Positions 1 to 37,816 of a stretch of DNA of 37,816 bases are shown piece after piece. The notes under the pieces are model-generated. The model searched no databases. It worked only from the letters and a program-made list of their open reading frames with translations, and had not been told where the DNA came from. Position 1 is the first letter of the stretch, and each line of letters opens with the position of its first letter. The stretch is from Alphaproteobacteria bacterium (lineage in GTDB: Bacteria > Pseudomonadota > Alphaproteobacteria > Sphingomonadales > Kordiimonadaceae). The position numbers and the translations under genes are program-made. The DNA is taken from NCBI GenBank assembly GCA_006226495.1, contig SBGU01000018.1:1-37816 (forward strand), read 5' to 3'.

Positions 1-180
1 GGCGGAAACATATTGCTGTGCAATATGTTGGAGACAACGTGAAGGGCAAAGCCCGTAACGGTAAAGCCAGCCACCAAAACCAGCGAATGGCGCAATAGGC
101 AGCAAGGAAGTTCCGGAGTTCAAAGATCCGGGGTTTTCCGCTGGGCGAGGAACAAAGGCAACTTGCTTTTATGGCATCCG
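1..180 (+). other. Possible structured RNA (partial, left edge)
   Basis: The first 180 bases contain successive perfect short hairpins: AACATATTG/CAATATGTT at 7-15 and 21-29, GTTG-GAGA-CAAC at 27-38 with a GNRA-type tetraloop, and GGGC-AAA-GCCC at 44-54. Possible longer pairings are GCCA 66-69 with TGGC 88-91, and GTTCC 110-114 with GGAAC 149-153 enclosing CGGA/TCCG. The density of stems suggests an untranslated RNA or a long leader. I could not match it to tmRNA, RNase P RNA, SRP RNA or a riboswitch I know. A reading frame open from the edge to a TAG at 96-98 is a competing explanation, but its third codon positions are not GC-rich like the neighbouring genes. Confidence 0.3.
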
Positions 181-269
181 ACCTACATGACCTATAGGCA
201 GATACCGTGCGGGTCCGTGCGTCCCGGCGGCTGTGACAAAAACCCGAACCGCGAGAGGGAGACATCGGC

Positions 270-1382
270 ATGAGCACCAAAGGCAAGCAACTTTTCACCA
301 CGCTTGAGGCTGGTGGCACCCTCACGGTCGCGATCGAGGAAGTGACATTCCCTGATCCCACCGGCAACCAGGTGCTGGTGAAGATGGAAGCGGCGCCGAT
401 CAATCCTTCGGACCTGGCCATTCTGACCAGCGCTGCCGATCTTCAGAATGCTGATTATTCGGCCGGCAAGTTCGTTGCCACCATGCCCGAGCCTTTCAAC
501 AGCGGCTCGAAGGCCCGTCACGGCCTGAAACTGCCGGCAGGCAATGAGGGGGCCGGTACCGTGGTCGCGGCCGGCGAAAGCACCATGGCCAAGGCACTTG
601 TGGGCCAGCGTGTCGCCTGTGTGCCGGGCAATGCCTTCAGCCAATATTGTCTCGTTGACGCCAGCATGTGCCTGCCGCTCGGGGATCATTCGGCCGAGGA
701 TGGTGCGAGCGCCTTTGTCAATCCGATGACCGCGCTCGGCTTTGTGGAAAATGCCAAGATGGACGGGCAGAACGCGATCCTGCACACGGTGGGCGCGTCA
801 AACCTCGGCCAGATGCTGACCCGCATCTGCAAGGAGGACGGCCTGGGGCTCGTCAATATCGTGCGCAAGGACAGCCAGGTCGAACTGCTTGAGAAACTGG
901 GCGCCACCCATGTCGTGAATTCCTCTGGTGATGGTTTCATGGGCCAGTTGCGATCCGCGATCGCCGAGACCGGTGCCTTTTACGGGTTCGACCCCATCGG
1001 CGGCGGCAATGCGGTCGATACCGCTTTCAAGGCCATGGAACAGGTCGCGGTCAGCAGGATGACCGAATTCTCGCGTTATGGGTCGAACCAGAAGAAGCGC
1101 ATGTTCATTTATGGGCGGCTGGATGTCGGTCCGACCATCCTGTCGCCGAGCTATGGTTTCGGCTGGACCCTGTCCGGCTGGCTTCTGTTCCCCTTCCTGC
1201 AGTCGGTTGGCATGGAAACCGTGGGCCGGATGCGCCAGCGCGTGCTTGAAAACCTCACCACCACATTTGCCAGCAGCTACAAGAAGCGTGTCAATCTTGA
1301 AGAAATGCTGAGCAAGGAAGCGGTGACGGATTACCGTGCGATGAAAACGGGCGAGAAATATCTGGTGACCCCCTGGTCCTAA
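270..1382 (+). CDS. Zinc-independent MDR-family NAD(P)H oxidoreductase
   Basis: This is a 370-aa medium-chain dehydrogenase/reductase. An N-terminal GroES-like domain (about 1-150) carries the typical 'APINPSDLAI' and 'GNEGAGTVVAAG' segments, and a Rossmann domain follows, with the nucleotide-loop equivalent 'HTVGASNLGQM' near residue 175. The cysteine and histidine ligands of zinc alcohol dehydrogenases are not visible, so it probably belongs with quinone oxidoreductase or enoyl reductase-type members. The substrate cannot be told from sequence. The ATG at 270 follows a GAGAGGGAGA ribosome-binding site. It is a single-gene unit that ends in a terminator shared with the convergent regulator. 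Family assignment is firm; the physiological role is open. Confidence 0.85.
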   Translation: MSTKGKQLFTTLEAGGTLTVAIEEVTFPDPTGNQVLVKMEAAPINPSDLAILTSAADLQNADYSAGKFVATMPEPFNSGSKARHGLKLPAGNEGAGTVVAAGESTMAKALVGQRVACVPGNAFSQYCLVDASMCLPLGDHSAEDGASAFVNPMTALGFVENAKMDGQNAILHTVGASNLGQMLTRICKEDGLGLVNIVRKDSQVELLEKLGATHVVNSSGDGFMGQLRSAIAETGAFYGFDPIGGGNAVDTAFKAMEQVAVSRMTEFSRYGSNQKKRMFIYGRLDVGPTILSPSYGFGWTLSGWLLFPFLQSVGMETVGRMRQRVLENLTTTFASSYKKRVNLEEMLSKEAVTDYRAMKTGEKYLVTPWS

Positions 1383-1491
1383 TCGCGAAGCGCATCGCCG
1401 GGGCAGCAGGCGGGTCGTCCCCTGTGCGCCTGTCGGTCAAGCGGACGGACTGAGTGCGGCGCCAGATAATTCCGGCCGCTCCAAGCGGTTT

Positions 1492-1525
1492 AAAGGCCGA
1501 TCCCAAACATGGGGTCGGCCTTTCA
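1492..1525. terminator. Bidirectional terminator between convergent genes
   Basis: AAAGGCCGATCCC (1492-1504) pairs with GGGGTCGGCCTTT (1511-1523) through a six-base loop and one G-T pair. A-rich and T-rich ends lie on both sides, and the hairpin sits between the stop codons of the oxidoreductase (1382) and the convergent regulator (1546). Confidence 0.75.
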
Positions 1526-1545
1526 TCTTCTCAGGAACAAAGAGC

Positions 1546-2940
1546 CTAAGGGTCCACAAGCCCAAACGGGGCCGAAGGCCGGCGATAGTCGTCGGACAGC
1601 AGCGAGCGGCCGATCGGCGGTTCGGCGCGCGCCAGGCAGTCGCCGCGGTGGCACAGGCGGCAGGTAATGCCGATGGGCGTGGGCTGCACCGCCGAAATGT
1701 CGGTATCCTGGGTATAGATCAGCTTGTGGGCATGCTGGGACGAACAGCAAAGCGCGATGGCGCGTTCGATATGCTGCCGGCCGTAACCGCCGCCACCGGC
1801 GGTGACGGTGCGCACGATGGAAAAAAAGCGTTCGCCGTCCGGCAGTTCGACCCATTGGGTGATCACCTGCCGCGGGGTCTTGAAGGCGCTGTGCACGCTC
1901 CAGAGCGGGCAGGAACCGCCATGGCGCGCGAACGGAAAACCGGCACCGTCCAGGCGCTTGGAGACATTGCCGGCGGCATCGACCCGGATGAAAAAGAAGG
2001 GCACACCTTCCTGCCCGGGTTTCTGGAGTGTCGTCAGCCGGTGCGCCACCTGTTCGAAGCTGGCGCCAAACTGGCGGCCGAGCGCCTCAAGGTCATAAGC
2101 CCGGGTTTTGGCGGCCTTGGCGAAGGCATGATAGGGCATCATGATGGCGCCGGCGGCGTAACTCGCGAGCGCGCGCCGGGTCAGTTTCTCGCCGCTTTCG
2201 GTGTCGAAGCGGGTGCCGGCCAGGCTGTCGGCAATCACGTCGGCCATTTCCATATAGGCGATCTGCAGCGCGAGCTGGAAATTGGCGCTGGCGTTATCGA
2301 GCGCTTCATCCAGCACCACCTCGCGCCGGTGCATGTCGAAGCGCCGGGTGAAACCCATCATCACATCGGACGGCAGGTGGCGCACACGCAGGCGCTGGTC
2401 GGCAAAATACTGTTCGTATCCGCCGACGCGCTTGATCTCCTTGGCGATGTCTTCGGCCTTGTTGTCGATCTCGAGGAAATAATTCTGGCGCGCGGCCAGG
2501 AAGCGCCGGGCCTCGCTCACCGGATCGGGGCCAGCCGGGCCCTCGCTGCCCGACTGGTCGGCGAGCGCCATCTGGCCTTCCTGGTAGGCGGTATAAAGCC
2601 GGATAACGGCTTCGGCGGTCGCCGGGAAGGTGCTGGCAAAATCCTGGATCTCAAGCGGCGACAGATCGAGGTCCGCAAACAGCGGCGACTTGAAGGTGGC
2701 GGCGATCTGGGCATTGAAATCGTCGCCCGCGCCGCGTGCGAGCGAGGCGATATCGGTGCGGTAAATGTCGGCCAGCTTCAGCAGCATCGAGGCGGTCACC
2801 GGTCGCTGGTTGCTTTCAATGAGCGCGATATAGGACGGAGAAACATCCAGGTCCTCGGCCATGCCCGACTGGGTGAGCCCGAGGTCGCGCCGCAGCCGCC
2901 GGATGCGGGGCCCCATGAATATGCTGCGTTCTTTTGCCAT
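1546..2940 (-). CDS. ScfR/RamB-like XRE regulator of the glyoxylate shunt
   Basis: This protein of about 464 aa belongs to the short-chain fatty-acid transcriptional regulator group. It has an N-terminal Cro/CI helix-turn-helix ('RIRRLRRDLGLTQSGMAEDLDVSPSYIALIESNQ'-type region, split here as RIRRLRRDLGLTQ and SPSYIALIESNQR), a central IrrE/ImmA-like region and a C-terminal DUF2083 region with several cysteines ('GITCRLCHRGDC'). Family members such as RamB control isocitrate lyase and acetate metabolism, and here the gene is divergent from isocitrate lyase. I prefer the ATG at 2940 (MAKERS), preceded by GAGG, over an upstream GTG at 2961, which lacks a ribosome-binding site. Effector and sign of control are not visible. 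Confidence 0.88.
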   Translation of the reverse strand: MAKERSIFMGPRIRRLRRDLGLTQSGMAEDLDVSPSYIALIESNQRPVTASMLLKLADIYRTDIASLARGAGDDFNAQIAATFKSPLFADLDLSPLEIQDFASTFPATAEAVIRLYTAYQEGQMALADQSGSEGPAGPDPVSEARRFLAARQNYFLEIDNKAEDIAKEIKRVGGYEQYFADQRLRVRHLPSDVMMGFTRRFDMHRREVVLDEALDNASANFQLALQIAYMEMADVIADSLAGTRFDTESGEKLTRRALASYAAGAIMMPYHAFAKAAKTRAYDLEALGRQFGASFEQVAHRLTTLQKPGQEGVPFFFIRVDAAGNVSKRLDGAGFPFARHGGSCPLWSVHSAFKTPRQVITQWVELPDGERFFSIVRTVTAGGGGYGRQHIERAIALCCSSQHAHKLIYTQDTDISAVQPTPIGITCRLCHRGDCLARAEPPIGRSLLSDDYRRPSAPFGLVDP

Positions 2941-2966
2941 GCCTGCCTCGTTGCCTGCCACCGGAG

Positions 2967-3025
2967 TTACAATCGTATAATTACAAAGCTTACAACATTA
3001 CAAAATAATATGTAAGAAATTACAT
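2967..3025. promoter_or_regulatory. Cluster of TTACAA repeats, probable operator region
   Basis: TTACAA occurs at 2967, 2981, 2990 and 2998, followed by TGTAAG at 3011 and TTACAT at 3020. All lie in an AT-rich stretch between the divergent XRE regulator and isocitrate lyase. Six half-site-like elements in 60 bases make this the likely binding region of the adjacent regulator. The assignment is inference from position and repetition. Confidence 0.5.
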
Positions 3026-3136
3026 GTTCACTAATCGTCGGGTGCAAAAGAAGAAAAAAGCTATATCCCTTTGCCTCAAGGCCCATCAGCCGCTTCCGGT
3101 GGAAGCAAGCCGGGGTACGTGTAGAGGAGATTAGGA

Positions 3137-4774
3137 ATGCCTTACGACAAAAACGCAGGAAGCTCGAACGGAGCCAACGGTATGAATTATCGCGACGAGA
3201 TCAAAAACGCCCAGGCACTGATCAGCAGCTTCAAGGGCACCTGGGACGGCATCGATGCCGAAGCGGTTGCCCGCATGCGCGTGCAGAACCGGTTCCATAC
3301 CGGGCTTGATATCGCCCGCTACACGGCGGACATCATGCGCCGCGATATGGCAGCCTATGACGCCGATCCCGCGAACTATACCCAGTCGCTCGGTTGCTGG
3401 CATGGTTTCATCGGCCAGCAGAAGCTGATCTCGATCAAGAAACATTTCGGCACCACCAAGGGCCGTTACCTGTATCTGTCCGGCTGGATGGTTGCCGCAC
3501 TCCGGTCCGAATTCGGCCCGCTGCCCGACCAGTCCATGCATGAAAAAACCTCGGTGCCGGCGCTGATCGAGGAGCTTTACACCTTCCTGAAGCAGGCCGA
3601 CGCCCGCGAGCTCGGCGGTTATTTCCGCGCGCTGGATGCCGCGCGCAAGGCCGGCAATGCCGCCCTTGAAGCCGAGGTCCAGGCCAAGATCGATAATTTC
3701 CAGACCCATGTGGTGCCGATCATCGCCGACATTGATGCCGGTTTTGGCAACGCCGAAGCGACCTATCTGCTTGCCAAAAAAATGATCGAAGCCGGCGCCT
3801 GTGCGCTGCAGATCGAAAACCAGGTTTCGGACGAAAAGCAGTGCGGCCACCAGGACGGCAAGGTAACCGTGCCGCATGAAGACTTCCTCGCGAAGGTTCG
3901 CGCCTGCCGTTATGCCTTCCTCGAAATGGGCGTCGACAACGGTATCATCGTCACCCGCACCGACAGCCTGGGCGCGGGCCTGACCAAACAGATCGCCTTC
4001 TCGAAAGAAGAAGGTGATATCGGCGACCAGTATAACAGCTTCCTCGACTGCGAAGAGGTTGCGGCCACCGACCTGAAGTCGAACGATGTTGTCATCAACC
4101 GCGGCGGCAAACTGCTGCGCCCCAAGCGCCTGCCGTCGAACCTGTTCCAGTTCAAGCCCGGCACCGGTGAAGACCGCTGTGTTCTGGACTGTATCACCTC
4201 GCTGCAGAACGGTGCCGACCTCCTTTGGATCGAAACCGAGAAGCCGCATGTCGAACAGATTGCCGGCATGGTTGACCGCATCCGCGAGGTCATCCCGAAC
4301 GCGAAACTGGTCTACAACAACTCGCCGTCCTTCAACTGGACCCTCAATTTCCGCCAGCAGGTTTATGATGCCTGGGCCGCGGAAGGCAAGGATGTGTCGG
4401 CCTACGACCGCGCCAAGCTGATGAGTGTCGATTATGACACCACCGAACTGGCTGAAGTCGCGGACGAAAAAATCCGCACCTTCCAGCGTGACGGTTCCAA
4501 GCGCGCGGGTATCTTCCACCACCTGATCACCCTGCCGACCTATCACACGGCGGCACTGTCGACCGACAACCTGGCCAAACGCTACTTCGGCGAAGAAGCC
4601 ATGCTGGGTTACGTGAAGCAGGTTCAGCGCGAAGAAATCCGCCAGGGCATCGCCTGCGTGAAACACCAGAATATGGCTGGGTCCGATATCGGCGACGACC
4701 ACAAGGAATATTTCGCGGGTGAAGCGGCGCTGAAGGCCGCCGGTGAAGACAATACCATGAACCAGTTCAGCTAA
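3137..4774 (+). CDS. aceA: Isocitrate lyase
   Basis: This 545-aa isocitrate lyase cleaves isocitrate to glyoxylate and succinate, the first step of the glyoxylate shunt. It belongs to the long subfamily (about 530 aa, as in Pseudomonas), not the ~430-aa E. coli type. The catalytic-loop signature is K-Q-C-G-H at residues 234-238, with Cys236 as the catalytic cysteine. The magnesium-site segment 'IADIDAGFGN' lies at 197-205. The ATG at 3137 follows GAGGAG at about 3123. A small hairpin (GCTTCC-GGT-GGAAGC, 3092-3106) sits in the leader. The divergent regulator and the downstream malate synthase fit acetate or fatty-acid growth. A strong terminator follows the gene, so malate synthase is probably transcribed separately. 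Confidence 0.97.
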   Translation: MPYDKNAGSSNGANGMNYRDEIKNAQALISSFKGTWDGIDAEAVARMRVQNRFHTGLDIARYTADIMRRDMAAYDADPANYTQSLGCWHGFIGQQKLISIKKHFGTTKGRYLYLSGWMVAALRSEFGPLPDQSMHEKTSVPALIEELYTFLKQADARELGGYFRALDAARKAGNAALEAEVQAKIDNFQTHVVPIIADIDAGFGNAEATYLLAKKMIEAGACALQIENQVSDEKQCGHQDGKVTVPHEDFLAKVRACRYAFLEMGVDNGIIVTRTDSLGAGLTKQIAFSKEEGDIGDQYNSFLDCEEVAATDLKSNDVVINRGGKLLRPKRLPSNLFQFKPGTGEDRCVLDCITSLQNGADLLWIETEKPHVEQIAGMVDRIREVIPNAKLVYNNSPSFNWTLNFRQQVYDAWAAEGKDVSAYDRAKLMSVDYDTTELAEVADEKIRTFQRDGSKRAGIFHHLITLPTYHTAALSTDNLAKRYFGEEAMLGYVKQVQREEIRQGIACVKHQNMAGSDIGDDHKEYFAGEAALKAAGEDNTMNQFS

Positions 4775-4796
4775 GCGGCTGAAGCCAGAGACACTG

Positions 4797-4835
4797 CTGT
4801 CGCCCTTTCCAGCCTCTGGGGAGGGCGACAGTTTT
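4797..4835 (+). terminator. Rho-independent terminator after aceA
   Basis: A perfect 10-bp stem, CTGTCGCCCT (4797-4806) with AGGGCGACAG (4822-4831), has a 15-base loop and is followed by TTTT. It lies 22 bases after the isocitrate lyase stop codon. Confidence 0.85.
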
Positions 4836-4922
4836 CATGTCCGGCCCGATTGTTCGGGGTAGGCGCGGAAATGTGAGTATAGTAGACGGTGCTTTGTTGC
4901 CAGTTAGATGAAGGTGAATGAC

Positions 4923-7094
4923 ATGACGGATCGGATTGAAGAAAATGGCCTGCTGGTTGCGCGCGAACTGCACGGCTTTGTCGAAAAAGAAGCGCTGCCG
5001 GGCACCGGCATTGACGCACAAACTTTCTGGTCCGGCCTTTCCGAACTTGTGACAACCTTTGGCCCGAAAACCCGGGCGGCCCTCAAACGCCGCGACGAGC
5101 TGCAGGCAAAAATTGATGCCTGGCACAAGGAACGTCCCGGTCCGAATTATGACTTTGCCGAGTATAAGGCCTTTCTCAAGGACATCGGTTATCTGGAGGC
5201 AGAAGGCCCGGCCTTCAGGGTCGAAACCCGGAATGTGGACCCGGAAATCGCCAGCATCGCCGGACCGCAACTGGTGGTGCCGGTCATGAACGCGCGGTTT
5301 GCGCTCAATGCCGCCAACGCGCGCTGGGGCAGCCTGTATGATGCCTATTATGGCACCGATGTGATTGCCGAAACACCGGGGCTTGAGAAAACCAAAGCCT
5401 ACAACACGGCGCGCGGTGCTGCGGTGGTGGCGAAGGCCGCGGCTTTCCTCGATGACGCGGTGCCGCTTGCGGGCGCCAGACATGGCGAGGTTACGGCCTA
5501 TAAGGTTGACGCCGGCGCCCTTGTGGCCGAAACGGCTTCGGGCCCTGTTGCGCTTGCCGATCCGGCCCGGTTTGTCGGATACCAGGGCGCGGCGGCGGCA
5601 CCGTCATCGATCCTCCTCAAGCATAATGGCCTGCATATCGATATCCAGATCGACCGCGCCCATCCGGTTGGCGCCACCTCGGGCGCGGGCGTGAAGGATG
5701 TTGTGCTGGAAGCCGCGATTTCGACCATTCAGGACTGTGAGGATTCGGTGGCCGCCGTCGACGGCGAAGACAAAACCACCGTTTACCGCAACTGGCTCGG
5801 CCTCATGAAGGGTGACCTCAGCGACACCTTCATGAAGGGCGGGCGCGAGATGACCCGCACGCTGAACAGGGATCGTGTCTTCACCGCTGCAGATGGCGGC
5901 GGCCTGACCCTGCCGGGCCGCAGCCTGCTTCTGGTCCGCAACGTTGGCCACCTGATGACCACACCGGCAGTTCTGGAAACCGGCGGCGCGGAGATTTCCG
6001 AAGGCTTGCTGGATGCGCTGGTCACCAGTCTGTGCGCACTGCACGACCTGAAGAAAAAGGGTGAAAACGCCAACAGTCGCACCGGCAGCATCTATATCGT
6101 GAAGCCGAAGATGCATGGCCCGGCCGAAGTGGCCCTGACCAACGACATCATGGCCATGGTCGAGGATATCCTCGGCCTTGACCGTTTCACCATCAAGGTG
6201 GGCGTGATGGACGAAGAGCGCCGCACCACCGTGAACCTGAAAGAATGCATTCGCGCCGTCAAGGACCGGCTGGTGTTCATCAACACCGGTTTCCTGGACC
6301 GCACGGGCGACGAATTGCACACCAGCATGGAAGCGGGCGCGTTCCTGCCCAAGGGCGATATCAAGGCCGAGCCCTGGATCTCGGCCTATGAAGCCTGGAA
6401 CGTCAATATCGGCCTTGAATGCGGCCTGCAGGGTGTTGCCCAGATCGGCAAGGGCATGTGGGCCATGCCGGACGAAATGGCGCGCATGATGGTGGAAAAG
6501 ATCGGCCACCCGAAAGCCGGCGCGAACTGCGCCTGGGTACCGTCGCCAACCGCCGCAACGTTGCATGCGCAACATTATCATATGGTGTCCGTTGCCGACC
6601 GCCAGCGCGACCTGGCGAAGGCGCCGCGCGCCAGCCTGGACGCCATCCTGACCGTGCCGCTGATGCGCGGGCGCAACCTGTCGGATGATGAAGTGAAACG
6701 CGAACTGGATAATAACGTGCAGGGTATTCTGGGGTATGTGGTGCGCTGGATCGACCAGGGTGTCGGCTGCTCAAAGGTGCCGGACATCAACAATGTCGGC
6801 CTGATGGAAGACCGGGCCACTTTGCGCATCTCCAGCCAGCATGTCGCCAACTGGCTGCATCACGGCATCTGCACCGAAGCTCAGGTGTTGGCAGCGCTCG
6901 AACGCATGGCGGCGATTGTCGACGGGCAAAATGCCGGCGATCCGGCCTACAAGCCCATGGCGCCCGACTTCAAAAGCAGCATCGCCTTCCAGGCGGCGGC
7001 AGACCTGATCTTCAAGGGCAGGGAACAGCCGAGCGGTTACACCGAACCCCTCCTGCACAAACGCCGCCTGGAAGTAAAGGCGGCGCAAGGCTGA
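4923..7094 (+). CDS. glcB: Malate synthase G
   Basis: This monomeric malate synthase of about 723 aa condenses glyoxylate with acetyl-CoA and completes the glyoxylate shunt begun by the upstream isocitrate lyase. Length and motifs match the G isoform: '[17 protein letters not shown]' near residue 265, the barrel segment '[16 protein letters not shown]', '[18 protein letters not shown]', and the C-terminal region with '[20 protein letters not shown]'. The likely start is the ATG at 4923 (MTDRIEENG), preceded by AAGGTG. An in-frame ATG at 4908 would add five residues but has poorer spacing. The gene has its own promoter region after the aceA terminator, although both probably answer to the same carbon signal. 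Confidence 0.96.
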
Positions 7095-7161
7095 CAGCGG
7101 ACATCGGGGGAGCTGCACGATAACGATTGCTTCGTGCGTCCCTGTCAAGCAGGTGCAAGCA

Positions 7162-7184
7162 CCCGCCCAAGTGGCGGGCCTTTT
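7162..7184 (+). terminator. Terminator after malate synthase G
   Basis: CCCGCC (7162-7167) and GGCGGG (7173-7178) form a 6-bp GC stem with a five-base loop, followed by CCTTTT. A second hairpin, GCACGA/TCGTGC (7115-7137), precedes it. Confidence 0.65.
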
Positions 7185-7189
7185 GCCCT

Positions 7190-7519
7190 TCAGGGCCTGT
7201 TGGCTGCCCAGGTCAGGAGCGCATCGAGCGCGGGGCACAGCGCTTGGCCCCAGTCAGTGAGGCCGTACTCGACCTTCGGCGGCACCTCGGGATAGACAGT
7301 ACGCAGCACAATGCCATCGCTTTCCATCTGGCGCAGTTGCTGGATCAGCATCTTTTGCGAGATATCGGGGATGGCCTTTTCCAGTTCGGAAAAGCGCATG
7401 ATCCGCCCGCCAAAGAGATGGAACAGGATCACCAGCTTCCAGCGACCCTCAATCATCTTGAGGGCGCTCTCGACCCCAGCGGTCGCGGTTTCCCGTGTGT
7501 ATTCGTGCTGTTTGTCCAT
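7190..7519 (-). CDS. HxlR-family transcriptional regulator
   Basis: This 109-aa protein is typical in length for the HxlR winged-helix family. The signature core is present: 'ALKMIEGRWKLVILFHL' (about 19-35), 'MRFSELEKAIPDISQKML' and 'GIVLRTVYPEVPPKVEYGLT'. Family members are small dimeric regulators that often sense redox state or electrophiles and repress a divergent gene. A conserved N-terminal sensing cysteine is not present here; the only cysteine is near the C-terminus ('ALCPALD'). It is divergent from a SnoaL-like protein whose control it probably takes part in. No strong ribosome-binding site precedes the ATG at 7519. Confidence 0.9.
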   Translation of the reverse strand: MDKQHEYTRETATAGVESALKMIEGRWKLVILFHLFGGRIMRFSELEKAIPDISQKMLIQQLRQMESDGIVLRTVYPEVPPKVEYGLTDWGQALCPALDALLTWAANRP

Positions 7520-7523
7520 GGCT

Positions 7524-7535
7524 TACTTTTAAGTA
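7524..7535. promoter_or_regulatory. Candidate HxlR operator
   Basis: TACTT-TT-AAGTA is a perfect 5-bp dyad located 5 to 16 bases upstream of the hxlR-family start, in the intergenic region shared with the SnoaL-like gene. TAC/GTA-type dyads are common for this family (for example YodB). Binding here is inference. Confidence 0.45.
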
Positions 7536-7620
7536 TGTACCAGACTTTTTTGTCGGTTCTTGTGATATCGAAAGCCTAGCCATAGATTCCGGATATTGCA
7601 AAGTGAAACGGAGACACCCG

Positions 7621-7935
7621 ATGACCGATATGTTCCCCCTTGCCGTCGTGCGTTATCTCGCCGCCAAAACGCCGGCGGAGGTCGCTGACTGTTTTACTGA
7701 AGACGGCGTAGCCACGGACGAGAGGCAGACCTATCGCGGTCGCGGCGAAATCCGGGCCTGGCGTGAAGCCGTTGCCAAAATCAGCTATCGGCAGGATATC
7801 CTGTCGGCGACGCAGCAGGGCGCACAGGTGAAGGTGGCCTGCCGGCTGACCGGCGATTTCAAGGGCAGTCCGGTGAACCTGGACTATCTTTTTGACCTGT
7901 CCGGCGATCTGGTCGCCAAGGTGGAGATATCCTGA
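7621..7935 (+). CDS. SnoaL/NTF2-like protein
   Basis: This 104-aa protein matches the small NTF2-like (SnoaL) fold: 'VVRYLAAKTPAEVADCFTEDGVATDERQTYRGRGEIRAW' resembles the alpha-helical start and the 'F..DG...D....YRGR..I..W' pattern of that superfamily, followed by beta strands ending 'LDYLFDLSGDLVAKVEI'. Members bind small molecules or act as isomerases or hydrolases; the ligand is unknown. I chose the ATG at 7621, which has GGAG about 10 bases upstream, over an in-frame start at 7495 that would overlap the divergent regulator. The divergent HxlR gene suggests induction by a small-molecule stress. Confidence 0.75.
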   Translation: MTDMFPLAVVRYLAAKTPAEVADCFTEDGVATDERQTYRGRGEIRAWREAVAKISYRQDILSATQQGAQVKVACRLTGDFKGSPVNLDYLFDLSGDLVAKVEIS

Positions 7936-8018
7936 AGGCAACCACGGGGCTGCAGGGTCGCGCCGCACACCGGCAGCCGCGAAGTTCGCTATATTTTGCC
8001 GGCCCCCCGCCCTGGCGG

Positions 8019-9176
8019 TCATTCCACCAGTTGCAGCAGGTCTTCCCTGGGGGCATCCCACGACAGGTGATGATCGCTCAGCACAACCAGGTTCTTGGGC
8101 GTGATGACCTCGGGCATGCCCGAATAACCCAGCAGTTCGGCGGTCGTGGCCTCGGGGTGGCGGGCGAACAGAAGCACTTCGTCTGACGAGAAGTTCGTAA
8201 GCCCCCGCGCGATTTCCTGGCCACCCTCGTCATAGATATGCAGGATGTCGCCCTTCTGGAAACTGTTGTGCACCGACACGACGTCGGTGTGCTTGATCGC
8301 ATAGGTGCCGGTCGCGACTTTGCGCGCCGCAGCCTGTTTGATGATCAGGCTGCCGGCCACCTGCAGCCGGTTCGTGAGCCACACCTTCCAGGCCGACGCC
8401 GGTGTGCCGATGGCGACACATTCGGTGTGCCGGCGTTCGTTTGCCAAGAGGGACAGGATTGGCCGGTCGATGATGCCTTCGGCGATGATGGTGCTGCAAC
8501 CGACATGCTGGGCCATGTTGGCAGCCTGCAGCTTGGTGAACATGCCGCCGCTGCCGAGCGCGTTGGTGCCGCTTGCGGCCTCCAGATACTCGCTGACATC
8601 CTGCAGCTTCTCGATGAAGCGGGCGCCCTTTTCGCCCGGCGGCCGGTCATACAGGCCGTCGATGCTGGTGAGCAGGATCAGGTGGTCGGCCTGGATCATC
8701 TGGGCCACCTTGGCGGCCAGCCGGTCGTTGTCGCCGACCCGCAATTCTTCGGTGGTGACCGTGTCATTTTCGTTGACGATCGGCACGATGCCGCTGTCGA
8801 ACAGGCATTCGACTGTATTCTTGATATTGAGGAAACGGCGCCGTTCTTCCATGTCACCCAGGGTGACAAGGATCTGCGCGATATCGAAACCGAACTCCTG
8901 CGCGACCTGTTTGTAGGCATGCAACAGAAGCGGCTGGCCGCAGGCTGCAGCCGCCTGTTTTTCAAGGATGCCGGCGTCCGCGCGCGATTTGCCGATGGCA
9001 TTCAGCCCCAGCGCAACCGCGCCCGATGACATCAGCACCACGTCGGTACCCGCTGCTTTCAGCTTCGCGATATCGCTGAGGAGCCCGTGCATGAAGGCGT
9101 AGCGCAACGTCAGTTGCTGGCTGTCGGCCAGAAGGCTCGAGCCGATCTTGACCACGATACGCTTGGGTTTGCTCAA
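8019..9176 (-). CDS. proB: Glutamate 5-kinase
   Basis: This 385-aa enzyme phosphorylates glutamate with ATP in the first step of proline synthesis. An N-terminal amino-acid kinase domain ('RIVVKIGSSLL', 'DVVLMSSGAVALGLNAIG', 'NENDTVTTEELRVGDNDRLAA', 'LLTSIDGLY') is followed by a C-terminal PUA domain from about residue 280. This is the usual length for the two-domain bacterial form. The start is a TTG at 9176, supported by AGGAG seven bases upstream. It lies divergent from proC-proA instead of forming the common proBA operon. In known homologues the kinase is feedback-inhibited by proline; that site cannot be judged here. Confidence 0.96.
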   Translation of the reverse strand: MSKPKRIVVKIGSSLLADSQQLTLRYAFMHGLLSDIAKLKAAGTDVVLMSSGAVALGLNAIGKSRADAGILEKQAAAACGQPLLLHAYKQVAQEFGFDIAQILVTLGDMEERRRFLNIKNTVECLFDSGIVPIVNENDTVTTEELRVGDNDRLAAKVAQMIQADHLILLTSIDGLYDRPPGEKGARFIEKLQDVSEYLEAASGTNALGSGGMFTKLQAANMAQHVGCSTIIAEGIIDRPILSLLANERRHTECVAIGTPASAWKVWLTNRLQVAGSLIIKQAAARKVATGTYAIKHTDVVSVHNSFQKGDILHIYDEGGQEIARGLTNFSSDEVLLFARHPEATTAELLGYSGMPEVITPKNLVVLSDHHLSWDAPREDLLQLVE

Positions 9177-9487
9177 CAGTCGTCTCCTGATTGTTTGCGA
9201 CGGGGCTCATATAGGGATATCCGCCTCGATTGGCTAGAAGTAATTTGAGTTGATAATAAAAAATTAACCAATGACAGCCCTTTTAAGTATCGGGAGATAA
9301 TTATTAAGCCTATGAAATATGGCGATTTTGGTGTCTCTCTGGCATTTCTGAAAAACTTTAGACTTGAAAATAAAATGAGAAATCGAATATGTGTCTCACG
9401 CACATCGGGTACGGCAGGGCTGCCGTTGCCTGTCCGACGCATGGGCGTTCCTTGCGTCCGCGAACATTTTGAACAGGAGGTTTGTGA
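9177..9487. other. AT-rich divergent promoter region proB/proC
   Basis: This 311-base gap between divergent proB and proC is much more AT-rich than its surroundings (about 9235-9395) and probably holds both promoters. I see no convincing coding frame, and no perfect dyad or canonical -35/-10 pair that I would defend. Confidence 0.5.
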
Positions 9488-10267
9488 ATGAATATTCTGA
9501 TGGTCGGATGCGGCCAAATGGGCGGCGCAATGTTGAAAAACTGGGCCGGCCTCGAGGATATGTCATTCACGGTTGTCGACCCTGCGGCGCTGCACCTGCC
9601 GTTTGGCGTGCGTCACGAAACCGCTGCCGACGCGCTGGCGGACGACATGTTTGATATGCTGATCGTGGCGGTGAAGCCGCAGATGATCGAAACCGTGATG
9701 CCGGCTTACGGCCCGCATCTCATTGAGGACGGCTGCCTTGTGTCCATCGCCGCCGGCTACAGCCTTCAGGGGCTTGAGGCCCTGTTCCCGGGCCGGGCCG
9801 TTGTGCGTGTGATGCCGAACCTGCCGGCCCTGATCGGGCGTTCGGCGACCGGGCTTTTTGCCAACGATGCCGCGACAAAGGAACACCGTGCGCTGGTATC
9901 GCACCTGATGGAAGCGGTCGGCACCGCCGTCTGGGTGCCGTCAGAGGACCAGTTGGACCGGCTGACCGCCATTTCCGGCAGCGGTCCCGGTTATGTTTTC
10001 CAGTTTATCGAAAGCTTCATCGAGGCCGCTGAAAGCCTCGGTTTTTCGCATCAGGACGCCCGCAAGCTGGTGCTGCAGACCATGGTGGGCGCCACCGAAA
10101 TGGCGATGAGCAGCGACCGCGCGGTGGGCGAGCTCCGGCAGTCGGTCACCAGCAAGGGCGGCACCACACAGGCCGGGCTCGAGCAATTGCGCACCGATGG
10201 TACCCTGGACCGGCTGATGGTCCGGACCACATCGGCCGCCTATGGCCGCGCGCGCGCCCTGCGCTGA
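9488..10267 (+). CDS. proC: Pyrroline-5-carboxylate reductase
   Basis: This 259-aa enzyme reduces pyrroline-5-carboxylate to proline with NAD(P)H, the last step of proline synthesis. The N-terminal Rossmann motif is '[14 protein letters not shown]', and the family signature region is '[18 protein letters not shown]'. The C-terminal dimerisation domain has '[21 protein letters not shown]' and the hallmark '[16 protein letters not shown]'. Length is normal for the family. The start is well supported by AGGAGG at 9475-9480. proA follows 50 bases later and probably shares the transcript. Confidence 0.96.
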
Positions 10268-10317
10268 CCGCGCCCCAAACCCCCCATTTTCCAATACAGA
10301 AGTCAACGGAGCCCCCG

Positions 10318-11583
10318 ATGAATTCCCTGACCAACGACAGTAAAGACTATATCCATATGCTGGCCAAACGCGCCAGCGGCGCTGCCAGAAAGCTGGCGGT
10401 CCTGGACACCGCGCAAAAGAACAAGGGCCTTCGGGCCGCCGCCGCCGCGATCCGGACCGACAGGGAAACGATCCTCGCGGCCAACCGGGACGACCTTGGT
10501 GAAGCCCGCGCGGCTGGCCGTCCTGCCGCCTTTATTGACCGGCTGGAACTGAACCCCGAGCGCCTGGAAGCCATGGCCGCCGCGATCGAAGCCATCGCCG
10601 ATCTGCCGGACCCCGTGGGCCGCGAACTGGCGCGCTTCGAGCGGCCGAACGGCCTGGTGGTCGAACGGGTGGCTGTGCCCATCGGTGTGATCGGCATGGT
10701 GTTCGAAAGCCGGCCCAATGTGGCGGCGGATGCCAGTGCGCTGTGCCTGAAGGCGGGTAACGCCGTCATCCTGCGCAGTGGCTCCGAAGGCCTGCAGTCG
10801 GCCCGCGCGATCGTCGCCGCGTTCCGGCGCGGCATTGCGGGCGAAGGCCTGCCGGAAGATGTGGTGCAGGTGGTCGAAACCCGCGACCGGTCTGCGGTCA
10901 CACACCTGTTGAAGTGCGCTGATTATGTCGACCTTGTCATCCCGCGTGGTGGCAAGGGGCTGGTGAAGCTGGTGACCGAACAGGCCGAGGTGCCGACCCT
11001 TCAGCACCTGGACGGCAACTGCCATACCTATATCCATTCAGGCGCCGATATCGACAAGGCCATCGATGTGGTCAGGAACGCCAAGCTTCGGCGCACCGGC
11101 ATTTGCGGCGCGACCGAAAGCCTGGTGGTCGACCGGGAAATAGCGCCCCAACTGCTGCCGCGCCTTCTGGATGCCATGCCCGACTGCGAATTCCGCGGCG
11201 ACGGGCTGGCGGTTGCGACCGACAAGCGCATCAAACAGGCAGACGAGGCCGATTATGGCACCGAATATCTGGATGCCATCCTGTCGGTCAAACTGGTCAA
11301 TGGTGTCTCGAACGCCATTTCGTTCGTGGGCCAGCATTCGTCCGGGCATACCGATGCCATCATCACCGAAAACCAGGAAGCTGCGGAACGGTTCATGGAC
11401 GGTGTCGACAGCGCGATTGTGATGCATAATGCCTCGACCCAGTTTGCCGATGGCGGCGAATTTGGCATGGGGGCGGAAATCGGCATCGCCACCGGCAAGA
11501 TGCATGCGCGCGGGCCCGTGGGGCTCGAGCAACTGACCACCTTCAAATACAAGGTGCGGGGCGAGGGCCAGACCCGGCCATAA
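10318..11583 (+). CDS. proA: Gamma-glutamyl phosphate reductase (glutamate-5-semialdehyde dehydrogenase)
   Basis: This 421-aa enzyme reduces gamma-glutamyl phosphate to glutamate semialdehyde with NADPH, acting directly after ProB. It has the aldehyde-dehydrogenase-like fold with the catalytic segment '[11 protein letters not shown]' (Cys at about 263), the ProA motifs '[16 protein letters not shown]' and '[13 protein letters not shown]', and the C-terminal '[27 protein letters not shown]'. Full length. GGAG precedes the ATG. It lies in the proC-proA-putP series; a short GC hairpin after its stop may partly separate it from putP. Confidence 0.97.
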
Positions 11584-11603
11584 GGGCGCCAAGGCGCCTT
11601 TTC
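11584..11603 (+). terminator. Weak hairpin/attenuator after proA
   Basis: GGCGC-CAAG-GCGCC followed by TTTT begins right after the proA stop codon. The stem is short but GC-only, and it lies about 35 bases before putP, so it may attenuate read-through into the transporter gene. Confidence 0.45.
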
Positions 11604-11636
11604 ACGACCGGGTTTCCATAAACAAGGGCAGGGAAA

Positions 11637-13136
11637 ATGCAATTTGAAGTGATGGTCTCGCTGGCCGCCTATTTCATCCTGATGATGGCGATCGGCCTGT
11701 ATGCCTATAAAAAATCGACCGACGATGTATCGGGCTACATGCTGGGCGGGCGTCAGTTGCCGCCGTCCGTGGCGGCCCTGTCCGCCGGTGCGTCGGACAT
11801 GAGCGGCTGGATGCTGATGGGCCTGCCAGGGGCGATTTATGTCTCCGGTCTTTCCAGCGCCTGGATCGCGGTCGGGCTGATGGTCGGCGCGTTCCTGAAC
11901 TATCTCTATGTGGCACCGCGGCTCAGGGTCTATACCGAGATCGCCAACGACGCCATCACCATCCCCGACTTTTTCGAAAAGCGCTTCCATGACCGCTCGC
12001 GCATGCTCAGGGTCCTGTCGTCGGTGGTCATCATCATTTTCTTCACCCTCTATACCTCGGCGGGTGTGGTGTCGGGCGGCAAGCTCTTTGAAGCCTCGTT
12101 CGGCATGTCCTATGAAGTGGGCCTGTTTGTCACCGCCGGCGTGGTGGTGGCCTATACCCTGTTCGGCGGTTTCCTGGCGGTCAGCCTGACCGACTTTGTG
12201 CAGGGCTGCATCATGTTCGTGGCTTTGGTGCTGGTGCCCGTGGTGGCCTTCTTCGACCTGGGCGGCGCCGCGTCGATTGGCGACACACTCGCCGCAGAAG
12301 GACCCGGTTTCATGAGCCTGATGGGCGGGGTCACCGCCGCCGGGCTTGTCTCCAGCCTCGCCTGGGGGCTTGGTTATTTCGGCCAGCCGCACATTATCGT
12401 GCGCTTCATGGCCGTGCGCTCGCTCGCTGACATGCCGACCATGCGCAACATCGGCATGAGCTGGATGCTGGTCACGGTCATTGGCGCGGTGGCCACGGGT
12501 ATCGTCGGACTTGCCTATGTGGTCCGGAACGGTGTTGCGCTTGATGACCCCGAAACCGTGTTCATCCTGTTGTCGCAGCTCCTGTTCAATCCCTATATCG
12601 CCGGCTTCCTGCTGGCCGCGATCCTGGCCGCGATCATGAGCACGATTTCAAGCCAGCTTCTGGTATCGTCCAGTTCCCTGACCGAAGATTTCTACAAGAC
12701 CTTCCTGCGCAAGGATGCCTCGCAGAAGGAACTGGTGCTGGTGGGCCGGCTGTCGGTGCTGGCGGTGTCGCTGGTGGCAATCGGCCTGGCGTTCGACCGG
12801 TCGAACACCATTCTGTCGCTGGTCAGCAATGCCTGGGCCGGTTTTGGCGCGGCATTTGGCCCGATCATTCTCCTCAGCCTGCATTGGCGGCACCTGACGC
12901 GCGACGGCGCGCTGGCCGGCATGATCGCCGGCGCGGCAACGGTTCTGTTCTGGATTTATGCACCTGTCACCATCGGTGGCCAGCAGCTTTCGGACATGCT
13001 CTATGAAATGCTGCCGGGTTTTGTGGTCAGCAGCCTTGTGGCCATTGTCGTGAGCAAATTTACCGAAGGACGGGGCGAGGCCGAACGCTCGCGCGCCCTG
13101 TTCGCGGATATGGAGTCGGCAATGAAAAAGACCTGA
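11637..13136 (+). CDS. putP: Sodium/proline symporter
   Basis: This 499-aa protein of the sodium:solute symporter family is the usual length for PutP, which imports proline with sodium across the inner membrane. About 13 hydrophobic segments can be counted. Family motifs include 'YMLGGRQLPPSVAALSAGASDMSGWMLMGLPGAIYVSGL', the segment 'LAWGLGYFGQPHIIVRFMAVRS', and 'ILAAIMSTISSQLLVSSSSLTEDFY', which contains sodium-site serines and threonines. The position behind proC and proA supports proline as the substrate, although most putP genes sit beside the catabolic putA, which is absent here. It may therefore serve osmoprotective uptake. Confidence 0.93.
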   Translation: MQFEVMVSLAAYFILMMAIGLYAYKKSTDDVSGYMLGGRQLPPSVAALSAGASDMSGWMLMGLPGAIYVSGLSSAWIAVGLMVGAFLNYLYVAPRLRVYTEIANDAITIPDFFEKRFHDRSRMLRVLSSVVIIIFFTLYTSAGVVSGGKLFEASFGMSYEVGLFVTAGVVVAYTLFGGFLAVSLTDFVQGCIMFVALVLVPVVAFFDLGGAASIGDTLAAEGPGFMSLMGGVTAAGLVSSLAWGLGYFGQPHIIVRFMAVRSLADMPTMRNIGMSWMLVTVIGAVATGIVGLAYVVRNGVALDDPETVFILLSQLLFNPYIAGFLLAAILAAIMSTISSQLLVSSSSLTEDFYKTFLRKDASQKELVLVGRLSVLAVSLVAIGLAFDRSNTILSLVSNAWAGFGAAFGPIILLSLHWRHLTRDGALAGMIAGAATVLFWIYAPVTIGGQQLSDMLYEMLPGFVVSSLVAIVVSKFTEGRGEAERSRALFADMESAMKKT

Positions 13137-13147
13137 TACAGGTCCCC

Positions 13148-13185
13148 GGGCCGGTGCGCAAATATGGCCGGTCCAGGACAGTTTT
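13148..13185 (+). terminator. Possible terminator after putP
   Basis: GGGCCGG (13148-13154) pairs with CCGGTCC (13168-13174) with one G-T pair, and TTTT follows at 13182. It lies just after the putP stop codon. The stem is short and the T run is offset. Confidence 0.4.
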
Positions 13186-13199
13186 GTTATGAAACAGAA

Positions 13200-13240
13200 T
13201 TTATTGCATCGATAACAATGATATAGACTAATCGATTAAG
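13200..13240 (+). promoter_or_regulatory. Possible katG regulatory dyad
   Basis: Two ATCGAT palindromes (13208-13213 and 13231-13236) lie 23 bp apart in an AT-rich stretch about 100 bases before katG. Their spacing of two helical turns suits a dimeric or tetrameric activator such as OxyR, but the OxyR consensus is not clearly matched. Confidence 0.25.
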
Positions 13241-13328
13241 TGGATTAAAGAAACGAGGGCATTCAATTTCACCAGAAGGTTGATCAGGCGTACCGTCAGG
13301 GCATCAGCTAATCTTGGAGGGATTACCA

Positions 13329-15554
13329 ATGCTCAAACAGACCCTGTCCGTCATCGCCATCCTCGCGGTTGGCGCGACGGCCATTGTGCCGGCAAACGCC
13401 GCGCCGATGGAACAAACCACGATCAACAACGACTTCTGGTGGCCCAACCGTCTGAACCTCGAACCGCTGCGCCAGCACACCCCTGACGCCGACCCGATGG
13501 GCGCCGGTTACGACTATGCCAAAGAATTCAAAAGCCTCGACCTTGCCGCCGTCAAGAAAGATGTCGAAGCGGCACTGACCACGTCGCAGGACTGGTGGCC
13601 CGCCGACTATGGCAACTATGGCCCCTTCTTCATCCGCATGGCCTGGCACAGCGCCGGCACCTACCGCACCATCGATGGCCGCGGTGGTTCGGACGGCGGC
13701 ATGCAGCGTTTTGCGCCGCTGAACAGTTGGCCGGACAACGCCAACCTCGACAAGGCCCGCCAGCTTCTGTGGCCGGTGAAACAGAAATATGGCGCCAAGA
13801 TTTCCTGGGGCGACCTGATGGTGCTGGCCGGCACCGTGGCCATGGAATCCATGGGCTTCAAGACCCTCGGGTTCGCCGGTGGCCGTGAAGACGGCTGGAA
13901 ACCGGAAGAAGTGAACTGGGGCCCCGAAGGCGAATGGCTGGGCAGCCAGCGTTACGCCGAAGGCCGCAAGCTGAAGGGCCCGCTCGCAGCCGTTCAGATG
14001 GGCCTGATTTACGTGAACCCGGAAGGCCCGAACGGTGTGCCGGACCCGCTGGCCGCCGCCAAGGACATCCGTGAAACCTTCGGCCGCATGGCCATGAATG
14101 ACGAAGAAACCGTTGCGCTGATCGCCGGCGGCCACACCTTCGGCAAGGCACACGGCGCCGCAGACCCGCACAAATATGTCGGCGCAGAACCCGAAGCCGC
14201 TGGCCTGACCGAACAGGGCATGGGCTGGAAAAACAGCTACAAGAGCGGCAAGGGCGCCGACACCATCACCAGTGGCCTTGAAGGTGCCTGGACGGTCAGC
14301 CCGGCTGAATGGACCCACAATTACCTTGAGAACCTGTTCATGTTCGACTGGGTCCAGACCAAAAGCCCGGCCGGTGCCACCCAGTGGAAACCGAGCGACG
14401 AAGCCGCGAATGAAATGGTCCCTGACGCCCATGACGCCGACAAGCGCCACGCGCCGATGATGTTCACCACCGATCTCGCGCTCAAGTTCGATCCGGAATA
14501 CAGCAAGATTGCCAAACGCTTCCTCGATAACCCGGAAGAGTTCGAATATGCCTTCGCCAAAGCATGGTTCAAACTGACCCACCGCGACCTGGGCCCCAAA
14601 GCCCGTTACCTGGGCTCGATGGTGCCCACGGAGACCTTCATCTGGCAGGACCCGGTTCCGGCCGTTGATTTCAAGCTGGTCGACGCGGGCGACATCAAGA
14701 AACTGAAGGCAAAAGTGCTGGCATCCGGCCTGACCGTGCCTGAACTGGTGCGCACGGCCTGGGCTTCGGCCTCCAGCTTCCGCGATACCGACATGCGTGG
14801 TGGTGCCAACGGTGCCCGCGTGCGCCTGGCGCCGCAGAAGGACTGGGAAGCCAACAACCCGGCTGAACTGGCGAAAGTGATCGGCGTCCTGGAACAGGTG
14901 CAGGCGGACTTCAACAAGTCCCAGAAAGACGGCACCAAAATCTCGCTCGCTGACCTGATCGTGCTGGGTGGTGCCGCAGCCATCGAAAAGGCAGCCGCCG
15001 ATGCCGGCCACAAGGTAACCGTGCCCTTCAAACCGGGCCGCACGGACGCGACCGCCGAGATGACCGACGTTGCCGCGTTTGAGTTCCTTGAACCGAAAGC
15101 AGACGGTTTCCGCAACTATTATAGCGCGGCAGGCGAACGGTCGCCGGCAGAGATGCTGGTAGAAAAGGCCGCTCTTCTCGACCTGTCGGTCCCGGAAATG
15201 ACTGTGCTGGTCGGTGGCCTGCGCACACTGGATGCCAACACCGGTGGTGCCAAACATGGTGTGTTCACGGACAAGCCGGGGACCCTGAGCACCGATTTCT
15301 TCGTCAACCTCCTGGACATTTCGACCAAGTGGCAGAAGTCGGCAGCCTCGGACGCCATCTATGAAGGCCATGACGCCTCGGGCGCCGTGAAATGGACCGC
15401 AACCCCGGTTGATCTGGTGTTCGGCTCCAACTCGGAACTGAAGGCGATTGCCGAGGTTTATGCGGCCAATGATGCCAAGCAGAAGTTCGTCGAGGATTTC
15501 GTGTCGGCCTGGACCAAGGTGATGACGCTGGACCGTTTCGACCTCAAATCCTGA
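13329..15554 (+). CDS. katG: Catalase-peroxidase with signal peptide
   Basis: This 741-aa bifunctional heme enzyme breaks down hydrogen peroxide. The distal site shows Arg103, Trp106 and His107 in '[11 protein letters not shown]'. The proximal His is about 269 in '[10 protein letters not shown]'. The crosslinked trio is complete as Trp106-Tyr228-Met254, with the 26-residue Tyr-Met spacing of E. coli KatG. Both the N-terminal catalytic and the C-terminal degenerate halves are present. The N-terminus is a clear Sec signal peptide ending near 'VPANAAPM', so export to the periplasm is likely, as for KatP-type enzymes. The ATG at 13329 has GGAGG at 13316. An in-frame TTG at 13314 lies on top of that site and was not chosen. 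Confidence 0.96.
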
Positions 15555-15578
15555 GGCCAAACCTGACCGGGAAAAAAG

Positions 15579-15611
15579 ACGGTGGTGCCAGGGGCGCCGC
15601 CGTTTTCTTTT
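15579..15611. terminator. Bidirectional terminator, katG/Hpt gene
   Basis: An 11-bp stem, ACGGTGGTGCC (15579-15589) with GGCGCCGCCGT (15593-15603), has two G-T pairs and an AGG loop, and TTTTCTTTT follows. A run of six A bases before the stem gives a T run on the other strand, so it can serve the convergent Hpt gene as well. Confidence 0.85.
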
Positions 15612-15621
15612 GCCTGCCTGC

Positions 15622-16395
15622 CTACAGGAATTCGGTCTGGATATAGGCGAGGAAGTCGCCCATGTCCTCGGGGAAATGTTCGCGCCCGGTGCGGATGATA
15701 CGGACATCGGAGGGCAGGCCCTGCAGGCCCGGATGGTCAAGCGGAAAGCTGGTCAGAACCCCGATGGGTTTGTCGGCGGTCACGGTCATGGCCTTGAAGG
15801 CACGGGCCAGTTCGGCGCCCGACAGTTCATCCAGGGTCTGGGCAAATACCATGGCGTCGGGTTGCGAGCGGACCGCAAGCTGGAAGGCTTCCATGGCGCC
15901 CGTCGCGCGCACCACGCGGAAACCGCACTGCATCAGTTCGTTACGCACGATCTTGGAAATCATCTTGGAGGGCGACACCAGAAGCACCTCCACATCCAGC
16001 ACCTTGATGTCGAAACCGCCGGCCTGCGCGCTGATTGGCAGGGCCCTGAGGAGCTGGGCGATATGCTGGGACGACGGCTCGCGCCCCGTGGACACGATCT
16101 CGCGGATCTGGTCGCAATATTTGCCGATGCCGCCGATCAGGTTCGCATCCAGATGGTGCGCACCATCCAGATAGTCCTCCAGCCGGTGGGCGATGGTGCT
16201 GATGATCGGATAGCCGACCGACGCGGCGCTGCCCTTGATCGAATGGATATGGCGGCGGATTTCCTCGAACGCCTGGTCCGGGTTGGCCGTGCCCTGCAGG
16301 CTCTGGTTCGCGATGGCCTCAATGGCGTCCAGGCTGTCCTCGGACGCTTCAAGGAACTCGGTCCTCAGTTTATCTATGAGCGATTCTTCAATCAT
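15622..16395 (-). CDS. Hpt domain protein with degenerate receiver
   Basis: This 257-aa protein combines an N-terminal histidine phosphotransfer domain (about 1-110), with the phosphorylatable motif 'HSIKGSAASVGY' near residue 50, and a C-terminal receiver-like domain (about 130-257, starting 'DVEVLLVSPSKMISKIV'). In the second domain the acidic pocket is replaced by 'VSPSK', and the phosphoacceptor position reads 'PDAMVFAQ' where a receiver has 'D.lLlD', so it looks phosphorylation-incompetent. It lies 58 bases downstream of a CheY-like gene on the same strand, and the two are likely partners in a phosphorelay whose kinase is not in the window. Confidence 0.8.
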   Translation of the reverse strand: MIEESLIDKLRTEFLEASEDSLDAIEAIANQSLQGTANPDQAFEEIRRHIHSIKGSAASVGYPIISTIAHRLEDYLDGAHHLDANLIGGIGKYCDQIREIVSTGREPSSQHIAQLLRALPISAQAGGFDIKVLDVEVLLVSPSKMISKIVRNELMQCGFRVVRATGAMEAFQLAVRSQPDAMVFAQTLDELSGAELARAFKAMTVTADKPIGVLTSFPLDHPGLQGLPSDVRIIRTGREHFPEDMGDFLAYIQTEFL

Positions 16396-16453
16396 CGGGA
16401 TGCGGGCTCATGAACGGGCGTATGTCTGGGCATGGGGTGAATTGGCGCCGGCC

Positions 16454-16864
16454 TTAATCGAACAGGTCGTCTTCAAGGGGTGCGCCATCTTCCGCCGCGG
16501 CGTCCTGCTGCCGTTCGAGAATGGCACTGACCAGACCGGGGAATGCCTGATCCAGCGGTTTGGGGATGAAGTCGTCGCAGCCGGCGACCACAGCGTTCGC
16601 CAGGTCTTTCACCCGTTCGCTGCCGGTCAGGGCGGCGATCAGGCCCTTGTAACCCTTGGCGCGCAATTGCTGGGTGGCGGCATAACCATCCAGTACCGGC
16701 ATGTCGATATCCATAAGGATCAAATCCGGCGCAATTTCCTCCGCCAGTTTCATGCCCTCAAGACCATTTTCGGCTGAATAAACAGTATGACCGATATCGG
16801 TCAGATAGGCGGCCACCAGTTTGCGGATCACACTATCGTCGTCAACATGCAGGATTACACTCAT
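16454..16864 (-). CDS. CheY-like single-domain response regulator
   Basis: This 136-aa receiver domain has a complete active site: acidic pocket Asp8-Asp10 ('HVDDDS'), phosphoacceptor Asp52 ('LILMDIDMPVLDG'), Thr80 ('AALTGSE') and Lys102 ('FIPKPL'). There is no output domain; an acidic tail of about 20 residues follows. It sits upstream of the Hpt/pseudo-receiver gene and probably exchanges phosphate with it. Single-domain regulators of this type act by protein contact or as relay intermediates. The divergent 503-aa gene shares its promoter region. Confidence 0.9.
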   Translation of the reverse strand: MSVILHVDDDSVIRKLVAAYLTDIGHTVYSAENGLEGMKLAEEIAPDLILMDIDMPVLDGYAATQQLRAKGYKGLIAALTGSERVKDLANAVVAGCDDFIPKPLDQAFPGLVSAILERQQDAAAEDGAPLEDDLFD

Positions 16865-16989
16865 CCAGGACCGCCTGAAAAATTATTATGCGGACTTCAG
16901 TCTATATAATAGGTTTGCATTTGGCACGGCATTTCCCGGGCCCGGGGATTGGTTTCGAAATTTTATTCGGCGGATCAAGGATGTAGCGG

Positions 16990-18501
16990 TTGGCGCGCCC
17001 GAAATCAGACAAAAAACAGCCGGACGAGTCGGCAGGCAGGAAAACGCCGTCGGCGCTGGTGTGCAGCAAACCGGAACATTTGCTCAGGCCCGATACGGTG
17101 GCCTTTGTCGGCAATCTGGTCCGGCCCTGGCTCGAACAGCATAAACTGAGCCCCTACGAGCTTCTGTGCCGCAAGGACCTGGCGACCGAGTTCCGCAACA
17201 ATGCCACCGTGTTCAATTCGGCGGTGCGCGCCGCAGCCGGCCTGCAGGCCGACCCCATGGGCGCAGATACCGCCGTGCGCCAGCGCGAACTGGAGGCCTA
17301 TCTGCTTGACTATCTGAACGGCCTGGGCGGCACCAATGCTGCGCTTCTGGAAGGCGACCAGGACGGCGAAGGCGCCAGCTATTCGGCGCTGATCGAAGCC
17401 GAGGGCGAGGGGCCGGCACGCCGGCGGCTCATTGGCGCGGTTGCCGCATTCCTGCGCGATTCACCCAGTTATGGCACCAAGGTAGAACGCCTGCTGGCGC
17501 TTCTGGAACAGTGCCGCAACGACGATGTGCGCGCCGTGCTGGACGAATTTTTCGCGAGCTTCATCAAGCTCGATGCCGCCCGCAACGACACCTTCATCGA
17601 CGAGGACAATGCCTTTTCGCTGTTGCAGGATTTTGTCGGCCTGATTTCGGCACAAGCGATGCCGCGGCGCGGTTCGTGCCGTGTGGTGCAGCGGCTGAAT
17701 TATATCATGTCGCGCTTCAACCTTGTGCATATGCGCGAGGCGTTCCAGTGGGCGTTTGAACATATCATCACCAACAGCCGCACCTTTCCGTCGCCCGGCA
17801 AACTGCAGGGCCACGACCATGTGACCTGGGAACTGGTGGAACTGTCGAAGCTTTACAAGAAGATGCAGGTGGCGGGCGGCTGGTTTGCCAATGCGGCCCT
17901 GATGGAAGCCATGGAAAACCAGGTGGCGCGCCGGACCGGCGCCTTGCAGCTTGATGCCATGGTGGCCGACCATGCCGGCGTGTTCAACAAGACGCTGGAG
18001 CTGATCAAGCTTTACCCGCTCGTGTTCGGGCACCGCAATGTCGCGCGCATCGAACGCCGCATTTACGAGACCATCACCCGGCACGACCTGTCCCGGCTTC
18101 TGGAACAGTTTGCCCGCTCGCCCATGGACCAGTTGGCGCAATATGGCATTCTCGAGCAAAAGATCCGCAAGGCCAACATGGGCCCGCGGGTCACCGACGA
18201 GATGGTCGATTATCTCGCGCGCCTGCAGGAAGCCTTCATTCGCGACCGGCAGGTGTTCCACAAGTTTCGCGCGCTGCGCACCGCCACGGAAGAAAAGGGG
18301 CTCTATACGCTTGAGCTCCTGATCCTGGGGGCCTTCACGGCGGGCCGCTGCCGGCGGGCGGCTATCAAGCTGATGCTGCTGTTCCTGCCCAGCAAACAGC
18401 GGCTTATGGAAGCGATTACCGAGACCAAGGGCATCGAAATCGCCGAAGACCGCACCGAAGAATTGTGCGCCATGTACGACTATTTTGTCGCCAGCATGTA
18501 G
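16990..18501 (+). CDS. Uncharacterised 503-aa cytoplasmic protein
   Basis: I do not recognise this family. The protein is 503 aa, largely helical in composition and without signal peptide or membrane segment. It starts with a basic, lysine-rich stretch (1-20), followed by 'TVAFVGNLVRPWLEQHKLSPYELLCRKDLATEF'-like helices. A central region holds 'SCRVVQRLNYIMSRFNLVHMREAFQWAFEHII', and the end is acidic. The TTG start at 16990 is supported by AAGGAT eight bases upstream. Codon use is GC-rich like the core genome, so it is a resident gene, not part of the AT-rich segment that begins after it. It is divergent from the CheY-like/Hpt pair, and a link to that relay is only a guess. Confidence 0.75.
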   Translation: MARPKSDKKQPDESAGRKTPSALVCSKPEHLLRPDTVAFVGNLVRPWLEQHKLSPYELLCRKDLATEFRNNATVFNSAVRAAAGLQADPMGADTAVRQRELEAYLLDYLNGLGGTNAALLEGDQDGEGASYSALIEAEGEGPARRRLIGAVAAFLRDSPSYGTKVERLLALLEQCRNDDVRAVLDEFFASFIKLDAARNDTFIDEDNAFSLLQDFVGLISAQAMPRRGSCRVVQRLNYIMSRFNLVHMREAFQWAFEHIITNSRTFPSPGKLQGHDHVTWELVELSKLYKKMQVAGGWFANAALMEAMENQVARRTGALQLDAMVADHAGVFNKTLELIKLYPLVFGHRNVARIERRIYETITRHDLSRLLEQFARSPMDQLAQYGILEQKIRKANMGPRVTDEMVDYLARLQEAFIRDRQVFHKFRALRTATEEKGLYTLELLILGAFTAGRCRRAAIKLMLLFLPSKQRLMEAITETKGIEIAEDRTEELCAMYDYFVASM

Positions 18502-18717
18502 CTCCTTCTGGGGTAAAAAAGCGGCTCGATTATTATTTTCAAGGTCTCCCGCTAAGCCAAGCTGCGGAGTCGTGAACTTGGCCATTTAGTTGTATTTTTT
18601 CTATCTTGGGTGTGGAGTTCGAGGTAGGTTAGGGTGCGCTTTGGGAATCCTTTGACATACTTCGGTCAGTATTTCGAAAAGTCGACGTAGCATATTCAAT
18701 GGTTAGGTGGATGTGAC
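18502..18717 (+). promoter_or_regulatory. AT-rich leader of the foreign segment
   Basis: Base composition shifts sharply to AT after the 503-aa gene. A TTGACA box at 18652-18657 overlaps a perfect dyad ATACT-N6-AGTAT (18657-18672), a layout expected for a repressible promoter. I could not place a convincing -10 at the standard distance. AGGTGG precedes the ATG at 18718. Confidence 0.35.
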
Positions 18718-19281
18718 ATGTTGGAAGATATCGCCGGTGACAAGTCTCAAGTGGCTATTGTGCTCTCGATAGTAGCGTCTCTGTTTTCTGCGCTCAGCTT
18801 GGTCCTGAATGTATTCTTCCGACGGCACTTGATATCATATAAACGTCAAAATGAAATAATGTTGCATGACGCATTAGAGAAAAGAAAAAAAAGTAACAAG
18901 AGCGCAGAGGAAAAGAAGAATCGAACTCACGAAATTACAACGCATTTACAGCACTTTCGGGACTATTGCCGAATGGTGGTCAATAGCGCAGCGGTGCAGG
19001 GTCTTGACGGTGCCGAGATGGCGGAGGGGCTCGAAACGCATGTCAGAAATATAGAGAAAGCATATTCTCTGATGTTGCCACATTTTCCGCGGCAGGAATT
19101 GAAACCTGCGCATGATGCCAAGCGCCTATCTTGGGATATTACCATTTTCTTAAATAAAAAGACCGATCAAAATGGGAATATTAGACGTTTTACAGCTAGG
19201 GATCGCACAAAAATTGACGGTTATCTTGAGCAATTAAAGAGTTACCAAGATGCGCTTCAGGTTATGGGGCTCATGCTATGA
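18718..19281 (+). CDS. Membrane-anchored coiled-coil protein, partner of receiver-HATPase
   Basis: I do not recognise a family for this 187-aa protein. Residues 11-34 ('QVAIVLSIVASLFSALSLVL' and following) form one membrane helix, and residues 40-75 are highly charged, lysine/glutamate-rich and probably coiled coil. The rest (80-187) is a soluble, mostly helical domain, likely cytoplasmic because the post-helix segment is basic (FFRRH). The last codon overlaps the next gene by four bases (ATGA), so the two are translationally coupled and probably form a complex. Codon use is AT-rich, unlike the flanking genes. It may be the sensor or anchor for the receiver-HATPase protein; that role is inference. 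Confidence 0.65.
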   Translation: MLEDIAGDKSQVAIVLSIVASLFSALSLVLNVFFRRHLISYKRQNEIMLHDALEKRKKSNKSAEEKKNRTHEITTHLQHFRDYCRMVVNSAAVQGLDGAEMAEGLETHVRNIEKAYSLMLPHFPRQELKPAHDAKRLSWDITIFLNKKTDQNGNIRRFTARDRTKIDGYLEQLKSYQDALQVMGLML

Positions 19282-20966
19282 CCAAGCGCAACTTAAATGC
19301 CCTCCTGTGGGTTGACGACGAACCGCAAAACAATGCCGAAATAGCTGACGACATTAAAAGCGCAATTGCTTGTTCTATAGATTACGCTGTTACGATTTCC
19401 AGTGCTGTCAGGAAACTAAAAAAGAAATCATACGTATTTCTCATTCTTGATAGCCTTTTACCAGCAGGGTCTGAGGCGATTTTATCCAACGAAGTTGGCG
19501 TTACGATTGGGAGTCAAAGTGATGCAGGGGGTGTTTTGCTTGAGCACCTTGCGGACGGAAAACTCAGTGGCAAAATTAGGCAGGAGAAACTTAGAGGTGT
19601 CATATTTTGCTCCGCCGTTGCGGTCTCTGCCCGGGTCAATCGGGTTTTGAAGGAGCGAAAGCTGCCTGTGCTTGTATTGCCTAAGCGCGAAATAATCATG
19701 GAGCGAACCAAGGCTATTCAGACGTTACGTAAGTTTTGTGAAAGCTGTTTGCTGGCGCCTCCGCTGAAAATTGTTCCAGACGCTTTACCGGATACGCTAT
19801 TGGTGCTCCAGCAACGCCTTGATCCACCCGCCGCAAAAAAACCTGCAGATGTCTGCTTAGCTGACGATGAGCAAGACGAAGACGAGGTTGGAGATGTCTG
19901 CATAGCTGAGGTTGAGCAAGACGAAGACGAGGTCGGAGATGTCTGTTTAGTTGACGACGGGCAAGACGAAGATGAGGTAAGGGGGCACATACATCAGCAA
20001 AATCAAGTTATGCACAAGATAGTAGCCACGCAAGGCGCTGCGATTGACTTGATTTCAAAATATGTCCTTGAGTACGAAAAAAGTCCACTTTTTACGTATA
20101 AGGAAATTCTCTATAAGCCGATTGAAGAAATAGAGCTTGAGATTGATGCACTTGTCGACGTCTCAGCTACAAAAGATCTCAGATCTTTAGATGAAATTGA
20201 CGATCTTTTTGGTCGCCTAAAAAGAGCGGTAGATAACACTCCGAGTTCCAATACTGTTCATATACGGCGCCTGCTAGAGGAAATGCAAGAGAGGGCAGGT
20301 CGCCGCTTTTCAAAGTTGCAGGCAATCCTTGATGGTGCGCTCAAAGCCATTGTTTTTGCGGAATTGTCTGCAAGTTTAAAAGACGTGCGTTCCATGGCGT
20401 TTTCGGCGATCGAAGACAACAATAGATTCATTGACCAAATGTATGGTGGCGTGGACGGACACCAAAGTATTGAGGAACTCGATCTCGTCCAATTTATGGA
20501 TGCCAGGATCAGGAATTTTGAACCCAAAGCAAATAAGAGGAACTGCCATATCCGCCGCTACGCCTGTCCGCCAATTGTCATGCGTTTAAATCATGTGGAC
20601 CTGAATACCGTTGTGAACAACTTGTTGGATAACGCCATAAAGCACAGTTTTATGATGCCGACAGAGACAGCTTGGATAGTGCTACAGTTAACCTCAAACG
20701 GAGATGGGACTGCGAGTCTTTCTGTAGAGAGTTGGGGTGCGCAGATAAAGCGCAATGAAGATATTTACGCTGCCAATGAGAGAGGGAGTGAGTCCCTCGC
20801 TTCTGGTAGTGGACAAGGACTGTATATCTCGAAGAAATGTTGCGAACGGAACAACTGGTCTTTGACGCATACCTCGGTTCAAGCGAATCCTAAAGGTCGG
20901 GCAACTAGGGTGCAAAGAAGGGTCGCTTATATTAATACGTTTACAGTTGTTTTACATGAACATTAG
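19278..20966 (+). CDS. Receiver-HATPase fusion protein of unusual architecture
   Basis: This 562-aa protein has an N-terminal receiver (1-145) with acidic pocket 'WVDDE' (12-15), Asp58 in 'FLILDSLLP', Ser112 region and Lys136 in 'VLPKRE'. A linker (146-330) carries three 15-residue acidic repeats (191-235). The C-terminal GHKL ATPase (about 400-562) has N-box 'VVNNLLDNAIKHS' (Asn448, Asn452), a G1-like 'VESWGAQI' and G2 'GSGQGLYISKK' (510-520). No H-box (HE-x-R-TP type) is visible between linker and ATPase, although 'AELSASLKDVRSMAFSAIED' (361-380) sits where a dimerisation domain would be. It may be a receiver-gated ATPase instead of an ordinary kinase. It is coupled to the upstream membrane protein and AT-rich, which suggests transfer. 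Confidence 0.8.
   Translation: MTKRNLNALLWVDDEPQNNAEIADDIKSAIACSIDYAVTISSAVRKLKKKSYVFLILDSLLPAGSEAILSNEVGVTIGSQSDAGGVLLEHLADGKLSGKIRQEKLRGVIFCSAVAVSARVNRVLKERKLPVLVLPKREIIMERTKAIQTLRKFCESCLLAPPLKIVPDALPDTLLVLQQRLDPPAAKKPADVCLADDEQDEDEVGDVCIAEVEQDEDEVGDVCLVDDGQDEDEVRGHIHQQNQVMHKIVATQGAAIDLISKYVLEYEKSPLFTYKEILYKPIEEIELEIDALVDVSATKDLRSLDEIDDLFGRLKRAVDNTPSSNTVHIRRLLEEMQERAGRRFSKLQAILDGALKAIVFAELSASLKDVRSMAFSAIEDNNRFIDQMYGGVDGHQSIEELDLVQFMDARIRNFEPKANKRNCHIRRYACPPIVMRLNHVDLNTVVNNLLDNAIKHSFMMPTETAWIVLQLTSNGDGTASLSVESWGAQIKRNEDIYAANERGSESLASGSGQGLYISKKCCERNNWSLTHTSVQANPKGRATRVQRRVAYINTFTVVLHEH
19848..19982 (+). repeat. Three in-frame 45-bp tandem repeats
   Basis: Three 45-base units (19848-19892, 19893-19937, 19938-19982) encode DVCLADDEQDEDEVG, DVCIAEVEQDEDEVG and DVCLVDDGQDEDEVR. 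They form an acidic spacer with one cysteine per unit between the receiver and the ATPase part. The high nucleotide identity indicates recent expansion. Confidence 0.9.
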
Positions 20967-21566
20967 TGTGTGGATATCTTTCCCCAAATTTAGCATTTCA
21001 CGTTCGCAACCCGTCCCGATAATTTCTAAGGTCCTTGACGATTTAATATGGTCTCGCCACGGCACTTCGGTGTAGCCTACTTGCAGTGCGGCTTCGCGGG
21101 CGTTTGCCATATATTCCCGATGATCAGAGACCACCCTGAGGCTACCTCCGTCCGTCAGTACCTGGCGAGTCCGCTGCAGAAAATGCGGCTCGAGTAGGCG
21201 CGAGCGTACCTTCCATTCCACGCCATCAGGTATCTGAAGCGATCGTATATATGGTGTCGGAAAATAAACATGGATAGCGGATATACTTCGAAATCGCACA
21301 GACGTTTCCAGAAAATACCTACCTTCGGAGGAAAGGGCTAAAGCGTTGGGCAGGTTGTGGAAATTCAGCGACGCTGCTAGCCTTGAAAGTGATCTGCTGT
21401 TTATATCCAAGCCAACATAAGCATTGTCGGGGTGCTGTCTCGCTGCTGCGATCAAAAAACCTCCCAAGCCACACCCAATGTCTAAGTGTAGTTCACGATA
21501 TTCTCTTTTGCCAAAGAACTTGGGTACATCGGGGTGGCTAATTGCGTCAGGTACCTGAATCACCAT
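20952..21566 (-). CDS. TrmB-like SAM-dependent methyltransferase
   Basis: This 204-aa class I methyltransferase resembles tRNA (guanine-N7)-methyltransferase TrmB. The SAM motif is 'LHLDIGCGLGGFLIAAARQHPDNAYVGLDIN' (about 27-57), and the TrmB-type 'IHVYFPTPYIRSL' replaces the usual 'I...FPDPWPKKRH'. It is followed by 'RLLEPHFLQRTRQVLTDGGSLRVVSDHREYM'. The loss of the PDPWPKKRH box suggests an altered substrate. Its 3' end overlaps the convergent receiver-HATPase gene by 15 bases. The ATG at 21566 has GGAG only two bases upstream; a GTG one codon later has better spacing. Codon use is intermediate and the gene appears to belong to the accessory segment. Confidence 0.75.
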   Translation of the reverse strand: MVIQVPDAISHPDVPKFFGKREYRELHLDIGCGLGGFLIAAARQHPDNAYVGLDINSRSLSRLAASLNFHNLPNALALSSEGRYFLETSVRFRSISAIHVYFPTPYIRSLQIPDGVEWKVRSRLLEPHFLQRTRQVLTDGGSLRVVSDHREYMANAREAALQVGYTEVPWRDHIKSSRTLEIIGTGCEREMLNLGKDIHTLMFM

Positions 21567-22280
21567 ACTCCAAGAATATCTTATGTCAGAAATTTACGCT
21601 ATTTCTACGTCGATCTATTTCGCTCACCAAGTGCAAACCCAACTATGAAGTGGCGGCTTGTCGCCCCGCTGCTGATAAAAGGTCTGCCCCGCCAGCACAA
21701 AAGCATCTGGCCTTTTTCTGAAGAGTCTCTCTCACTGTCGCGACGGCCTACAATACTGCTATCGGCCCCAACAAACAGATGGTGATGCCCCGTAATTTGC
21801 TTTATATAACGGGGCGCAAAATGGCCATGGGCGCAAGGAGCGCAAGGGCCCGTCCGGGCTTGTGCATTCCTTAATACATTTGTGCCAAGATTTGTTTTGT
21901 CCGACATCAAAATGGGCGCCGAGGATGGCATGAGCTTCATCCTGTTAAAGCATGAAAATACCCGGCAAGCCGCATGCGCGGCCTGTATCCCTGCCTTTCA
22001 TGGTGCGCTGGCCGCGCCGGGCCGGGGCTAGGGCATTTGGGGCCGTCGGACATTTTCGTGCCGTGATGCGCAAAAAATTTCAAATCCAATCAAGAGCTTA
22101 TGCCATGCGGCCAGAATGTCGCCGTGGAATGGTCATATTACCGGCCTGCTCGGCCTTTATTAAAAATCAGGACGGGTAGAATATAGATGCCCAGTTGTGT
22201 GACCGTGCGTACCCGGCAGGTGGAAAACCGTCGGGTTTTGGTGGTGGCAAGGCGCCCGTTCAATATGGAGAAGCCGGCAT
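21567..22280. other. Gene-poor right flank of the accessory segment
   Basis: These 714 bases have no reading frame I would call a gene. A hairpin GCCCCGT-N15-ACGGGGC lies at 21787-21815. Frames at 21605-21940 (-) and 21952-22179 (+) are open but match nothing I know and lack good ribosome-binding sites. Composition moves back to GC-rich toward 22200. The stretch may be the remains of decayed mobile DNA at the border of the insertion. Confidence 0.5.
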
Positions 22281-23717
22281 ATGCAGGATGACCGACAGGA
22301 TAACAATGTGCCCGACGATCTGGGTGAAGACCAGGGCAGGGACCGCGTGTTCATGCTCGTCTCCCTGACCGGGCTTTTGCTTCTGGTGTTCCTTGTCGGC
22401 GCCATGTCAGTGGTTGCGGGCTTTTTCCCGGGGCCGGAAATCAAGCGCGCCTATATTGGCGGCATGGCCTGGTACGACAAGCTGAACCATCAGCAGAATG
22501 TCTATGAAACCGACCTCTGGACCACACCGCGGCATGACGCCAAGGGGGTTACGGTGAAGATCGGGGCCCGCATGCAGCCGGGGCTGACCCTCTATACCTC
22601 GGGCGACGCGCCGGCGGCGTATCTGATCGATGCAGACGGCAATCTGCTGCATGAATGGCGGCGACCGTTTTCCAGTTTCCATGAAGCCGGCGACGGTGGG
22701 CCCGAACATCCGCAGCCGGACGAATTTGTGCATTTCCGCCATGCGCGCGTGCTGCCGAACGGCGACCTGATCGCGCTTTATGAAGGCACGGGCGACACCC
22801 CATACGGCTATGGCCTGGTGAAGCTGGACAAGGATTCCAACATCCTCTGGAAATACACCGGCTGCGCGCACCACCAGTTCGATATCGCGCCCGACGGCCG
22901 CATCTTCGTGCTGACCCACGCCATTATCGACCAGCCGGCGCCGGTGTTCGGCAATCTCGCGACCCCGCGCATCGAGGATTATCTCGTGATCCTGTCGCCG
23001 GACGGGCGCGAACAGAAAAAGATCGCGCTTCTGGACGCCGTCGGGCGCTCCAAATACCGGCAGCTTGTCTATGCGGTGTCCGAATTCTCGAAGGCCGATC
23101 CGCTGCATACCAACACGGTTGCCTATATCGATGCCGAAAGTGCGCGCAATTTTGCGGTCGGCCAGGAAGGCCAGATATTGCTCAGCTTCCGGGAAATCCA
23201 TTCGATCGCTGTGCTTGACCCGGTAACCGACGAACTGGTGTGGGTTGCCAAAGGCGGTTGGATGGGCCAGCACGACCCCGACATTCTGCCAAACGGCAAC
23301 ATCCTGCTCTTCGACAATTTCGGCAATTTCAATGCGCCCGAAGGCAAGTCCAGGGTGATCGAATTCAACCCGGTCACGATGGAAATTGTCTGGCAATACA
23401 AGGGCACACCGGACGCGCCGTTCGAAAGCGTGATCCGGGCCGACCAGCAGCGGCTTGCGAACGGCAATACCCTGATCTCGGAATCGTCGGGTGGCCGCAT
23501 CCTCGAAGTGACGCGCGAAGGTGAAATCGTTTGGGAATTTGTCAATCCGGCCCGGGGTGGCGTCGGTGCCAAAAAAGCGCCGATCATCGCATGGTCCATG
23601 CGGCTCGATCCGGACATGTTTGAAAAGGCAGACTGGCTTGGCGCCGCCATGCCGGCAACCGCAACACCAGAAACCCCTGTGGACGACAGGCCGCAGGGCA
23701 AGGAGATGTCACAATGA
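22281..23717 (+). CDS. Membrane-anchored arylsulfotransferase (ASST)-like protein
   Basis: This 478-aa protein has an acidic N-terminal tail, one membrane helix ('VFMLVSLTGLLLLVFLVGAMSVVAGFF', about 23-50) and a large domain outside the membrane with repeated 'LIDADGNLLHEWRRP', 'VLPNGDLIALYEG', 'ILPNGNILLFDNFGNF' and 'RLANGNTLISESSGGRILEV' segments, the beta-propeller pattern of the arylsulfotransferase (ASST/Arylsulfotran_2) family. True ASSTs move sulfate between phenols without PAPS, using a catalytic histidine; 'CAHHQFDIAPDG' and 'HDPDILPNGN' are candidate sites. GGAGAAG precedes the ATG. It is the first gene of a four-gene operon that ends in a PAPS-type sulfotransferase. Activity is inferred; some relatives have unknown function. 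Confidence 0.75.
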   Translation: MQDDRQDNNVPDDLGEDQGRDRVFMLVSLTGLLLLVFLVGAMSVVAGFFPGPEIKRAYIGGMAWYDKLNHQQNVYETDLWTTPRHDAKGVTVKIGARMQPGLTLYTSGDAPAAYLIDADGNLLHEWRRPFSSFHEAGDGGPEHPQPDEFVHFRHARVLPNGDLIALYEGTGDTPYGYGLVKLDKDSNILWKYTGCAHHQFDIAPDGRIFVLTHAIIDQPAPVFGNLATPRIEDYLVILSPDGREQKKIALLDAVGRSKYRQLVYAVSEFSKADPLHTNTVAYIDAESARNFAVGQEGQILLSFREIHSIAVLDPVTDELVWVAKGGWMGQHDPDILPNGNILLFDNFGNFNAPEGKSRVIEFNPVTMEIVWQYKGTPDAPFESVIRADQQRLANGNTLISESSGGRILEVTREGEIVWEFVNPARGGVGAKKAPIIAWSMRLDPDMFEKADWLGAAMPATATPETPVDDRPQGKEMSQ

Positions 23718-23956
23718 AAAAGCTTCCGATCCTGATCGCGGCGCTTGCCGTGACCACCGTAACCGCGTCGGCCAACGCCTATGTTGGCCCGGGCGCGGGC
23801 CTCAGCCTCCTGGGCGCGCTGTGGGCGCTTCTCTTGGCGCTCATTACCGCCATCGGTTTCATTGCCGCCTGGCCGGTGCGCAAGTTCCTGCGCCGCCGCA
23901 AGGCCAAACAGGCCGCCGCCCGCCAGGCAAATGGCGCGCAGCCGCGCCAGGGGTAA
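23714..23956 (+). CDS. Small membrane protein in sulfotransferase operon
   Basis: This 80-aa protein has a Sec-type N-terminal signal ('KLPILIAALAVTTVTASANAYVGPG'), one further membrane helix (about 30-55, 'LSLLGALWALLLALITAIGFIAAWPV') and a strongly basic tail (RRRKAKQAAAR). The 'AYVGPGAGLS' sequence after the signal is a recurring feature of small proteins beside ASST-like genes, from general recollection. AAGGAG precedes the ATG, which overlaps the stop of the preceding gene by four bases (ATGA). No enzymatic motif is seen; an accessory or complex-forming role with the neighbouring membrane proteins is likely. Confidence 0.75.
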   Translation: MKKLPILIAALAVTTVTASANAYVGPGAGLSLLGALWALLLALITAIGFIAAWPVRKFLRRRKAKQAAARQANGAQPRQG

Positions 23957-23962
23957 TCCATC

Positions 23963-24433
23963 ATGCTCATGGAGCTTCTCGATCTGCCGGCGCCCCTGTT
24001 CGCGGCTCTCGACAATGCCGTGGCGCCTGTGCTGCCGGCGGTGGCGCGGCTGGCCCTGTGGGCGCTGATGGCATCGGTCCTGACGATGGAAATCTACCGC
24101 CTGACCTCGCCGCAAGAGCGCATTGCCGCCCTGAAGCTCAAGTTCAACTTCGCCAAGGCACAGCTTGATGCCTTCGATGGTGACTTCGAAGACGCCTGGC
24201 CGCTGATGCGCCGCATGCTGGGGGCCGCGTTTGGCCGGGTTGCCATTGTTTTGCCCGGCACCCTTGTGGCCGCGCTGCCGCTTCTGTTGCTGATCGTCTG
24301 GATCGACACCGCCTATGCGCACGCGGATGTGCTGGGCTTTGGCCCCCTGTGGCTGCGCGGCTGGGAAACATCCTTCATCGTCTTCATGACCATCCTTGCG
24401 CTCGGCTATAAACACATCAGGCGCATTCAATGA
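23963..24433 (+). CDS. Two-helix inner-membrane protein, unknown function
   Basis: This 156-aa protein has membrane helices at about 28-44 ('LPAVARLALWALMASVLTMEIY') and 90-107 ('VAIVLPGTLVAALPLLLLIVWID'), with a soluble loop between them containing 'LKLKFNFAKAQLDAFDGDFEDAWPLMRRMLG', and a third weakly hydrophobic segment near the end. I do not recognise it by name. It lies six bases after the preceding small membrane-protein gene and overlaps the sulfotransferase gene by four bases, so all four genes are surely one operon. Confidence 0.7.
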   Translation: MLMELLDLPAPLFAALDNAVAPVLPAVARLALWALMASVLTMEIYRLTSPQERIAALKLKFNFAKAQLDAFDGDFEDAWPLMRRMLGAAFGRVAIVLPGTLVAALPLLLLIVWIDTAYAHADVLGFGPLWLRGWETSFIVFMTILALGYKHIRRIQ

Positions 24434-25533
24434 GCGGCACCATCGAAATCGACGGCTGGAACGACCGGGTCGGCGCTTTTGTCGAACGCCACCCGGGCCT
24501 GGCCACCTGGCTTGGCAATATGGAAACCCGGCTGATGGCGGACGACCTGGCCACTGTCGCCATCGACCGGCCCATCTATGTGGCCGGGGTCGCGCGTGCG
24601 GGCAGCACCATCCTTCTGGAACTCTTGGCGCGGCACAGCGCCACCGCCAGCCACCGCTACCGGGATTTCCCGCTGGTGCTGGCGCCGGCGGCCTGGTCCT
24701 GGTTTGTCGACCGTGCGGGCCGCGCCGACGGCACGGCACAGGAACGCGCACACAAGGACCGCATCAAGGTCACGCCTGAAAGCCCGGAGGCGTTCGAGGA
24801 ACTGGTCTGGATGCGTTTTTTCCCGCACCTGCATGATGCCGACCGCGACGCCGTGCTGGACGCGGCGGCACAGAACCCGGCCTTCGAGGCCTTCTACCGC
24901 GACCATATCCGCAAGATACTGCATCTGCGCGGCGGCCAGCGCTATCTGGCCAAGGGCAATTATAACGCCACGCGGCTCCGGTATCTGCGCAGCCTGTTCC
25001 CGGACGCGCGTTTCCTGATCCCGGTCCGGCATCCGGTGTGGCATGTGGCGTCCCTGATGAAACAGCACCGCCTGTTTGCGGATGCGGGCGGCGACGACCC
25101 GCGCATCGCCCGGCACCTGCGCCGCAGCGGCCATTTCGAATTTGGTCCGGGCCGGCGCGCGATCAATGTCGGTGAAGGCACGGCGGCAGAAATCCATGCG
25201 CTGTGGCAGACGGGCGCGGAGGCCGAAGGCTGGGCGCTTTATTGGGCCAGCGTCTATGGCCTGGTTGCAAACCAGTTGGACCAGGATGCCGCCCTCAATG
25301 CCGCCACCGGCATCGTGCGCTATGAAGACCTGTGCGATGCCCCCGAAGCGACATTCGGCGCCGTGCTCGAGCATGTCGGTCTGCCCGCTGAAGGCCTGCC
25401 CGCGCTCGCCCGCGAAACCGTCAGCGCGCCCGACTATTACCAGCCCGATTTCACCGAAGCCGAACTGGCGGCCATCCACCGCCGGGTCGCCGGGGTCGCC
25501 GCGCGCTACGGCTACAGGCTCGAAAGCGACTGA
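24430..25533 (+). CDS. PAPS-dependent sulfotransferase family protein
   Basis: This 367-aa cytoplasmic protein has the 5'-phosphosulfate-binding loop 'VAGVARAGSTILLELLARHS' (about 52-71; compare family 'R(S/T)G(T/S)T.L') and a probable 3'-phosphate region around 'RFLIPVRHPVWHVASLMKQH' (about 195-215), as in Sulfotransfer_3-type enzymes. These transfer sulfate from PAPS to small molecules, lipids, glycans or peptides; the acceptor is unknown. It is translationally coupled to the preceding membrane protein. The combination with an ASST-like protein and membrane helpers suggests a pathway for making and then moving a sulfated compound at the envelope. It converges on the DUF547 genes with only six bases between. 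Confidence 0.8.
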   Translation: MSGTIEIDGWNDRVGAFVERHPGLATWLGNMETRLMADDLATVAIDRPIYVAGVARAGSTILLELLARHSATASHRYRDFPLVLAPAAWSWFVDRAGRADGTAQERAHKDRIKVTPESPEAFEELVWMRFFPHLHDADRDAVLDAAAQNPAFEAFYRDHIRKILHLRGGQRYLAKGNYNATRLRYLRSLFPDARFLIPVRHPVWHVASLMKQHRLFADAGGDDPRIARHLRRSGHFEFGPGRRAINVGEGTAAEIHALWQTGAEAEGWALYWASVYGLVANQLDQDAALNAATGIVRYEDLCDAPEATFGAVLEHVGLPAEGLPALARETVSAPDYYQPDFTEAELAAIHRRVAGVAARYGYRLESD

Positions 25534-25539
25534 GCGGGT

Positions 25540-26733
25540 TTATTCCGGATTGCCTGTCTCTTCCTTGCCGGGCTCATCCTTCTGGGGTTCTTCCGGCTTT
25601 TGGCTGTCGTCATATTCCTCGACACTGACCATGCCCTCGCGCTCGGCGCGTTTCCTGGCCATGGTCCTGATATATTCCTTGGCGACATTCGGCATGTTGA
25701 AGGAAACCCCGCTGTCCGACCGGCCCAACAGGAAATCCTCGAGATTGCTGCTGCCCGAACCCAGGAAAGCGGCTGGATTGCCGATATTCATATTGTCGTC
25801 ATTGATGACCCCCTGGTTGAGGTCGGCAATATAATATTCGTCGGTCTCGGCCTTCACTGCCTGCGCGCCATACACCCGCTGGGCAAAGCTCTGGTCGGCA
25901 AAACGCGCGACATGGGCTTTCACATCCTCCTCGAAATTCGGGAACAGGGCAGCGTCGATTTTATACAGTTCGGCCACCTCGAGCTTGTCGCCGTCCATCT
26001 TGGCGCCCCGGTTGGAATTGACAAATTCCTCGGCATTCTCCTTCAGGAGCTCGTAAACATTCTGGGCCGTATAGGCTTCCTTGCGGATGTTCGCGCTGCC
26101 GATATAACCATGGAACAGGCCATACATCACCAGGGGGTCCTGCCAGTTGGGGATCAGGATCTTGTGGTGAATGTCGTTGAGCGACAGTTTCACGCCCGCG
26201 ACGGTCAGCAGCTTTTCGTCCAGAAGCCCGCCCTTTTTATAGAGCACCTTCTTCAGGCTGGTTTCGGGGTACCTGAGCGCCAGTTGTTCGATGATGGTGA
26301 TATTATAGAGGTTCAGCCAATAGGCCAGTTGCTGGTTCCGGGTCCATTCCGCCATCGGCACGGCGCCGGGCATGGCTTCCAGCTCGCGCCGGATGCGGCT
26401 GGTCATTTTCAGGTTTTCGCCCACAAAGGCCGGGAAGAAAATGCGGTTGCCTTCATAGCGGTAGGGCGATTTGTTGCCGCGTTTGTGGCGGCGCCCGAAA
26501 TCCGGCTCCGGCTGCGGCGCGATCTTGCGGTCCGACCGTCCTGCTTCATAGACCGTGGCCTTCAGGATATAGGACCAGTCGTCATAGCGGATATCCAGGG
26601 TTTCCTTCTCGGCTGCCACGCGGAACGGTTCGGGCACCGCCGTGCTTGTGGCGCCGGCGGGCAGGGCCAGGGCAATCGAAAGCGCGGTTGCCGCAAGCGC
26701 GCGGCGCAGGATGCTGGTCTTCATGTCACTCAT
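25540..26733 (-). CDS. Secreted DUF547 protein (copy A)
   Basis: This 397-aa protein has a signal peptide ('ALAATALSIALALPAGATS') and a DUF547 domain. The diagnostic stretch 'QQLAYWLNLYNITIIEQLALRYPETS' matches the family's 'AFWINLYNA' core and is followed by 'LSLNDIHHKIL' and 'GLFHGYIGSANIRKEAY'. The C-terminal tail is unusually acidic and proline-rich (from about 365). DUF547 has no settled function; a remote papain-like relation has been proposed for similar domains. It overlaps the upstream paralogue by four bases (ATGA), so the two are a coupled duplicated pair. Confidence 0.85.
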   Translation of the reverse strand: MSDMKTSILRRALAATALSIALALPAGATSTAVPEPFRVAAEKETLDIRYDDWSYILKATVYEAGRSDRKIAPQPEPDFGRRHKRGNKSPYRYEGNRIFFPAFVGENLKMTSRIRRELEAMPGAVPMAEWTRNQQLAYWLNLYNITIIEQLALRYPETSLKKVLYKKGGLLDEKLLTVAGVKLSLNDIHHKILIPNWQDPLVMYGLFHGYIGSANIRKEAYTAQNVYELLKENAEEFVNSNRGAKMDGDKLEVAELYKIDAALFPNFEEDVKAHVARFADQSFAQRVYGAQAVKAETDEYYIADLNQGVINDDNMNIGNPAAFLGSGSSNLEDFLLGRSDSGVSFNMPNVAKEYIRTMARKRAEREGMVSVEEYDDSQKPEEPQKDEPGKEETGNPE

Positions 26734-27884
26734 GGCCGGTTCTTGCCTTCCTCGTCAGTCTTGCCGGTTTTTTCCTGATACTCTTCAACCTCGACCCGGC
26801 CCTCTTTGCCGGCCTTTTTCTCAAGGATCTTGATCACATACTCGCGCACGAAGGCCGGCGGCAGGTTGACCTCAAGCGTGGTCGCGCCCTTTGTGTCGAA
26901 AAACAGTTGGGCTTCGCCAGACAGGCTCGCAAAAATGGCCGGGTTGCCGGCGTTCGGATTGGTGTCGTCGATCACACCCTGGTACAGGTCGGCGATATAA
27001 TAATCGCGCGTGCTGGCCTCGAGCCGGCGTGCGCTGCGCACCCGTTCGGCAAATTCCGCGTCAGCAAAACGGGCGACATGGGATTTCACGTCGGTTTCGA
27101 AATCGGGGAACAGCGCGGCATTTTCCCGGTACAGTTCGGCCACCTCGAGCGTGTCGCCGTCCATGCGGGCGCCCCGGTTGGAATTGATGAATTCGGCGGC
27201 ATTGTCGGCCAGGAGCCGGTGTACGTTCGCCGCCGTATAGGCTTCCTTGCGCACATTGGGGCTGCCGACATAACCCTGGAACAGGCCATACATCACCATC
27301 GGGTCCTGCCAGCCGGGAACAAGAATCCGGTGCTGGATGTCATTGAGCGACAGCCTCACCCCCGCCACCTGCAGAAGCTTTTCGTCCAGAAGCCCGCGGC
27401 GGCCATACAGCACGCGCTTCAGGCTGGTTTCGGGGTAGCGGATCGCCAGTTGTTCAATGAGGGTGATATTATAGAGGTTCAGCCAATAGGCCAGTTGCTG
27501 GTCCCGCGTCCATTCGGCCAGCGGCACGGCGCCGGGCATGGCTTCGATTTCGCGTCTTATGCGGCTTAGGGTTGCAAGATTGTCACCCCTGAGCATGGGA
27601 AAGGACAGCCGGTTGCCTTCATAGCGGTAGGGCGATTTGTTGCCCCTGACCATGTGGCGTCCGATGCCGGGTTTCGGCTGCGGTGCCAGGCTGCGGTCGG
27701 ACCGGCCGGCGTCGAACACCGTGGCATCCAGGATATGGGACCAGTCGGCATAACTTATGAAAACGGTTTCATTTTCCGATGATTGCCGGAAGGCGGCGGG
27801 CACGGGCGCCTCCGCGAGGCTGTCGGGCGCGGCCAGAAAAATGGCCAGGGCGGCGGCCAGAAGGCCTGCACGGTTGCACGGCAT
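26730..27884 (-). CDS. Secreted DUF547 protein (copy B)
   Basis: This is a 384-aa paralogue of the next gene. I place the start at the ATG at 27884 (MPCNRAGLLAAALAIFLAAP), which gives a signal peptide and has a GGGGGGAG ribosome-binding site; a frame open up to 28088 upstream is not needed. The DUF547 core 'QQLAYWLNLYNITLIEQLAIRYPETS' is nearly identical to copy A, and most of the mature protein aligns without gaps. The acidic C-terminal tail is shorter. The four-base overlap with copy A and the shared signal-peptide architecture indicate tandem duplication and probable joint action outside the inner membrane. Confidence 0.85.
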   Translation of the reverse strand: MPCNRAGLLAAALAIFLAAPDSLAEAPVPAAFRQSSENETVFISYADWSHILDATVFDAGRSDRSLAPQPKPGIGRHMVRGNKSPYRYEGNRLSFPMLRGDNLATLSRIRREIEAMPGAVPLAEWTRDQQLAYWLNLYNITLIEQLAIRYPETSLKRVLYGRRGLLDEKLLQVAGVRLSLNDIQHRILVPGWQDPMVMYGLFQGYVGSPNVRKEAYTAANVHRLLADNAAEFINSNRGARMDGDTLEVAELYRENAALFPDFETDVKSHVARFADAEFAERVRSARRLEASTRDYYIADLYQGVIDDTNPNAGNPAIFASLSGEAQLFFDTKGATTLEVNLPPAFVREYVIKILEKKAGKEGRVEVEEYQEKTGKTDEEGKNRP

Positions 27885-28453
27885 ACAATCTCCCCCCGGA
27901 AATGATGCAGGGGCACTGGGGACATTCCGCGGGCCCGGTTTCAGCCTGAACGAACAGTGTAAACATGCATGGGCGGTTTGTGCAATCTTTGGATGAGGGG
28001 TGGGGGAAAGCAGGGCATATGCGGGGCCGCGTATCAATCGTCGTTGCCGGTGTTGCACCCGCATCTGCGCATCCGCACCCGCCGCCACCTTGCCCCGCCG
28101 GGCGACAACAGGCGGGCCATGGCCTGATCCGCCAGCTCAGGCCGAATGTTGGCGAGGTGGGGCCAAAGATGGTCTCCCGGCCTTTTCAGGCAAAGGCGAC
28201 ACGGGCAGATTTCGTACATCCGACTGTCAGAAATCCAGGCCCCGTGCCAGGGAGACTCCGGTCTCCCGGGGCCTATGAAAGGGCCAGAAATGTATATCAG
28301 ACTGTCTTGCGCCGGCGCACACATGGCCGCGCCCCCGTTGCCGAGCCTTTGTCGCAGCCGCCGCCGGCTGCGCCGGCACTAATTCCCCACGGTTAAACTG
28401 TTTTTAACCCACCATCACATACAGTGCTCCCTCCGGGGGGCGAAGGGCCAGGC
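27885..28453. other. Divergent intergenic region with hairpin
   Basis: These 569 bases lie between divergent DUF547 and porin genes. I see no convincing gene. The region holds an imperfect direct repeat that brackets a strong two-part hairpin (listed separately) and, near 28395, an AT-rich stretch (AAACTGTTTTTAACC) that probably contains the porin promoter. Confidence 0.55.
28214..28306. repeat. Imperfect direct repeats bracketing a strong hairpin
   Basis: GTACATCCGACTGTC (28214-28228) and GTATATCAGACTGTC (28292-28306) match at 13 of 15 positions. Between them lies AGGCCCC (28237-28243) paired with GGGGCCT (28268-28274) and GGGAGAC-TCCG-GTCTCCC (28250-28267). There is no T run, so it is not a standard terminator. 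It could be a small mobile repeat, a regulatory site or a structured RNA. Confidence 0.6.
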
Positions 28454-29614
28454 ATGAACAAATTTGCATCCGTCACGCTGGCGGCCCTCCTGTCGTCGGT
28501 TGTGGCCGGGCGTGCGCCCGCCGCTGACGCAGTGGAGGGATCGCTGACCTACACCGCTGAAATATGGCAAAACGCGCGGGGTGGTGTTCGCCACGGCAGC
28601 GCCTATCTCGACAATCTCGATCTCACGCTCGCGGTCGACGCTGACGCTGCGTTTGGTCTCGCGGACACCGAGTTCTTTTTCTACGGTCTCTATAACAATA
28701 ACAACAGCTTCACCGAAGCCATCGTGGGCGACGCCCAGACGGTCAGCAACATCGATACCGGTCGGGCTTTCCGGCTGTATGAAGCCTGGGTCCAGCACCG
28801 GTTTGCCGATGGCCGGGCATCTGTGAAGGCCGGTCTTTACGACCTGAATTCCGAGTTTGACGCCAAGGAAGTGGCCGACATCTTCATCGGCAGCAGCCAT
28901 GGCATCGGGCCCGACTGGTCGCAGACCGGTGAAAACGGACCGTCCATTTTCCCGACCACGTCGCTGGCGCTCAGGGCAGATTACCAACTGAGCGATACCC
29001 TGCTTGTGCGCACGGTGGTGCTTGATGCCGTGCCGAACGATCCGGACCATCCGGCGCGCATGGCGATCAAGCTGCATGACGGTGCGCTGGTTGCGGTCGA
29101 ACTGGACGCAACGGAGACAGCGCTGGGCCGTTTTGCCGCCGGCACCTGGGCCTATAGCAAAAAAAGCGATCCGCTGCTTGCGGACGATGAAGCACGCCGC
29201 AACAAGGGCGCCTATGCCTTCTGGGAAGCCACGCTGATTGATGGCGACAATGGCGTGCCCTCGTTGGCGGCCTATGCCCGCATCGGTTTTGCCGATGGCC
29301 GGCTCAATCAGTTCAGCCGCTCCTGGCAGGGGGCGCTCAGGTTCGGCGGGCTTGTGCCGGGCCGGCCGGACGACGAAACCGGCCTCGCCGTTTCGCGTGC
29401 AGTGAACAGTTCCAGTTTCCGCGAGGCCGAAGCATTGCTCGGCAACGCGGAAGCCCGGCATGAAACGGTGTTCGAGCTGACACACCGCATGCCGATTGCA
29501 GACTGGCTGACCCTTCAGCCGGACCTGCAATATATCGTCAACCCCTCGGCGCAGGCGCACCTGAAGGACGCGCTGGCACTGGGGTTGCGTGCGGAAATAT
29601 CTGTCAACTTCTGA
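28454..29614 (+). CDS. OprB-like carbohydrate-selective porin
   Basis: This 386-aa outer-membrane protein has a signal peptide ('LAALLSSVVAGRAPAADA') and the OprB family pattern: 'YLDNLDLTLAVDADAAFG', 'FFFYGLYNNNNSFTEAIVGDAQTVSNIDT', 'RLYEAWVQHRF', 'SVKAGLYDLNSEFDAKEVADIF', and a C-terminal 'LQPDLQYIVNPSAQ' leading to a terminal phenylalanine typical of barrel proteins. Relatives admit sugars across the outer membrane. I chose the ATG at 28454 (MNKFAS) over an in-frame upstream ATG at 28424 because it fits the signal peptide. It lies 30 bases ahead of a chemoreceptor gene and near a secreted pullulanase-type enzyme, consistent with oligosaccharide use. Confidence 0.85.
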   Translation: MNKFASVTLAALLSSVVAGRAPAADAVEGSLTYTAEIWQNARGGVRHGSAYLDNLDLTLAVDADAAFGLADTEFFFYGLYNNNNSFTEAIVGDAQTVSNIDTGRAFRLYEAWVQHRFADGRASVKAGLYDLNSEFDAKEVADIFIGSSHGIGPDWSQTGENGPSIFPTTSLALRADYQLSDTLLVRTVVLDAVPNDPDHPARMAIKLHDGALVAVELDATETALGRFAAGTWAYSKKSDPLLADDEARRNKGAYAFWEATLIDGDNGVPSLAAYARIGFADGRLNQFSRSWQGALRFGGLVPGRPDDETGLAVSRAVNSSSFREAEALLGNAEARHETVFELTHRMPIADWLTLQPDLQYIVNPSAQAHLKDALALGLRAEISVNF

Positions 29615-29644
29615 GGGGTCCCGTGGGGCCGGAAGGATTGGGGA

Positions 29645-31408
29645 ATGGGTATGCTTCTGGACAAAACCGCCGAACTGAAAGTTCAGTTCGCCCGCAGCGC
29701 CTATATCAATATCGGCCTTATCGCCCTTGTAACCCTGTTCGCGACGGTGGGGGTGCTTACCCTCTCCAGCGCGCTTGACCGGTCCGGCACGGTCACCAAG
29801 GTCATGCGCAACCATATGTTCGCAGACATGAAGCACGACAGTATCCGGGCCGATCTTTACAACATGTACCTGGCCGCCAGCACCGGGGACCGCGCCCAGA
29901 TGCAGGCGGTGGACGAAAGTTTCCGCGACAATGCGGCGGGTTTCCGCACGTCGATGGCGGCCAATGAAAAGCTGGATGTGCCGGAAGACATGCAAGCAGC
30001 GCTTGCGGGTGTCCAAAGGCCGCTTGAGGACTATATCAACCAGACCGGGCGGCTGATCGAGCAGATGCGCAATAATGCCGGGCAGGTCAGCAAGGCCGAA
30101 ATGGACGATTTCGCCCGTGTGTTCGACGCCCTTGCCGTGCGCATGGAAGACGTGTCGGAACGTATCGAGACCCTGGATGCCGATGCCAGCAGCAGCAACA
30201 AGGTCCTGTCGATGAGCCTCCTGGCGCTCACGGTGCTGATCGGCGGCGGGGCTGTGGTCTTTTCCTTCTATCTGCGGCGGCACAATACCGACAATATTGT
30301 CGGGCCGGTATCCGAGATCGCCGAGGTCATGCAGGCCATGGCGGAATCGGATGGCGATTCCTCGATCACCATTCCCTACACCGACCGCTCGAACGCCATC
30401 GGTCGCATGGCCAACAGTCTGCTGGTGTTCCGCAAATCGGCGGAAGACCGGCGCAAGGCCGAACTGGCGGCCGCCGAAGCCGAACGGCTGGACCTTGAAC
30501 GCCGCCACGAAATGGAAGAGCAGGAACGCAAGCGCCGGGCGGACGAAGACGCCCAACTGGCCCGCACCAGCAACCGGCAGCAGCTTGCCACCGGTTTTGA
30601 ACAAAGGGTGGCGTCGCTGGCGCGCGACCTGAAGGCGCGGGCCGATGTGCTGCGGCGGTCCGCCGATGTGGTGGGCCGAGCCGCGGGTGATACCGCCAGC
30701 AAATCGCGGGAATCGGTGCGGAACGCCCAGTCTGCAGGCAACAGTGTACAGTCGGTGGCTGCCGCCGCCGAAGAAATGGCCGCATCGATCGCGGAAATCA
30801 CCAGCCGGGTGCAGGATTCGTCGCGCATTACGGCGGATGCCAACAATGCCGCCAACTCTGCGGTATCCCAGGTGGACATGCTGGACCAGGTGGCCCAGCG
30901 CGTGGGGGCCGTGGTCAAGCTGATCAATGATATCGCGGAACAGACCAACCTTCTGGCGCTGAATGCCACCATCGAAGCCGCCCGCGCGGGCGATGCCGGC
31001 AAGGGTTTTGCCGTTGTCGCCAGCGAGGTCAAAAGCCTCGCGAACCAGACCGGCAGGGCAACCGGCGAAATTGAACAGCAGATCGGGGAAATGCAGTCTG
31101 CCATCCGCAGTGCCATCGCTGCGGTGCGCGATGTCACCGACCGGATCGGACGCATCGACGAAATATCCGGCAGTATTGCCTCGGCAGTCGAACAGCAGTC
31201 CGCCGCGACGGGCGAGATCGGCCGCGCGGCCGCCATGGCGTCCGATATGACCGCAACGGTTTCCAGCAGCATCGAAGGTGTGGGCGCCGCCGCCGACACC
31301 AGCGTCAGCACCATGGCCGAGGTGGAAAGCGCCGCCGGGGACTTGTTGTCGCTCGCGGAAAACCTGGACAAGCAGGTCGCCGCATTCGTGGCAGAACTGG
31401 CCAACTGA
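29645..31408 (+). CDS. Methyl-accepting chemotaxis protein
   Basis: This 587-aa chemoreceptor has a first membrane helix at about 19-43 ('[22 protein letters not shown]'), a periplasmic helical sensor domain (45-190), a second helix at about 192-212, a HAMP domain (about 215-270), a charged coiled coil (270-310) and the signalling hairpin. The hairpin tip is the conserved '[23 protein letters not shown]' (about 426-448), which contacts CheA/CheW. No C-terminal methylesterase-binding pentapeptide is present. AAGGA precedes the ATG. It may be co-transcribed with the porin 30 bases upstream, which raises the idea that its ligand is a sugar; that is inference. Confidence 0.95.
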
Positions 31409-31520
31409 CAGATCGGGGCGGGACCCGCCGCCCGCCCGCGTGCCGGTGCCCGCGGTCCGAAATGGACCCGGGGCTCGGGGCGCGGGCGATCCTTTTCCGC
31501 GTGGCAGCCGGCATATATAT

Positions 31521-31532
31521 GTTGATATCAAC
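31521..31532. promoter_or_regulatory. Palindrome GTTGATATCAAC upstream of GST gene 1
   Basis: This perfect 12-bp palindrome lies in a short AT-rich stretch 68 bases before the glutathione S-transferase start at 31600. The same sequence, with the same two preceding bases (AT), occurs 97 bases before the second transferase gene. It is very likely an operator for a dimeric regulator shared by both. Confidence 0.6.
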
Positions 31533-31599
31533 TTAAAATCGGTCCATGCTGCCGCGGCGCCGTCTTCCGGCCCGACACGACAGCAACAAGGATAGAAAC

Positions 31600-32274
31600 A
31601 TGAGCCTGGTCCTGCATTTCCACCCCCTGTCTTCCTACTGCCACAAGGTGCTGATCGCGCTGTATGAAAAGGGCATTCCGTTCGAAGGCAACCTGTTGAT
31701 GCCCGGTATCCCCGAGGACGCGGCCAAACTGCGCGCCCTGTGGCCCGTGGCCAAATTCCCGGTGCTGGAGGATACTGAAACCGGCCGCAAGGTCGCGGAA
31801 TCCAGCATCATCATCGAGTATCTGGACCAGAAATATCCGGACACCCTGCGCCTCGTGCCGGCGGACGGCGATGCCGCGCTGGATGTACGTTTCTGGGACC
31901 GCTTCATCGACCTTTATCCGCACACAGCGATGCAGAAGATTGTCAGCGACGGGTTCCGCCCAGAGGAAGCGCGCGACGCGCATGGGGTGGCGGACGCCAG
32001 GGCAACGATCGACATGGCGTTCGGCATGCTGGAGACACGGCTTGAAGGCCGCGAATTCCTGGCCGGCGACCGTTTCAGCATGGCCGACTGTGCCGCCTTG
32101 CCGCCCCTGTTTTACCTGAGCGCGATTGTGCCTTATGCCGACCGGTTCCCCAATGTGCAGGCCTATTTTGAACGCCTGTGCGCGCGCCCGTCGGTGATGC
32201 GGGTGCATACTGAAGCCAGGCCCTATTTCAACCTGTTCCCGTTCGCCGCCGGGCTCGACAAACGGTTCCTTTAG
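31600..32274 (+). CDS. Glutathione S-transferase family protein (1)
   Basis: This 224-aa protein has the N-terminal thioredoxin-like domain ('LVLHFHPLSSYCHKVLIALYEKGIPFE', then 'WPVAKFPVLED' with the cis-proline and 'VAESSIIIEYLDQKYP' with the glutamate-serine glutathione-binding pair) and a C-terminal helical domain ending in 'FSMADCAALPPLFYL' (N-capping motif). The 'SSYC' near residue 12 supplies a possible catalytic serine or cysteine. The start at 31600 follows AAGGA; an in-frame ATG at 31546 would include the operator-proximal leader and was rejected. Likely role: conjugation or reduction of electrophiles. It shares an upstream palindrome with the transferase at 36909. Confidence 0.9.
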   Translation: MSLVLHFHPLSSYCHKVLIALYEKGIPFEGNLLMPGIPEDAAKLRALWPVAKFPVLEDTETGRKVAESSIIIEYLDQKYPDTLRLVPADGDAALDVRFWDRFIDLYPHTAMQKIVSDGFRPEEARDAHGVADARATIDMAFGMLETRLEGREFLAGDRFSMADCAALPPLFYLSAIVPYADRFPNVQAYFERLCARPSVMRVHTEARPYFNLFPFAAGLDKRFL

Positions 32275-32354
32275 GGCTTACGCGGGCCCCCGGCCTTTGT
32301 TAGTCTGACCCCGGCCCCGCGTGCCCGCGCGGGGCATGAAGGGGAAAATGTTCC

Positions 32355-34742
32355 ATGGTCAATCGCCTGTTGCCGCGCCTCCTTGCGGCGAGCTTCCTGT
32401 CGGCCCTGCCGACCATTCTGCCCACCCCGGCATTTGCTGACGACAGCCTTGTTTCGGATGCGGAACAAATGGCGCCCGTGCTGCAGCGCGCCGAAATCCG
32501 CGCGCCCAAAGCCGTGTGGGTGCATGCCACGGGCGCGGCCCGGCTGAACCCGGCCAAATGGCACCTGACGGATGCAGGCGGCAACATTGTGCCGGTTGTC
32601 GAGGTGCTGCCGAACGGCGCCGATACCGCGCTTCTGGTGCCCGCAAGCCCCCTGGATATCACCCGTGTGCATTATGTGGCCCTGGACGGCGGCACACCCA
32701 TGCGCGTGCGCTTCGATGGCTGGTTCCGCACGCTTTATTCCGGCAAGGCGCTGGGGGCCGAGGTGGCGCCGGATGGCACCGCCACCAGCTTCCGGGTATT
32801 TGCACCGCGCGCGACCGCGGTGAAACTGTATCTGTATGACGCGGCAGAAGGTGTGCCCGCGCGCCAGACGGTCGCGATGCAGAAGGACGCCGACGGGGTG
32901 TTCGAAGCGGTGCTGGACGGTGACCTTGCCGGCACCTGGTATGATTTCACCGCCCACGGCCCCGCCGACCCCGGCAACCTGTTCTTTGAACAGACGGGTG
33001 CGCACCTGTCGGACCCTTATTCCCGCGTGCAGGCGGATGCCACCGGCAAAAGCCGGGTCTGGCACGCGACCAAACCCGCCACCCCGCTCGCCGACGGCCG
33101 GCCCGCCATGCAGGATGTCGTGGCCTACGAGGTGCATGTGCGCGATTTCACCGACCTGTTGCCGGTGCCTGACATGATACAGGGCCGCCTGTCGGCCATG
33201 ACCATCCCGGGCCTCGTGAACAAACATGGCGAGGCCATCGGGTTTGACCATCTGCTCGCACTCGGGGTCAACGTTGTGCATCTGATGCCGGTGCAGCAGT
33301 TCATGAGCTACCCGACACCGGAATGGAAAGCCGCTTTCCATGACGATCCGGACATGATCGCCGTCGGTGTGAATGACGAAAATTACCAGTGGGGCTATTC
33401 GACCACCCATGCCTTCGCGGTGGAGGACCGATACCGCGCCCGGGGCCGCGAGGCCGGCATCGAACGCGACGAGCTCAGGGATCTTGTGCAGGCGTTCCAC
33501 GACCATGGCATTGCGGTGATTGTCGATATCGTGCCCAACCACACGGGCGAGGACATGCGCGGCGGCAAGATCCCCCTCAATATGAACGGCTTCGACCGGC
33601 AATATTATTACCGCACCGATGACGCCGGCCAGCATATCGGCCCTTATGGCAACGAGGTCAAAACCGAAGACCGGCCCATGGTGCAGCGCTGGCTGATCGA
33701 CCAGTGCAAGGCCCTGATCGGTGAGTTCGGCATCGACGGTTTCCGCATCGACCTGGCCGGCCAGTTGGACGAACAGACCCTCAGGAAGCTGAAGGCCGAA
33801 CTGCCGGACGATATCATCCTCTACGGCGAACCCTGGATCGATGTTACCGACCCCTATATCCGCGCCAACGCCGACTGGGACTGGTACAAGGAAGATGCGC
33901 CCATCACCTTCTTCCAGGATCAGGCCCGCGATGCGCTCGCGGGTTCGCCCTTCGTGCTCGAGAACCCGGCCACCGACCGGGGTTATGCCGGCGGCAATAC
34001 CGACCTGCGCGGCGCGGCCATGAAGGCGCTGAGTAACGATTTCGACGGCGAAAGCGAAAGTGCGAACGCCGGCCTCAATTACCTGGATATCCATGATAAC
34101 TGGACCCTCGCTGACCGGTTTGCACGGCAGGACTGGGACGGCAGGCAGGGGGTCGATGCCGGGCCCTACCGCATCGCCGCGACTATGCTGCTCACGAGCC
34201 AGGGGCCGGTGGTCATCCATGGCGGCAGCGAATTCATGCGGAGTAAAGGGGCTGCGGCCGAGCATCGCATCGTCAAGCATACCGCCACCATGGGCGATAT
34301 CGAGATCAAGGGCCGGGACGATACCTACAACCAGCGCATCCCCAACCAGTTCCAGTGGGACAATATCGGTGCCAGCGGCCCCAACGATTATGCCGGCATG
34401 CTGGCCTTCTGGAAGGGCTTGATCGAGCTTCGCATGAGCGATGCCGGCGCCGTGTTCCGCCGGGCCGAGAAAACCCCGGGCTGGTACCGCTGGATCTTGC
34501 CGGAACGCGACAGTCTGCTCGGCTATGTCACCGGCGGGCGGGTGATGGTGCTGATCAATGTCGGCGGCACCGACAAGGCGTTTGAAGCCGTGCATCCGGG
34601 CCCCGGCCGCTGGCGGCTGGTCGCGGACGGCGACACGGTCGACATCAAGGGCCTGCCGGGCGCCGACGCGGTGCTGGACGGTGCCGTACCGCAGGACATT
34701 ATCGTGCCTGCCACCAGCGTGCGCATCTGGGTGCGCGACTGA
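32355..34742 (+). CDS. Secreted pullulanase-type GH13 glycoside hydrolase
   Basis: This 795-aa enzyme is related to type I pullulanases. A signal peptide ('ASFLSALPTILPTPAFADD') is followed by a pullulanase-like N-terminal domain, a CBM48-like domain (about 125-215, 'SFRVFAPRATAVKLYLYD') and the GH13 barrel. Conserved regions are 'VIVDIVPNHTG', 'GIDGFRIDLAG' (nucleophile Asp466), 'ILYGEPW' (acid/base Glu492) and 'LDIHDNWTL' (Asp581), and a C-terminal beta domain follows. The usual pullulanase 'YNWGYDP' appears here as 'YQWGYSTTH'. It should cleave alpha-1,6 branches in alpha-glucans in the periplasm or outside. AAGGGGA precedes the ATG. The OprB-like porin upstream could take in the products. 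Confidence 0.9.
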   Translation: MVNRLLPRLLAASFLSALPTILPTPAFADDSLVSDAEQMAPVLQRAEIRAPKAVWVHATGAARLNPAKWHLTDAGGNIVPVVEVLPNGADTALLVPASPLDITRVHYVALDGGTPMRVRFDGWFRTLYSGKALGAEVAPDGTATSFRVFAPRATAVKLYLYDAAEGVPARQTVAMQKDADGVFEAVLDGDLAGTWYDFTAHGPADPGNLFFEQTGAHLSDPYSRVQADATGKSRVWHATKPATPLADGRPAMQDVVAYEVHVRDFTDLLPVPDMIQGRLSAMTIPGLVNKHGEAIGFDHLLALGVNVVHLMPVQQFMSYPTPEWKAAFHDDPDMIAVGVNDENYQWGYSTTHAFAVEDRYRARGREAGIERDELRDLVQAFHDHGIAVIVDIVPNHTGEDMRGGKIPLNMNGFDRQYYYRTDDAGQHIGPYGNEVKTEDRPMVQRWLIDQCKALIGEFGIDGFRIDLAGQLDEQTLRKLKAELPDDIILYGEPWIDVTDPYIRANADWDWYKEDAPITFFQDQARDALAGSPFVLENPATDRGYAGGNTDLRGAAMKALSNDFDGESESANAGLNYLDIHDNWTLADRFARQDWDGRQGVDAGPYRIAATMLLTSQGPVVIHGGSEFMRSKGAAAEHRIVKHTATMGDIEIKGRDDTYNQRIPNQFQWDNIGASGPNDYAGMLAFWKGLIELRMSDAGAVFRRAEKTPGWYRWILPERDSLLGYVTGGRVMVLINVGGTDKAFEAVHPGPGRWRLVADGDTVDIKGLPGADAVLDGAVPQDIIVPATSVRIWVRD

Positions 34743-34769
34743 ACACCCTTTCCCCGACCGCCGCACAAG

Positions 34770-34797
34770 AAAAATGCCGCCCCGGTTCAGGGGCGGC
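34770..34797 (-). terminator. Terminator for the minus-strand small-protein operon
   Basis: GCCGCCCC (34776-34783) and GGGGCGGC (34790-34797) form a perfect 8-bp GC stem with a six-base loop. The T run (ATTTTT) is on the minus strand only, so it mainly serves transcripts coming from the genes at 35126 and 35568, although the hairpin also lies just after the pullulanase-type gene. Confidence 0.7.
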
Positions 34798-34991
34798 AAG
34801 TCAGCGAGGTCAGGGAAGGAAAACGCAGGTGGTAATTTACAAAATCAATAACCCCTGGGGGTGGGGCCGGCCCGAACGCGGGAGCGAGAGAGAGGCCGGC
34901 CCCGTTCTGGCACAAGGGGGGTTATTCGAAAAACTCGTGACAAGGGGCGCAATAACCGGCGCGGGCAGGGGGGACGGCCCGCGCAGACGCC

Positions 34992-35126
34992 CTAGACCAG
35001 AAACATGTATACGACGAAGGCGCTCACCCCGATCAGATTTGCGTAGGTGATGATGGGCGACGTGCGGCTATAGCGTTCACCACCAGCGCTGAAAGCGGGG
35101 GAAAGGCTGGATTGCTGGCTGCTCAT
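34992..35126 (-). CDS. 44-aa single-span membrane protein
   Basis: This short frame starts at the ATG at 35126, with GAGGAG about eight bases upstream, and ends in TAG at 34992. The 44-aa product has a serine-rich, polar N-terminal half and one C-terminal membrane helix ('ITYANLIGVSAFVVYMFLV') that runs to the last residue. It is too short for family recognition. It lies 61 bases downstream of the 126-aa gene on the same strand and shares its promoter and terminator. A role as a small membrane regulator or subunit is possible; nothing more can be said. Confidence 0.65.
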   Translation of the reverse strand: MSSQQSSLSPAFSAGGERYSRTSPIITYANLIGVSAFVVYMFLV

Positions 35127-35187
35127 GATGGATCTCCTCGTTCTGTCGTTTGTCTGTCGTGACGTCGGTTGTATTGATTTTTCTGTC

Positions 35188-35568
35188 TTATTCGGCGCGG
35201 TAGTCGGCGATCAGCGCCCGGTCGCGGTCGAACGCGATATCATGGCGTTTTGTGACCGTGCTGCCGGCGTCCGGCAACAGGCGGCCACCGGTGAAGCTGA
35301 TGGTCAGCAAAGGCCGGGCCGGGGCATTGTCGATGGTCCGCACCGGGGCGGCGATGCGCCAGCGGTTGCCGTCCTGGTCATTGATGCTGAATTTCGGTTT
35401 GTGGCGGGCTTCTGCCGCCGGGCCGTAAACCGGGCTTGCCAGCAAGGCTGCGTCGGGGCCGGTCGTATCATCGGCACGGCCGGGCAGGGTTATGATGACG
35501 GCCGCCAGGGCCGCCGTGGTGGCAACGATGCCGTATTTGATGGTCTGTTCAATCTTGTCGAGCTGCAT
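35188..35568 (-). CDS. 126-aa exported or membrane-anchored protein, unknown function
   Basis: I do not recognise this protein. A short cytoplasmic start ('MQLDKIEQTIKY') leads into a hydrophobic helix ('GIVATTAALAAVIITLPG', about 13-30) that ends before 'RADDT', so it is anchored or cleaved and the remaining 95 residues lie outside the membrane. The mature part has 'FSINDQDGNRWRIAAP' and 'LLTISFTGGRLLPDAG', suggestive of beta structure. GAGGAGG precedes the ATG at 35568. It is the first gene of a two-gene unit with the 44-aa protein, divergent from a LysR regulator that probably controls it. Confidence 0.7.
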   Translation of the reverse strand: MQLDKIEQTIKYGIVATTAALAAVIITLPGRADDTTGPDAALLASPVYGPAAEARHKPKFSINDQDGNRWRIAAPVRTIDNAPARPLLTISFTGGRLLPDAGSTVTKRHDIAFDRDRALIADYRAE

Positions 35569-35676
35569 TTAAGCCTCCTCAGTCTTTGCTGTCGTGGTGG
35601 CGCCCGGCTGGTTCGGTGTTGGCCTCATGGCCGGTGCGCCCTGCATGAAAGAGAGATAGGCACGCCCAATCCTTTA

Positions 35677-35706
35677 TATAATAGCGATAAAGGTGGCTTC
35701 TTTATC
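35677..35706 (+). promoter_or_regulatory. lysR promoter -10 and LysR-type operator dyad
   Basis: TATAAT at 35677-35682 fits a -10 box for the lysR gene. Immediately after it, GATAAAG-N7-CTTTATC (35686-35706) is a perfect 7-bp dyad with the T-N11-A layout of LysR-type operators. A dyad downstream of the -10 suits autorepression, and the same site can control the divergent small-protein operon. Confidence 0.55.
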
Positions 35707-35727
35707 CACCTTGTGTCATGAATAGCC

Positions 35728-36657
35728 ATGCGCCAGCTCAATAATGTCAACACATTCCTGGAGGTCGCCCGCACCCGCAGCTTTGCGGCGGCGGCCAAAA
35801 GCCTTGGGCTTTCCACCTCCGCGACCAGCAAGGCCGTGGCCCGGCTCGAGGAAGAATTTGGCGTCAAGCTGTTGCACCGCACCACCCGCAGTGTCAGCCT
35901 CACCGCCGAGGGAGAGCGTTTCCTCGAAGGCGCGGGGCGCCTGAAAACCGAAATGGACGACCTGATCGCCGCGGTCACCGAAAGCCGGGGCGCGCCGCGC
36001 GGGCGCATCACCATCGGCTGCACGGTGATATTGGGGCGCATGTGGCTTGCGCCCCTGATGGTCGATTTCCAGCGCCAGTATCCGGACATCTCGGTCGAGC
36101 TTCGGCTTGAGGACCGCGCCGCCGACCTGGCCGCCGAAGGGCTGGACCTTGTGGTGCGCGCGGGTGAACTTTCGGACAACAGCAACCTGGTGGCCCGGCG
36201 TTTTTTCGAGGCCCGTTTCATCATGGCGGCCTCACCCGACTATCTGGCGCGCCGGGGCACGCCCACGGGCATCGACGATCTCGACAATCACGACTGCCTG
36301 TCCTTCCGCAACCCGGGCAGCGGGCGGCTGTATCCGTGGCGTTTCACGTTTGAAGGTTACAGCGTGTCCAAACAGGTGCCGGGCCGGCTGGTCGCCAATG
36401 AAGGCGATGCCCTGCGCCTCGCCGCCGAAGCCGGTGCCGGCATCGTGCAGATGCCCAGCTATGTGCTGGCTGAAAGCTTGGGCAATGGTAAACTGGTGCC
36501 GGTGCTGCCCGACCTGTGGCCGGTGGCACAGCCCTATCACCTTCTATATCTCGACCGGCGCTTCCAAAGCCCGCGCATCCGCGCGCTCATCGATTTCCTC
36601 ACCGCCCACCGCCCCGACTGGGAAGCCGCCCTCAGCGCGATCTGCAAAAGCTGCTGA
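35728..36657 (+). CDS. LysR-family transcriptional regulator
   Basis: This 309-aa protein has the N-terminal winged helix-turn-helix of the LysR family ('NTFLEVARTRSFAAAAKSLGLSTSATSKAVARLEEEFGVKLLHRTTR', about 8-55) and a C-terminal type 2 periplasmic-binding-like effector domain (about 90-300) with 'GLDLVVRAGEL' and 'LVANEGDALRLAAEAGAGIVQMPSYVL'. It resembles the AaeR/DsdC-like subgroup of LysR proteins with this '(T/S)..S.SA.S..ia.LE' helix. A dyad just upstream is its likely binding site. Probable targets are the divergent small membrane-protein operon and perhaps the downstream glutathione S-transferase; the effector is unknown. Confidence 0.93.
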   Translation: MRQLNNVNTFLEVARTRSFAAAAKSLGLSTSATSKAVARLEEEFGVKLLHRTTRSVSLTAEGERFLEGAGRLKTEMDDLIAAVTESRGAPRGRITIGCTVILGRMWLAPLMVDFQRQYPDISVELRLEDRAADLAAEGLDLVVRAGELSDNSNLVARRFFEARFIMAASPDYLARRGTPTGIDDLDNHDCLSFRNPGSGRLYPWRFTFEGYSVSKQVPGRLVANEGDALRLAAEAGAGIVQMPSYVLAESLGNGKLVPVLPDLWPVAQPYHLLYLDRRFQSPRIRALIDFLTAHRPDWEAALSAICKSC

Positions 36658-36698
36658 TCCAGCGCCGCTCCGTCTTGTCCCCTTCCTCTCCCTCGTCA

Positions 36699-36719
36699 TC
36701 CGCCGACTTGATCGGCGGA
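36699..36719. repeat. Intergenic palindromic repeat
   Basis: TCCGCCGA-CTTGA-TCGGCGGA is a perfect 8-bp inverted repeat preceded by CGTCA and followed by CCCAGGA. This matches the general form of dispersed palindromic repeats common between genes of alphaproteobacteria (CGTCATCC...GGACCCAGG). It may also end the lysR transcript, although no T run follows. Confidence 0.65.
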
Positions 36720-36800
36720 CCCAGGAACACCGGTGTGGGCAATCCCAAGCCCGGACCAACCCATCGCGTTCTGTCCGATCAACTATTTTTTCAAAAAAAT

Positions 36801-36812
36801 GTTGATATCAAC
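36801..36812. promoter_or_regulatory. Palindrome GTTGATATCAAC upstream of GST gene 2
   Basis: This is the second perfect copy of the 12-bp palindrome found before the first transferase gene. It lies in an AT-rich patch (36783-36816) 97 bases before the start at 36909. Identity over 14 bases including the preceding AT is unlikely to be chance at two functionally similar genes. Confidence 0.6.
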
Positions 36813-36908
36813 CCAATAGGGCGCAACCCTTGTTCTACCGACAGCAAACGCGGGGCGGTCATGGCGCGGTCATGGCCTTCCGTCCCGCAAATCAGGGGAG
36901 ACCGTAGC

Positions 36909-37568
36909 ATGATCGAAATCACCGCCTATCACTGGGTACCGCCGTTTGTGCGCGGCCTTGTGCGCGATTTGCGCGTGCGCTGGGCTCTTACGGAAGCGGG
37001 TATACCCTACACCGTGCGCCTCATCGCCAATTCGGACGCCAAACAGCCGGCCCACCGGGCGTTGCAGCCTTTCGGCCAGGTGCCGACCTGTTCGGACGAC
37101 GGGCTGGATATGTTCGAAAGCGGCGCCATCTGCCTGCATATCGCCGGGCGCTCTGATGCGCTGATGCCTACGGACGATGCGGGCCGCGCCCACACGCTCA
37201 TGTGGCATATGGCGGCGCTCAACAGCATCGAACCCGCGCTGGTGCAGGTTCTGGACATCGACCTGTTCGCGCCCGACAGCGCCTGGGGCCGGGAACGCCG
37301 CCCCGCCGCCGAAGCCTTCGCCCGCACGCGCCTCGCGGACCTTGCCGCCCACCTGAAGGACCGGGACTATCTGGTGGCCGACCGCTTCACCGTGGCCGAC
37401 CTCACCATGGCCTGCACGCTCCAGATGCTGCGCCATTCGGACATCGTCACCTCGGACCCCGTGCTCGGCCCCTATCTCGCCCGTATGGAATCCCGCCCGG
37501 CCTACCAGACCGCGCTCGCCGCCCAGCTCGCCGACTTCGACGACACCATGGCCCCCGCGGCGGCATAA
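36909..37568 (+). CDS. Glutathione S-transferase family protein (2)
   Basis: This 219-aa protein has an N-terminal thioredoxin-like domain in which 'HWVPPFVRGLVRDLRVRWALTEAGIPYTVRL' replaces the usual catalytic 'S/C-P' region, followed by 'QPFGQVPTCSDDGLDMFESGAICLHIA' (cis-proline and glutamate-serine glutathione-binding pair). The C-terminal helical domain ends with 'DRFTVADLTMACTLQML'. The start at 36909 follows GGGGAG. A longer frame from 36516 overlaps lysR and includes the intergenic repeat, so it was rejected. The protein is only distantly similar to the transferase at 31600, yet both genes carry the same upstream palindrome. Confidence 0.9.
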   Translation: MIEITAYHWVPPFVRGLVRDLRVRWALTEAGIPYTVRLIANSDAKQPAHRALQPFGQVPTCSDDGLDMFESGAICLHIAGRSDALMPTDDAGRAHTLMWHMAALNSIEPALVQVLDIDLFAPDSAWGRERRPAAEAFARTRLADLAAHLKDRDYLVADRFTVADLTMACTLQMLRHSDIVTSDPVLGPYLARMESRPAYQTALAAQLADFDDTMAPAAA

Positions 37569-37587
37569 AGGCGGTGCCCCGCGGCCT

Positions 37588-37816
37588 GGGCTTCGACAGG
37601 CTCAGCCCGAACGGGGGAGGGGGCTGGTTGGAGGGCGGTGTTCATGTCTGCCGCGCCATGTCTGAGGAACAGGGGGCATTCTCCCGCCGCTCGCCCTGAG
37701 CCTGTCGAAGGGCAGGATGCCGGGCCGGCTTTTGCCGGAACCGCCATTACCCCGCGACCCGGGCTTCGACAGGCTCAGCCCGAACGGCGAGGGGGCTGGT
37801 TGGAGGGCGGTGTTCA
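37588..37816. repeat. Dispersed CTTCGACAGGCTCAG repeats (two direct, one inverted)
   Basis: Two copies of a unit of about 57 bases, starting GGGCTTCGACAGGCTCAGCC, lie at 37588-37644 and 37761-37816 (the latter cut by the window edge) and differ by about one substitution and one deletion. An inverted core copy is at 37693-37713 (GCCCTGAGCCTGTCGAAGGGC). This element is widespread between genes in many alphaproteobacteria. The 248-base stretch after the transferase holds no credible gene; frames here merely translate the repeats. Confidence 0.85.

Follow-up and report, generated by a model that had tools for sequence, protein, structure and literature searches.

The overlapping genes P0001 and P0002 appear to form a horizontally transferred two-gene module, in which P0002 is a diverged or degenerate receiver (Rec)-controlled histidine kinase and P0001 its co-translated membrane partner. 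The functions in this reading are predictions, and its probability is put at roughly 0.5. It draws on the ATGA overlap of the genes, the alignments and model of the ATPase (CA) domain of P0002, the missing H-box in that protein, the transmembrane helix and four further helices of P0001, and the GC3 of 0.46. By analogy, it also draws on precedents in which a receiver seems to control a kinase (ExsG, CheS3 and LvrB, as described in the available parts of the respective papers). The window, that is, the whole stretch of DNA that was analysed (37,816 nucleotides), is one entire contig of a host genome of 4.3 Mb in 60 contigs, and carries the following features:

18718..19281, + strand: P0001, single-pass membrane protein of 187 aa
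19278..20966, + strand: P0002, 562 aa, with receiver, acidic repeat linker, helical region and histidine-kinase-type CA (GHKL) domain
19278..19772, + strand: divergent receiver domain of P0002, residues 1-165 (D13, D14, D58, S112, K136)
19844..19978, + strand: three in-frame 45-bp tandem repeats in P0002, encoding an acidic 15-residue linker unit
19995..20462, + strand: helical region of P0002, residues 240-395, with no H-box/DHp by profile and long helices at low confidence
20463..20882, + strand: histidine-kinase-type CA domain of P0002, residues 396-535, with intact N box and degenerate first G box
20952..21566, - strand: P0003, gene for a TrmB-like methyltransferase, convergent with P0002 and also within the low-GC island

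Gene arrangement, foreign composition and relatives

The first-pass annotation described P0001 and P0002 as two AT-rich genes with an ATGA overlap, and its coordinates, protein lengths, overlap (positions 19278-19281) and AT-richness are all right. Such an overlap is the usual mark of translational coupling. The two frames are genes and not chance frames, since among 300 Markov-1 simulations of the 3.7-kb island an ORF of at least 187 aa arose in 8 and one of 562 aa in 0, and since P0002 matches Pfam HATPase_c above the Pfam cut-off (E=1.1e-8). P0003 and the end of P0002 overlap by 15 bases.

In 1-kb windows along the contig the GC content is 0.55-0.67, with values of 0.44-0.54 in those touching approximately 18.5-22 kb. 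Three genes lie in this low-GC stretch, P0001 (GC3 0.46), P0002 (0.46) and P0003 (0.49), and the 15 other genes of the window have a GC3 of 0.65-0.81. When the flanking proteins were searched singly in 31 genomes (own genome included), only one other genome, G010, was found to carry them. There, the block matching 15.6-18.5 kb has a different gene as its neighbour, and the block from 22.3 kb onward is on a separate contig; P0001, P0002 and P0003 are absent from the G010 stretches examined beside both flanking blocks. Transfer between genomes, proposed at first from composition, is thus well supported by the low GC content together with the absence from relatives, and the P0001-P0002 pair was in all likelihood horizontally acquired. 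A plasmid DNA search with positions 21560-22280 and an Rfam scan of 18000-22600 returned nothing.

Relatives were sought with several parts of P0002, the own genome being included in each of the following counts. The full-length protein has matches in 9 of 59 genomes at E<=0.001, the non-self ones within residues 303-548 and none of them an orthologue. Residues 1-429 found 2 of 385 genomes of the class, that is, self and an ordinary response regulator. With residues 1-165, 38 of 398 genomes of the phylum were matched at a loose E<=0.1 (best non-self E=0.001), again with no orthologue, and residues 240-562 matched 5 of 339 genomes of the phylum at E<=1e-6, with non-self matches confined to residues 393-534. 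Among the five proteins matched by this last query, an H-box pattern is present in L111, L113, L114 and L115 and absent from L112; L115 is an ordinary kinase with an N-terminal receiver (H-box AHEVRTP). P0001 gave matches in 9 of 376 genomes of the class at E<=0.05 (best non-self 0.0014) and no orthologue. No relative of either protein was seen in plasmids, phages and viral contigs, nor of P0002 in a DNA-level search of E. coli genomes. At the limit E<=10 there were two weak matches, to an ordinary Persicobacter regulator and to a hypothetical Vibrio phage protein (E=2); a peptide-pattern scan of GTDB contigs matched one ordinary kinase.

A lack of the pairing elsewhere had been named beforehand as evidence against a new module, and no second copy of the P0001-P0002 pair was found in anything searched, the genomes being mostly of the host's own phylum. 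Distant relatives elsewhere may be missed, as the genome samples were drawn from that phylum and GTDB and viral contigs were scanned by exact matching of short peptides. The missing pair may reflect rarity, divergence or limited sampling.

A kinase-type ATPase domain without a recognisable H-box

The N-terminal domain of P0002 had been described as a receiver with full active-site residues. By eye the residues are there: S112 and K136 are at the expected positions of the conserved Ser/Thr and Lys, and D58 has a counterpart in each of six aligned viral-contig receivers, in keeping with the phosphoacceptor Asp of Rec-controlled kinases. These six were selected by a motif containing D13 and D14, so that the sharing of D13 and D14 is built in. 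The family assignment is less secure, as Pfam Response_reg matches residues 10-63 only weakly (E=0.042, 14.5 bits vs a cut-off of 30.2), and D58 and S112 lie further apart than the Asp and Ser/Thr of a standard receiver.

The CA domain is of the histidine-kinase type, as in Rec-controlled kinases. Kinase family models including PorY and PhoR match P0002 from residue 397 on, and hhalign against a kinase-core alignment gives a probability of 98.5 over residues 396-534. This alignment has 11 entries representing 10 distinct kinases (one is a duplicate), with L010 and L007 (no H-box) left out. The proposed GHKL ATPase is borne out by HATPase_c and by two retained motifs, the N box NNLLDNAIKH (N452) and the glycine box GSGQGLY. 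Degeneration is seen in the first glycine box, which reads VESWGAQI, with S485 for the usual Asp and Q489 for the usual Gly. A kinase in the comparison set, L002, has Asn in place of this Asp, so that P0002 may bind ATP, though this is not assured.

As receiver and CA fragments came out misplaced when aligned to P0002, the fold was predicted for residues 240-546, with kinase rows over the CA domain only to avoid biasing the helices. Averaged by blocks, pLDDT is 72-90 at residues 400-489, 42-54 in the ATP lid (490-509) and 71-90 at 510-546, and the five models average from 60.1 to 42.1. With this model, Foldseek found 183 PDB chains at E<=0.001, HK853 first; the 50 of these that were listed are all sensor kinases, including HK853 and LvrB, and the CA domain of ThkA reaches a TM of 0.77 of target.

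A recognisable H-box with a phosphoacceptor His is confirmed, at the level of sequence comparison, to be missing from P0002, and the profile and hhalign results agree on this with the first-pass annotation. An HMM of 17 DHp sequences (one of 18 was left out as near-identical) gives 2.3 bits on residues 240-400, a score equalled by 37 of 500 shuffles; there is no Pfam match to an H-box domain, and hhalign is confident from residue 396 on only. A standard DHp at residues 340-400, with ordinary hybrid kinases as homologues, had been listed among the results that would speak against the proposal; this segment has no H-box, and its helices are of low confidence.

An ordinary, active Rec-histidine kinase of the LvrB/ExsG layout, its DHp fold intact but too diverged to be seen and a His such as H328 phosphorylated, is a rather unlikely identity for P0002. 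AlphaFold2, given no DHp rows, still produced helices at 323-340 and 346-388 that run into the CA domain, Foldseek aligns the model over the whole cores of HK853 and LvrB, H328 stands 124 residues ahead of N452, near the 120 residues from His to N box in HK853, and L115 exemplifies an ordinary kinase with its receiver at the N-terminus. However, H328 (TVHIRRLL) has neither an acidic neighbour nor the usual H-box context, the DHp profile scores at shuffle level, and looser hhalign runs place residues ~296-303 on the H-box, with a Lys opposite the His and without support. Furthermore, the two helices have block-mean pLDDT of 42-51 and the helical region overall 33-52, mostly below 50, and the alignments to kinase cores have an rmsd of mostly ~8-23 A, with one of 32.6 A, among the matches listed.

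In the preferred reading, P0002 would descend from a Rec-controlled histidine kinase, and its classical phospho-histidine helix would have degenerated or diverged too far to be recognised. A partner kinase in the cell would phosphorylate the receiver at D58, the helices of the middle region may then pack differently, and the repacked helices would free or lock the kinase-type ATPase domain. With the phospho-histidine helix degenerated or diverged, the output would be either conformational signalling that depends on ATP or phosphate transfer to a His other than the standard one. P0001, made via translational coupling, would anchor P0002 to the membrane and is the likeliest partner for it, the overlap of the genes being the one observation that points to a complex of the two. 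Several points count against this reading: no homologues were found and hence residue conservation lends no support, the Pfam receiver match is weak, the first G box is without its usual Asp and second Gly, the helices have low pLDDT, and the five models per protein differ widely. If P0002 is an active receiver-gated kinase-type ATPase without a His of its own, it would be an example of the CA domain of sensor kinases put to new use without the dimerisation helix, serving either as a switch or to phosphorylate a membrane partner in trans. Should it be no more than a diverged Rec-kinase, it would add modestly to a class already known.

The membrane protein P0001

P0001 has a transmembrane helix at approximately residues 12-33, with a net charge of -2 before and +5 after it. 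From these flanking charges and the positive-inside rule, the C-terminal part is predicted to be cytoplasmic (N-out/C-in). AlphaFold2 was run on the single sequence, and the best of five models has a mean pLDDT of 76.0 (71.6, 51.7, 47.9 and 47.6 for the others), with helices at 3-55, 63-90, 98-119, 125-147 and 160-186. Of the one-helix coiled-coil protein first proposed, the single transmembrane helix is retained; in the model the last four helices probably make up a cytoplasmic bundle, not a simple coiled coil. Bundle proteins also occur among the Foldseek matches, which favours this reading, with 0 matches at E<=0.001 against both the PDB and viral models. A likeness to the sensor bundles of KinB (target TM 0.67), LytS and NarQ was taken as generic. 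Family matches are weak, mutually inconsistent and, where a cut-off exists, under it (RIC1 E=0.0037, sigma-factor models E=0.003, a holin PHROG E=0.008), and P0001 has no match in PADLOC.

H71 of P0001 sits in THEITTHL, 19 residues before the end of the second helix, and HEITT resembles an H-box: 21 of 40 kinase-like ORFs contain the pattern H[ED][LIVMF].[TN], vs 29 of 383 others. As P0002 is without an H-box and its gene is translationally coupled to that of P0001, its CA domain could phosphorylate H71, with its receiver accepting the phosphate or gating the reaction; phosphorylation of the receiver would then decide whether the membrane-anchored phosphoacceptor P0001 is itself phosphorylated. 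Such a split kinase is unlikely. The pattern was chosen afterwards and also arises in 514 of 20,000 shuffles of P0001, so that the motif is weak and a lead only; the 17-sequence DHp HMM gives 1.3 bits on P0001, equalled by 95 of 500 shuffles, and does not align at H71; and Pfam finds neither Hpt nor HisKA in P0001.

Known systems and the question of defence

The first-pass annotation held an N-terminal receiver to be uncommon. The ExsG paper, in its available part, agrees in terming the receiver-first layout uncommon (PMC3899027), but the LvrB paper, likewise in part, says that Rec-controlled histidine kinases are frequently found (PMC13269768). In LvrB of Leptospira, phosphorylation of the N-terminal receiver is described as causing the central helices to form a coiled coil, by which the catalytic domains are freed (PMC13269768). 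LvrB shares with P0002 an N-terminal receiver, a helical middle and a C-terminal kinase-type CA domain, and the model of residues 240-546 matches LvrB chains (8vc9); LvrB, however, is reported to have a DHp with a catalytic H161 (PMC13269768), and P0002 differs in its acidic repeat linker and coupled membrane-protein gene. In ExsG (PMC3899027) and CheS3 (PMC3868531), the excerpts likewise place a receiver at the N-terminus and a kinase core at the C-terminus. The autokinase activity of ExsG is reportedly inhibited by phosphorylation of its receiver (PMC3899027), and in CheS3 the phenotype of a receiver mutant is given as opposite to that of a kinase mutant (PMC3868531). Unlike P0002, both have cores of the HWE type with a phosphorylatable His, and the excerpts describe no coupled membrane protein (PMC3899027, PMC3868531).

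A receiver joined to an ATPase without a DHp had also been held to be uncommon. LvrC (PMC13269768), as far as the excerpts go, is a precedent, and CheS3 (PMC3868531) is another receiver-first case, so that the receiver-first layout is described already and not new in itself. LvrC, in which a Bergerat domain comes after the receiver, is proposed to be an anti-sigma factor, with no DHp mentioned in the available text (PMC13269768), and its make-up resembles the receiver and GHKL domain of P0002. Its ATPase is RsbW/SpoIIAB-like, whereas that of P0002 aligns with the CA domains of sensor kinases, and P0002 has a helical region ahead of the ATPase, of which the same text makes no mention for LvrC (PMC13269768). 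A LvrC-like anti-sigma identity for P0002 appears unlikely from the kinase family matches, from the 50 listed fold matches being sensor kinases, and from the ~230 residues from receiver to ATPase. With receiver-first kinases (LvrB, ExsG and CheS3) and LvrC described, the layout of P0002 is less exceptional than thought; still unusual are the kinase-type CA domain without a recognisable H-box, the acidic repeat linker and the coupling to a membrane protein. The Response_reg_2/HEF_HK pair is similar in having a diverged receiver and a kinase-like GHKL protein, but its members, in the excerpted description, are separate genes with a conserved His, predicted to be soluble and linked to restriction-modification (PMC8011034). 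No window protein matched PF19192 or PF19191 (Response_reg_2/HEF_HK) at E<=1 or E<=10, presuming that the Pfam copy includes both.

A module for anti-phage defence, with P0001 as a membrane-acting effector that P0002, as a receiver-ATPase sensor, would release, is quite improbable. It would suit an isolated, horizontally acquired unit that includes a membrane protein, and the best PHROG match of the CA domain, phrog_857 (E=6.7e-12, residues 397-530), groups phage proteins whose function is unknown, but this match covers the CA domain, which is common to kinases. The defence role suggested at first is not upheld by PADLOC, where P0002 has weak matches in its receiver portion only (PDC-M60B 20 bits, PDC-M60C 14 bits); an ordinary lone receiver nearby, at 16454-16864, matches the same PDC-M60B model with 17.6 bits (and SduA with 20.2 bits), so the matches are nonspecific. 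The PDC-M60B model is itself loose: at E<=1e-5 it matches in 98 of 249 genomes of the phylum and in 5 of 14 controls. Eight of nine flanking proteins have no PADLOC match at E<=0.001, the ninth being that same lone receiver; scans of flanking proteins revealed neither phage nor mobile genes that could be recognised, and no defence system was recognised beside the pair.

PADLOC PDC-M60 corresponds to Detocs, and the three best PDC-M60B loci (L045-L047), each with a large ATPase, a lone receiver and a receiver-nucleosidase, are presumably the Detocs set. Detocs, for which PMC11249213 contains the definition in its available part, resembles the present locus in combining receiver domains and a kinase-like GHKL ATPase in one operon, but it has three genes including the receiver-nucleosidase, whereas the window has two, with receiver and ATPase fused and a membrane partner. 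Membership of P0002 in Detocs was rejected, as there are only two genes, with neither a third gene nor the nucleosidase effector, and the 20 and 14 bits of P0002 compare with 69.4-76.9 for the three best PDC-M60B loci. A DefensePredictor figure of predicted systems mentions HATPase and REC in its legend, and the accompanying section does not discuss them; by analogy, this keeps the defence idea alive but proves nothing for P0001-P0002. The PADLOC match of P0003 to mad2 (36.9 bits) covers the methyltransferase domain only. P0003 is probably cargo of the island, and at most a candidate member of the P0001-P0002 module.

Genes within and beside the low-GC island

Five features of the island and its surroundings are as follows.

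15622-16395 (-), Hpt-domain protein, just upstream of the island
16454-16864 (-), lone receiver, just upstream of the island
19844-19978, three 45-bp in-frame repeats inside the receiver-ATPase gene P0002, encoding an acidic 15-residue unit
20952-21566 (-), TrmB-like methyltransferase (TIGR00091 match), an extra copy in the island
22281-25533, arylsulfotransferase-like gene and, after it, a gene of the sulfotransferase family

The DNA of the Hpt/lone-receiver block (15622-16864) is also present in the relative's genome G010, as is the sulfotransferase-type stretch. The Hpt-domain protein and the lone receiver may be phosphorelay partners belonging to the host. Within P0002, the repeats are perhaps a length-variable linker. 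The product of the methyltransferase gene scores 79.1 bits against TIGR00091, under the cut-off of 112.65; elsewhere in the genome, its Pfam family is matched more strongly on contig 13 (126.3 bits) and less strongly on contig 24 (49 bits).

Detocs-like loci and a kinase-like protein

Three loci (L045, L046 and L047), picked up by the PADLOC model PDC-M60B, each encode three proteins: one large and GHKL-like, one a lone receiver, and one that joins a receiver to a nucleosidase. This gene set resembles Detocs. In a genome from the host's order, locus L007 (433-1815) encodes a kinase-like protein with a CA (histidine-kinase-type catalytic ATPase) domain, in which no H-box was detected with our own pattern; it is possibly another histidine-less kinase relative.

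Receivers on viral contigs

A receiver type with the motif WVDDxPxNN recurs on viral contigs (L078, L080-L087, L089 and L090), being encoded in 11 of the 13 pattern stretches from such contigs. One is fused to a 1211-aa protein; the remaining ten stand alone and, judged by eye, seem to carry a membrane helix, four of these ten being identical copies.
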